A DNA stretch of 64,000 bases from Isoetes taiwanensis. Its lineage: Eukaryota > Streptophyta > Lycopodiopsida > Isoetales > Isoetaceae. The DNA is taken from positions 2,638,852 through 2,702,851 of the forward strand of contig JAJEKV010000015.1 in NCBI GenBank assembly GCA_021234155.1. The letters run 5' to 3'. Numbering within the stretch: position 1 is the first letter of the stretch; each line of letters opens with the position of its first letter. The notes below the pieces were generated by a model. It saw nothing but the letters and a program-made list of their open reading frames with translations, searched no databases and had not been told where the DNA came from. Below are positions 1 to 64,000 of this stretch, one piece after another. Both the position numbers and the translations under genes were made by a program.

Positions 1-191
1 CCATGCCACCATATCGAGGAGTAAGATATATACTGTCAAAAGCACCATTAATGTCAATAGATACAATAACATCAAAAGAAAATACTCGATTTCGACATCA
101 ACATAATTTGTTGCAACTACCTTTTTCATGACACCTTGTGCGTATGCCCATTCCTTAGCTGTAATATACTCCCCCTTGTAATATGCATCGG

Positions 192-800
192 TCATAGCCT
201 GTAGTACCCATTGTCTTCCCATCTTGTCCGGCAAGGGTTCATATCCATCAGGGTACGGGGCTCGTCTATTATGTCGTCTCCATTCATGCCTCTTCTCTTC
301 CATTTCTTCCTCTGCGTTCTCATAACGAGCAATCCATTTTGCCATTGGTGCCGAATTGTAAAGAAGAAATTGATTAACCTTATTGATAATATCAGGCGGA
401 AATGACTTCTGCATACCATTGCCTTCTGCCACTACCCCCATAATCTTTTCGTCCCCTTCATCACTCCATAAGCGAGGTGCATCTGGATGTACGGTGGAAA
501 TATATTCTGTCATATAGAAAAGTGACTCTTTCGCAAGCCATCCTTCTGCCATACTACCTTCAGGACGTGCTCTTTGACGCACCATATCCTTCAATACCTT
601 CATAAACCTTTCCAAGAAAAACATCCATCTCGCATGTACAGTTCTCGCGAGCTCTACTTCCTCAATAAGATGTACCAAAAGATGGGTTTGACTGTCAAGA
701 AAACTCGTAGGAAACTCCTTCTCCAACAAGCAACATGCCTCTGCCATTTTCACTTTCATCTCTTCAATTTCGTCTTTCGGTATAGTTTTTTTACACATCC
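192..800 (-). CDS. DUF4218 region of the CACTA transposase (fragment)
   Basis: The minus strand between about 680 and 430 reads VHARWMFFLERFMKVLK, then RARPEGSMAEGWLAKESLF, the hallmark of DUF4218 in plant CACTA proteins (family pattern: W.YP.ER....LK..VRN+ARPEGSIAE.Y). The frame continues leftward into a less conserved tail (MAKWIARYEN, GMNGDDIIDEP). A run of about 15 adenines on the plus strand near 816 breaks the link to the preceding fragment. The function of DUF4218 is not known. It normally follows TNP2, as here. Confidence 0.75.
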
Positions 801-1008
801 ACCTATGAGGTCCAAAAAAAAAAAAAAACAAAAAAACTTAGCCACAAATAAAATAGACGGGGGACCATTAAATCAACATGGGTAACAACCTTATGACCTT
901 TGATAGGGCACTTATTGCCTCCAAGGGTCCCTTGTCTAAAACTCCCCTAAAGGTCAGGGGCATGAAGAACTGCATGATCCAAACACCAAATATAAGTATG
1001 GGTTACAT

Positions 1009-1407
1009 TTAATAGTAGTGCATATATGTGGACTCCAATTGCTTACAATGCCAGTCATGGGACTTTAAACCAGTCAGCTCCCCAGCACTTGTGAATGCGG
1101 TTCGCAATGATTGCATATAACCAGTTGGTGTTCTAAGGGCCCTTAAATCACCATAAATAGCTTGATGGTCAGCCCTAGCAATAACCCATTTTGCCGGAGG
1201 AAGTGGTTGCCCTTCACCTCGGATCCATGCCTCTTTCTTTGTATTACTTACCTTAAGGTCCATCCTGGCATTTGTTGTGTCTTTTTGACCACATACATGC
1301 TTCCATAAAGAGTTTCCCACATTCTTGAAGATATGCATCGGGTCTAAAAGGTGTTGAATCAATAGGTCGGTCCAATATGGTAGTCTATAAAAAGACTTCC
1401 TTTTCAT
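1009..1407 (-). CDS. TNP2 transposase middle fragment (LDPMHIFKNV block)
   Basis: The frame of 132 residues opens with RKSFYRLPYWTDLLIQHLLDPMHIFKNVGNSLW. The family pattern is FF.LPYW..L.+RHNLDVMHIEKNV, so LD.MHI.KNV is clear. The C-terminal half (KSHDWHCKQLES) matches the KSHD.H.L block that introduces the DUF4218 part. The expected I-E of MHIEKNV is I-F here. It is split from the preceding core piece by a C/T-rich stretch at 1408-1859 that does not read as transposase. Confidence 0.75.
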   Translation of the reverse strand: MKRKSFYRLPYWTDLLIQHLLDPMHIFKNVGNSLWKHVCGQKDTTNARMDLKVSNTKKEAWIRGEGQPLPPAKWVIARADHQAIYGDLRALRTPTGYMQSLRTAFTSAGELTGLKSHDWHCKQLESTYMHYY

Positions 1408-1859
1408 ATTGGCAAGAAAGACTTCCTCCCCCGCGCTTCCTCGCCACCATCAGAGATAATTCCTCATCCTCACCGCCTAGGTCGGCTACAACTTCCTCAC
1501 CGCAGTGCCCCCCATGGATTTCCCCTCATGGATTTCCCCCTCTTCCTTCTTATCCCAACGCCACCCCATTCTCATATGGTAATTCCGCTTGGTGGTTTCA
1601 GATAGTCTACAATGCCATCGAATTGTGCACGCTTTTCAAGGGGTGCGTGAGCTGCAAATGCTTCCTAAAACCCTCGTGATACTACTTTCTTGGATGCTTA
1701 GAGGACGGTGCTGCAACTTTTCCCCACATATCATGCAAGGGAAGTGCCCCGATGTCTTAAACCCGCAACACTCGGCAAGCCCGTAAAAGTCATGCATAGT
1801 CCACAATAGTATACCTCTAAGATTAAAACGCCATTTTTATGTGCATCGAGACCGAATAA
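1408..1859. other. C/T-rich stretch interrupting the transposase, no gene recognised
   Basis: On the plus strand this is rich in CCT/TCC and contains short direct repeats such as AAAGACTTCCT (twice near 1395-1425) and CATGGATTTCCCC (twice near 1514-1540). The open frames of 60-100 residues on the plus strand are compositional. It may be a small insertion or a fast-evolving linker of the transposase gene. Confidence 0.4.
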
Positions 1860-2108
1860 TCAGGTTCCACAAAGGCAGAACTCATCCACAATTATTCTTA
1901 GGTACACATTTAAATTACTTGGTTTTTTCTTCCCGGGTATCAATAAAGTCATAATAATGTGCCCACTCTTCATCAACAACCATGGGGGTATATTGTAGTT
2001 CACTATCATCATTGGCCATGTAGACCATGCAGTCGATTGTGTACCATATGGGTTTACGCCATCGGTGGCCAGGCCCAAACGCGCCGCGTTACGTGGTTCT
2101 TTTTCCAA
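1860..2108 (-). CDS. TNP2 transposase core fragment (LATDGVNPYG block)
   Basis: The 82-residue frame contains LGLATDGVNPYG, then WPMMIVNYNIPPWLLMKSGHI, LLIPGKKKPSN and LNVYLRIIVDE. These match in order the TNP2 stretch around the first catalytic aspartate (family pattern: LATDG.NPFG, YNLPPW, LIPGP, DVYL..LIDEL). The final LW is replaced by a frameshifted CLCGT. It belongs to the same decayed gene as the upstream exons, separated from them by about 60 bases with no clean join. Confidence 0.75.
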   Translation of the reverse strand: MEKEPRNAARLGLATDGVNPYGTQSTAWSTWPMMIVNYNIPPWLLMKSGHIIMTLLIPGKKKPSNLNVYLRIIVDEFCLCGT

Positions 2109-2165
2109 AGTCGGGCCATGTCGCGATCGACATGCTTCTAAGTCTTGACCGCCGCGGGACTCGCA

Positions 2166-2921
2166 TCATATCATCACTAGATGCATAGCCGTGAAGTCCA
2201 TTAGGCTAGCCAATGTCTTGCAATGGAACATCAACTTTAACCTATATAATATATTAGAATAAATTATAGGCAACATATAAGTACTGAAAATAAGTGAATC
2301 TACAACTATTTGTAAGAAGTGGTGATGCATATACCTTGGGATTATTGGAAAGTGTCGAATAACCTTCTGAGGTACTGTTTTTCCCTTTAGATCATTTCTG
2401 TATCTCGGTTCATTACATACGAGACAATGAGTGGACTTTTCATGCTCGGCAGGGGGATAGAAGATCATACAATCATTTGGACATGCATGTACGACTTTAT
2501 AACCAAGGCCGGTCGCTTGAATCATTTTCTTAACTTGAGATCTGTCGGTAGGCATATTGTTCTTCTCTAGAAGGATCTTCTCGTGCAATAACCTGCGCAT
2601 CTAAGAGTGGTAAGATAAAAGATGGAGATGGTGGTAAGATAGAAAGACTTGATGAGTATGTCACCTCAATAGAGCAGAGACACTTGCATTGCTCCACTTG
2701 AACTTGGTTTGGAGATTGAGAATTAGCATGCATGCCGACAAACGAGAGGTTCGAGATGCAGAAATAATGCGTTCGCTTTCGATAACAATAGGGTCATCGC
2801 CAAGACGACCAATCCTTGAAGGGTATCCCACATCTTCTACCATATCCTCTCCACCACCATCCTCGACATCATCTAAATCAATATCGGGTAATTCTTGAAG
2901 AGCGTGCAACATATCGAGCAT
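2166..2921 (-). CDS. TNP2 transposase N-terminal exons (fragment)
   Basis: Reading leftward from 2921, an acidic segment (LPDIDLDDVEDGGGED) leads to FKWSNASVSALLR. An intron of about 68 bases follows, with a GTGACATA donor and a CTCTTAG acceptor. The second exon continues RRLLHEKILLEKNNMPTD, then GLGYKVVHACPNDCMIFYPP and an HCLVCNEPRYR zinc cluster, ending near FPIIPRYMHHHF. The paired CPNDC and CxxC motifs and the order are those of TNP2 transposases. The open frame ends at 2166 in residues that no longer look like the family. This is the best preserved part of the element. Confidence 0.8.
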
Positions 2922-3247
2922 CGGCTCGTCCTTAAAGACTTCCGTTCGGGTTCGTCAATAGTTTCATCCTCTTCATATTGATCGTGATGCAATATCTTCA
3001 TATTGGTGCTACCGGGCTTGAAATTCACGCGATTTATAGGTTTCCCTTTGCTCAGAACTTAGAACTAATGGATCGGGATGGAGACCGGCTCAATGAGTTC
3101 ATTAAACCGAGTAACGATTAAACATCATGTCAAATAATGTAATAAGTATAAAATACATACAACCATCTGCATAGACTCATTTAATGACAAAAACATATTT
3201 TAAAAAAAAAAAATGCTCTTTATTCCCTTTTTTTTAGTACAACAATA

Positions 3248-3835
3248 CTATTGTTCCATCTCAAATGGGAGAGGTCTATCATAGCGATAGTTGATGAATA
3301 ACTCATCTCCAATGTTTATGCTTTTAATAGCACACACCATGATAAATCTGCCTTTTACATATCTTGTAAAAAAATCTTCCTCCCCTCCTTGACACTCTAA
3401 AAATTCACAATTGTATTGTTCACGGTTGTCAATAGAACTGTTGATGAACCCCGCAATATTGCCATGAACCCCCGGGCCGACCATCAATAAACTTCAACTC
3501 CTCATCACATGCCCCCCACGCCTATCGACGTTAAAGATTGGAATTCATTCCATAAATCCTCATACGCCAAGCATATTTAGTCAAAGTTTGCCAAGTTTTC
3601 CAATCGCATTTCGGGACCTGATATGGCATTAATGGAATGTGGGTTCCTCGCCCACTTCTATACGCAAGTGCTTCGAGATAAGGTCGTGATCCACTTTTCG
3701 ACAAATGCGGTCCGCGATAATGATGTATCTTCTTCCCCAATAAGCAAATTCTTGATCCATAGGGATAGGTAAGCCCATCGGCCACAAGCCAAATGTCTTG
3801 CGGTCTCTAACAAAGGGTCGGACTAATCTTTGCAA
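3248..3835 (-). pseudogene. SET-domain-like remnant
   Basis: The minus frame at 3487-3248 reads GPGVHGNIAGFINSS, then YNCEFLECQG, RFIMVCAIKSINIGDELFIN and YRYDRP. This resembles the C-terminal half of a SET lysine methyltransferase domain, where the N..RFINHS motif binds S-adenosylmethionine and GEEL.. .Y holds the catalytic tyrosine. The HSC of the canonical motif is replaced by SSI. Upstream, 3531-3835 is open in two overlapping frames (GLWPMGLPIPMDQEFAYWGRR is one), so an earlier part of the protein is probably frameshifted. It lies just 5' of the CACTA transposase on the same strand and could be a captured gene piece or an independent remnant. Confidence 0.5.
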
Positions 3836-4375
3836 TTCTTCAGAATTTCACGCCGGAAGTGAGGCCAAGCCGCTCTTGGGAAATGTGCGATACATGCAAT
3901 GTTCTCATGATTGTAGCCCTTCGTGTTCTTTCACGCAGGGGGAACACTCAACGAGAGCCGCACCCATCCACATTATTGATGAATCGGTTACCGCTCGGGT
4001 TTCATATGCCTCTATGGACAACATTAAACCAAAATCCACATCTAGTTTGGAGGAGACATCAGATCATCTACCTACATATTTAGATATCATAAACATCTTG
4101 AATATATACTTGAACTAGAGAGATAAAAAAAAAAAAAAAAAACAAATAATCATTGTATACCAACCGACATCCATGACGCAGCATCGATCCGGTGGGTTGT
4201 TCAAATGTACCAAATCTTATCGATGGTCTTCAACAACCGCTCTAAGTCGCCGCTTCAGCCCCATACATCTTTTTACAATCGCAAACTATTTTGTCCCTCC
4301 GCCAATTACAAAAGGTAAGTACTATATAATCGCACAATAGTTTGAACTACCGTGATAGATACAATATGGTAGTAT
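3836..4375. other. No gene recognised
   Basis: Mixed sequence with an A-run of about 19 bases near 4123-4142. Open frames here overlap on opposite strands and have no family signature. Confidence 0.4.
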
Positions 4376-4413
4376 AAACCCTAAACCCTAAACCCTAAAC
4401 CCTAAACCCTAAA
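4376..4413 (+). repeat. Interstitial plant telomere repeat (CCCTAAA)n
   Basis: Five perfect tandem CCCTAAA units plus a leading AAA occur at 4376-4413, in the C-rich orientation of the Arabidopsis-type telomere. They are embedded in ordinary sequence, so this is an interstitial tract and not a chromosome end. Confidence 0.95.
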
Positions 4414-5039
4414 TGGATGACAATTGGGGCTGGGACACCTAGTCCTCTCCACTCAAGGTGAAGCCGACCATGCCCTTTCCCCCGAGTAATGACCCTTATA
4501 TAAGTTTCAATTGCAATAAAGATTTTGGAGACGCCGCTAGCCCCCGATACATAGAGTCCCTCCACTCAAGGTGAAGTCACATATATGGTCTTGACTACGC
4601 CGACACCTCAATTTTGTAATCTACATTGTATCGTAAAGGTATGAAGGTGAGTTTGGGCCCCAAGACCTGGGTCCTCTCCACTCAAGGTGGAGGCGACCGT
4701 GTCCTTGACCAAAACACCGCGTTTTTTTACTACTCGCAAAGATAATGCCCTCTCCTAGTTTATATATGTCTAGGCTACTAAATACAAGAATCAGCCACTT
4801 ACATGTGACAGCCTCAAGATATCCGCCTCCCCCGGTCCCAAGACAGATCAATCTGTCTCCGCCATCTCAAAGGCCGATCATGCCTAAGGACCATGGCGCT
4901 CCATGTAGGGCAGCAACAAGTATAAGATCTCGTTAAGAAGAAGAATACCAAAGGCGCTAGGCTAGAAGAGGAGCGAATGAAAATAACAATGAAGGCCGAG
5001 AAAGAGCTCCTTATATAGAAATCAGAACGTCGCAGGCAC
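4414..5039. repeat. Three dispersed copies of CTCCACTCAAGGTG
   Basis: CTCCACTCAAGGTG recurs near 4437, 4558 and 4676, roughly 120 bases apart, each followed by a short purine-rich phrase (GAAGCCGACC, GAAGTCAC, GAGGCGACC). The rest is unassigned. A conserved subunit of a larger unknown repeat is the likeliest reading. Confidence 0.6.
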
Positions 5040-5460
5040 GCCGCGCCGCACGCGCGCTGTATTGTCAATCTGGCCACATGCCAAGTCACGCCGCCGCTGG
5101 CGCGACACGGCAAATACGCATCGACGCGGTCATCCGCTCTCGGTGATGTCACGTGACGCCACGCCGCAGCATCCACCGGGCGTGGCACCGCCGCCCACCG
5201 GGCGCAGCGCCCACCGGGCGCAAAAAATTTGTTGTGTCACGACGCCGCGGCGACGCCACGCCGCAGACGGTGACACCTTGCCGCCCATCCACGGGCGCCG
5301 ACGCCCACCGCCGCGGACTTGCACTTGCCGTCACGCACGCCGACGCCGCAAGATACGTCCGCCGATGCGACGCGGTCCGGCGACGTCGCCGCATTGACGC
5401 AAAAGATGGTCACGCGGGTTTGGCGACGCCACGCGGACTTAGACGCCGCAAAACCCACGC
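5040..5460. other. GC-rich, CGCCG-dense island
   Basis: About 420 bases packed with GCCGC, CGACGCC and CACCGGGCG phrases, unlike the AT-rich surroundings. The long open frames on both strands are an effect of GC content. The phrase CACCGGGCGnngc occurs three times at about 5175-5220. It lies immediately downstream of the proline-rich protein gene. Confidence 0.6.
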
Positions 5461-5462
5461 CG

Positions 5463-5906
5463 CTAAATGTCCTTTTCTTGTTGTGATTGATAAACATACG
5501 GTGGAGGCTTAAGATTGATAAACATACGGGGCGTGAAGGCGAGGCGCGCGCGATACAAGGGGTGGAGGAGGGGAGGAATACTCCAACGTTGGACTGGGAC
5601 AAAAGGATGAGGATATATAGGTTGTTGCGGTGAAGGCGGAGGCGATGCATATACAAGGGGTGGAGGAGGGGAGGAATACTCCAACGTTGGAACTGGGACA
5701 AAAGGATGAGGATATATAGGTTGTTGAGGATGTAACCATGGAGGGCGTAACCAAGGAGGCAACCAAGGTAAAGGATGAAAAAAGAATTTTGAATTTTTCT
5801 TTCTAGCCTCTATGATGGAGTCTCCAACGCCTTTGTCTGCAACATCTCGCGCAGCACAAGCAACAGCAAATAACACAAACACCATTAAAACGTTTAGTCG
5901 CTTCAT
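5463..5906 (-). CDS. Secreted proline-rich (extensin-like) protein
   Basis: The ATG at 5906 opens a typical signal peptide: a basic KR, a hydrophobic LMVFVLFAVACAA and likely cleavage before RDVADKG. The mature part is rich in Pro, Tyr and aromatic residues (PPWLRPPWLHPQQPIYPHPF) and has a repeat YPHPFVPV..LEYSSPPPPLVY, encoded by two tandem DNA copies of about 100 bases (near 5550-5630 and 5650-5730). Such proteins are usually cross-linked into the plant cell wall. The second repeat shifts frame at about 5597, where TTGGACTGGG in one copy is TTGGAACTGGG in the other. In the original frame the repeat motif continues to about 5509, so the true C-terminus differs from this ORF. The shift sits next to a CTG and may be a sequencing error. 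Confidence 0.7.
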   Translation of the reverse strand: MKRLNVLMVFVLFAVACAARDVADKGVGDSIIEARKKNSKFFFHPLPWLPPWLRPPWLHPQQPIYPHPFVPVPTLEYSSPPPPLVYASPPPSPQQPIYPHPFVPVQRWSIPPLLHPLYRARLAFTPRMFINLKPPPYVYQSQQEKDI

Positions 5907-5950
5907 CTTTTCTTCACTTTTTCTAACCTACTTTCTGAAATGTGAGTGAG

Positions 5951-5965
5951 TCCATTATATAGGCC
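5951..5965 (-). promoter_or_regulatory. TATA box of the proline-rich protein gene
   Basis: On the minus strand GGCCTATATAATGGA lies about 50 bases upstream of the ATG at 5906. The spacing fits a plant TATA box with a short 5' untranslated leader. Confidence 0.6.
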
Positions 5966-6649
5966 TTCCTGCCTATTTTTAATCTCTGTAGCTTAAATAT
6001 CCTTGAAAATTAGTCTGCCCAAACAATTTATCAGCATAATATCTCGGCCAAGAAATAGGGTTTGCATTGGTTACAGGTGGAACCATCGAAGGCAAGGGAT
6101 AACCATTGAAAGGGGAGACGTATATACCTAGGGACCTTTACTCATATATTTGAAAGCCTAGTAAGAAGATATCAAAAGGAGAGGCATCGAGATATCAAAA
6201 GGGCCGCCATAGCTCCTCTCCATCTTCCGTATAAGCCCTCGGAGCTCGATCTGCCTGTAGATCTTCCATTTTTTTTGTTTCGGATTTCATCACTATGGAT
6301 TTCATCACTATGCTCTCCCGACAAAAGGCTGAGGTTTTTTCACAGGTTCAGCTGAAGAGCTGAGGTTTTCTGAGATACAGTGTAATCGCTGGGCTTTCGG
6401 TTGTCATTGTCTCCAAATCGAAATTATGAAGCATCACCAGCACCCCATTGTTGGCAGTCGACATTCAGCACCTACAGCGGAATTATGCTGCATTCGCACT
6501 CCATTCAATACCTTCAGAACAGAGCAGATTTAAGTAAGCCGTTGCAGGCGCTAAACCAGATTGTCCACATCTGCAAAAGGAATGAAAGGCAGCTGTGCTT
6601 GTCGGATTGCCCACAGAAAATACCTGATCAGACTCGTCTCTTCAGCTAA
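5966..6649. other. No gene recognised; small direct repeat
   Basis: Contains a tandem pair of GGATTTCATCACTAT near 6281-6310 that creates a short open frame (MDFITMLSRQ..), and otherwise pyrimidine-rich leader-like sequence. It could be a 5' leader of a plus-strand host gene continuing rightward. No domain is visible. Confidence 0.3.
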
Positions 6650-8386
6650 TCCAAAATGTATGGGTATATGACCATGGATATAATAATGGCTAGCGGGCTG
6701 CATTAAATAGATCTTGAAGATATAATCACTTTAGAAATATATATTTTTAAATAGGCATGTTGCATAGAAGCTTTGCATGTTGTATTTAGAAGCTTTGCAT
6801 GTTGCATAGATCTGCCATGGATCCAGGTTATTGCATAAAGATAAAGAGATGTGCCTCATAAGGCATAGATCTGCAAGTTTGGATGCATTTTCTGAGCATA
6901 GGAGCTTTGTTCTTGTAAACAAGGCCTGTAACAGCATACTAACATGGTCATTTGACATCAGTAACACCTTGTGCATGTTAATGGATTAACTTGTGTAGCA
7001 AACGTTCATTTGAAGATGATTTTTGCAAGGCTGTGGTAACATCCTAATAGATCACAGATAATAATTACTGCATTATATAGCTCAGACCAGGGGCAGACCT
7101 AAAATTGTGAATGTGCTTAGCTATTACATGCAGATAGATATATTTGTTCGCTATTTAATAACGGATATGGTTCTCATGCTTAATTCTCTACCGCCTGCCT
7201 TTATTTATTCATATATATAATGGTAATATGATTTCTGCATAGCTTAGAGACCTTGCTGGTTATGGCACTGCCTTTATTTATTCATCTATATAATGATAAT
7301 ATGATTTCTGCATAGCTTAGAGACCTTGCTGGTTGTAGCACTGACAGAACTTTGCATGAACAATGGATATGATGACTTGAACTGTGGATATGATGACAGT
7401 GGATTGATATTGATGCATGCAGCTCATATGTATGGAGTTGTTTACATGGAGTTGTTTACACAATGATTAAGGCATATGCAGAATATGGAGCTATTAATAA
7501 TGTCTTTGAAAACTGGCTATTAGCTATGAGTATATTAGGGCAGAGACAGTTTACATAGAAAGTTATTTTGCAGATTGTACAGGTTTACACCTACGCCTCT
7601 TAGCTAAACTTTAAATGATGCACTAGGTATAATCTGCAATATGATCAGAAAAACAGCCCCCCTTAGAGCAATAATTAAGGGCAGGTGTAATCTTAAATTT
7701 TAAATTGGACGCATTAGGTGTAATCTGCAATATGAGCAGAAGCACAAGGCATCTTTTGAACAGTATAATTATGGGCATGTTATTTACTTTGCCTTTGTTC
7801 TAGGATGCATGAAAATCTTTTATCCCTGTTTTCTGTAGGTTACAAGCATGGTGAAGGGTGTTGAACTTAAAAAACCCTATGACACCTGCTACCCAGTGCT
7901 ACCCAATGCATGACAACCATGACTAATGCTTGTTTTTGTTCTTGTGGTGCAGGTAACAGGGTCTTTTACTCCTTGCTATGTTTCTTTAGCATTTTACGAA
8001 TATTTTAAAACTGTTCAAGACAGTTGCAGATGCTCAAGAGGAGTGTTTCAATACATTGCAAATGACATTGGCTGATGCCTTAATTTTACATGGTATCTTG
8101 TTATGTTTTTCTACTACAAAGGCAAATAATGATGGCATACTTTTTATTGCACAAGGCAATCTTTGCTAAAAAGGATTGTAGCCTTGTGAAAATATCTAAG
8201 GATTGTGTTTCATGACTATAATTAAAAATTGGAAATTTCTTATGTAAGCATATCCTTGGCCTAAGTTCAAATGCACCTGGGGTTGATCTTAGGGCTGCTT
8301 ATTGAATTATGACTTGTTCTTGCAAAGATCATGTCATGATTAAAAGTTATGAAGGTCTTAAGACCTGATTGACTTAAAAGGTTTTT
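6650..8386 (+). repeat. Direct repeat, copy A (about 1.74 kb)
   Basis: This segment reappears at 18045-19686 in the same orientation. Both copies start CCAAAATGTATGGGTATATG and end GACTTAAAAGGTTTTTT. Most differences are point changes. The largest is about 90 bases near 7010-7100, present here and absent in copy B. It is AT-rich with many TTTGCATG and CATAGCTTAGAGACC phrases and an intron-like CTGTAGG at 7834, and no protein is evident. Without the LINE between them the two copies would start about 3.05 kb apart, so this looks like an old tandem duplication. Confidence 0.85.
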
Positions 8387-9316
8387 TATTGTTATCCCCG
8401 GTTTATTGGTTATACCAATAGCCAAGGTGTGGTTACTTTCAGGTGATGTCTTTTCTCCTATTATATTTTACTAAAAAAATTCATATTTCACTTATATAGG
8501 GCATTGGCTTTGGCGAGAGCTATGACAAGAACAAACTAGCAGAAAGAAGGGGAATGCTTTGAGAAACAGAGGTAATGGGATAATCATTGTTTATGAAAGT
8601 ATTCCACATGGAAGCTAAATTGTAGACCTTATTTGGCACTTAAACTAATCTTTTGGCATTGGCTAACTCTTATTAGGGGTGTGTTCACCAAACTTGATAA
8701 GAAAGATGATATTTTGAAGAATCTAAGTGAGCATTTGTCCACTTGTTTGCCATTTGGGCTTTTTTTATAAAAAAATTGCACTTGCGATAAGAATTAGGCA
8801 ATATAGGTAGGGTAGGGCTTTGGCAACAAGGTCCTACTCTCCTTGTTGCTTGCTTTTATTTATGACTTTGGCTCACCCCGACCTACAGTAGGAGGAAGGT
8901 TTTTTTTACTAAGTAACGATAGAATGCAGTATTATGTGTTGCTCCTGCACTTGGGAAACAATGAGATATAAGGGAGTAAGATAAGTGGACTTGTGTGACG
9001 TGTCAAGTCCTTGAAAATGTTGGGCATGCTTTCTATACCTAATTTATTTCTTAAAGCTTTTAAGACTTCAAAAAATGCATGGTCGCTTGGTCATTAGATA
9101 TGGATTACAACCTGGCCAATGAGCGGATACATGGGTTTATTTTTTCTACTAAAAAAGTATTGGTTTCGTGTTTTTCTATAAATAGATTTAGCCTTACATG
9201 TCCTTGACTTGGGACATGTATTAATAAGCAAGGTATGAAGTGCGATTTATTAAGAACTGTCGGATCACCTTCTTTTAGAGTATTTCTATGCTGAGGATTA
9301 TGCATGTTGCCCGGAT
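8387..9316. other. No gene recognised
   Basis: AT-rich, intron-like sequence between repeat copy A and the open frame at 9317. T-runs and TTATTTAT phrases, no conserved protein. Confidence 0.4.
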
Positions 9317-9501
9317 TTGAGCGAAGCCAGGCATCCCAGTTGGGAGATTGGATCTACCATAATAACGTCTGAAAGTAAACTGGTCAGGCAGATCCATGTT
9401 GTGATCAATTCCATGAAGAAAGATGCTGCTCAGCTTGATGCAAATATGAAGAATACTGGGTGCAATACCAGTGATGAAGCTGGGGAGAAAGTACCCAAAC
9501 T
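9317..9501 (+). pseudogene. Possible host coding segment interrupted by the LINE
   Basis: An open frame runs into the LINE insertion point: helical, charged residues ending DEAGEKVPKL. If the LINE (9502-17834) and one copy of the 14-bp TSD are removed, the same frame continues from 17849 through QSPPQV to a TGA at 17868-17870. No start codon or splice acceptor can be fixed and the protein was not recognised. It may be a terminal exon, or an open stretch of a transcript leader or trailer. Confidence 0.35.
9488..9501 (+). repeat. LINE target-site duplication, left copy
   Basis: AAAGTACCCAAACT at 9488-9501 is repeated exactly at 17835-17848, directly after the poly-A of the LINE. This fixes both ends of the insertion. 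Confidence 0.93.
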
Positions 9502-9505
9502 GAGG

Positions 9506-9968
9506 ATGGCCACGTCATCATCCAGCGCCATTTTTCTTGATTTCATTGTCGTATCTGATTCAAACCTTTTCTTGATCCCATCTACTCAAGAATTCTCCAT
9601 CTAATCCGAATTTGCTATCTCCTTCTGCTGGCCCTGTAGAGGCCCAGCAATTATCTTGCTCCCCATCTGATTACCTTTGTATGAATACCAAATTCTTCAT
9701 AATCTTGAAACAAGAAGACAGAATTTCATGTGGTTTTCTATCAGGAACTTATTCTAAGCTTTGGGAATCGCTTGTTCTTCATCAATACTTCCCTGATCTC
9801 TTATTCGTCCCAGAATATATCACTACACCACAGACAGAAGAGATAGAATCTGAGATCATTGAATCTTGGACTCTGGAATTCACAGGCAAAAGAAACATCT
9901 CAGCAACAACAATCTTTAATGTCTACTGTGAATGGACCGACAGGAAAATACAGGTGAAGATTTACTAA
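9506..9968 (+). CDS. 5' open frame of the LINE (unknown function)
   Basis: The ATG at 9506, four bases inside the element, opens MATSSSSAIFLDFIVVSDSN and stops at 9604. Another frame, open from about 9585, overlaps it and runs SPSNPNLLSPSAGPVEAQ to a stop at 9966-9968. One frameshift near 9590 would join them into a single protein of about 150 residues. The second half includes TTPQTEEIESEIIESWTLEF and NVYCEWTDRKIQVK, with no recognised domain. Its position before ORF1 is like the ORF0 of some LINEs. It could also be chance, but coding to the very 5' end is notable. Confidence 0.45.
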
Positions 9969-10130
9969 ATTTGATACAATTCAATGGATGCTCCCAATGT
10001 ATTTTGGCAGATCTTTGGTTTTTCTTTCCTTCTTAGTTCTTAGATTGATTTTTCTCTTGTGTTGTCCCTTTGATCCGACCCTGCTCTCCCTCCTATTTTA
10101 GCCACTTTTCTCTCCCTTTGCTATGCATTA

Positions 10131-12912
10131 ATGGCGACATTTTCCCAAAAAAATAAAAATTTCATTAACTCGTTAAACCTAAATTCCTCTTCCCTCTCTT
10201 TTATTCACAATTTCATGCTCCTTCCTGCTGCTACCAGAGACGATCTTCTTGCTCAGTTAAGTTCATTCCATCTTGATCCTTCAAAATTCATCAAATTTGG
10301 GGATTTTTCTAACTCTGCTCCTAAGGAAACAGAAATGCATCACTACAGCCACCTTGCTCCAAATTGGGATACATCATCACTGGACCCAAGAGGATCACAA
10401 ACTCTGCCATGCTTGGATGCCAATGGAGTACCTTTTCCTTTGTTTCTAAGGCCGAGTACCCCAATCATCTCTGATGCTCAACTAGCTTCTGATTTTGAGT
10501 ATCAGCAATCCAGGGCTCCTGTCAATCTCCAGCCATTCAGAGGTATTCAGCTTAACTCTCCTTTGGTTGCCTCCAGGATTGAGTCTTTATCCAAATTTGC
10601 TGTTATAGTGAAAGTAGACTCGACTGGCCTGAAAATTGAAAAGCTCTCGGATCATTTGCTCAGACTCCACAAAGGCATTGTTATAAATTCTATTTATTGG
10701 CTGAAATACCCATACATTCTTGTTGAATGTGGTTGTGCAAGGACCTCAAATTTCTTGCTCAAACTTGGCTTCTCCACATTGGAAACTTTTCAACTTTCCT
10801 TCCTTAAATGGAATGCCCATTTACCTCTGAATGAATTTAATAAATTTCATGTTGCATCTGTCACTATGAGTGAACTCAGCCCTATCTATTGGAATGAGGA
10901 TTGCTTCTCTACAATATTTAACTCCATTGGTACCTACTTGACTACTGAATATTATCCATATAAGCCCCCTAAATGCTTTGTCCAGCTTGACCTCTCTAAA
11001 ACAATCCCATCTGAACTTCCCTTTCTGGATTACTTTGGGAATAAATCTCTCTTGCATCTTAGATGGGTAGGATTACCAAATTTCTGCCAAAACTCCAAAC
11101 TGAGACATCACAACACTAGTGAATGTTCATTTCAAGATTGTGCCAGGGATTCAAAAGCTCCTTCAAATGATGTAGTGAGCTCTGTGCCCTCCAATTATGG
11201 AGTTGCTGTCATATCTTATAGGGAGGACTTAACCAGCCATCCAAATGTTCTGGCTGAACCTACATCGACAATTGACAATCCTAAACCTCATAATGATTGG
11301 AATAGAATCAATGGCAGTGCAAGAAGAATTCAAAGGCAGAGGGAAGCAAGAAACCAACTTCAACCAATCTCTGCAAGTCTACCAAGGTCTCACTTCACCA
11401 ACAGTTCATCTCTCTCTTCCAAACCAGCTGGAATTAAGGTTTTAAATAGGGGTATCTTCATCAAAGAAACTCCCTCATCAGTCAGCTTGGAAAAGGAGAA
11501 AATGCACCATGACCAACCAATTCAAAAACTTACTGAGTCCACTCAATTTCCTGCAATCAGTAAAGCAGTTATTGATCACAACAGGAACCTGCTAAACAGG
11601 AAAGGTAAAGCTACAGAATTGCCAGCAAAGATTGACTTGCACAAAACATTGTCAAGCATTTTACAGGACTCTAGAAAAATTTCTTGTGTTGCTGGTGCCC
11701 ATCCCTTGCTCACGAGATCATCAAGCCAAAATCAAACTTGACTCAAAGAAAATTGCTGAGTCAGAAGGTTTGAATGAGGTTTCATTACTTAATGAAAAAG
11801 GTAAACAAATTGATTTGCAAGCTAATCCTTCTCCAGTCTTGAACACAGACACAGCTTCCCCTACTGGTCAATTGAAGGAAAGTGGATCCCATGACAGGGT
11901 AAATGCTGATGCCACCCAACTTGAAGTTGACAACTCCTTAGAAACTCTGCTGTGCTCAAACACATATGCTATCCTATCAGATGTTTCTGAGGAAGATATT
12001 GCTGATCACTCAAATGATCCAATCTCCATCTCAAACACTCCTCCAAAGGCTACACCCCACATCATTTCTCTCCCCACTCTGCCTCTCAAACCTTTTTCTT
12101 CCTCACCTACATCTGTAACTTCCCTCAAGCAATCTTGTCTGCATGCTGACCTCCTTGACCTTTCTCAAACTGCTTCCCCTACACCAATGACTGTTACCAT
12201 TTCCCCTGAGATAGCTTCTCAACTTGAGCAATTGATGGAAATGCCAGGAAATGTGTCAGATGCCACTGCACAGTCAAAAGAGGTAACATATTACAGAGAT
12301 AACAGTGTCAGAGACATATCTACATCCTGGGAAAAAGATCTGTTACATGATGATGATATTAAAACAGTGTGCTCAGATATTCAGCAGGCTCAATATGATC
12401 TTACTCCAACTGTGCAAGTGTCAACAATAGCTGGATCAGCAGATACTCTACAGCTCGAGCAAAACGTTTTCAGGCAAGATCTTTCCTTAACAAATATTGA
12501 ATTTGATTCCATTGATAAAAATAATAAAACACCAATTTTGAGTGTCACTTCTAGGAATCTTAACTCTATTGTTTTAAATCCTATGTCCTCAAACCTTGAT
12601 AGTGCAGATTGCTGTAAAGCCAAGTTCTGTAAATGCCCTCACCATTCAGATAACTCTGAACTTGCAAACTCTGAGGATGATTTAGCTGACCTTGAATCTG
12701 ACAAAGAAAATGATGTAGGAAATATTAATTCCAGTGATAAATCTTGGGAGGATGATGCTTACCTCTCATGCCATCATAAACAGCCTGACACAGCAAAGCT
12801 AAAAGGCAAGAAGGCCAAAGAGAAGGCTAAGAAAAAGAATTACCCAAAGACTACTAGTTCTTCTAATACTCCAGCTGCTAACACAAGGTTGAGATCTAAA
12901 AAACATTTTTAA
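10131..12912 (+). CDS. LINE ORF1, gag-like RNA-binding protein (one frameshift)
   Basis: The ATG at 10131 opens 536 residues to 11741. A second frame open through 11632-12912 continues the same kind of protein (KIKLDSKKIAESEG..), so a single shift near 11700-11740 splits an original of about 920 residues. Residues about 150-320 contain FAVIVKVDSTGLKIEKLSDH, LKYPYILVECG, FQLSFLKWN and LRWVGLPNFC. This looks like the DUF4283-type RRM-like domain of plant LINE ORF1 proteins that coats the element RNA. The C-terminal half is low-complexity and acidic and ends in a Lys-rich tail (KGKKAKEKAKKKNYPK). The ORF2 start follows 40 bases later. Confidence 0.75.
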
Positions 12913-12951
12913 GTCCAATCTCCACTGCTACCTTCCCTTATCTTACTCTCC

Positions 12952-15900
12952 ATGAAGATCCTCAGTTGGAATCTAAGGGGAATAAAAGGCCCCCTGAAGA
13001 GAAGGAGGGTAATCTCTCAGATAAGAAATTATGACAGTGACATTATCCTCCTGCAGGAGCTCAGACTCCCTAATTTTGAGTGCTCTAACCTTGCAGACTG
13101 GATTGGACCCGGATTCTCTTCAACTTGGATTGAAGCAACTGGCACATCTGGAGGTCTTTGCATTATTTGGAAGCATTTAAATCATAGCTTGACTTATAAC
13201 AGCCCATGCAAGACCTGGCAATCTGTAATTCTCAGAAATAATGATATTTCTTTTGGGATCATCAATATTTATGCATCAACTGATTCCAGAATCAGAACTA
13301 CTACCTGGCCCTCTATCAGTAGTTGGCTTTCAACTCAAAGTTGTGAAACATGGATCATGGCAGGTGACTTCAACAATACCCCAACTTGGGATATGAAAAT
13401 TGGCAGGGATTTAAACATGTCAACTCTAGAGAGAACTCATTGGGACTCCCTGCTGGACTTGCACCTCTTACGACATATTCCCTCCTCCACATCCTTTTAC
13501 ACTTGGTCAAACAAACAAGAGGGGAATAATAGGGTCTACTGTGCTCTTGATAGGTTCTATATCAATAATATTCATCATGATTTTTGGGATAATTGCTTTG
13601 TTTATAGTGATGAGTGTACATCCATCTCTGACCATCAGCCTCAATTTCTAGTTACCAAACATGTGCTCTCTATAAAAAGACATGGAAACACCCCCTTCAA
13701 GCTCAACTGCTCCTTGCTGGAATCTGAGACATTCTGTAAAGAATTTGCAGCCTTTTACAACTCTCTTCCAAGAGTTAGATCTACTGGCTCAATGAGGGCC
13801 TTCTACTCCAATCTTAAAGAATCCAAGTCCTGGATTAAAAATTGGTCCAAACACCATCATGACAGTAAGCTTGCTGAAAAAAGAGCATATCTACAAGAAA
13901 TGAAAGAGGTAAGATTGAAACTTCAAGATGATCCCCATAACATTAACCTTCATTGGCAAGAGGGGAATCTCGAGATGACCATCAAGACAATTGAAGAGCT
14001 AGAAGCCAAAGGGTCCTCCATTAGATGCAAACTTAAATACTTCTCCAAAATGGATCATGGGAACTCAAAATTTTTTTACAGGGTGGCAAAATCTAGGCTT
14101 CTAAAAAATCAGCTCTCTACTATTACAGATGACAATGATAATACTTTGGAGGACCAAAAGGATATTTCAAACTACTTTTGTTCCAAATATGCTAGCATCT
14201 TTTCCCATCCTGCTGATACCCCTATTCAAACTGTTGAAGCCAATTCCTTTTTAGACATGATCAACAATAATGGCCTTCACAGTAATACTGTCATGCCTCA
14301 TGCCATTGAGGTTACCCCTACCATTGATGAAATTTTATCAACTCTTAAAAGTCTAGCCAAAGGGAAAAGCCCTGGCCCAGATGGCCTACCTCCAGAATTT
14401 TACATTAAATTCTAGGACATTATCAAAAATGATTTCATGTTCATGGTTAAAGGTTTTTGGAATTCAAATTATTTGCACCCTGCTCTCTCTGCTGGTCTCA
14501 TCACTTTGATCCCAAAAGTTGACAATCCTACATCATTCTTAGATTGGAGACCTATTTCCTTAACAAACACCACTTACAAGGTCTGTGCAAAAATCATTGC
14601 AAACAGGGTCAAATCTCACCTTCAAGATGTCATTAGTTCTAATCAATCTGCCTTCCTCCCAAATAGATTTATCTTGGATAACTATATTGCTGCCATGGAG
14701 GAGCTTCACTGGAACAAATTGACAAATCAAGACTGTATCCTTCTAAAGCTAGACTTTTCAAAGGCTTTTGATACAGTCAGATGGGACTTTTTAAAATTTT
14801 CTCTTGAGAAAATTGGATTCAGTCAGAAGATCATCAGCTTAATTCTGGGTCTTAATTCTAGATCCCAATCTACTGTGCTAATAAATGGATCCCCTAGATA
14901 CTTTTTCCCTCTGGCTAGAGGTGTCAGACAAGGGTGCCCCCTAGCCCCTTATCTATTCCTTGCTGTGGCTGAAATGTTAACTAGAGTCATCACTGATCTC
15001 CAAGCTAGTGGCCATATTCTTGGTCTAACTTTACCTGATAACACCACAAATCTCTCTATCCTCCAATATGCAGATGACTCCTTCAGCTTCCTCAAAAATG
15101 ATTTGAGCATCATTCAAACATTCTTGCAGACCATTCATAACTTTGGCTCTGCCTCGGGCATTCATTTAAACAGAAATAAATGCTCTATCATTGGGGACCT
15201 TAATACTGATAATATTGCAGGCATAAAATGTTTGAAGCCTACTGAAACAACTCAGCTTCCTGGCATGCCTCTATCCCTCAATCCAAGCCTCAAATGTCTT
15301 TGGAATCCCATAGTAGAAAGAATTAGAAAGAAACTTGGTAACTATGGCAAACCGTCTTTCTCCTCAAGGGGAGAACATTAATTGCAAATTCTGTCATTGC
15401 AGCCTCTCACATCTACTTCTCATCAGCTCTTCTAGCTCCTAAATGCATTTACTAACAGATAGAAAGGATAGTGAGGAACTTCATATGGGGTAAACATCAC
15501 ATGGTCAATTGGCCTTCAGTTACCAGGAGTAAAATTCAAGGGGGGCTAGGATGCAAGAATCTAATTCTGCAAAGCTATGCTTTAGGAGGCAAATATATTT
15601 GGAAGTCTTTATTCTCTACAAAAAATTCTGCTTCTACTTTTATAAACTACTGGCTCTCCTGCAGTCACCCAAAGAAGCATGCTTCCATCACCCATAACTT
15701 GCCTCATTCAGCCTTTACAACCCTTAAACCTGCCTCTCACACTTCCCCTCTTATGAGAAACATGATTACAGCTTGGAACAAGGTTCATATGGCCTTTCAA
15801 CAATCAAGCCTAGAAAAAAGCCATATTAACACAAGCATATTCTGGAACTCTAATTTCTCAAGAGACAGCTCTACTCCTTTAGCTATCAGGCATAAAAAGC

Positions 15901-16793
15901 TTTATAAAAAATGGAAAGACTTCAATATCCTGACTCTTGGTGATCTTTGGGAACAAAATAGATGGATGTCTTGGACTAATTTGAAACATAAAATAAGAGG
16001 TAGTTCATCAGACAGATCCTTCTTTAGATACATCATGCAGAAGGTCTGCAATATCAACCCAATGGATAATCCCATTTGTATTGATTGGACTTTATCTGAC
16101 AAGCCTATTTACAGTGTTTCCAAAGTCTATAGATGTCTAAACAAGTCAAATACGCCTTCAAAAGCTAAACTGTACTGGGGATTCTCAGATGAAACTGAAA
16201 CCAGATTGTTCAAGAACATTTGGTACTCCTACTTACCCCCAAAAATCTCATACTTTGTTTGGCTTGTTGCAAACAAAAGCCTATCAAATCTGGAAATGAT
16301 TTCTAGACATTCAAACCAGAACACTCATCCAATTAACCCAAACTGCCCTTTGGGCTGTGGCAATGTAGAAACTCTAGAGCACATCTTCGGGTGTGTCAAG
16401 CTCACTTCCTTCTGGTTATGGTTTAAGGACACCTACAAAATTAAATGCCCTGCTACCCTGTTAGAGTTTATGATGAATGATGAAGCATTTAAGAACTCTT
16501 TGTGTTTCACTGCATTATGGAACGTATGGAAACATAGAAACAGATGTCATTATGGAGGCAACAGATCATCTACATACTGGATAAAAACTCAAGTTATCTA
16601 TGACATTGAAATGACTGCAACTAGCCAAATGCATGTAGATAAGGATTCTGTGGACAATAAATGGTATGGTATTGGTAATTTCATTGGCTCTCACTTGCTG
16701 TTTAAATTAAATTGCAATATCAGGGTAATTGCACAGAAGGGTGTCTCATATTTCTTGTATAATGTAATAAACCTGTACAAAGGGTTAGTGTAG
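12952..16793 (+). CDS. LINE ORF2: APE endonuclease, reverse transcriptase, zf-RVT (inactivated)
   Basis: MKILSWNLRGIKGPLKRR starts the apurinic-type endonuclease. ILLQELRL, GDFNNTP, ALDRFYIN and SDHQPQF give its conserved acidic and histidine residues. The reverse transcriptase follows with GKSPGPDGLPPEF, LDFSKAFDTVRW, GVRQGCPLAPYLF and the catalytic YADDS. The zf-RVT domain (CPLGCGNVETLEHIFGC) is near the end. Three lesions are visible: an in-frame TAG at 14413 (KF*DIIK, likely an original TGG), a frameshift near 15345, and a TAA near 15455. The family catalytic residues remain, so loss is recent or partly a sequencing effect. The protein nicks target DNA and copies the element RNA into it. 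Confidence 0.92.
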
Positions 16794-16887
16794 TTAGGGA
16801 GGGGAAATAGGTTTGCATGACCTCCCTATACCATGATGTTCTACATGACATTAGGGTTCTACATATTGGTTACAATAAATGTAAAAG

Positions 16888-17478
16888 ATGGGCCCTGCAT
16901 CTGCTTTACATCTGCCTACATATTACCTATGTAAATGTAAAATATGGGCCCTTTTTTTATCCACCCTTTCGTGCAATTACCCATCACACTTACTGACAAT
17001 GACTGTTCTTCTGCTAGATTACATGATGAGCCTTAGCAGAGATTTTAACACATCAGTGGAGCCAGCAGAGTACAGACTTTTCCCAGGTCAGAGACTAGTT
17101 CATGATATTCAATACACAGATGATGGATTATGGACAGGCCTAGTCAGGGGCATCACAGACATTGATATCCCAGATATTCCAGACAATGAAATTGATTGGG
17201 TCATAGAGTTCTGTAGAGGCACTCACTTAATGGTACAGTTATGGTGGTTCATGGAAAGCAATAGTAGAAGGATGACAGATCAGCAATTTCAGTATTACAG
17301 ACAATGCTATTATCACCACAGATGCTTAGCAGATGCTTATGGCACACTCATTATCCTCATGTCCACAACTAATGCAGACAGGTTGATCCAAGAGCTAAAC
17401 TGGGGAAATGGTAACATTCTCATTCTGCAGCCAGACTTCCAGCCAAACCTTGACTTCCTCACATCCTATCATTTCTAA
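16888..17478 (+). CDS. Third ORF of the LINE, unknown function
   Basis: An uninterrupted 196-codon frame lies between the end of ORF2 and the poly-A tail. A downstream ATG near 17024 (MMSLSRDFNTSVEPAEYRLF) may be the true start, giving about 150 residues. The sequence is rich in Asp, Gln, Trp and Tyr (IDIPDIPDNEIDWVIEF, LWWFMESNSRRM, QFQYYRQCYYHHRC) with no membrane segment and no motif I recognise. It is not RNase H: the DEDD pattern is absent. It is unusual for a LINE to carry an intact ORF in its 3' region while ORF2 has lesions, so it may be conserved or simply lucky. Confidence 0.6.
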   Translation: MGPASALHLPTYYLCKCKIWALFLSTLSCNYPSHLLTMTVLLLDYMMSLSRDFNTSVEPAEYRLFPGQRLVHDIQYTDDGLWTGLVRGITDIDIPDIPDNEIDWVIEFCRGTHLMVQLWWFMESNSRRMTDQQFQYYRQCYYHHRCLADAYGTLIILMSTTNADRLIQELNWGNGNILILQPDFQPNLDFLTSYHF

Positions 17479-17834
17479 TCTGATTTCATCTTCCCCTTCC
17501 ATCCACCCTTCAGTCCAATCTGAGCACCTCCAATTATACAGGTTTTTGTCTACATGTTGCTGCCAACATTTACTTGTGAGCTGCACAATCTCAAGATTTT
17601 CTACTCTTTCAATTTGGTTGCAGCAACACAGTTTTTCTCACAAGGCAGACTATTGCTTCATAATTATAAATATTTCTGCTATGCATATAGCACAGCATTT
17701 ACCTATGTTACTTTTGTTTATGATATTTTTGCTTGCAAGTTCAATTTTGAGTAGCCTATTCTATGGCTCACTCACAACAATGTACCTTTTTCTATAATTA
17801 ATGAAAAAAACCCCATTCTCTCTCAAAAAAAAAA

Positions 17835-17848
17835 AAAGTACCCAAACT
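17835..17848 (+). repeat. LINE target-site duplication, right copy
   Basis: AAAGTACCCAAACT follows the A tail of the LINE and matches 9488-9501. The first three A bases could equally belong to the tail. Confidence 0.93.
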
Positions 17849-18044
17849 TCAAAGTCCTCCACAGGTTTGAGGTCCTATTTTTTCAATTGTCCTACTATCT
17901 TACTACAGATCTATAATTATTATGAGATGTATGCATTGTACTGCACCGATTTACTTAAATATTGCATGATGCTAATGCACTAACCAAGGGAAAGGTGATA
18001 ATTAAATTGAATGCATAGGCTGCTAATAATCTCTAGTAGTGTCG

Positions 18045-19686
18045 TCCAAAATGTATGGGTATATGACCATGGATATAATAATGGCTAGCAGGCTGCATTA
18101 AATAGATCTTGAAGATATAATCACTTTAGAAATATGTATTTAGAAATAGGCTATTAGAAGCTTTGCATGTTGCATAGATCTGCCATGGATCCAGGTTATT
18201 GCATAAAGATAAGGAGACGTGCCTTATAAGGCATAGATCTGCAAGTTTGGATGCATTTTCTGAGCATAGGAGATTTTTTCTTGTAGCTGGAAAACAAGGC
18301 CTGTAACAGCATACTAACATAGTCATTTGACATCAGTAACACCTTGCGCATGTTAGTGGATTAACTTGTGTAGCTCAGAGAGGAGCAGACCTGAAATTGT
18401 AAATATGCTTAGCTATTACATGCAGATAGATATATTTGTTTGCTATTTAATAACGGATATGGTTCTCATGCTTAATTCTCTACCGCCTGCCTTTATTTAT
18501 TCATATATATAATGGTAATATGATTTCTGCATAGCTTAGAGACCTTGCTGGTTATGGCACTGCCTTTATTTATTCATCTATATAATGTTATATATGATTT
18601 TTGCATAGCTTAGAGACCTTGCTGGTTGTGGCACTGATAGAACTTTGCATGAACAATGGATATGATGACTTGAACTGTGGATATGATGACAGTGGATTGA
18701 TATTGAGCTCATATGTATGGAGTTGTTTACACAATGATTAAGGCATATGCAGAATATGGAGCTATTAATAATGTCTTTGAAAACTGGCTATTAGCTATAA
18801 GTATATTAGGGCAGAGACGGTTTACATAGAAAGTTAATTTGCAGATTGTACAGGGTCCTTTTACTGACATGAGGGCTGGCCACTCATAAGCTCAACATGA
18901 CCTACGCATCTTAGCTAAAGTTTAAATGATGCATTAGGTGTAATCTGCAATATGATCAAAAAACATGCCCCCTTAGAACAATAATTAAGGGCAGGTGTAA
19001 TCTTAAATTTTAAATTGGACGCATTAAGTGTAATCTGCAATATGAGCAGAAGCACATGGCATCTTTTGAACAGTATAATTATGGGCATGTTATTTACTTT
19101 GCCTTTGTTCTAGGATGCATGAAAATCTTTTATCCCTGTTTTCTGTAGGTTACAAGCAAGGTGAAGGGTGTTGAACTTAAAAGACCCCATGACACCTGCT
19201 ACCCAGTGCATGACAACCATGACTAATGCTTGTTTTTGTTCTCGTGGTGCAGGTAACAGGGTCTTTTACTCCTTGCTATGTTTCTTTAGCATGTTACGAA
19301 TATTTTGAAACTGCTCAAGCTAGTTGCAGATGCTCACGAGGAGTGTTTCAATACATTGCAAATGACATTGGCTGATGCCTTAATTTTACATGGTATTTTG
19401 TTAATGTTTTTCTACTACAAAGGCAAATAATGATGGCCTACTATTTACTGCACAAGGCAATCTTTGCTTTAAAGGATTGTAGCCTTGTAAAAAATGTCTA
19501 AGGATTGTGTTTCATGACTATAATTAAAAATTTGAAATTTCTTATGTAACCATGTCCTTGGCCTAAGTTCAAATGCACCTGGTTGATCTTAGGCTTGCTT
19601 ATTGAATCATGACTTGTTCTTGCAAAGATCATATCATGATTAAAAGTTATGAAGGTCTTAGGACCTGATTGACTTAAAAGGTTTTT
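18045..19686 (+). repeat. Direct repeat, copy B (about 1.64 kb)
   Basis: Second copy of 6650-8386 in the same orientation, carrying scattered substitutions, a loss of about 90 bases near 18375 and a small unique insertion around 18855-18890. It ends exactly where a run of 25 thymines begins, and the sequence after it does not match the sequence after copy A. No coding potential was recognised. Confidence 0.85.
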
Positions 19687-19706
19687 TTTTTTTTTTTTTT
19701 TTTTTT
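19682..19706 (-). repeat. Poly-T run, possible tail of a minus-strand retroposed sequence
   Basis: Twenty-five T bases directly end the homology of copy B. A poly-A-tailed element inserted on the minus strand would show this, with its body to the right. No TSD was found to prove it. Confidence 0.45.
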
Positions 19707-20929
19707 AGTGATTATGTCTGGAAAAGGACGATTCGGGGTTGTGGTGGCCATGGATAATGTTGGGTTCTTTCGCAACAGGGGTGATGTCCAGGATATGTAC
19801 AACCCCGTTTTAGTAATAATTTGTGCATTGGCTATTTGTCTAGTGGTCATCTGAATTGGCATTGAGTTGTCTCGTATATCACCCATTGAAACGTGTCACT
19901 GCATGTCTTCTAACGAGAACAATTTCAGCTTGTGACCTGGGCAGCTGATGCATTCCCATTGTCCTATTATATGGGCATGTTGGTCTGCACAAAATAAGTG
20001 TGCAATGCACATTGTAGTCACAAGATAACCTTGGAACATAAATCAGTGAAAGATAACCTTGGAACATAAATCAGTGAAAAAATTACCAGCTATATTGTGG
20101 TTGCGATTAGAGCTATGCATCTATATAATTCTAAACTAAATTGTAACCTTGCATGTGTTTTCAAGCAAAAAGATAAATACTTCTTCTCGATGCAAAAAGG
20201 AACTTATATACTATAGAATGGCTTTCTTATGGAGTATGCTTTTGGTAAGCAGTTACTTATTAGTCTCTTTAGAAATCTCTATCATCATCCATGTCCTTAA
20301 AAAGGCACGAAAATTAGGAACTACATCTGATTGTTCAATCTTCTACTGCAATCAACTGAGCCGTGGGCTGTCCTAGTTCATAAGAAGGCACCATCACTTA
20401 AGTTGTAACAGAAACATCATAGTCAAGTACCCTTGTTATGATCTGGTAATGGAGCACCTTGCCTTATTCATTAGCTTCTCTTGTTAAGAAGAGCAAATCG
20501 CAGTTCATAAACGATGGCTGCGTTGTTTTAAATAAGTCAAGGTCTCTGCTACCGCTGACATAATCAAAGTTGATGCATCCAGCCAAAAACGCTGCTTCTA
20601 CTTACACAAATCGAACAATTAAGATCAAATCCAAAGTGATACCTATGAGAGCCGTTCATCAATAGTGACTCTTTACATGGGAAAATCAAAGCACCTACTG
20701 TTAGTTGAATGCTTCTTCAGCTCACCTGTAAATAACCATAAAACCAATGCAGTACCTACAATTTCTTGCCAAAGAAGGTATGAAAACTTATGCGAAAACT
20801 TATGTCTTGTAACTCTGTGATAGATTTTAAAGTTGTAGCTTTGGGGCCAAATTTCCAGAAAAGATTGGCAAGAAGCAAGAATCCGATAAAAAACAACCCA
20901 GAATTGGATTTTCATTGATTGTAAAGGCT
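19707..20929. other. No gene recognised
   Basis: Unassigned sequence between the poly-T and the DNA transposon. It contains the 28-base tandem pair described separately, and no frame has a recognisable domain. Confidence 0.4.
20024..20079 (+). repeat. 28-base perfect tandem duplication
   Basis: The unit begins GATAACCTTGGAACATAAAT and ends CAGTGAAA. It occurs twice with no differences (20024-20051 and 20052-20079). Confidence 0.9.
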
Positions 20930-20933
20930 GTAA

Positions 20934-20954
20934 GGGTAAAAGAAAGCTAGGGTG
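20934..20954 (+). repeat. Left terminal inverted repeat of the DNA transposon
   Basis: Twenty-one bases starting GGGTAAAAG and ending CTAGGGTG, preceded by the GTAA target-site duplication. Exact inverse of 30947-30967. Confidence 0.9.
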
Positions 20955-20957
20955 ACT

Positions 20958-20975
20958 TACATTTGGCCAAATGTA
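20958..20975. repeat. Perfect 18-base palindrome inside the left end
   Basis: TACATTTGGCCAAATGTA equals its own reverse complement and lies 3 bases inside the TIR. It may be a transposase-binding site. A counterpart occurs at 30912-30929. Confidence 0.9.
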
Positions 20976-21248
20976 GAGTAAGAGATGTATCACATTTCAA
21001 ATACATAACCGTTTTTTCAGTATGTACATAATAGCTATATTATGGAATCTTTTTTTTTCGGAACTACTTGCCACGTCAATTAAAACGCAATCATGAAGCA
21101 GATTTCAATTCCCGCCGCTCTAACCACTCCAAGAAACGCCTGAACGTTAGGAGAATTTCCCACTTTCTGGCTAAAACTTCGCCCAGCTCCAGGATTTCCC
21201 TCCTTCTTGCCAGAATTCCTCCAGCTAACCCTAAACCACGCAAGAACC

Positions 21249-24072
21249 ATGATGAACAATGAAGGAACAGAAATGGCGCAAGAAGATTGCAATATCGGGA
21301 ATGTGACAAAGAAAATGAAGCGTAAGATTGATGAAATTTGCAAATTTATATATGATCAGGTTCAAGATTTACGTCCTGTGCAAAGGAGAGCTTTAGCAGT
21401 GAAAACTGTTCGGGATGAAAGGCTGCACTTCTTTTTTGAACCTGCCATTGGAAATCCAAATAAGCAAGCAATTCAAGGATACTATGCTAAAAAATATCCG
21501 TGAAGGTCCCCAGGAAGTGAAACAAGCAAATAGCAATGATAAATTAGCGCCTAAGCATTCCGTTATCAATGATTGTTGGTGAGAATGGAAAACTCAGGCA
21601 AAAAGGAGTAGCCTCCAGAATTCTTCAAGTGCAAGCAAGAAACCTCACAAAAGCTGCAATTAGAAGAAAGCGGATGTCATTATCAGGTGCTAATATGTGG
21701 GCACTGGCAGGAAGGCAACCCAGGGCAGACATGCTTCCGGAATCAACCAAGCAGGTTGGTAAATGAGTTTTGGTTAACCCACACAAAAACTTCTCCAAAG
21801 TACGGGGATGTCGGGAAGAAAAGGAGACTTCCAATCCGGTTTTTGGACATGCCCTGTGTCAGTTTTAAGTCTTTTAATCCTCTTTTTGCAAGCTTGATAG
21901 AAGCTAGCTTCTCATTGCATCTGGATAAGTTTAGTAATCCTATTTGCATTCCATGCAAGGGATGTATATGATATACATTGAAGTACATCCAACTCTGATG
22001 AATTCTATTTTTACACTTGGAGGTACTGAGTGAGCTATGTTTAACAGGAAAAGTACTTGGATGTACTTCCACTTACATCCAATGTGTCATAAGGCAGAAA
22101 ATGTGTTGAAAGTCAGGCTGTGTGATTATAGTCTTGATTTTTGTAGTTCCCAAGTACATTATAGTACATTTTAAGCTTTCCTGATCTCAAGATAGTTTTG
22201 AAAGATAGGGTGATACATAAAAGTATTTAAATGTACTTCCTTCCATAAGAAAAGTATGAAATACATACATCAGAATCTGATGACACCTTCTGTGACCGGG
22301 TACATATTGAGTTTTTTATGTACATCTGGAACTCTTTGGAGTACATTATTTATACATTTATACATATCATTTACATGGTATGTACTATGTTGTGGTATAG
22401 TAGTTGAATGTATATCAAATCATGATCTGAGTGCCATAGAACTAATGCAATGTCTGCAACATCTTTGAATTCGTAAGTAGTTCTAATTTATATCTTACTT
22501 ATACATGCCGCTTTTTTCCTTGCAGAGTGAATTGTATGAGATGTTCAAAGATGAACATCCTGAAGTGAAGATTAGCATCAGAAAGTTCGAGCTGCTTAAG
22601 CCTACGTGTGTGAGAAGGTTGAAAGAGAGGAACACATGCTGCTGCGTGAAGCATGAACAAGCTGATCTATACAGAAAAGCTTTTAGCGTCCTGAGGAGCA
22701 AATTTCATGCCAATTGTACATGTTCTTGTGGTGTTTGTGCAGCAGATGAGTACAATGGCATCTGCCAAGCTCCTTCTAAAACATTTCAAAATGTTGGTGC
22801 TATGTGGAGAGCTACGGTCTGTGACAAGGAAGGCGAAGAGTGGCATAGTTTGGACTGTGTCAAGGGAGAGTGCCAGAACTGTGGCACTGAAAATATTCAA
22901 ATCTGTCCTAAGGAGAAAGAGTCGCAGAATGAGAACATTGAATGGCAAGTTTACAAAATGCATTGAACGAACCTTCCAAAGGCGGCACTTCAAGGAGGTT
23001 GAAGCTTGTTCTTGAAAAAGCGGGACTCCAGGTACATTGCTTGACAAGATGTTTCAGCACCTTTCAAAGTTCACTATTCACAACTTTTCAGCAAGTCGGC
23101 AGAGCAAACAATTCAGGAAATCAGTGCAAAATTTGAGGGATGATTCTGTTTTGTCAGTAATGGACTTTGCAGAGAACTACACTTTGCAGCCATTCAGGGA
23201 GGTTCGGTCCGAAAGCATTGGAACAATGACCGTGATAACTATTACGGTGCATATAACCATGATGAAAGTCAATGGCGAGCTGAAAAAAACTGTTCATTTG
23301 TATGTTTCCGATGTTATAAAGCATGATGCTTTCTTTGTTCAGGCTGCACTCAAGAAGCACCATATTTGGATGATGCAAAAAGGTTTTGGCCACATCAAAT
23401 ACCATGTCATGTGGTCTGATGGGTGTGCTGCTCAGTTTAAGTGTTCTCGAGCCTTTTATTTGAATGTGGCCCAATATTATAACAGGTATAAAATTAGGAT
23501 GCAGTGGAATTATTTTGGCTCAGGCCATGGAAAAGGAGAACATGATGGGCAGGCTGCTTTGGAGAAAAGGTTCCTAGCGCAGGCGAGCAAAGGAAAGAGA
23601 ATGGTGTTCCGATTTTGGGTGCCAACTCTGCTTGCACTTTGCTGAGACAAAAGAAGTGCAAAATGGACAGAGTCATATGGGAGATGATGGCAGAAGACAT
23701 TAACAGGGACCCTCGTTCAGATTGTGAGACATTGCCTGGTACTCTAGCTATACATTGTGTGTCTGCTATTAATCCAGCTGACCCAACACTTGTCATGTAT
23801 AGATCCCTGTCATGTTTTTGCAATGGTTGCTTGAATTTCAGATGGGGAGAATGTGAGAATCTCGAGCATTGTGGTGCGTGGAAGCTGCACAAACTGGAGC
23901 CTAGTTCGGCCCAGTCGGCGAACAAGAAGAGCTAGTCGATTTTTATGCGGTGATGAGCAAGAACTATCCGATGTACTCCAAATTGGAGACATATTTGCAT
24001 CTTTTGCTGCTCCGGGGAATCATGAAAATGTTCCATACGTCCTCCTATCGTGAAGGAGATGCATATTCTTGA
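21249..24072 (+). CDS. DDE-type transposase with cysteine cluster (introns, four apparent frameshifts)
   Basis: Start ATG at 21249 (MMNNEGTEMAQEDCNIGN). The first part ends RFLDMPC at 21857. A 668-base intron (GTCAGT to TTGCAG) joins it to SELYEMFKDEHPEVKIS at 22526. Next come Cys-rich CCCVKH and CTCSCGVC, then a catalytic-type core: VMDFAENY (about 23160), YVSDVIKHDAFFV, WSDGCAAQFKCSRAF (about 23412) and FGSGHGKGEHDGQAALEKR (about 23515). These motifs recur in large animal and lower-plant transposase families with SDG..AQ.K blocks. I cannot name the superfamily with certainty. Frame changes occur at two A-runs (about 22958 and 23018) and at two GGCGA sites (about 23583 and 23914) where GGCAGA would restore the frame. 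With these the protein runs to the TGA at 24070-24072. Parts of 21500-21570 also shift frame. Confidence 0.75.
21858..22525 (+). other. Transposase-gene intron dense in GTACAT/ATGTAC motifs
   Basis: Intron with a GTCAGT donor and a CTTGCAG acceptor. It carries more than a dozen TACAT/ATGTA words (GTACATCC, ATGTACTT, GTACATTA, ACATGGTATGTAC and so on), much denser than in the exons on either side. The same word family fills introns of the minus-strand gene at 28050-28170 and 28900-29370. Confidence 0.65.
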
Positions 24073-24637
24073 GGAAGATGTGATCCAAATATATGACTAT
24101 GGAAATAGAATGTTTGAACTTAATAGTTTCTAATAGTAGGGTGACATGTTATGGTTATAATAGCAAAAATGGTCATTACTATCATGTCCAATAAAGGCAC
24201 AAAGCATAAGTACAAGTTGTTGGATGACAAAATAGTATTAAAACCGTGAAGGATTTTTTATAAGGTACAAAAATTGGAGCGGGTTTTAACAATGTTGGAT
24301 CCTTCGTGAAGGGATGCATATTCAACAAATTGGCGACTATGGAAATAGAATGCTTGCTGGTGAAGGGGTTATAGCTGGTCATTACTATCAAGCTGCTACA
24401 AGGCACAAAGCATAAGTAAGTTGTTGGATGACAAAATAGTATTGGTACCCGGTGAATGTAATTGGAGCAAAAGTTCACGATCTGGTGAGTCAAGCATAAG
24501 TTGAAGGGGCCGCGTCACGACATATATGATCACACGAGAGGTGCATGACATGCTTATATCAAGCCTACCTGAGATTGTTGAGTGCACATGACTAAGTTCT
24601 ATACAAAGGAACTTTCATATTTGCCATCATCTTCTGT
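24073..24637 (+). repeat. Imperfect direct duplication downstream of the transposase
   Basis: Phrases at 24058-24250 (GGAGATGCATATTC, GACTATGGAAATAGAATG, GGCACAAAGCATAAGT, TTGTTGGATGACAAAATAGT) recur in the same order at 24306-24445. This is a partial tandem duplication of about 250 bases spanning the end of the gene. No separate gene is visible. Confidence 0.7.
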
Positions 24638-24993
24638 TATGTTGAGAAAACTAGTCGATTGCTGTAAGTTTTTTTTGTTATTTACTTATTTTTAATCGAA
24701 GTGCATTTTGATACTTCAATTTCGGTATCACGAATATCTTACGTGACCAAGCAAAATGTATATCGAGAAAGTACAAAATGTTTATCAATTGTTGCATGAA
24801 GAAGTTAAACTAGTACGTGTTATGTTGAGAAAACTAGTCGATTCTTTGCAAGTTTTTCTTATTTACTTTTAATCTGAAGTGCATTTTGATACTTAAATTT
24901 CAGTATCACACAATATCTTCTGTTTCCAAGCACAATGTATATCAGAAAGTACAAAATGTTCATCAATTGTTGCATGAAGAAGTTAAACTAGTC
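24638..24993 (+). repeat. Tandem pair of about 180-base units
   Basis: Unit 1 (24638-24819) and unit 2 (24820-24993) both begin GTTATGTTGAGAAAACTAGT and end GAAGTTAAACTAGT. Several differences are CTG/CAG in one unit and CG/CGG/CGAG in the other: 24696 against 24874, 24723 against 24901, 24764 against 24943. Confidence 0.9.
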
Positions 24994-26960
24994 TGTGAAC
25001 TTGTTCTGTTATAATGGATATCAATAGCTTTTCTTTTGATTCATGAAACAAAGCAGAAAGTGGAACATGTATGGAGACAAAAACTCTTGTATTACATATA
25101 TACAAGATATACAACCTGGTCATATCAGATATGATGCCAATATATACAAGTCTGTTGTTCATGTTTCCCATCGATCCGAGCCATCGGATCGCCATTCTGG
25201 GAAAGGACGAGCCCCTATATTAGGCTAGTTCCATTCTCAGGCCGGTTATCGGCGTCTTCTCACAGCAGCATTTTCTTCGTGCTCGTAGCTTCCCCCCCTT
25301 CCCACCCTACTGCGTGGGCGTGTACGTCTTTTTCATTTGTATTAGTATTGGTCCTTGCTCTTTTTGTGGTTTTTCACTTGTGGGTGTCGCTTTTGCCTTG
25401 TTGCTGTTTCCTTGGCATTTTCCTGTGTTTTTCTCCGCTTGCGGGCGATGCTGTTTATTTCCACCTTGAGGGTGATGCATCTTTATATATCATGTTTTCC
25501 ACCCGCTGGGTGATGCTTTTTCCACCTTGTCGGTGGCCTTTATCTTTTTTGTTCGCTCTTTTTCCGCCGATTTTTATGCCTTATCTCTTCCGGCTTTCTT
25601 TGATGCGGATTCTTTTTATGGCTAGGCTTGTTTCTCGACTCTTTACGGGTGTTTTTTTGAGTTTTTGGTCTTCTGAGATTTCGCTATCTTCCACGGCTTT
25701 TGGGGTCCTGGCGGTTTCGTTAAATCATCCTCGTTGTTACATGGGGTTTTTTCGCGGTTGTTTGGGGTCGTGCTTCGGTTTGCCTTCAAGGCTCGTCCGG
25801 TTTTCTCGCTCTCTCTAGGCACCACATTCGGGAGGTTGGTGGCGACCATTTCTCATTAGGGTTTTCCTCGAAACCCTTAGAAGGGCGGGTTTTTATCCGA
25901 TGAGAACTTGTCGCCATTGCCCTCTTATCATGCCTTAGCACATTTTCTTTTTTTGGGGTAGTCCGATATTGTTCCTATGTTCGGCTACCCCTCTCTCTTC
26001 TTATACATTGTATACTGCTGCTGTGATGAATGACAAGCCTATCTATTTTATATTAACATTAATTTACATTCAAAATCTGGTCACAGCCGATGTGAAGCCA
26101 GTACATACTATTCTGCTGTTTCAATATGTTACTTTCTTGCAGCTTGCCAATAGCCTGGACATGCCATCTCTGTCCTTGTAGCCCTCTAAAAGCATTTGCC
26201 TCCAAACAGCTGTGGTTAGTACATCAGTTGGATTGCGTAAAGGATTCTGCTTCACATCTTTGTTGCAGGTGTCGGTGCTATCAACAAACCCTCTAGCCAT
26301 GGTTTGAAGTGTCAAAGAGACACTGTGTCTTCAACATCACTTTGCCCCGCCATGAAGGTGGGCATATGCAATTTTCGTTGGGATTGAAGAGCATCTTGTA
26401 CTCGGAGTCGTCTACTATTAGTGTGTTCTTTGTCATTCACAATGCGGATACTTCTCGTTATATAAACTCAATTGGCTTCAGATACAAAGGTTTGTCTTCA
26501 CATCTTCGCAATCAGGAAAGGCGGATCCAAACGGTGGCTTCCATCAAAGGTGAACCTTAAGTCCCTTATCTCTGCGTCATTGTGAAGATTTTATCCACTA
26601 CTCTTGAAAGGTTCCATGGAGCTATTGATGACCATATTCCTACTTCAAAGTGTTCAAATACAAATTCCGTGAATTCGCCTAGGTGGGGCCTTAAAAACAA
26701 CACTTTCTTGCCTATTATGTCATAATTTCCAACTAGTTGATCATCGATACCAAAGTCCTATGTATTTGTTTTGCCAAAACATTATTGATATCAAACACTA
26801 TCAACTTTTTTAATACACCTGATATGAAAGAACATGCAATTTATCAATAAAGTATGGTGGAGTTGAATAAAAAGAGATTTTATTCATTAAAATTCAATGA
26901 AAAAATGTGTATTTTATAATCAAATAGTGTTCAGCATTGACAATAGGGATAGGTTGTTTC
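24994..26960. other. Spacer between the convergent transposon genes
   Basis: The part at 25279-25990 is T-rich with a 179-codon plus frame full of Phe, Leu, Ser and Trp. It contains degenerate repeats of the type TTCCACCTTGnGGGTGATGC, so the frame is probably compositional. 26100-26560 has short open stretches on both strands with no recognised family. 26760-26940 is AT-rich. Confidence 0.45.
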
Positions 26961-29900
26961 TCAGCCACATTTATTAGTACCAGGTAATCTAATAGTTTCG
27001 GGTGCGATGTGAATGTGGTCTAACTCCTGAAGTAGTGCTCGGGTGAGAACATCACGACGATCCTCCGCATACTTTGGCAAGAACCAGTTTCGGGTAATCT
27101 GCAAATGTGACAACAATACTTACATAATAAGTATTAAAAACCATTTGTTTGCAAGACAAAAGAAGTGAGACACTCACATTGGTAGTTTTACCACACACGA
27201 TTGTGTCTACAAACTTCTGCATATAAGCTTCAACATAGAGGCCACATGAATCCCCATCTTTTCTTTGTGGACACTTATGAATCTTCACTGGCGGTGAAGG
27301 ATTTTGTCCATGCTTCAAAAGTGGGACACTCGACACAACGCGTGCCATAGTGAGGATGTGGAGCCTGCAAAAGACCAGATCTATTTTGTAGCAAATGAAT
27401 GAAAAAAGCTGCTAATATGGTATCCAATCTACTCAATATTAATAAAAGGAGATGTGAAATACAAAATACCTCTTAAGTGCAAGCATGTCAACGTCAATGT
27501 CCCGAGAATTGAAGATCTGAATGTTGATGGTGTTCTTACTCTTAGTAAGTGCCATGTTGAAGATGGCCAAAGTGTGATGTTCAGTAACTCTACATAGCAT
27601 TGGAATCATGATCCATCTGCACTTCAGCCAATTTATCCCTGTAAGAGCTACCTTTACAACATCTCTTCCACTTTTCGGAGGCTGCCATAGATTTATCTTT
27701 TTCGCTTGCCTTGGCCCATCTTTGCAAATTCCATGAAGTCAATTGGGAAGAACCAGACGTCGGCCTTCTTATCATCTGGAACACAGAGCTGCAGATACCT
27801 ATAACAAGTTGAAAAGGATAAAATTACTAACTTGACTTACACATACAAATGAACAAGTTCAAAGTCCAGTACCTGGCATACATATCCACATGCCGGTTGG
27901 AAAATTTTCCCACATCCATGTCCAGCACATCTTGTTCAAATAAATAACACTCCATTTCAGGCAAAGATCCTGGGAAAATCCTTGCCTTCTTGAGCTTCAT
28001 CATTCGGTTCAGCAAGGCATCGTATGGCCTGTATTCAGAACTGCAGTCTGGGTTCAATGACCAGTACATTTACACAAATCATCTACATTCGTCTACTACT
28101 ATCCATATTATTTTACAGTTTTTAACTTGGATACTAGATGTAAAAAAAAATGTAAGATATGTAGATCAAGTTACCTGTAGAGATCATTCTTCTGCTCTGC
28201 TGATACTGTTTTCTCGGAGTCAGTATCCATTTCCTTCCCTTCTTTTTTGGTTTCCTCACTCAGATTCTTATTAGGTCCAGAATCCTCGTCTTCAACCTCT
28301 CCTGATTTCTCATTGTGATGAAATTCAGCGTCCTTTGCTATGTCAGAAGCAATATTTGACACAAACTTAAAAGTATCCTGCTCTACATGTTGATGCTCGG
28401 AAGATTCCTCTTCATTAGGACCTGTAAACATAGGATGTCATGGATTTCTCAGCTGCTGTACACTGAAATAAAATGCTTTCTTACCTGTTTCTACTGCTTT
28501 AATTGTCTTCTTCTGTGGCTTTTTAGGCGTGGACTTCTTCTTTGGAGTCATTTTTCTCGCTTTGCCTTTACTTTTTGAAGATGTGGGCCCTAGCCTCGCT
28601 CCCTCAATCTCGAGTTCCTCGTCATAATATGGAATGTCACCATGCGGACACGAAGTGCCGCCCTCCTCAACCTTTGTACCACCGCAGGAATAGTGATTTT
28701 GCTTTTTCCTTCAATCACTGCTTTCTTTCCCTCGGCTACATCTTGCACCTCAATTTTCTTTGGAACCTCCAAAACTGTGAAAACCGAACCAAGAATAAGA
28801 AATTGCTTCTTCTGACACAATGCAAATTGAGTTTGAAAAAAGCTTTGACCGTGGTGTAATTTACGCTGCTCAAGTAGTTTTTGGCACTTTGAAGCTCTAA
28901 AATAAATCACATAAATCGGATATCGGTCTCAAACTAATCAGTCTCTAACCGTTTACGTACATATCAATAGATGTACATATTACTAGAACTGATCTACATT
29001 GAAGTACTTTGAGTACATACACATGTAAATGACTATTTATCTAGATGGAAGGTACATGTAATGTACATGAATGTGCTCCATAGTATGCACATGTACACAT
29101 CGGACATTACATAAAATACCTCTAAATGTTTACGCCACAAAACTCATTACACAACTCCTAATTTTATGTATTTAAGTTCTACATTTAGACCCCCTACTTT
29201 GTGAATGTACAACATGTATGTAAGAAACACATATATGTATGACATGCAAGCCAAGGAACTATAAGTATAAAATAACCAAGATTACTCCTACATCTTTGTA
29301 GCAAAACCTTAAGTGCAAAGAATCTACATGTAAATGGATTCTACATGTACATGGATTCTACATTGCAGTAATCCCGGGTGCGACAAATTGAACATAAATC
29401 ATGAAATAACCGCTTACCTCCGATTGTACACACCCAAGATCTTTGAAATGTTTTCGTCCCATTTGCATGCTCTTGGGCGGGATAGTCCAGCCAGAAATAG
29501 AATATGAGAAAAAGAAGATGAAATGAATGCTCGCATGGAGCAACTAGGATAGGTTCATTATTAGCAAAGCCATTACTACAAAACACACATCCATGCAATG
29601 AGGATATGAATTTTTCTTCATTTGAGAGATCACTAAGCTTGTTTTTGGGCTGAAGGAGAATTTTGAGAATGCATCATGTACTTATGCATATCATCAAGCC
29701 GTCTGCATAAAGCATTCAAAACCGAACTTTGTGAGCCTCCTCAAGTTCTCGCAATCCTCTTTTCACATAACTCCTTCTCCCGAATGGCTTTCTCCAATGG
29801 CTCCCGAATTCTCTTGACATTTCTTCCTTCCCGGTTCTATCCCTCATCAAAGGTCAACCTCTGCTGCACCGGTCTTGATGTCTCTCTTATTCTCGCTTGG

Positions 29901-30636
29901 CGCCGCCGAGAACACTATTGATGTCTTCTTGTATCCGTATGCTAGGTCCTCTTCATGTGCATCCTTTCTTCCCCGAAATCTTATTTATATTGTCACGTAA
30001 TTACATGTGCGCTGAATTTTCGGTTCTTCAACCTTGGATGTCTTGCTAATTAACTCTCCATGACACTCTTTGCAAATGAGTTTACGCAAATTCAAGCTCT
30101 TCCTTAGGGTAAAATCCTTGCTGAAATTTAGGAACCTTGGATGTGGATTTAGAGGTCCCAATTTCTTTCGTAATAATAGCAGATTCTTTTGCTCCTCCCT
30201 TTGCCAAATCTTTGGCCAAAACTTTAAAAGTATCCCAATCTACTTTTTTTGTCAATTGAAGGGCAAATGCACGAGCAAAGTACTCAGGTACATGGCGATT
30301 TGTGACCTCCCGCTTACCAAAAACAATTTCATAATGTTTGTAGAAGTTCTCGGCCCACTCTGGCTTCACGCTAGATTCTTTGAACCCCCGTATGTCTTTG
30401 GGCATCCACTGCTCGTCCATTATCTGTTGTAAATCTGGAAAAATTTCATCTGCATTGACACATCTTACATGCTTTGCTTCCACAACAACGGGTTCTTCAC
30501 AAATAAGCCTTCTTTTTGGCCCTGGTTCCTCAGAAGTTTGAACCTTCCTCTTGTTTTTTTCGGCTTTCTTGCTAGAGTCGGCTATTTTCAAATTTTTGTT
30601 TAATCTGGGTGACTTCCGGGAGGCAAAGGCGTCCAT
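26961..30636 (-). CDS. Multi-exon RING-like and Ulp1/C48-protease-like protein of the transposon
   Basis: The ATG at 30636 opens MDAFASRKSPRLNKNLK, a basic N-terminus with a nuclear-type signal (KKAEKNKRK). Its frame ends at 30082, after which a zinc-type CKEC follows in another frame. Farther on are a RING-like cluster (29341-29598), a Lys-rich linker (KKKSTPKKPQKK, about 28520) and an acidic exon (28175-28421). The C48 domain spans 27873-28040, 27470-27788 and 27178-27364, with the last exon 26961-27098 ending LPGTNKCG. Most introns have clean GT-AG ends. The catalytic region shows RVTEHHTLAIFNM (His), QIFNSRD where Asp is usual, and CPQRKDGDSCGLYV (Gln, Cys). Ulp1 proteases cut SUMO-like modifiers, and similar domains are carried by several plant transposons. 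Some exons read in shifted frames. Confidence 0.75.
27178..27364 (-). CDS. Ulp1-like exon with catalytic Gln and Cys
   Basis: Bounded by a TTTTGCAG acceptor (just above 27364) and a GTGAGTG donor (from 27177 leftward). Encodes LLKHGQNPSPPVKIHKCPQ, then RKDGDSCGLYVEAYMQKFVD. The Q.....D.CG pattern is the oxyanion glutamine and nucleophilic cysteine block of C48 peptidases. Confidence 0.8.
27470..27788 (-). CDS. Ulp1-like exon with catalytic His and Asn in place of Asp
   Basis: Starts LCVPDDKKADVWFFPIDFME after a TCTGCAG acceptor and ends LALKR before a GTATTT donor. The start, middle and end read in different frames, so two shifts are present. The last frame gives CRWIMIPMLCRVTEHHTL, then AIFNMALTKSKNTINIQIFN, which matches the W..P....HW.L......I..YDS block of C48 peptidases. 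The expected catalytic Asp is Asn (IFNS). Confidence 0.7.
28900..29340 (-). other. Intron-like stretch dense in ACATGTAC/GTACATGT words
   Basis: Contains GTACATATC, ATGTACATATTAC, GTACATACACATG, GTACATGTAATGTACATG, CACATGTACAC and CTACATGTACATGG within 440 bases, and no open frame. It mirrors the motif-dense intron of the transposase gene. Confidence 0.65.
29341..29598 (-). CDS. RING/PHD-like zinc cluster of the same minus-strand gene
   Basis: Open frame with GCVFCSNGFANNEPILVAPC, then EHSFH, and at the end CTIGG..LCSICRTRDYC. C..C...C.H..H...C..C resembles a RING-type cross-brace, though the second cysteine pair is irregular (HLLFLIF in place of a third C). Direct ATGTAC-type words crowd the sequence on its left side. 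Exon limits are not fixed. Confidence 0.5.
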   Translation of the reverse strand: MHGCVFCSNGFANNEPILVAPCEHSFHLLFLIFYFWLDYPAQEHANGTKTFQRSWVCTIGGKRLFHDLCSICRTRDYCNVESMYM

Positions 30637-30911
30637 TGCTTGGATTTGGGCAAGGATTTCGAGAAAGAAGAATAGTTACAGTCGAATTACTTCGTTGATC
30701 ACTCACAAACACAAAAAATTGGAACGACGGCAAATTTTTTTTGGCAACAAGAAACACTTCGCAATCTCCCTCCGAAAAATTGCAATGAAGGTCCGTTCTG
30801 GTTGCCACTGCCACTCATAATTTTGAATTGCCGACGTGGCTACTCCTAATCATTACATATCCCAACTAACTAAAATTCAAAAAAATAACAAAAATGGGTG
30901 CCTACATGCCC

Positions 30912-30929
30912 TACATTATACATAATGTA
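30912..30929. repeat. Palindrome inside the right end of the transposon
   Basis: TACATTATACATAATGTA has 8-base arms around a 2-base centre, and extends to GCCC...GGGC with one bulged base (30908-30934). It is the counterpart of the 18-base palindrome at the left end. Confidence 0.85.
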
Positions 30930-30946
30930 AGGGCATTTTTTTTAGA

Positions 30947-30967
30947 CACCCTAGCTTTCTTTTACCC
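30947..30967 (-). repeat. Right terminal inverted repeat of the DNA transposon
   Basis: Exact inverse of 20934-20954, followed by GTAA (30968-30971), which matches the four bases before the left TIR. Confidence 0.9.
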
Positions 30968-30971
30968 GTAA

Positions 30972-31907
30972 CTCCAGTCCAAAATCAACCTTAGCTTCTT
31001 TCAACACTGAAATACCTGCGATAGGCATTTTTATAAAAATTTCTGTGCATTCCGGCCAAGCTTTAGCCATAGATGACAATGCGTGCAGAAAATAATGATA
31101 TTTAATGAATTTTGATAAACTTGCTTCCCTTCATGTTCTTAGCCCACTTGCCGCATTGAAGCACAAAGCACTATTCCACGCGTGAATGCTTCATGAACTA
31201 GTTATTTTGAGGTCACTGAAGTCTTATTTTCTCTTTAGTCAAATTGCAAAGGCAACTCTACCTACTATCTTGATAAGACAATCTCTATATACTACTTCAA
31301 ACTTTCTCTGCTATCCTTTTAGCACTCATACAACAAATCAAAATAATGAGAACAATTGTAGATGTTTAAGACTTCCATGATAAACTTGTGTTACATATGA
31401 AGCATACCTCTGCTTCTACATGCAATACTACAGAATTCATAGCTGAAGCCTAACTTTCATGAATGTTTATAACAGGGCTTTCCAGTTCCTCACAATTTTC
31501 CACTGTTGTTATAGAAGGAATCTAGCCACATTACTGCTCGACTGCTGATTTAGCCACATTACTATTATAATTTCTCAAATCATATGCTTAAAGAAGATAA
31601 GTTCTCATAAGCAAGATGTCTTATAGAATCTAATTCTAGGGTGGCAGTAATTGCCCCCAGACTAGAAGATATATTTCAAACGTTATTTAGAGAAGTAATG
31701 TTGCCTCTGAAGTATTGGTTCTATTTATATAACACTCCAGCCTGTACCATTCTTACAATTGATGTGTGTTTTTTGTCAGCCTGGAAAGAGTTTATACACC
31801 TTGGTGCCAAGCTGTACTGCCTTAGGGCATTTATTCCAGTTCAATTCAAATGCGTTGATCTAAATACTTGATCCAACATTTCTAAAGTCAACAGCTAAAG
31901 TTATCAG
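30972..31907. other. Unassigned; probably intron upstream of the ORP exon
   Basis: AT-rich with no recognised coding. Earlier exons of the oxysterol-binding-protein gene (which should carry the EQVSHHPP motif) were looked for here and to the left and not found. Confidence 0.5.
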
Positions 31908-32420
31908 CCCTGTGATGCAGATGGGGAGCCACTTCCTGGAACTGAATTGAAGGAGATTTGGAGGGTGGCAGATGTTCCACAACATGACAAGTTTCAATAT
32001 ACATACTTTGCCCATAAAATTAATAGCTTTGAGACAGCGCCAGATAATTTGCTTCCCTCGGATTCTCATCTTCGCCTTGATCGTAAAGCCCTTGAGTATG
32101 GGGACTTGTCTAAAACTAGTGCTGAGAAATCAAGAATAAAAGAAAAACAACATGCAGAAAAGAAACATAGAGAAGCTCAACGAGATGAATTTACTCCAAG
32201 ATGGTTCAAGTTGACCGGAGAAGTTACCCTCACACCATGGGGTGACTTACACATTTATGGGTATACTGGCAAGTATCATGAGGAGCGAATTGCCAATCGC
32301 AACTCGGTCCCAGTAGATATGGACCGTCTGAAGCAAACAGAATTCCACCCATGGCAATATAGTGGCGTGGAACCTGCTTGCAAAGCTCCTAAGGAATCTT
32401 CTGATGAATCTCTGTCCTAA
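31908..32420 (+). CDS. Oxysterol-binding-protein-related protein (ORP), last exon
   Basis: After a TTATCAG acceptor the frame reads CDADGEPLPGTELKEIWRVA, then DKFQYTYFAHKINSF, LLPSDSHLRLDRKALEYGDL, KHREAQRDEFTPRWF and PWGDLHIYGYTGKY, ending at a TAA (32418-32420). This is the conserved C-terminal end of plant ORPs, lipid-transfer proteins that carry sterols and phosphoinositides between membranes. The 513 bases have no frameshift or stop, in contrast to the transposon genes nearby. The extra tail after GKYHEERIANRN (to ESSDESLS) is variable in the family. Upstream exons are not in the recognisable part of the window, perhaps because introns are very large, or because this is a terminal fragment. 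Confidence 0.88.
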   Translation, partial: PCDADGEPLPGTELKEIWRVADVPQHDKFQYTYFAHKINSFETAPDNLLPSDSHLRLDRKALEYGDLSKTSAEKSRIKEKQHAEKKHREAQRDEFTPRWFKLTGEVTLTPWGDLHIYGYTGKYHEERIANRNSVPVDMDRLKQTEFHPWQYSGVEPACKAPKESSDESLS

Positions 32421-32588
32421 ACCATTTCACCTGTATATTGTCGAATCTGGCGCATATACCATCCTTTTGTTGTATTTTAATAGAAAGCAGCTTATAGCGA
32501 AATGCTGGTAGATAATTGATTTTGTAGATATCTTCCCTATTTCACGAGGCTACAAGTTGTAGCTATTATAATGTTTGAGATTTTGTAG
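32421..32588 (+). other. Probable 3' untranslated region of the ORP gene
   Basis: Follows the ORP stop, with AT-rich sequence and TTTTAATAG/TATAATG phrases. The segmental duplication begins right after it, so the ORP exon is not duplicated. Confidence 0.4.
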
Positions 32589-34459
32589 GTATATTGCAAA
32601 TGCATGGATCTTCATCAAGTCAGAATGACATGCTCTCTGCAAGTAATTTATTATTTTCGAATCCATTCATTTAAAAGAAAAACTAGCAGTAAGGCAGGCT
32701 TGAGGTAAAGGTTTGCAGTGCTGGTATTAGGTCATGGGGTAGGTGTGTACAGACAAGAAAAATCTTTTACACATATTTAAAATTGAAGAAGAAAGGAAGA
32801 TAAGAGGATGATTGGTTGCATTGCATTGGGGATACAACCAATTTTTGCTTGGTACTATTTCCACTTTAGTTGCGCATAGGCTTCATTTATAGTTTTTGCG
32901 GACTACTACATTGGCAACATGCTTTTGGACCCATGATGGCTCCATTTACAAGCGTACTTAGGACATATTATATAGGAGTAATGCAAATGGAGAAAATCTA
33001 ATATTTATAGAACTTGAACAGGGCAATACAAACTATAACGTATCTAGATTGGGTTCTCTTGTGGTAGGTTAGATGCCTTAGTGGGAATTCATATTTAAGT
33101 CGGACAATACACGCGCTCAAACAATTGAGAAACATCAACGTAAATTATGTGGCATGAATTTATTTATATTCTTATTCTATTCTATTCTATGAACCTATTT
33201 TTAGGAAAGAGAGAACTGTCTCAAACGAGAATGTAGCAGAGGAATTTTATTTAAAAGTGACCTCTACCAAGAAAGTTAAGAGCACAAGAACAAGATTTTA
33301 GGGACTATGATTGAAGAAAATAACAAAAGTCCAACAAATGTTCACTTCATTATAACGTTGAAGAAATAGTATTCATATCATAGACTACATATCAGAAAAT
33401 TAATACGGAAGGTGTTAGCATGGACCTGCGGAACAACTATGCCATATTAGCTTAAGGGGTAGAACCTTACCACACCAAAGGATGTCATGAGCTTGCTTAA
33501 CATGGTGTGAGCGCCAAGCCCAGAAGCCCACTAGAGGATCGAATAGAAAGGAGAGTGTAGTTGTGGTATAATTGTAACTCGCTTTTATTTGTAATTTAAT
33601 AGGTTTTAGATAAATGTGTATTAGCTTTGTTCAGCTCTTTGGCTACTTGTGTTCTTGTTCGTATTCATCTTCATACTTTGTCAAGTCACAATTTCAATTG
33701 GTTACAACTATGTTGATAATTTTCACTAGAGGATTAGAATTGCACGTTAATCCTTTCATTCTTCCAATACTATTGTAAAGCGACACATACGTTTTTATTG
33801 TATTAGATTATGAATATTCATCATAGCCTATTGATGGCAAAGATCTACAATGGCAATTATAAAATGTCGAATAAAGTGTTTGCTTTATCTATAGACTCAC
33901 TTTGGACTAAAATATGTTATCACATAACCATTACGTCAAAGATATTTATTCCATACATCATGTGCCAATGAAGCATGTTATTACAACTTCCAACAAGAAA
34001 AAACGCCTCAATCACGACCCTTGTTGTCAGCCGTGTTGTGGATATCCCCAAGTGTCAGCCACATTTGATGCATATATAAGAATATTCATTTTGTTTTACT
34101 AGTCCCCTTTCATTTTGTTTTTATTGCCCCCTAGCTAAGATGTCTGATAATAACAAAAAAGCTGCAGCATTATTTGGATCCCATTGTATCTGATCTCCAT
34201 CATGACAATGTCAACATCAAATCTGCAGGAACCAAGCATGATAGTATTATAATAGATGTCATCCTTTTCTTCCATTGCTAGCTTGCATGTAACTATTTAG
34301 CTTATCTCCTTCACATAACAAAATCCAAGCATGTAAACCATGTCGTTAGCATGTAATGTAAAATTGCACCATAGATGCATTTAAAGTTGCAGCCATCAAC
34401 ATATTTCTTCTCACAAAACTAGTTGGCTTTTCTATCTTCGAACTTGCTTTCTTCTCCAC

Positions 34460-35573
34460 TAGACTTCTTGAGTTCTTTCAACCATTTGGTAGTAGTATCG
34501 GGGTTCCTCAGGGATGCCCTCTCTCCCCAACATTGTTTGGGCTTTACATTGATCAATTGGAAAGCTGGCTTGCTGATAATGGGGGCGACAGAGCTCAGCT
34601 TCTCCACCAGATCATCAGGCAGTTAATATATGCTGATGATGTGGGCCTCCTAGCTTACACACCAACCAGGGAAAAAATTAAGGAACGTTTATATTCAAAG
34701 TGGTGAAATAGACTTGGCTAAAGTATGCGAAAAGTTGAGGTGAAAGCTTCTAATGTTTAGCTAAACTTTCTAAATTTTGCCACATGTACCTTCTTACGTT
34801 TGGCTAAACTTTTATTTAAAAAAAAAAAAATCTTCTATCCTTTGACTATTTTGCACTAATTCAAGACCTAAATATTAACTTACTAAAATAAATATGAAGG
34901 CTATAGGATAATTTGGCTAAAGTACACTAAAATTTGACGTAAAAGCTTCTAAGTTTTGGCTAAACTTTCCAAATTTTGGCAGTTACACTTTCTTGCAATT
35001 AGCTAAAGTCGGACAAAAATGGAGGTGGGGCGTGAAATAGACTTGGCTAAAATTTTGTTTTTTTGAGCCCAAAAAGGGCCATAGTTTAGCCAATTTTTTT
35101 CTAAACAAGGCCAAAATTTTGCCATTTAGCTAAGTTTAGCCAAGACGGGATTCTTGCCTCTTTAAAGGGCGGCCCTTAATTGCCACATTGTCTATTTTTA
35201 AAAGGTGGTCAATATGGATGATGCTCGTCTCTCTAACCTAGCTTATATCATGGCAATGGGGCCGCAGCGCCTCAAGACCTGCTGGAGGGAAAAGAGAGCT
35301 CAATGGTTGGCTAGATGGAATGTGCAGGAGCACAGGTGTATACATGTGCAAACAGAAGCAGATCGCTATAGCTTGAGGCAGTACCTTGACGCTTGCTTCC
35401 TTAGCAAGCTTTGGGACGCCAGTGCCCTTGAACAGGTCAAGACAGCACACTACCAGCGCCACATAAATCCCACATTGGAACGAGGCCCGCAATGCTACCT
35501 GCGTACCTACTTGCCCATGAAAAGGCGCAGACTCATTGCCTCCATTCGCACAGAAGCACACTTGAGCAGCTAA
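34460..35573 (+). pseudogene. LINE reverse-transcriptase fragment split by a MITE
   Basis: 34470-34700 reads VPQGCPLSPTLFGLYIDQLE, then LIYADDVGLLAYTPT, that is RT motifs B and C. A short element (34711-35146) follows. Then 35205-35573 reads ARLSNLAYIMAMGPQRLKTC, YLPMKRRRLIASIRTEAH and stops. Both parts resemble the LINE at 47430-50067 (QGCPLSPTLFGLYIDSLE, GPQRLKR, KKRRAIAAIRTGSH). The first part changes frame once near 34500. Catalytic YADD is present but the protein is far from complete. Confidence 0.75.
34711..35146. mobile_element. Short element with TTGGCTAAA terminal repeats
   Basis: Starts GACTTGGCTAAA and ends TTTAGCCAAGAC, a 12-base imperfect inverted repeat. The inside is made of repeats of the same words (TTTGGCTAAACTTTCCAAATTT, AAGCTTCTAA twice). 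It splits a LINE fragment, which supports insertion. TSD not resolved. Looks like a MITE. Confidence 0.55.
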
Positions 35574-35814
35574 TTAGTTTTCCATAATCAATGAATCGTA
35601 TCACCAGAGACCTGTTTCTGTCCTAAATTATTCTGAGAGAATGGATGGAAGATTCAAGGAAGATAGAATAAATATATGATAGCAAGTTTATCATTGTACT
35701 ATGCAGGTATGAAACATGTCATAATTTTACTCGATATCCGTGACTCACGGGATAAAGCAGATTCATGGAACTGGGGAAAAACGTACATTGACATAGAACT
35801 ATCCTTTCAAATAA

Positions 35815-36731
35815 TAAGAAATCAATTAGTGCCTCTCTTGTCCCTTGCAAAATGTGGTAATCCTCTTTGATCCAATCGACTGGCTTCAGATCGATGTAAT
35901 TCTTGGCATAGCACAAAATCAGTAATATATGTTCCTTAAAATGACAAGTCATTTTTATAAAAAGTGACAGAAAAAATGCACATTTGCTTTCTCAAGATCC
36001 TCTTGATACAAATAATATTCAAGTTCAGAGGCTGCCATTGGAATGTAACTGCCAAGTTCTTCTGCTTTCTTGATTTGATCTCTCAGAATTGATCTGGGAG
36101 CATGAAGAGCTAGCTCGTGGCTTTTCTTATCGGGTAAAAGCATGTTAGGGTGTCCCTTAAAAAGTATTATTTAGTGACTAAAAAGGTACCTAAAAAGGTA
36201 GCCAGGACTGGGTACTGGGTACCTGTATAATATCTCAATATAAGGTATGTTTTAGAACTTTTTATATATATATTGATCTCCGATAGCATTATCTTTATCT
36301 TAACATTGAATATTACCATGTCCTTGACTTTTATTTTGGATTTTTGTATTAGTTTTAATGAAAAGAAAAATGAGAAAGTACCCAGTTCAGAAGTACCTAG
36401 TGTATGTACTTTTGCAGGTTCCAAAAGTGGTACACCCTAACATGCTTTTACCCTATCGACCACATCACATAGGACTAAAGCTATTTTTTCTAGCCTATAC
36501 TGAATCATTAGCAAAAACACCATATTAGGAAAAAAGAATACAAGGCTCACCTCGTTACAATGCGGACAGTCCTAAGTTGAGGAACCAGGTGAATATCCTG
36601 ATACCCAAGCTCCTAACTGACATACTTATACCATGAAACTGCCTCCATGTTTAAGTCGATTGCTAGTAGATATGAACAAGAATGAGTATCATCGCATCTT
36701 GTGCTTTAGAAAAGAAATGCCCAAAGATATC
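35815..36731 (-). pseudogene. Type-I glutamine-synthetase-like gene fragment interrupted by a MITE (copy 1)
   Basis: Three exon pieces run right to left. Exon A (36731-36551): HSCSYLLAIDLNMEAVSWYK, then YVS*ELGYQDIHLVPQLRTV. Exon B (from about 36490, with the MITE 36132-36453 inside): EKIALVLCDVVDKKSHELAL, then HAPRSILRDQIKKAEELG and ASELEYYLYQEDLEKA. Exon C (about 35925-35815): KNYIDLKPVDWIKEDYHILQ, then GTRE. These match in order the family blocks GY.DFHLVPD, ALVLCD, PRSILR.Q, ATELEFYL and W..EDYH.LQGTRE of GSI-type ligases that join ammonia or amines to glutamate. Exon A has a TAG (VS*EL) in both duplicate copies, probably an original TGG, and the N- and C-termini are missing. Splice sites A-B are consistent (GTGAGCC donor). 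Confidence 0.8.
36132..36453. mobile_element. 322-bp MITE with the same TIR type as the 10-kb transposon (copy 1)
   Basis: Perfect 22-base inverted repeats at 36132-36153 and 36432-36453 (beginning GGGTAAAAGCATGTTAGGGT). TSD TATC at 36128-36131 and 36454-36457. Compared with the 10-kb element the TIR differs at only three or four positions. Cutting it out with one TATC leaves VLCDVVDKKSHELAL in frame on the minus strand, exactly the expected glutamine-synthetase sequence, so the insertion boundaries are certain to the base. Confidence 0.93.
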
Positions 36732-37004
36732 CTGTTTTCATCAACAATGTAGAAGTATAACTCAGATATTCAAGACCCTAATATTATATTTGTAGATTTC
36801 AAGTAGATGAATTGAATTTTGTTTGCAGAGATCACTATTTTGCTTTAAGACCAGAAACCCCAAAGTAAATGGCTATAATTTGGTTGTATGCTCATAATAG
36901 TGGCTATAATAGTGGCACACCAAGCCTAACTTCGATCAGCACATCAAGCAAATAGAAACGAAATTGGTGAAGTGGCTAAGCAATCGAGAACTCTGGGACA
37001 GAAT

Positions 37005-37262
37005 TTATGCTCTGATGGAATCCAGCTCGATGGCTTCTATACCGTTATTGAGGGTTGAATAGAACTCCATTGTTTCTTTATCACCAAGGAGTATCCGACC
37101 CCTCCAAATTTGTCTATTTTGCGCCTCCAAATCTGGAACATGCTTGCAAAGGTGGGCTGCCCATATATCTGAAACAATATATGATACCACTTTTGAAAGG
37201 TAGATATGAGATAACACAGAATCTAGGATAATGTGGTGGTCTGTAGAGCAGAAAAAAAACAC
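37005..37262 (-). CDS. Unknown open frame conserved in both duplicate copies
   Basis: Reads SYIVSDIWAAHLCKHVPDLE, then AQNRQIWRGRILLGDKETME and FYSTLNNGIEAI, after an ATTGTTTCAG that could be a splice acceptor. Copy 2 (59321-59641) has an identical core with a different 3' frame (AIRAGF..) because copy 1 has CTCGATGG where copy 2 has CTCTGATGG. No family recognised. It could be an exon of a minus-strand gene. Confidence 0.4.
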   Translation of the reverse strand: MFFFCSTDHHIILDSVLSHIYLSKVVSYIVSDIWAAHLCKHVPDLEAQNRQIWRGRILLGDKETMEFYSTLNNGIEAIELDSIRA

Positions 37263-38407
37263 AAAGAATGTACCCTACTTGTTTCTTGAAAAAATCCAGG
37301 ATGATGGAAGAAAACTTACAGGTGATTCGTCACATTCTGGAGCCAACGCCACTGTGAGGAGCTCCGGCGATGGAGCCCTCGATCGTTTTGATGTCGGCCT
37401 TGGACGGAGTTAACAAAAGTAAATGGAGGGGTCTGAGGATAAATTTTGGTCGATGAATCATGAAGTTGTTAACTACATGTTAAAACTTAACATAACAAAA
37501 ATCAATGTGAAAGGGGGTTAAATGCCTAATTTAAAATTTGTTAAAAATTAATCCCTTCAATTTAACAAATTTCTTAACAAAAAACACGTGTGTTACTAGT
37601 TAACTTAAATTTTCCTAACTTAACAAAATTAACTCCATGGTGTGCTAAAAAATGAGGCATCCGATTTTTTAGAAGGCCTAAATTCAAATTTGAAAAGAAA
37701 TCAGGCATAGTTATTCAATTCATCTCAGCTCTACAGCAGCGTTCAACGTTCGTATGTAATATTGTCATTTTGTTTCTATCTGTATATTTCTTCTTCAATC
37801 TTTTTGGGTTGCCCCTAGGGGGGCAAACCCTCGTTTATGTGGGTTTGTGGGATATACTGAGTATATGCTGGAATATACTCAGTATATGTTGATGACTGCT
37901 AAAAACCCTTTGTTCCCTGTAAATGCACGATCAGTTGCGTTGTGGATCAAGGATGTTCTGGACCGGGTAACTGGCAGCTCCAATCTGATGAATAAGAACA
38001 CAGCCAGGGCGTGAACGGTGGCCGGGAGGGATCGGTTTATTTCGAGCAAGGGAGGGTCGTTTTAATAAAGGGTTTTAGTCTCTCTGTTGACTGCTTTGCT
38101 AGGTTTCTTGCAGGGACATGGCCGACTGCTTAATCGGCTTGCACTGCCATGGTCATGCTTGGTGGAGGCCTCTGGAACAAAGCTTTCCATGGCTAATCAA
38201 ATTTTGTAAGTATGTGTTTTATTTGGCATTTTCTACCTTATGGGTTCTCTTTCTGTCAGTCATATTTTCTAACGAAGTTTTCTTCCCGGGTTCTGTCTGT
38301 GCTCCGGTCCTGTTTGGTGTTCTCTGCATTTCCATGCCCGGTCCATTTGGTCCAACAATTTCGGTTTTAGGTTGTTGGTACGGTCGGTAAAGCTTCAATT
38401 AATTTTA
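37263..38407. other. No gene recognised
   Basis: AT-rich with AACTTAAC-type words at 37470-37640 and short plus frames (GDSSHSGANATVRSSGDGAL near 37340, present in both copies). Nothing assignable. Confidence 0.4.
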
Positions 38408-38689
38408 ATGAGAGACGGAACTTGTAGCATAGTTGATGGCCCAGAAGCAAAACCGGTAGATGCCTCTAAACTTCAAGAGTGGCAGAAGGCTACGTTCACC
38501 TTGTGGACAAAAGGCTCCAAATATAACTGGGATACCTTAGTGGAAGCATTTGGCAGCAAGGGAAAGAGTCGTGAGTTGGCATTGAAGCAGCAAGTGTTTG
38601 ATGTGACTGAGTGTTGGAATAGCAAGGTTGAAGGCAGTAGTGTCAGTAGAAGATCAAATGGCAGTATTATTGAAAACATTAGCTCCTGA
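38408..38689 (+). CDS. Unknown 93-codon ORF, possibly gag-like
   Basis: Starts MRDGTCSIVDGPEAKPVDAS, then KLQEWQKATFTLWTKGSKYN and LALKQQVFDVTECWNSKVEG. The EW....F..W.. and L..Q.F....... pattern recalls the N-terminal gag of Copia-type retrotransposons, but the match is weak. In copy 2 (60780-61020) the frame is broken at sites where CAG or CTG became CGG/CG. Confidence 0.35.
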   Translation: MRDGTCSIVDGPEAKPVDASKLQEWQKATFTLWTKGSKYNWDTLVEAFGSKGKSRELALKQQVFDVTECWNSKVEGSSVSRRSNGSIIENISS

Positions 38690-39840
38690 TGTCTCTTATT
38701 GAAGATTGTGGATAGGTTGGAACTAGGCAACCTCTAGAAAGGGCTCCTACTGACTGAATTATTTCTCTGCAAATATTAAATGCTATTGTAAATCAAAGTT
38801 TCTCTTTACCATATTATTATTGCCATTGTTTCTGGCTATGAGACTTTGCAAGTATTCCAAAAGATGCCTTCACTGAGAACTGTGGAGATTGTGGAAGGAA
38901 ACTCCATGTGAGTGCTGGGCACTTTTTTGCAAGTTGGTACAGAACATAGATTTTTTTTGTATAGCTACATGCAAAGGAAAGGCAGCATAGGTTTGATTCT
39001 ACGTCTCTGGACTGCATCATGCAAGTAGTCATAGGTGTATGTCAGTATTTGCCTAAGATTGATTCATTGATGAATGCTTAAAAAGCATGTCGGTGCAGAT
39101 TGGAAAATGATGATGCTGCATTTTTGGACCTTAAGGGTTGGCCCTGCACATAGCCTGCTATGCAAGGCCATTGTTTGTACTGTAACAGGGTCTCTTTTTG
39201 CTTTCTCATTTCCATCTTTAATTATAAGTTAAGGGAATAAATCTCTATGGCACATTATTCAAAAGCATTCATTGTTTAAAAGAAAACTATGTGATGCAAT
39301 GCAGGAGGTGCAGGAAGATGCCGTCTGTGATGTTGTGCGCTGCTAGTCACATTCTTGCCATCGTGCAGGAAAAAGGTTAGCTTTGGTTCTCATTGTGAGT
39401 TTTCTGCATGTAGGTACCTGCCTTTAATAGAAGCAGATCTCAGGGAATATATGTGGGAATCAGAATCCTATCATCCTTCCTAGAACATTTAAGGTAAATT
39501 TCTTCTTTTTAGAGTTTTGCCTCATAGTGAACACAACAAACATGCTTAAGCTATTTGTCAATGTGATAGTGTTAATAATAAAGTGGACGGTATGCATTTT
39601 AGGAGACATATATAAGCTCGGAGTAGATCAATTTGCTAACTGTCTGTAGTGAAATCATTCTACAGGTGTATCAGAAATACAGTACATACGGCAAGCTACT
39701 ACTGCTTTGTTAACGTCCACAGCTTGGAGCAAAGTTGGTAAACAAAGTAGATTTGTTGCAACATTCCTTTTATTCCGTACCTTGTAGAAGCTCCATCATG
39801 AGCTCCATCTGAGTATAGAAATTATATATGCATTTGAATC
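38690..39840. other. No gene recognised
   Basis: Intron-like AT-rich sequence shared by both duplicate copies. Confidence 0.4.
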
Positions 39841-40389
39841 CAACATATAAAAATTAAATCCCCCAACACATAACAACCATTGACATTAACAACCAACACA
39901 TAACTACCATTGACATTAATTAACATAACCATTGGGTCCAACACATTTAAATTAAAATCCCCCTTAAACCCCCTTTGGTTTGGGTGCATATTCACACGGG
40001 GGGTGACTCCGGGCAACGAGAGCTGTTGGATAGGCATATTCACCCCTTATTCCTTAATCTATACCGTACGTAAAGTTCCTCGTTTGTGGGGTATGCAAGT
40101 ACAAAATTTGCTATACTGTATAATAAGATTTGCAAAATACTATAAGATTTCAAGTTTTAATACTATATGGTGTTGATTTCAGTGCGTGCAAAAATACAAT
40201 TATGAGGGCTCTCGCCGCCCCTACGCCACCCCCCGTGTGAATATGCACCCAAACCAAAGGGGGTTTAAGGGGATTTTAATTTAAATGTGTTGGACCCAAT
40301 GGTTATGTTAATTAATGTCAATGGTAGTTATGTGTTGGTTGTTAATGTCAATGGTTGTTATGTGTTGGGGATTTAATTTTTATATGTTG
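39841..40389. mobile_element. Foldback element with about 165-base inverted arms
   Basis: The left arm (39841-40005) begins CAACATATAAAAATTAAATC and ends TTCACACGGGGGGTG. The right arm (40227-40389) is its inverse with few differences, and the spacer is 221 bases. The transcript or single strand would form a long hairpin. No coding. TSD unclear. A duplicate copy lies at 62215-62760. Confidence 0.85.
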
Positions 40390-41176
40390 ATGTTAATGGT
40401 TTGTGTTGCAAAAAAATTTTGGCCCCTTCTTGGGGCCTTAGGGACGCCCCCCCGTGTGACAAAAATTTTAGAATTCAAACCAAAAAAACTAGAATTCATT
40501 TCGGGCTTTCATCACCGTAGCTTTTGAATTTGATCACAATAAAACAAATAGAACATAAGTAAAAGTTACCATAAAGATAGAGCAGATTGATCCCATTATT
40601 TCGAAAGTCATAAAGTTTACAACACAAAGAAAACCCTCGTTATTATGCTACATATTGTTACTTCCGCTACAACTATTTCTCTTTCACAATGACACCATTG
40701 TTTATCAATCCATATGATTTTGGATGCTCCATCTCTAGCTTAAAGGTAATGCATGATTCACCTTTACGGTTCGATTAAAGTTCCAAACCTACAATATAAA
40801 TGTATTCTTGTGGCCACTTTGTTTGACCTGATTCAAGCGTGACATGGAAAAGGGCGTGGAATAATACTGTTGTGTGCATAAGAATCCGTTTGTTGATTGA
40901 AGCTAAAGGCTGGCCGCTATGAACAATCCGAAGCCGTAAATATCCAAGAGTTGAAAGCAAACAGAGGGCCTAAACTTGAATCTGCAAAGAAATCATAGGA
41001 AGGAAACAAAAGGGAGTTTTGCAAAGACTACATTGTAGAATCGGGAAACCAATACCTTGTAAAAAACATTATGCTAATCAAGAAACATTAAAAACAAATA
41101 CCTTTGTAAGTGTGAGCAAAAATCCATCTCGTGGGTAGTAAAATCCACTCCGCAATAAGAATCCAAGAGGGCAAGT

Positions 41177-41292
41177 ACACATGCACACACATGCACACAT
41201 GCACATGCACTTGCACTTGCACGTGCATATGAACATGCACATGCACACACATGCACATGCATGTGCACATGCACATGCACACACTTGCATAG
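41177..41292 (+). repeat. CATGCA/TGCACA microsatellite
   Basis: Alternating CACATG and TGCACA words over about 115 bases. All six frames are open, producing Cys-Met-His-rich false ORFs. Repeated in copy 2 at 63551-63664. Confidence 0.95.
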
Positions 41293-41564
41293 TGTTCATG
41301 CACAAACACATGCAGAGAAAGACAACAACCCTCGGATTTTTCCAACCAACGAAAATCAACGGCCCATAAAGGGTGCACTCTAGAAATACTATTTAGTACA
41401 CCTCAACGAATACAACAACGAAATCATAGAAAAACCATATGAAAAAGCGTATAAAAATCTAAAAGTAACCCCCTGTTATTATGCTACATATTAGGTCTTA
41501 TAATGTTCATGAATATTACAAATTTACACATTTGATACCTAACTTATAATGGTACTCTATGCAG

Positions 41565-42041
41565 CTAGAAAAACTTGCTGGTGCTCATGTAATAGCCACA
41601 AGTGGGGCACGGATGTCGAGTTAATTAAAAGCCTAGGTGCTGATGAAGTGCTAGACTACAAGACTCCAGAAGGGATTGCATTAAAGAGCCCTTCGAGTTG
41701 CAAATTTAATGTCGTCATTCATCGCTAGAAATGGGATTCCTTGGTCTACATTTCAAGATGTTCTTGCTAGAAGAGCAAAGAGTGGTCGATCTTTATCGCT
41801 ACTTTAGGTGCAATCATGAGGAGTGGTCTTATGTTCCTTACCTTGGCAAAGCAAAAGTTGCTACCTTATTTCTGGTCACCAAATAGCAAGGATCTTGAAA
41901 ATCTAATGGACTTAATCAAAGATGGTAAATTGAAAACGATAGTTGATTCCAAGTACACCTTAGCAGATTTTGAGCAAGCATGGACAGTGTTCTGAACGAC
42001 ATGCTACAGGCAAAATCTTAGTGGAAATAGCCAAACTATGA
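41565..42041 (+). pseudogene. Quinone oxidoreductase (CEQORH-like) C-terminal exon, frame-damaged
   Basis: After a TATGCAG acceptor: EKLAGAHVIATSGA, then VELIKSLGADEVLDYKTPEG, IALKSPSSCKFNVVIH, NGIPWSTFQDVLARR, KQKLLPYFW and DLENLMDLIKDGKLKTIVDS, ending GHATGKILVEIAKL at a TGA (42039-42041). This matches the C-terminal part of the plant chloroplast-envelope NADPH quinone oxidoreductase family. Frame changes occur near 41610 (GGCACGGATG, against GCCGCGGATG in copy 2), near 41730, near 41790 and near 41996. The remaining codons are well conserved, so damage is recent or is sequencing error. Only this last exon was found. Confidence 0.8.
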
Positions 42042-42716
42042 TTCTGTACATTGTGGCTGATGGCTTATTGATTTTTGAACTTTTATGTATTTATTCCTTT
42101 GTATATTTCTGTTATTGTAATTCAATACTAGTTTGTTCCATTTTTCTAGATTTATCTTCACTCTTATAATGCGCGATACCAATGATGCATTAATTCGCAC
42201 TGAACAACTACAAAAAGTGATTCTAGGGACAATCATCATGTAATAAACCGAGCGTCTTAAATATCAACTTGAACCAAAGAAAATACAGGATGTGTTTGTG
42301 GACAAAGAGTTTTTTCTGTGTTGTGATGTTAAAGTCAAAGCACACTGGTTCAAACATGACAGTGGATGATATTCTAAACCGTAATAAACACTCTTTTAGT
42401 TACATTTGATGAAACTACCTCTCATCTTGTTTATGACTTCTCTTCAAGTACAAATTTTTCTTAAACGAGGACTTAGGCATTTTTAGTTTACACCAGTTTG
42501 CTTCGTATTTCCAATCCACGTTGTAGATTGTTGATAACACATGAAGCATTGTCCTTTAATATTCCTTCCCATCCCATGTTTGCTGGCCTCAAGGGGTGTT
42601 ATTGGCCATTGCACTAAATGTTTTACATCATATGCGTTGAATGGATGTAAACACAATGGACTTATTATAATGGTCAATTACAATGGTCAATTGTAGACGC
42701 ATCAATGAGCCTTGCA
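42042..42716. other. No gene recognised
   Basis: AT-rich sequence following the oxidoreductase stop. Includes likely 3' untranslated sequence (TTTATTCC, TGTAATTCAATAC) up to about 42130. Confidence 0.4.
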
Positions 42717-42740
42717 AAGGAAGGAAGGAAGGAAGGAAGG
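42717..42740 (+). repeat. (AAGG)6 microsatellite
   Basis: Six tandem AAGG units. Confidence 0.9.
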
Positions 42741-42936
42741 GCAACCCATTGATGCGTTAGCATCTTGTTTCTTTTGCCTTCAAATCCGACTCCGGCAACT
42801 CCTTTCATTTCTTGCCATATCTGTTCGTTTTCCTTTTTGTTTGATCCATTTTTGCTGTAGATTTTTCAAGATGGACCTTTCTGGTGCCCAGAAGAGGATC
42901 AAAAAGCGTATTCAAGCCACTGCTTTTTGGTAAAGA

Positions 42937-43278
42937 TTATACTGGAGTAAACCTACCAATCCATAAATCAGATCTTTTGTGCTTCCTATTGACAGCTCCA
43001 GATCCACGGCTATGAGGAACATAAGTTTTGGTATAATTACCGTTCGTTCGCAGCTGCCTCTGGAAAGAATCCAAAAAATAAAAAAAGTTGTCTATTAGCC
43101 ACGCCTTTTCTGAAATGGCTCTGGCATCTTTGAAGATTTCAAGATATTGTAAGCCCAATATTTCTGACTCATGAATGCTAAGAAGCTCTGCAATAGCCTT
43201 TGCCGTGCCAATGAATACCATAATTTTGCAATTTTTCTTGTGCCTCTGTGGCCATTTTTGTGCAACTTCTATTTCCAC
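42937..43278 (-). CDS. Unknown 113-codon open frame
   Basis: MEIEVAQKWPQRHKKNCKIM, then ELLSIHESEILGLQYLEIFK and KAWLIDNFFYFLDSFQRQLR, ending SDLWIGRFTPV. Composition looks protein-like (amphipathic helices, balanced charge) and it is the longest minus frame in the region. No family, promoter or splice evidence. Confidence 0.35.
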   Translation of the reverse strand: MEIEVAQKWPQRHKKNCKIMVFIGTAKAIAELLSIHESEILGLQYLEIFKDARAISEKAWLIDNFFYFLDSFQRQLRTNGNYTKTYVPHSRGSGAVNRKHKRSDLWIGRFTPV

Positions 43279-43439
43279 TTGCCATTAAGTTAAGTTAGCT
43301 TAATCATTTGGCTATCTCTTAACATAACTAGAAAAAATTTCTAGTTTTCCATTGAGGTGGTGAAAATTCCCCAAGAATGGGCTAAGGGGGAAGAACAAGA
43401 GACAGTATACTTTCAATTCCCTCCTTTGAAGAATGGTCA

Positions 43440-43780
43440 ATGGGATATTTATCTAAGGCCAATAGGATATTATATGTAGATTCTAGCTCATATTTGTATT
43501 GTCTAGATAATTCTAGCTCATATTATATTGTCTATATTATTTTAGATCATATTATATTGTCTACCTCATCTTATTATTGAAACCTCAATCTTTTTTGAAT
43601 ATAATTCTTTTAATACATTAATGTACCCCGCATAGGTTTAATAGGTTTAATGCATAAGTTTACATAGATTTAATGCATTTCAATGGGCTTTCATAGGTTT
43701 AATGCATAGATTTACAAAATGCATAGCTTCCATAGGTTTAATGCATAGGTTTACATAGGTTTAGTAGGTTCTATGCATCA
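43440..43780 (+). repeat. AT-rich short tandem arrays
   Basis: Two arrays: TCTAGCTCATATTATATTGTCTA-like units at 43478-43565, and ATAGGTTTAATGCAT units at 43632-43776. Both are degenerate. Confidence 0.75.
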
Positions 43781-44002
43781 TTTTAGAAAGATACCTCTGC
43801 AAAAACAAACTCTGGCCCTCAGAACCGCATTTTTCACTTTGAGTTATCTTTGTCCACTCCATAACTACTTTTCTCACTCTGAGTTGCCTTCCTCGACTCA
43901 TGAATCTGTTTGGCATTCCCTTGTTTCCCATATTAATTATGTTCTTTATTTCCTGTCTAGCAGAAACTAACAGAGCTCCATCTGATTTACCAAAAGCAAA
44001 AG

Positions 44003-45655
44003 TTTTTTTTTTTTTTTTTTGATGAACGTGGACCTTTATTACTCAAAAGAATACAAAGAGTACATGGGGGACTCAAAACCCAGTGGAGAAGATATCCACT
44101 AGAGCAACACTACCCACCACATACATAACATAAAAAAGCAGAGAACACAGATCACCATGAGCACAACTGTTTGCTATGAGTAGGTGTGAATCTAAAGATA
44201 TTGCTCCCAAATGACACTTTTGATGTCATCCTTTAAGGAAGAACACTTGTACGCCTTCACAATGCGGCTACGGGCATCGCTAAGCACTTGCGTATCTGAA
44301 AAAGAGCTATCCCTTGAAGATGAGGAGATTTCGTCTCTTCCAGATAAACCAGATGATCCAAACAGATGCTACGTGGAAAGCCCTTTTTGCCAACTTGTCC
44401 CAAGAACTAGGATAGACTGACAATAGGACCTGCTGACTATTCAAGTCACAATGGAAAAGATGAAGCCACTGCCAAGCAAGTCGAACATGGTGACACAAGA
44501 AAAAGCAGTGCTCAATTGTCTCATCCCTCTGCGTGCAAAGAGGGCAGATCACAGAGACTTCTGGACGAAATCGATGAACAACAGTGTTTACCCGCACGCA
44601 TCTATGAGTGATCTGCCACCATAAAATGGATAGCTTAGGATGAAGCAATTTATCCCATACCCATCGCAGACTGCTTTACGATGAGGCTCGGGGATAACTA
44701 AAGGCCACTTGGGCGATGGAGGCAACACCTAAGGATGAAGCAGGACCACATACATCGAGTGCACCAGGTGCTCCTCCTTAACACTGCCATGAACCACCCA
44801 GAGCTGGGGAGCCACGCCTTGTGGGTGTGGAGGAAGTGAAGCAGCTACTTTTTCCCAAATGCCCCGGTCCCAACGAAGGAGAAGGAACTTCAATTTAAAC
44901 TCATTCCATGACAACAATATTGTCTCATTATACCATGCAGATACCGTGAGCACACCTGCTGCTCGCCACCGACGTTGCGTCAATGGATGGACAGAAGAGA
45001 CCAGGGGACAATCTGCCTGGCCATCACCCAAAGGGATCCACCAACAACTGGCTGTAGGATCTGTGTGGGCCATTGGATGGAACTGAAACAAAGTGCGCAC
45101 AGTCTCCCAAGCAGCTAGCAACCCCTTGAGGAAAGGAGATGCATTAGGATATGGAGAAAGTGGATAGAATAATGCCCATGGGAGGAAAGGCTTAATGGAT
45201 GGAGAGCCAAAGGAAATGCATATCTGTAAAGACTGGTGAATGAGACGCAGATCTGGAGAATTATCAGCATTATTGAGAATCCGCCATATAAACTTAGAAA
45301 TCAGCACCTTGCTCCTCTAGAGAAGAAAGTGAATCATCCCCAGCCCCCCACAAAGTTTAGGCATAATGCACTTCGCCCAACTAACTTTAACATCAGCTCC
45401 TTCTTCAGTGCCACCCCAGATGAAGTTCCTGACAGTACGAACAATGAGCTGCATCTTTGTCTGCGGTGCCAGCAAGATGGACGCCATGTAGACATGCGTA
45501 CCACTCAGAACTGACTTTGCCACAGTTACACGACCAGCCATGGATAACTTAGCCGTGGACCACCAGAACAAATGCCTTTCCAACCCCTTAACAATGACAT
45601 CCCACGCGTCTCCAGATGAGAGGTGTATACCAACTGGAATGCCTAGAAGCTTAGT
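44003..45655 (-). mobile_element. 5'-truncated L1-type LINE (1.65 kb)
   Basis: On the minus strand it starts TKLLGIPVGIHLSSGDAWD, then FWWSTAKLSMAGRVTVAKSV, VRNFIWGG, PKLCGGLGMIHF and a zf-RVT block (WWQITHRCVRVNTVVHRF, then CPLCTQRDETIEHCFFLC), and ends in a poly-A tail (18 T on plus, 44003-44020). Only the RT C-terminus and zf-RVT remain. The flanks AAAAGCAAAAG (43992-44002) and AAAAGCAGAAG (45656-45666) are a probable 11-base TSD with one mismatch. It shares zf-RVT organisation with the LINE at 9502 but is a different family. Confidence 0.88.
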
Positions 45656-45666
45656 AAAAGCAGAAG

Positions 45667-46588
45667 CTGAATTAGTTGCGGGCTATAATGTGGAATATTC
45701 TTACATGGGTTTCGCTCTTTTTTTTCCTAGGCTCTTAGACCTGCATTTCTCACTCTGAACTGTCTTTCTGGACTCTCTTTCTCGATTCTCGAGTAGAGAA
45801 AAGCCCTTAAACCTGCACTTGCGCTGTCTTTCTCAACTCACAAGTCGAGAAAGGCCCTCAAACCAGCCTTTTTTACTCCTCGACTTGGAATTGAGAAAGG
45901 CTCTCTACATTTCTTAAACATGGCCTTCAGAACTGGCTATTATCTTAATTGTCCTATCTATGGCATCACTTGACTAACTTGATTTTGTCTTTTGCAGTTC
46001 TTATTCCAACCAGATATTACATACTCGAGAGTCATGGAAAGACCCTTTCATTGAAGAAAGTAGGCACGAAGAGGGTGGTGACATTAGTTGGACAGTCCAT
46101 GAAGCATGTGTATGAAATGGGTATAATCGTTGTGACAGTACGACCACCATGGTCTCTTCCTCTACTATAAAATAAATTGTAATGATAATATTTATGAATA
46201 AAAATTCAATGAATACTAGCACTTTATATGAAGAAAGTAAACTATTTCATTGGTTTTAGATGTGTTTTTTAGTTTCTCGACTTGTCATTCTAGAAATGGA
46301 GGCCATTTATATTCCTTAAGTTTTTTATTCGCACAAGAAATAAATGTTCTTTTCAGCCAATAATGGGGGATCAATCAATTCACACCTCCTTCTGGATTGA
46401 AATAATAGGGTTCCAAAAAAGAGTGGGAATCGCATGTGACCCACCTTAATTAAATGCGACTTGTATATTTAGCATGTTAAAAGTTAACCTAACAGTTTTT
46501 TTTTTGGTTTTATGTCAATTTTGCTACTTTTGGCCGACTCGAATTACTTAGTGTAAAAGGCCCTTTTTGTGATCAAACAATCGATTTT
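45667..46588. other. No gene recognised
   Basis: Flanks of the truncated LINE share a TTTCTCACTCTGA/CTCGACT theme (43800-43900 and 45720-45890), possibly an older repeat split by the LINE. A short open frame at about 45990-46170 (PTRYYILESHGKTLSLKKVG) is unidentified. Confidence 0.4.
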
Positions 46589-46711
46589 ATGGAGCGACTC
46601 AAGTGGTTGCTTTCTTCAAACTTGATTTTACTAGTAAGTCCAAATTGTTTTTATATCGATAAAGCAACTATATACATCGCATATTTTAAAACAAAACTAA
46701 TAATTTCTCGA

Positions 46712-46999
46712 GTTTTGTCTTTCCCGATCCTCCGACTAGGTTCATATCCTTGGGCATCACCCTCGGCCTTTTCGCAAGTGAATGGCACATAGCCTCCCAC
46801 GAATAACCGGATGAGTTACGCTTTGGGCTTCTTTGCAACACCTTATCATCATTGGCGTGACCTTATCATCAGTCTTGAAGTCCTGCATGGCCTCCTGAAG
46901 TAGCCTTTTGAACAGTGCCCTTCGAATTAGATGGTTGGTGCACTCTTTAGAAGTGCTAGATCTCCTGGAAAGCCTGACTGTGCTTGGAGTTAGGGTCAT
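46712..46999 (-). pseudogene. Histone H3-like remnant
   Basis: The minus strand reads TVRLSRRSSTSKECTNHLIR, then RALFKRLLQEAMQDFKTD, and after about 20 diverged codons LCAIH, with MPKDMNL in a shifted frame. These align in order with the histone H3 core (TVALREIRKYQKSTELLIR, PFQRLVREIAQDFKTD, LCAIHAKRVTIMPKDIQL). No introns are seen in the aligned part, and the N-terminal tail is lost or replaced by MTLTPS. A tandem ACCTTATCATCA pair disrupts the middle. Likely a decayed retrocopy. A divergent CENH3 is less likely because QDFKTD is the canonical H3 form. Confidence 0.65.
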
Positions 47000-47429
47000 G
47001 GCGAACCCTCTTCAATGATTCGAGTCGAGAAGGTGAAGGCTTCAAGTTCAATCAAAGTCTGCTATACCTTAATATACTTGGGGCAGTGTGTTTGCAATAA
47101 CATGAATTATAAGTTATCAATTACTACATGTACTCCTGATATGCCACCCTCTTCCTCTCATAATCAATGTCACGTTGCAATTTAAATGGCTTCTTTCCCC
47201 CTGTATAAATCTTGCTTTTCTTCGTTTTGGTCGTCCCATTGCTTGTTTTTTAGCCTCCACTTCCTGCTGCGGTGCCTCTTGCTCAGATTCATAGATCTTA
47301 AGTGCCCCGGTCGTCAGTCTTCCCGCAGTTTAGTGCACTTCTCCTCTTAAAACTTTTTCGTCTTCCTTTCCTTCTCCCATCTTCTGCTTTCATCTCTCTT
47401 CCTTTATGTCACGCTGAATTGGGAGCACT
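47000..47429. other. No gene recognised
   Basis: Pyrimidine-rich sequence before the LINE-derived region. The 5' limit of that LINE is not known and may fall here. Confidence 0.35.
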
Positions 47430-50067
47430 CAATAGTGGAGACACCACAAAGGGGGCATGGAGGGTTACCATACATCCCACGCTATCAGAAGCAGGGACAG
47501 TATGAATCTGTGTTGGTGCGGGAGTTACAGGGGTTTGATAGCTTCTACACACTGCAAGACAGGTGTGCATGGCTGGTGAGGGCGCTGCTTGCAGCTGCTG
47601 GGGCTTCCTTTGCAGTGAAGGGCCCTCCAAGGAGGGACACCGCGCATTTTCCTGAGAACCCTTGGTTTGATGCTGATTGCAAGGCTCTAAAGAGCCAGCT
47701 GCGCTTGGTCATAGATCGACAGCTTGACCCACGTGCTCTACAAGACTATAAGCTCTTCCTAAAAGCCAAGAAGGGGAGATACATGGCGTAAAACCCAGTG
47801 AGCTGTTTGACATGCTCATGGCGAGCCAAAAGCTTTTGGCGTAAGGTGTTATACCAGAAGCGCCCGGTGGTCTGGTAATGTAAGTGTGGAGCAATGGATG
47901 CACCGCTGCGGGGAGTTATATGACCCCGTGAGCTAATGCCGTGGTCCCGGATCGTAGGAGAGGTCTTTGCAGCTCACGCGGGAGGATGTCCAACAGTGGT
48001 CTCGTGCATCCGCTTAATGGCAATGCAAAGGATTTACTGGGCTGCAGGCCGAAGCCTGTTGAAATGGGGTGGCCCATGCGGGTAGGGCCCCCGACGGTGA
48101 TCATTAACCGTGCTCGAGCGAGGGGCTCCCCGGGAGTGGATGGTTAGTAAGGTTGTTCCCGTACATAAAAGCTGGTAATTTGGATGAGCCGGGCTAATTA
48201 CCGGATGATTATGGTAAGCTATTTGCTTGGGGGTGGTGGAGAAGAAACTCACTAAGTGGCCCGAGGAGGCAGGGTGCGGGCAATTGGCTCAGCGGGCTTT
48301 TCAAACCTCACTCCACGACCGACCATATCTTCACTTTGAGAGTGTTGATGAATCTTGCCGACGAGGACTTGTATTCTTCGCTTTGTAGATTTTAAGGCTG
48401 CATATGATACCGTCCCCCAGAGACATGCCGTGGGCGAGGTTGCAAGAATTGCGAAGTTCCACGGGGAGTTGCGGAAACGGGGGTGCACCAGCTTTATGAT
48501 GGGATTTATGTTGCTTTGCCTTGTGAAGATCGGCGGTAGCTAGCACTATGGGAGTTAAGGCGGGGCTGCCCGTTGTCTCCAACACTTTTTGGGTTGTACA
48601 TTGATAGCTTGGAGGCGTGGATGCGGCACCATGGGGGGCCCGGGGGTGCAATTATCGAGGCGACCTCTATGAGCCGATTACTATATATCGCGGATGATGT
48701 AGCTTTGCTAGCCCACACACCAGCAGTATGCAAAGGCATTTGGATGCCCCAGTGGGTTACGTGGGGCAACGGGGAATGGCGGTGAACTTGCACAAAACTA
48801 AGCTTCTCGGCGATCTCGTCCCTCGCAACACCTATCCCGGAGTTATATTACAGGGGACAAGAAGTGGAGATGGTGCGGAGCTTCAAGTATCTGGGAATTG
48901 ATTTCACAACTAACATGCTGTGGGATGAGTGTGTGGAGAGGAGAGCCAGTGCAGGCTGGAAGGCTTTATATGCAGTGCAAAACGCGTGTTGTCGGATAGA
49001 TCGCGGATCGGGCGAGGAGAGCACATCTGTTTAGGGCTTTTAGTCGAAGCTGTCTTTGCTATATGGCGTGGAGGTTTGGGCCCCAGCAGTTAGCAAAAAC
49101 ACGTGGGATAGGTTGGAAAGGGTGCAGAAAGCTTTCTTGACATATAGCTTGGGAGTGAAGGACACCGTACCGTATCAGATTTTGTTGTATGAGACGGGGT
49201 TCTGGCCTTTATAGCATTCTGCTATGCGCAGGCATCTTACTTGCTTCCATAAGGTGGATGGGATGGATGAGCATCGCTTGCCCCCACAGGTGTTGTTAAC
49301 GCAGGGCCCCCAGCGGCTGAAGAGGGTGTGGCACGAGCACTATAAGGGATGGTTTAGGAGGTGGTCTATGGATTACCAATAGATGGTAACACGGCGCATT
49401 CTCGGATGAGAATGGGCAATTGATGCGAGGGCTATGCTGCCACCCCGGGATGCCTCTACTCTTGCAAAGCCCAAGACGAGCACTATCACGCCAGATTAAT
49501 CCCGCCTTGAGCATGGACCCCATCGGTGCTTGAAAGCACACATCTCGTGAAGAAACGGAGAGCTATTGCTGCCATAAGGACGGGTTCCCATTACCTCAGA
49601 ATTGAAACAGGTCGTTGGGGGGTGAATGGCGGGCACGGGATCCCCAGGGAGGAGAGGATATGTCAGTGTTGTGAGATGCACGTGATAGAGGATGAGCACC
49701 ATGCCCTCCAGCGGTGCCCAGCATATGCCCATGTCCGAAAGCAAAGGCACATCGATCTTAGATGCTCGACACACCGCTACATTAGTTACCGTGATCACCT
49801 ATGGTAGCTGACCGGGAGCTTACATCCCCGCGCAGATTGGCCGTCGGACTTGCTCTTCGGGGGCATGGTATTTGAGAGCCTACTGTTAGGGTTTTTCCTC
49901 CCAAGTGGGGGTTTTTTCATCCCGGTAGTAGGGTTCTACTGCACAGTTACATTGTTTGTTTTTGGTGTTGGGGTTTTTGGCTTTTTTGCATGTTCTCTGC
50001 ATGTACCGTCTCATAGGCCTCTGGCCTCCGTGGACGTTAAAATAAACTTCCTTCCTTCCTTCCTTTT
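47430..50067 (+). mobile_element. Degenerate LINE with TTCC tail
   Basis: 47435-47791 (WFDADCKALKSQLRLVIDRQ) is a linker before RT. SPGVDG near 48130, FVDFKAAYDTVP near 48375, RQGCPLSPTLFGLYIDSLEA (48555-48620) and YIADDVALLAHTPA (48685) are RT motifs, with YADD read as IADD. Near the end are KKRRAIAAIRTGSHYLRIET and a CCHC-like CQCCEMHVIEDEHHALQRCP. It terminates GGACGTTAAAATAAA followed by (CTTC)n at 50047-50065 in place of a poly-A. Many frameshifts. No endonuclease domain was recognised upstream. Confidence 0.8.
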
Positions 50068-50470
50068 TCCTCTGGAATGCTTGCTCCTATAGCTCCTCGA
50101 TTTGCTCCTCTTTCTGGGCTCCTCTTGGTCCACTTCTTCTTCTTATGAAGATGCCAATCCAAGGATTTTTATGGATGTCGACTCATGTTTCCCAGAGGAA
50201 CTTCCCGAGTATTGAGGGCTTGGTCCACCATGGCATGAAGGAATTTATTGGGTCCGAATCCGAGCTACAAGAGTCTCTGTCCTAATTGGGTTGTTAGGTG
50301 ACATTTTAGATGAAATCTGTTGTTTTTGTGCTCTATGACATGCAGAGAATTTTATAGAATTTGCCTTATAACATGGAAGGCTCGAGGATACAATCTGGAA
50401 AGTTCTAAAGAATAGATAGTACTTTTAGAAATCTTTTTAGCAACCACTTTTCTTAAGTGTGAATGTATTA

Positions 50471-50547
50471 GAATAGAATAGAATAGAATAGAATAGAATA
50501 GAATAGAATAGAATAGAATAGAATAGAATAGAATAGAATAGAATAGA
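50471..50547 (+). repeat. (GAATA)15 microsatellite
   Basis: About fifteen uninterrupted GAATA units. On the minus strand they form the tail of the LINE. Confidence 0.95.
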
Positions 50548-50961
50548 AATTAACGTCCCTTGTGCCCTCAGGCCCCTGGACTTGTGTCCCATGAGCGAGC
50601 TCCCTGAAAGGGCGCTACTAGCACATCACGTTGTTCTGATGTAGCCTTTTCTGAAGGCTTACTTTTTTCTATTATTACCAGCACCCCGCTTTACATCGGC
50701 TTCGTGGCTGTGCGGTAATGCGTCGTTATCAATCAGCTTTTAACTGAACAATTTGTGTGGGGTTTATGAGCCGCCTCTTGTGCAGTTCATATTACAAACC
50801 CTCTTTCCTGTGTATTTCTCGGTATCTGATCATCATTCCCTGGATCGCGTCTGCCATATCTCTCATTGATTCTGTCCTTGTCATCAAGATATATACTGGT
50901 TGCCCCCATCTTATATTTCTGTATCTGTCTCTGATGTCCCCGTATATCGGGCACTCGTTAA

Positions 50962-51747
50962 TCATGTGGTTCTCATCCTCCACTCTCCCAAAGGTCGTGG
51001 GATTCCGTGATATTCTGGGTACTCCTTGTCTATTCCTCTCCACCTGTCCTTTTCGATTCTTAGATCATGACTCCCCATCCTGAACCTAGCCAAGATGTCT
51101 CTTCTGGCTTTTCCTAGTATATCATCTCGGTACATCTGGTGTCCTATCTGTTGTTCTGGGTTGAAAACTGTCATGAGCCAGAGTGTCTTGGGTCCTGTGT
51201 GTTTTTGAAGCCATGCTCTTGTAGCTCTATCAGCCCATTCTTCATTCCACTGCCCTTCATTTATTAGGTCACTCAGATTCAATCCCATCTCTCTGGTCCA
51301 TCTTGCTACTTCCTTAAACCATCCACTGCCTATGAGAATGTGTGACTTTACTGACTCAATGATTGCAATACTAGACAACTTCCCTTGATGATCTCCTGCA
51401 TTGTCCTTTATTAGGTACCTGATGGTCCTCTCCCATGCTCTCACCTCCATTGGTTTCTGCCTGGTTTCGAGTATCATGATTGTCAGTGGCGTATTTGCCC
51501 CTACCTTAAATTCCTGTTTGTGCCATTGCCTGAGGATTCCTTCCTGTTTTTCCCATTTTTTGTCTGTTAAACCTGGCCCCCAAGCTTCCGCCCCATATAA
51601 TTGTGTCGTGGCTACTACTGCACTGAATAAGTAACATTTGATGTCCCAGTCAATTATTCTACTTTTATTGCAAAAAATTTTCATATTGAAATAGCTTCCT
51701 ATGGCTGATTGGAACCTCGTGTCTGCACCTTTGGCCCACTTCCCCAT
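50962..51747 (-). CDS. LINE RT C-terminal region (261 codons open)
   Basis: The longest undamaged part of the minus-strand LINE: a thumb-like segment with GSYFNMKIFCNKSRIIDWDI, LFSAVVATTQLYGAEAWGPG, RQWHKQEFKVGANTPLTI and ILARFRMGSHDLRIEKDRWR. It stops after RPLGEWRMRTT, and the zinc-cluster part follows in another frame (50792-51043). Confidence 0.75.
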   Translation of the reverse strand: MGKWAKGADTRFQSAIGSYFNMKIFCNKSRIIDWDIKCYLFSAVVATTQLYGAEAWGPGLTDKKWEKQEGILRQWHKQEFKVGANTPLTIMILETRQKPMEVRAWERTIRYLIKDNAGDHQGKLSSIAIIESVKSHILIGSGWFKEVARWTREMGLNLSDLINEGQWNEEWADRATRAWLQKHTGPKTLWLMTVFNPEQQIGHQMYRDDILGKARRDILARFRMGSHDLRIEKDRWRGIDKEYPEYHGIPRPLGEWRMRTT

Positions 51748-51791
51748 GCCGTGTGCATCATACCCCAGATACCTATATTCCGTTGCTTCCT

Positions 51792-52214
51792 CTATTTCTG
51801 TCTCCCTATATCTGAAAGGTCTATGCTTATTTTCTTATGGCGGAAGATGACTATCTTGGTTTTCGCTAGATTTACTGTTAGCCCTGTTTTTTCACAAAAA
51901 TTTTCCAATATCTTTAGTAGTCTGTGCATCCCCTTATTTTTTGTGGCCATCATGTTCAGATCATCAGCGTACAGCATAATCGGTACCTTGGTATCTCCTA
52001 ATGTGGGGGCGTATTCGTCCCCTTGCTGTTCTGCTATATAACCCTGTAATGCATCTATGTATATCCCAAATAGAGTCGGGGATAGAGGGCACCCCTGTTT
52101 AATGCCTGTATCACAGTCTATTGCCTGCCCTTCTTGCTCCATCTTTGCATATACCCTATGGTATAGTCTTGCAATCGATCCTACCATGTTTCTCGGAGCT
52201 TGCATGTCTATCAA
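51792..52214 (-). CDS. LINE RT catalytic region (140 codons open)
   Basis: IDMQAPRNMVGSIARLYHRV, GIKQGCPLSPTLFGIYIDAL and MLYADDLNMMATKNKGMH are RT motifs A-linker, B and C, followed by GLTVNLAKTKIVIFRHKK. The catalytic Asp pair is present. Frame lost at RQK. Confidence 0.85.
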   Translation of the reverse strand: MIDMQAPRNMVGSIARLYHRVYAKMEQEGQAIDCDTGIKQGCPLSPTLFGIYIDALQGYIAEQQGDEYAPTLGDTKVPIMLYADDLNMMATKNKGMHRLLKILENFCEKTGLTVNLAKTKIVIFRHKKISIDLSDIGRQK

Positions 52215-52760
52215 CCTTTGTAATAACTTCTCTCTCGGGACTGTGTCGAATGCTTTCCTGAAATCTACAAAGCATTATTTTCCTTCCCTGTGCTTTGTTC
52301 TCGCTTTCTATTAATATATCATAAAGGGTTACTAGATGGTCAATCGGGTTGAGTGTTCCGAGCGAAACCCTCCTTTGTCCTTGTGCCCTTAAGGTTTCCC
52401 TTTTTGTTTGGTGCAATAGATAGATCCCATTTCTTCAATTTGTTGTCCGTAGGCTTTTTAAAACCATTTTTTGACAATCATAAGATGGAACTCACCATTA
52501 TTGTCCTATAGTTTCGGGATCTTGCTTCCCCTGCTGATCTTGTGTAGAGGTATGACCATGTTTTGCCCTTTATGACCACCGGTTTCCGCGAGGCCCATTT
52601 CTTCAATTTGTATTATGCCGAACCATTTTGCGAAGATGGAAAAATGTCCTATAGTTTCAGGGATCTTGACTTGTTTCCCTATTTCTGTTTCAGCACACTT
52701 TAGTAATTCCACTGTTAGTCCGTAGAGATCCGGGGCTTTGTGTATTATAACTGTCAGTTA

Positions 52761-54974
52761 CTAATTAAAGTACTTTCTCTAATCACGTAACTATTCTCAA
52801 AATTTTGCTCTTTCTTTTTGGGCTAATTATTTGGTCATTTTATTGTCATTTTCTTTTCTTGCTTCCTATTGAGAAATTTCTTGTTCAATTTGTAAAATGG
52901 GGCTCATGAACAACTTGAGCTCAAAGGTACTAGAAGGTTTCTTTTGATTTGAAAATTAGCTTGTTCTAACAACTAGATCTAACTTACATTCTAAGGGTGG
53001 AACAAAATTTCTTCCACTTTTTGAGGTTCATATTTGAGATTTACCCCAAAAATTTCGCATTAGGCTAGTTAGCTACTTAGGTAATGGATAATGCTTGATC
53101 TTGGTCAACAAAGATCATTGCTTCGATCTATTGTGGTGCTCCTGTGTGTTATATATGACAACCCATCATACATATCGAAGGATCCATTTAGGTCGCATTA
53201 GGTATGGTCGGACGAGAGTAGAGAGGACAAGGAGGTATCTTTTGACCCGCCCCTCTTAGGCTCCACATCAACCCAAACAATACAAATATATAAGCACCAA
53301 CAATAATAACAACAAACTACCTTAAGGGTAGCGATAATCCATCCTTCGAACACATTGAATACAAAATACATCAATATATCGATAGATCATAGAGGCTCCT
53401 ACCCAGGCTCATACAGAGAGAAAGTCAACTAACTACTGGGGGCCTCCCGATATAGAATAGATGAGCTATGGCAATGACTTGGGTGGCAATAGACAATGGC
53501 TAGGGTTTATCACTCCATCCACCCCTCCCTGCATACTTTGTAGATAAGCTAAATCAAAGCTCACATGATCATGAGCTTGCCGTGAGATGCAATCCCATGT
53601 TATCACCTATTGAGACTACTCTTGCATTGCATCTCCATGGTCCAATGAGGTGGTCGCATTTCCGGGCCCCCCGAAGTGTAGTGGCTCCACGTGCAGCTAG
53701 ACGATGGGTGGAACACATGTCCTTCCCCTACCGAACTTTCCAAAACAAGAGCCAGCCGACATCTATAACTTTAAGAAACAGGGCAACACCATTGACCCGT
53801 GGAGTGTCGATCCATACTTCTCCAATAACGAAGTGACCGATTATAAATCTAGCCCTTTATAGGATCCCAAGTAAGAGGCGCTCAGCGGGTGGTCCTCCCT
53901 TCACTTTGCCATTGACCCCATTGTGTGGTGCTTTACCACTCTATAGCCTCCATAGCCCGGTGGGCTCTATGCACAAATTTTATATGTTTCATGAATGAAA
54001 GTAAGTTCAAACTAGGACCATCATCTAAATAATGGCTACTTGGGTCTCTACCTTGGCCCCAATACACAAGAGGTGTAAACACGAGGTCAACCCAATATCG
54101 TACATCGTCAACTATAATATCAGACATCATCATAACCCCGATAAATAACAAGAATAACTAATCCTAATTCCTAATCACATGTAAACTAACTTAAGTCTGG
54201 GGTTTATAATCAGAATTGCATGCTCTAGAATGACTCTATTAGAAGTATGACATACTAACTCATCTAGAATGCTAACTCCCGGATGAACTAGTTAAGAATC
54301 TACGTTCGAAAACCTACTCGAAGAACTCTCCCGCTTCCCTGTGCCTTCGAGGTCTCTATCACTTGTAAAACAGTTTTGAATAGATGCTTCTCCCCGATGC
54401 ACGTGAAACTCTGCAAACAAGCTATGATGTCAAGACCATCTTGAATCTGGAATTGTGAGCCAACCGGGATCGGCCGTGGAGCCAAAAGTGGCCTAAGTTT
54501 GGAGTTTGGCCTTTATGTATTAAGGTTCATATGAAAGGCCACTTGACTCCAATAAAGGTGCGCCCATGTGGTGGGTGACCTATAAGGTGAAGGTATGTGG
54601 AAATGGGTTCCCTAAATAAGGTTAGCTACGCGTATATAAATTAGCCATGCCCCCTCACGTGGTGCATACAAGTCTACTAATGTAGAATTGTATTTGACAT
54701 ATTAAGGATATATGTATTTATACTTGTATATATCCTAGGAACGCCACAATCCATAATTCATAAGTATTTGTATATTATGCAAAAAATATAGAATGCAAAA
54801 AAAGTAATGCAATATTCATACACAATTTATGTTACTATCAACTAAATCATAGGATTCACAACAATAGAAGCAACATAAATAGGGTTCCCTTAAGAAACCA
54901 AAGGTTAGCCAACAAACAAAAACGTAAACATCTAGTAACCACACCAAAAACTAGAAGAAGAATTTCAATTTGCT
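52761..54974. other. No gene recognised
   Basis: Mixed AT-rich sequence between the minus-strand LINE and copy 2 of the duplication. Open frames are short and unsupported. Words like CCAACAATAATAACAACAAAC at 53297 and the GGCTCCACATCAACCC block may be retrotransposon remnants but no LTR pair was found. Confidence 0.4.
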
Positions 54975-56829
54975 GTATATTGCAAATGCATGGATCTTCA
55001 TCAAGTCAGAATGACATGCTCTCTGCAAGTAATTTATTATTTTCGAATCCATTCATTTAAAAGAAAAACTAGCAGTAAGGCAGGCTTGAGGTAAAGGTTT
55101 GCAGTGCTGGTATTAGGTCATGGGGTAGGTGTGTACAGACAAGAAAATCTTTTTACACATATTTAAAATTGAAGAAGAAAGGAAGATAAGAGGATGATTG
55201 GTTGCATTGCATTGGGGATACAACCAATTTTTGCTTGGTACTATTTCCACTTTAGTTGCGCATAGGCTTCATTTATAGTTTTTGCGGACTACTACATTGG
55301 CAACATGCTTTTGGACCCATGATGGCTCCATTTACAAGCGTACTTAGGACATATTATATAGGAGTAATGCAAATGGAGAAAATCTAATATTTATAGAACT
55401 TGAACAGGGCAATACAAACTATAATGTATCTAGATTGGGTTCTCTTGTGGTAGGTTAGATGCCTTAGTGGGAATTCATATTTAAGTCGGACAATACACGC
55501 GCTCAAAACAATTGAGAGAAACATCAACGAAATTATGTGGCATGAATTTATTTATATTCTTATTCTATTCTATTCTATGAACCTATTTTTAGAAAGAGAG
55601 AACTGTCTCAAAACGAGAATGTAGCAGAGGAATTTCATTTAAAAGTGACCTCTACCAAGAAAGTTAAGAGCACAAGAACAAGATTTTAGGGACTATGATT
55701 GAAGAAAACAAACAAAAAGTCCAACAAAATGTTCACTTCATTATAACGTTGAAGAAATAGTATTCAATATAGACCATATAACGTAAAAATTAATACGGAA
55801 GGTGTTAGCATGGACCTGCGGAACAACTATGCCATATTAGCTTAAGGGTAGAACCTTACCACACCAAAGGATGTCATGAGCTTGCTTAACATAGTGTGAG
55901 CGCATAAGCCCAGAAGCCCACTAGAGGATCGAATAGAAAGGAGAGTGTAGTTGTGGGTATATTGTAACTCACTTTTATTTGTAATTTAATAGGTTTTTAG
56001 ATAAATGTGTATTAGCTTTGTTCAGCTCTTTGGCTACTTGTGTTCTTGTTCGTATTCATCTTCATACTTTGTCAAGTCACAATTTCAATTGGTTACAACT
56101 ATGTTGATAATTTTACTAGAGGATTAGAATTGCACGTTAATCCTTTCATTCTTCAATACTATTGTAAAAAACGACACATACGTTTTATTGTATTAGATTA
56201 TGAATATTCATCATAGCCTATTGATGGCAAAGATCTACAATGGCAATTATAAAATGTCGAATAAAGTGTTTGCTTTATCTATAGACTCACTTTGGACTAA
56301 AATATGTTATCACATAACCATTACGTCAAAGATATTTATTCCATACATCATGTGCCAATGAAGCATGTTATTACAACTTCCAACAAGAAAAAACGCCTCA
56401 ATCACAACCCTTGTTGTCAGCCGTGTTGTGGATATCCCCAAGTGTCAGCCACATTTGATGCATATATAAGAATATTCATTTTGTTTTTACTAGTCCCCTT
56501 TCATTTTGTTTTTATTTCCCCCTAGCTAAGATGTCTGATAATAACAAAAAAGCTGCAGCATTATTTGGATCCCATTGTATCTGATCTCCATCATGACAAT
56601 GTCAACATCAAATCTGCAGGAACCAAGCATGATAGTATTATAATAGATGTCATCCTTTTTCTTCCATTGCTAGCTTGCATGTAACTATTTAGCTTATCTC
56701 CTTCACATAACAAAAAAACAGCATAAACCATGTCGTTAGCATGTAATGTAAATTGCACCATAGATGCATTTAAAGTTGCAGCCATCAACATATTTCTTCT
56801 CACAAAACTAGTTGGCTTTTCTATCTTCG

Positions 56830-57965
56830 AACTTGCTTTCTTCTCCACTAGACTTCTTGAGTTCTTTCAACCATTTGGTAGTAGTTATCGGGGTTCCTCG
56901 GGGGATGCCCTCTCTCCCCAACATTGTTTGGGCTTTACATTGATCAATTGGAAAGGCGGGCTTGGTCGATAATGGGGGAGTGACGAGAGACTTCTCCACC
57001 GGATCATCGGCATTAATATATCTTGTTGATGATGTGGGCCCTCCAACTTACACACACCAACGGGGAAAAATTAAAGGAGCGTTTATATTCAAAGTGGTGA
57101 AATAGACTTGGCTAAAGTATCGCGAAAAGTTGGTGAAAGCTTCTAATGTTTAGCTAAACTTTCTAAATTTTGCCACATGTACCTTCTTACGTTTGGCTAA
57201 ACTTTTATTTAAAAAAAAATCTTCTATCCTTTGACTATTTTGCACTAATTCAAGACCCTAAATATTAACTTACTAAAATAAATATAGAAGGCTATAGGAT
57301 AATTTGGCTAAAAGTACACTAAAATTTGACGTAAAAGCTTCTAAGTTTTGGCTAAACTTTCCAAATTTTGGCAGAGTTACACTTTCTTGCAATTAGCTAA
57401 AAGTCGGACAAAAATGGAGGTGGGTGATGAAATAGACTTGGCTAAAAATTTTGTTTTTGAGCCCAAAAGGGCCATAGTTTAGCCAATTTTTCTAAACAAG
57501 GCCAAAATTTTGCCATTTAGCTAAGTTTAGCCAAAGCCAGGATTCTTGCCTCTTTAAAGGGTGGCCCTTAATTGCCACATTGTCTATTTTTAAAAGGTGG
57601 TCAATATGGATGATGCTCGTCTCTCTAACCTAGCTTATATCATGGCAATGGGGCGCGCTGGCGCCCTCAAGACCTCTTTGGAGGGAAAAAGAGCTCAATG
57701 GTTGGCTAGATGGAATGTGCAGGAGCCACGAGGTGTATACATGTGCAAACAGAAGCGGTCGCTATAGCTTGAGGTAAGTACCTTGACGCTTGCTTCCTTA
57801 GCAAGCTTTGGGGCCATGATGCCCTTGAAAGCAGGTCAAGACAAGACTACCGCGCCACATAAATCCCACATTGGAGCGAGGCCCTTAATGCTACCAAGGT
57901 ACCTACTTGCCCATGAAAAGCGAGACTCATTGCCTCCATTCGCATAAGCACACTTGGCGGTAAAC
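56830..57965 (+). pseudogene. LINE RT fragment split by a MITE (copy 2)
   Basis: Equivalent of 34460-35573. GGTTCCTCGGGGGATGCCC here against GGTTCCTCAGGGATGCCC in copy 1 breaks the VPQGCP motif, and later parts are frameshifted. Confidence 0.7.
57105..57537. mobile_element. TTGGCTAAA-ended short element (copy 2)
   Basis: Equivalent of 34711-35146, with the same ends apart from small changes near the right terminus. Confidence 0.5.
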
Positions 57966-58194
57966 TAATTAGTTTTCCATAATCAATGAATCGTATCACG
58001 AGGAGACACATTCTCGGTCCTAAATTATTCGAGAGAATGGATGGAAGATTCAAGGAAGATAGAATAAATATATGATAGCAAGTTTATCATTGTACTGTAT
58101 GGGTATGAAACATGTCATAATTTTACTCGACATCCAAGTGACTCACGGGATAAAGCGATTCATGGAACTGGGGGAAAACGTACATTGACATAGA

Positions 58195-59110
58195 ACTATC
58201 CTTTCAAATAATAAGAAATCAATTAGTGCCTCTCTTGTCCCTTGCAAAATGTGGTAATCCTCTTTGATCAATCGACCGGGCTCGGATCGATGTAATTCTT
58301 GGCATAGCACAAAATCGGAGAATATATGTTCCTTAAAATGACAAGTCATTTTATAAAAAAGTGAAAAAAAATGCACATTTGCTTTCAAGATCCTCTTGAT
58401 ACAAATAATAAGAGGTCGCCATTGGAATGTAAGCGCCAAGTTTTCTCTTTCTTGATTTGATCTCTCGAATTGATCCGGGAGCATGAAGAGCTAGCTCCGG
58501 GCTTTTCTTATCGGGTAAAAGCATGTTAGGGTGTCCCTAAAAAGTATTATTTAGTGACTAAAAAGGTACCTAAAAAGGTAGCTGACTGGTCTTGGGTACT
58601 GTGATAATATCTCAATATAAGGTATGTTTTAGAACTTTTTATATATATATTGATCTCCGATAGCATTATCTTTATCTTAACATTGAATATTACCATGTCC
58701 TTGACTTTTATTTTGGATTTTTGTATTAGTTTTAATGAAAAGAAAAATGAGAAAGTACCGATTCGGGGAAATACCTAGTGTATGTACTTTTGCAGGTTCC
58801 AAAAGTGGTACACCCTAACATGCTTTTACCCTATCGACCACATCACATAGGACTAAAGCTATTTTTTCTAGCCTATACTGAATCATTAGCAAAAACACCA
58901 TATTAGGAAAAAAGAATACAAGGCTCACCACGTTACAATGCGGACAGTCCTAAGTTGAGGAACCAGGTGAATATCCTGATACCCAAGCTCCTAACTGACA
59001 TACTTATACCATGAAACTGCCTCCATGTTTAAGTCGATTGCTAGTAGATATGAACAAGAATGAGTATCATCAGGTACTGTGCTTTCCAGAAAGAAATGCC
59101 CAGCATATCT
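58195..59110 (-). pseudogene. Type-I glutamine-synthetase-like fragment (copy 2)
   Basis: Same exons as copy 1. Exon A is better preserved here: YAGHFFLESTVPDDTHSCSY follows an AACAG acceptor, and the exon A-B junction gives IVTWLEK, with the family-typical W, where copy 1 has IVTRLEK. The TAG at VS*EL is shared. Exon B is damaged (AAGAGGTCGCC where copy 1 reads TTCAGAGGCTGCC). Confidence 0.78.
58513..58831. mobile_element. MITE of the GGGTAAAAG family (copy 2)
   Basis: The same insertion as 36132-36453, with TATC at 58509-58512 and 58832-58835 and intact 22-base TIRs (58513-58534, 58810-58831). Confidence 0.92.
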
Positions 59111-59320
59111 GTTTTCATCAACAATGTAGAAGTATAACTCAGATATTCAAGACCCTAATATTATATTTGCAGATTTCAAGTAGATGAATTGAATTTTGTT
59201 TGCAGAGATCACTATTTTGCTTTAAGACCAGAAACCCCAAAGTAAATGGCTATAATTTGGTTGTATGCTCATAATAGTGGCTATAATAGTGGCACACCAA
59301 GCCTAACTTCGATCAGCACA

Positions 59321-59641
59321 TCAAGCAAATAGAAACGAAATTGGTGAAGTGGCTAAGCAATCAGAGAACTCTGGGACAGAATTTATGCTCTGATGGAATC
59401 CAGCTCTGATGGCTTCTATACCGTTATTGAGGGTTGAATAGAACTCCATTGTTTCTTTATCACCAAGGAGTATCCGACCCCTCCAAATTTGTCTATTTTG
59501 CGCCTCCAAATCTGGAACATGCTTGCAAAGGTGGGCTGCCCATATATCTGAAACAATATATGATACCACTTTTGAAAGGTAGATATGAGATAACACAGAA
59601 TCTAGGATAATGTGGTGGTCTGTAGAGCAGAAAAAAAACAC
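59321..59641 (-). CDS. Unknown open frame conserved in both duplicate copies (copy 2)
   Basis: Contains DIWAAHLCKHVPDLEAQNRQ and continues NNGIEAIRAGFHQSINSVPE to a stop at 59321, longer than in copy 1. Not recognised. Confidence 0.4.
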   Translation of the reverse strand: MFFFCSTDHHIILDSVLSHIYLSKVVSYIVSDIWAAHLCKHVPDLEAQNRQIWRGRILLGDKETMEFYSTLNNGIEAIRAGFHQSINSVPEFSDCLATSPISFLFA

Positions 59642-62214
59642 AAAGAATGTACCCTACTTGTTTCTTGAAAAAATCCAGGATGATGGAAGAAAACTTACAG
59701 GTGATTCGTCACATTCTGGAGCCAACGCCACTGTGAGGAGCTCCGGCGATGGAGCCCTCGATCGTTTTGATGTCGGCCTTGGACGGAGTTAACAAAAGTA
59801 AATGGAGGGGGGGCGAGGATAAATTTTTGGTCGATGAATCATGAAGTTGTTAACTACATGTTAAAACTTAACATAACAAAAATCAATGTGAAGGGGTTAA
59901 ATGCCTAATTTAAAATTTGTTAAAAATTAATCCCTTCAATTTAACAAATTTCTTAACAAAAACACGTGTGTTACTAGTTAACTTAAATTTTCCTAACTTA
60001 ACAAAATTAACTCCATGGTGTGCTAAAAATGAGGCATCCGATTTTTTTAGAAGGCCTAAATTCAAATTTGAAAAGAAATCAGGGCATAGTTATTCAATTC
60101 ATCTCAGCTCTACAGAAGCGTTCAACGTTAAGTATGTAATATTGTCATTTTGTTTCTATCTCAGATATTTCTTCTTCAATCTTTTTGGGTTGCCCTAGGG
60201 GCAAACCCTCGTTTATGTGGGTTTGTGGGATATACCGGTATATCTTTGGAATATACTCGATATATGTTGATGACTGCTAAAACCCTTTGTTCCTGTAAAT
60301 GCACGATCCGGTTATGTTGTGGATCAAGGATGTTCGGACCGGTAACCGCAGCTCCAATCGATGAATAAGAACACGCCTGGGCGGAAGCGGGGCGGGAGGG
60401 ATCGGTTTATTTCGAGAAAGCAAGGGAGGGTCGTTTTAATAAAGGGTTTTAGTCTCTCTGTTGACTACTTTGCTAGGTTTCTTGCGGGGACATGGCCGAT
60501 GCTTAATCGGCTTGCACCGCCATGGTCATGCTTGGTGGAGGCCTACGGAACAAAGCTTTCCATGGCTAATCAAATTTTGTAAGTATGTGTTTTATTTGGC
60601 ATTTTCTACCTTATGGGTTCTCTTTTCATCACCATATTTTCTAACGAAGTTTCCTTCCGGGTTCTCATTGCGTTCGTCCCTGTTTGGTGTTCTCTGCATT
60701 TCCATGCCCGGTCCATTTGGTCCAACAATTTCGGTTTTAGGTTGTTAGTGCTGGTCGGTAAAGCTTCAATTAATTTTAATGAGAGACGGAACTTGTAGCA
60801 TAGTTGATGGCCCGAAGCAAAACCGTAGATGCCTCTAAACTTCAAGAGTGGCGTAAGGCTACGTTCACCTTGTGGACAAAAGGCTCCAAATAAGCCGGGA
60901 TACCTTAGTGGAAGCATTTGGCAACAAGGGAAAGAGTCGCGAGTTTGCATTGAAGCGGCAAGTGTTTGATGTGACTGAGTGTTGGAATAGCAAGGTTGAA
61001 GGCGGTGAGTGTCATTAGAAGATCAAATGGCAAGATATTTGAAAGCATTAGCTCCTGATGTCTCTTATTGAAGATTGTGGATAGGTTGGAACTAGGGCAA
61101 CCTCTAGAAAGGGCTCCTACCGACCGAATTATTTCTCGCAAATATTAAATGCTATTGTAAATCAAAGTTTCTCTTTACCATATTATTATTGCCATTGTTT
61201 CGCTGCTATGAGACTTTGCAAGTATTCCAAAAGATGCCTTCACCGGAGAACCTGTGGAGATTGTAGAAGGAAACTCCATGTGAGTCTTTGGGCACTTTTT
61301 TGCAAGTTGGTACAGAACATAGATTTTTTGTATAGCTACATGCAAAGGAAAGGCAACATAGGTTTGATTCTCGCCTCGGGCGCATCATGCAAGTAGTCAT
61401 AGGTGTATGTCGGTATTTGCCTAAGATTGATTCATTGATGAATGCTTAAAAGCATGTCGGTGCAGATTGGAAAATGATGATGCCTGCATTTTTGGACCTT
61501 AAGGGTTGGCTCCGCACATAGCCCGCTATGCAAGGCCATTGTTTGTCTTGTAACGGGGTCTCTTTTGCTTTCTCATTTCCATCTTTAATTATAAGTTAAG
61601 GGAATAAATCTCTATGGCACATTATTCAAAAGCATTCATTGTTTAAAAGAAAACTATGTGATGCAATGCGGGAGGTGCAGGAAGATGCCTGTGATGATGT
61701 GATGTTGTCTATTTGCTAGTCACATTCTTGCCATCGCGGCAGGGAAAAGGTTAGCTTTGGTTCTCATTGTGAGTTTTTCGCATGTAGGTACCGCCTTTAA
61801 TAGAAGCGGATCTGGGGGAATATATGTGGGAATCAGAATCCTATCATCCTTCCTAGAACATTTAAGGTAAATTTCTTCTTTTAGAGTTTTGCCTCATAGT
61901 GAACACAACAAACATGCTTAAGCTATTTGTCAATGTGATAGTGTTAATAATAAAGTGGGCGGTATGCATTTTTAGGAGACATATATAAGCTCGGAGTAGA
62001 TCAATTTGCTAACCATGCGTAGTGAAATCATTCTACGGTGTATCGAAATACAAATACATACGACGAAGCTACTCTTGCTTTGTTAACGCCCACGACTTGG
62101 AGCAAAGTTGGTAAACAAAGTAGATTTGTTGCAACATTCCTTTTATTCCGTACCTTGTAGAAGCTCCATCATGAGCTCCATCCGAGTATAGAAATTATAT
62201 ATATGCATTTGAAT

Positions 62215-62760
62215 CAACATATAAAGGTTAAATCCCCCAATATAACAATATTGACATTAACAACCAACACATAACTACCATTATTGACATTAATTAACAT
62301 AACCATTGGGTCCAACACATTTAAATTAAAATCCCCCTTAAACCCCCTTTGGTTTGGGTGCATATTCACCACAGGGGGTGACTCAGAGCACAGAGAGTCG
62401 TTGGATAGGCATATTCACCCCTTATTCCTTAATCTATACCGCACGTAAAAGTTCCTCGCTTGTGGGGTATGCAAGTACAAAATTTGCTATATCAGATAAT
62501 AAGATTTGCAAAAATACTATAAGATTTCAAGCTTTAATACTATATGGTGTTGATTTCAGACGTGCAAAATACAATTATGAGGGCTCTATTGCCCCACTTA
62601 CACCCCCCGTGTGAATATGCACCCAAACCAAAGGGGGTTTAAGGGGATTTTAATTTAAATGTGTTGGACCCAATGGTTATGTTAATTAATGTCAATGGTA
62701 GTTATGTGTTGGTTGCACGTCAATGGTTGTTATGTGTTGGGGATTTAATTTTATATGTTG
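62215..62760. mobile_element. Foldback element (copy 2)
   Basis: Equivalent of 39841-40389, with the inverted arms more degraded (GGTTGCACGTCAATGG against GGTTGTTAATGTCAATGG). Confidence 0.8.
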
Positions 62761-63550
62761 GATGTTAATGGTTTGTGTTGCAAAAAAAATTTTTGGCCCC
62801 TTAGGGGGCCTTAGGGACGCCCCTCCCCGGTGACAAAAATTTTAGAATTCAAACCGAAAAAAACTAGAATTCATTTCGTGCTTTCATCAATTGAAGCTTT
62901 TGAATTTGATCACAATAAAAACAAATAGAACATAAGTAAAAGTTACCATAAAGATAGAGCAGATTGATCCCATTATTCAAAGTCATAAAAGTTTACAACA
63001 CAAAGAAAACCCTCTGTTATTATGCTACATATTGTTACTTCGCTACAACTATTTCTCTTTCACAATGACACCATTGTTTATCAATCCATATGATTTTGAT
63101 GCTCCATCTCTAGCTTAAAGGTAATGCATGATTCACCTTACTTGGTTCGATTAAAGTTCCAAACCTACAATATAAATGTATTCTTGTGGCCAATCGCTTG
63201 ACCTGATCTGCGGATATGGAAAAGGCGTGGAATAATCCTTTGTTGTGTGCATAAGAATCCGCTTTGTTGATTGAAGCTAAAGGTCGGGCGCTATGAACAA
63301 TAGGAAGAAATATCCAAGAGTTGAAAGCAAACAGAGGGCCTAAACTTGAATCAAGCAAAGAAATCATAGGAAGGAAACAAAGGGAGTTTTGCAAAAGACT
63401 ACATTGTAGAATCAGAAACCAATACCTTGTAAAAAACATTATGCTAATCAAGAAACATTAAAAAAACAAATACCTTTGTAAGTGTGAGCAAAAAAATCCA
63501 TCTCGTGGTAGTAAAATCCACTCCGGCAATAAGAATCCAAGAGGGCAAGT

Positions 63551-63664
63551 ACACATGCACACACATGCACACATGCACATGCACTTGCACTTGCATCGCA
63601 TATGAACATGCACATGCACACACATGCACATGCATGTGCACATGCACATGCACACACTTGCATA
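63551..63664 (+). repeat. CATGCA/TGCACA microsatellite (copy 2)
   Basis: Same array as 41177-41292, a few bases shorter. Confidence 0.95.
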
Positions 63665-63936
63665 GTGTTCATGCACAAACACATGCAGAGAAAGACAACA
63701 ACCCTCGGATTTTTCCAACCAACGAAAATCAACGCCCCAAAGGGTGCACTCTAGAAATACTATTTAGTACACCTCAACGAATACAACAACGAAATCATAG
63801 AAAACCATATGAAAAGCGTGATAAAAATCTAAAAGTAACCCCCTGTTATTATGCTACATATTAGGTCTTATAATGTTCATGAATATTACAAATTTACACA
63901 TTTGATACCTAACTTATAATGGTACTCTATGCAAAG

Positions 63937-64000
63937 CTAGAAAAACTTGTTGGTGCTCATGTAATAGCCACAAGTGGGGCCGCGGATGTCGAAGTTAATT
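63937..64000 (+). pseudogene. Quinone oxidoreductase exon, start only (copy 2)
   Basis: EKLVGAHVIATSGAADVEVN, cut by the window edge. The acceptor CAG of copy 1 (TATGCAGCTAG) reads TATGCAAAGCTAG here. AADVE is the sequence expected from the family, where copy 1 is frameshifted. Confidence 0.7.

Follow-up and report, generated by a model that had tools for sequence, protein, structure and literature searches.

A large element with perfect inverted ends

The window analysed here is a 64,000-nucleotide stretch of the Isoetes taiwanensis genome (contig JAJEKV010000015.1). It contains a 10,034-bp element (20934..30967, without assigned strand) that begins with a 21-bp terminal inverted repeat (TIR), GGGTAAAAGAAAGCTAGGGTG (20934..20954, plus strand), and ends with the exact reverse complement of this repeat (30947..30967, minus strand). 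The 4-bp target site duplication (TSD) GTAA flanks the element on the left (20930..20933) and on the right (30968..30971). Perfect 21-base ends with GTAA on both sides had been proposed from the letters alone (hereafter, the sequence-only reading), and both were borne out. Six matches to the 21-bp end occur in the window at three or fewer mismatches, compared with a mean of 0.00 in 100 shuffles. Chance was rejected as an explanation for the TSDs.

Two genes point inward from opposite ends, with start codons about 315 bp (first ATG at 21249) and about 331 bp (ATG near 30636) inside the left and right ends, in agreement with the roughly 320 bases proposed earlier. The plus-strand gene encodes the transposase. 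It comprises a predicted first exon (21249..21756, with two frame breaks and a splice site predicted from sequence alone) and a predicted main coding part (22527..24590, with several frame breaks and an approximate 3′ end). The putative RNase H-type catalytic core lies at 23160..23579 on the plus strand, and the codons of the candidate Asp triad start at 23163, 23418 and 23544. The blocks MDFAENY, SDGCAAQFK and HGKGEHDG, singled out previously as conserved, all fall in one open frame (23016-23642). The frame breaks of the window copy could stem either from decay or from the nanopore origin of the assembly.

On the minus strand, a RING-like/coiled-coil gene (29512..30636) is followed by Ulp1/C48-like exons (26961..27639), probably its 3′ part, and then by a homologue of FCP1/SCP-like phosphatases (NIF) at about 26189..26745, with frames broken in the window. 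NIF is a third minus-strand gene that the sequence-only reading overlooked. The window copy also carries an 880-bp insert (about 25167..26046, 47% GC, beginning CCCATCGATCCGAGCC) that is missing in the reference sister copy. This insert, together with about 210 bp near element position 3184-3395, mainly accounts for the length of the window copy beyond the usual 8.9-9.1 kb.

Many copies share the same ends and genes

The large element occurs as many similar copies in the 1.66-Gb I. taiwanensis genome. With the left 301 bp as query, the best 40 of 300 candidates (window included) are 97-100% identical, and with the right 301 bp the best 40 of 298 candidates are 96-100% identical. The flanks diverge exactly before GGGT in all eight left-end loci compared, and the right TIR ends at the same position in 8/8 loci (the window is one of the eight in both cases). 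Of the 39 other copies, we retrieved ten whole, all among the eleven with the best scores. Each has perfect ends and an exact 4-bp TSD; their lengths range from 6,947 to 13,256 bp, with seven between 8,885 and 9,135 bp. Five further end pairs had both members in the best-scoring lists; of these, the TSD is exact in three and matches at 3/4 and 2/4 bases in one each, and the left repeat is one base off in three. GGGT stands at both ends of the large-element copies read. Thus, the copies read have the same ends as the window copy and nearly all have 4-bp TSDs.

The transposase core and the RING-like gene are jointly present between the same ends in 11/11 large copies (window included). C48 and NIF are present in ten of these; the shorter C1044 copy has neither. 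That the two inward-facing genes come from different nested elements, for which the extra 880-bp insert of the window copy might speak, has next to no probability and was rejected on the 11 copies. These observations confirm that the large element is a real autonomous-type DNA transposon, and they support the earlier proposal of a single plant element that combines 4-bp TSDs, a DDE/D-type transposase and a RING-like/Ulp1-like gene.

Miniature relatives

A 322-bp miniature element with related ends lies at 36132..36453, flanked on both sides by the TSD TATC. Its ends agree with those of the large element at 18 of 21 bases, and it is the second insertion with nearly the same ends that had been noticed before. 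The claim that an interrupted exon reveals its 4-base TSD also stood: when the flanks of the insertion are joined and one TATC is removed, an open frame of 96 amino acids is restored. A second miniature copy (58513..58831) was rejected as an independent insertion, as it has the same flanks. The window regions 34632-37953 and 57027-60330 are a duplicated stretch, 92-97% identical, and each contains the miniature element at the corresponding position.

With the 322-bp element as query, the best 40 of 1,772 candidates were scored, and the following concerns these copies. The 39 other miniature copies have one and the same sequence, which is one base off the window copy. An exact 4-bp TSD flanks 38 of the 39 (3 bp in the remaining one), and the 38 exact TSDs comprise 36 different words. 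The 39 identical copies suggest very recent activity within this best-scoring set; short-read polishing may have evened out the copies. The miniature elements were probably moved by the transposase of the large element or by a sister transposase, and a sister family whose ends match more closely would be as likely a mover of the 322-bp element as the large element itself.

The transposase family

More than 200 transposase homologues were found in one search; the named ones belong to seed-free plants or to a charophyte alga. Unbroken transposase frames of 621 and 674 amino acids occur in L094 and L099. Three residues (D323, D415 and D463) are invariant in 47 homologues. In a structural model of the homologue P0030 these residues are placed at RNase H active-site positions, and the modelled moss homologue is predicted to adopt an RNase H fold with an Asp-Asp-Asp triad. 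No Pfam transposase family matched in the window or among the 47 homologues, so annotations likely overlook this family. Five non-transposase Pfam families match one or two of the 47 homologues each at E ≤ 0.01 (DUF6597 in two, with a best value of 2.4e-4; C48, CAMSAP_CKK, LRRC37AB_C and EthD in one each). Foldseek comparison with PDB and viral models gave nothing at E ≤ 0.001. Relatives were absent among 65 pattern matches in viral contigs and among 58 in the GTDB genome collection (pattern plus tblastn), the latter being a scan of low sensitivity for distant relatives in bacteria. In a tree of 32 transposases, the window protein grouped with five unnamed proteins on a long branch, with support (87/86) too weak to use.

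The RING-like, Ulp1-like and NIF genes

The RING-like gene encodes a conserved N-terminal domain, a coiled coil and a RING-like finger. The window finger matches PF17123 with E 1.5e-5 (25.0 bits, cut-off 27), and RING matches in Pfam fall under the cut-off in all three element families read (below), with the Cys/His spacing visible by eye. The N-terminal domain is common to the three families. Controls for this domain, with reversed queries and with window DNA outside the element, gave nothing.

The C48-like core proposed for the minus-strand gene stood in part. Its Cys and Gln region (CPQQKDGDSCG) and one His are visible by eye and PF02902 does match, but the match is weak. One window exon remains under the cut-off (E 0.054), and predicted exons from a sister copy, linked by X, lie exactly at the 20.7-bit cut-off (E 3.9e-4). 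Against solved structures the joined exons gave a single match, which is not significant (E 0.16). Asn occupies the place of what is presumably the usual catalytic Asp. The link between this type of transposase and Ulp1 recurs in another form: P0008, a protein of 1061 amino acids, combines a C48 protease resembling SENP1 with a homologous transposase in a single chain.

NIF is recognised in the sister copy C1035 (L027:4259-4984:-), where PF03031 matches with E 5.5e-18 (65.6 bits, cut-off 21.8). The window segment 26566-26757 gives E 1.7e-4 (21.7 bits against 21.8). By sequence, the nearest solved structures are CTD small phosphatase-like protein and UBLCP1 (E 1.3e-5). Active phosphatases of this type carry the nucleophile motif DxDxT/V. 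The sister copy reads DINNV, with the second Asp changed to Asn. Given these changes at positions taken as catalytic in both proteins, the Ulp1-like and NIF products may bind rather than cut.

Substitutions relative to C1035 were counted by codon position in gap-free stretches; as the copies share history, the counts are not independent. Third positions are the most often changed in RING (28/48/86), C48b (2/5/21) and NIF (33/30/56), which suggests past constraint on these three. No clear excess is seen in the transposase pieces (21/13/23, 33/21/27 and 26/31/35), and C48a has the reverse pattern (8/22/4). A further transposase-core row had been read off frame and is left out of these counts. 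The non-coding comparison with C1035 gave 3.2%.

The RING-like gene recurs in other families

With a moss protein as query, the best 58 of 12,195 candidates in the genome were scored, several of which have stop-free frames of more than 600 amino acids. We read two further families. Their transposase cores are 45% (family 2) and 48% (family 3, C1033) identical to the window core. For a third further group (L096, L097, L098 and L100), the view extended no more than 1.5 kb from its transposase.

Family 2 consists of two copies, C23 and C1032 (11,308 and 11,084 bp), which are 98% identical over the first 6 kb and about 96% identical in later stretches. Its ends, GGGTCCAAGCACA, start with GGGT and have 19 of 21 bases common to left and right, and the TSD is 4 bp in both copies (GCCA and ATAT). 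The opposite strand carries a RING-like gene (Pfam RING E 0.23) with an N-terminal domain 30% identical to that of the window family, and a NIF homologue. In small searches the latter is 23-24% identical to the NIF of family 1 and to P0123, at E values between 2.5e-10 and 6e-16. This homologue alone has no Pfam match, and no C48 was detected in C23 or C1032.

In family 3, a convergent coiled-coil/RING-like gene matches BRE1 with E 6.9e-6 (26.5 bits, cut-off 27.9). Neither NIF nor C48 was detected in the interior of C1033 that was read. Beside it, at L108:4635-6330, are open frames that resemble by eye a Gypsy-type polyprotein.

The transposase and a facing RING-like gene thus recur in all three families read, NIF in two and Ulp1 in one. 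It is the RING-like gene, not Ulp1, that is found again in other families, which the sequence-only reading could not see. Given this recurrence in two diverged families, the RING-like gene appears to be a core partner of the transposase; Ulp1 and NIF look like looser accessories or cargo.

Relationship to known superfamilies

Sola elements have a DDD transposase and a 4-bp TSD and have been reported from moss and fern; they measure 2-9 kb (some >15 kb), have TIRs of 11-1124 bp, and include Physcomitrella (Sola1) and Azolla among their hosts (PMC10741241, PMC9033089, PMC6786969). The large element resembles them in its 4-bp TSD (1/1 in the window, 10/10 whole copies, 3/5 further end pairs, 2/2 in family 2 and 38/39 miniature copies), its invariant DDD triad at modelled RNase H active-site positions, its usual length of 8.9-9.1 kb (7/10 copies), its 21-bp TIR and its seed-free plant host. 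Compared through descriptions of Sola alone, it most likely belongs to Sola or is sister to it. The passages on Sola in these sources mention neither a RING partner nor a NIF gene (PMC10741241, PMC9033089, PMC6786969). Among the matches listed in the open-licence literature, no title dealt with NIF genes carried by DNA transposons or with a RING partner in Sola.

Mutator-like elements with Ulp1 domains exist, also in plants (PMC2836005), and are alike in this respect. Their TSDs are 7-12 bp (PMC10741241), whereas none of the 39 miniature copies has a TSD of at least 5 matching bases. No KDZ, MULE or CACTA family appeared in the Pfam tables for the window and the 47 homologues, and such absence from a list is weak evidence. 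KDZ/Zisupton elements have a KDZ-type transposase and an 8-bp TSD, compared with 4 bp here.

How the element may move

We consider it probable that the element is a cut-and-paste DDD transposon of Sola or a sister group, with a core RING-like partner and with Ulp1 and NIF as accessories. The RNase H-fold transposase would recognise the GGGT...TAGGGTG ends and join them to target strands cut with a 4-bp stagger, which would leave 4-bp TSDs of no fixed sequence. The convergent RING-like/coiled-coil protein could act as an E3 ligase of the BRE1 type or as a scaffold, either assisting the transposase or modifying proteins of chromatin or repair at the ends. SUMO and CTD-type signalling could be tuned by the Ulp1-like protease and the FCP1/SCP-like NIF protein.

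A bolder and more tentative proposal is that of a distinct two-protein lineage, in which a DDD transposase has an obligatory tail-to-tail BRE1-like RING/coiled-coil partner, with SUMO-protease-like and CTD-phosphatase-like genes added in some families. If true, the element would bring its own ubiquitin/SUMO/phospho-signalling kit. Its retention in families whose cores differ by half would make the RING-like partner a candidate second protein required for transposition, by a logic comparable to that of RAG1 and RAG2. RAG1-RAG2-like transposons have facing genes, a Transib-type transposase and a 5-bp TSD; the likeness, a transposase and a second protein from one transposon, would be in working only. 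The apparently very recent miniature activity would make the system testable, with the same caution about polishing.

A less likely reading, though one with a real chance, is that the element represents a separate superfamily, similar to Sola only in its 4-bp TSD. The lack of a Pfam transposase family in all 47 homologues would fit, as would the lack of a GTDB relative, given that Sola has been reported from bacteria (PMC10741241). However, the element agrees with Sola in TSD length, type of triad, size and range among plants, and the pattern scan behind the GTDB result has little power for remote kin.

We regard as unlikely the simpler view that this is an ordinary, catalogued Sola1-type element in one more plant, with RING, Ulp1 and NIF as captured fragments of host genes. 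The DDD triad, 4-bp TSD, size, TIRs and occurrence in Physcomitrella and Azolla all agree with Sola (PMC10741241, PMC9033089, PMC6786969), and the nearest named relatives of NIF are legume FCP1-homology proteins (32-39% identity). Yet captured fragments are not expected in the same convergent place across families 45-48% identical in the core, nor are they expected to keep a common N-terminal domain. In addition, an unnamed protein 71% identical to the NIF gene tentatively suggests a transposon-type NIF clade.

Ginger1 combines Ulp1 with 4-bp TSDs, so this pairing is not unheard of (PMC2836005), and the integrase-type fold modelled for the homologue would be a further likeness. Identity with Ginger1 is nevertheless very improbable and was rejected, as three defining features differ. 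Ginger1 has CCGG or CCGT/ACGG as TSD, TGTNR termini, and a Gypsy-integrase-like transposase with a C-terminal Ulp1 or OTU domain in the same chain (PMC2836005). Here, the TSDs vary, with none of the 36 words among the 38 exact miniature TSDs being CCGG, CCGT or ACGG; the ends are GGGT; and the Pfam tables contain no integrase family, the Ulp1-like exons being on the opposite strand.

Elsewhere in the window, a long inverted repeat at 39850-40381 has 134-nt arms (92% identical) with short repeats such as CCAACACATAACAACCATTGACATTAA, and is perhaps a fold-back element.
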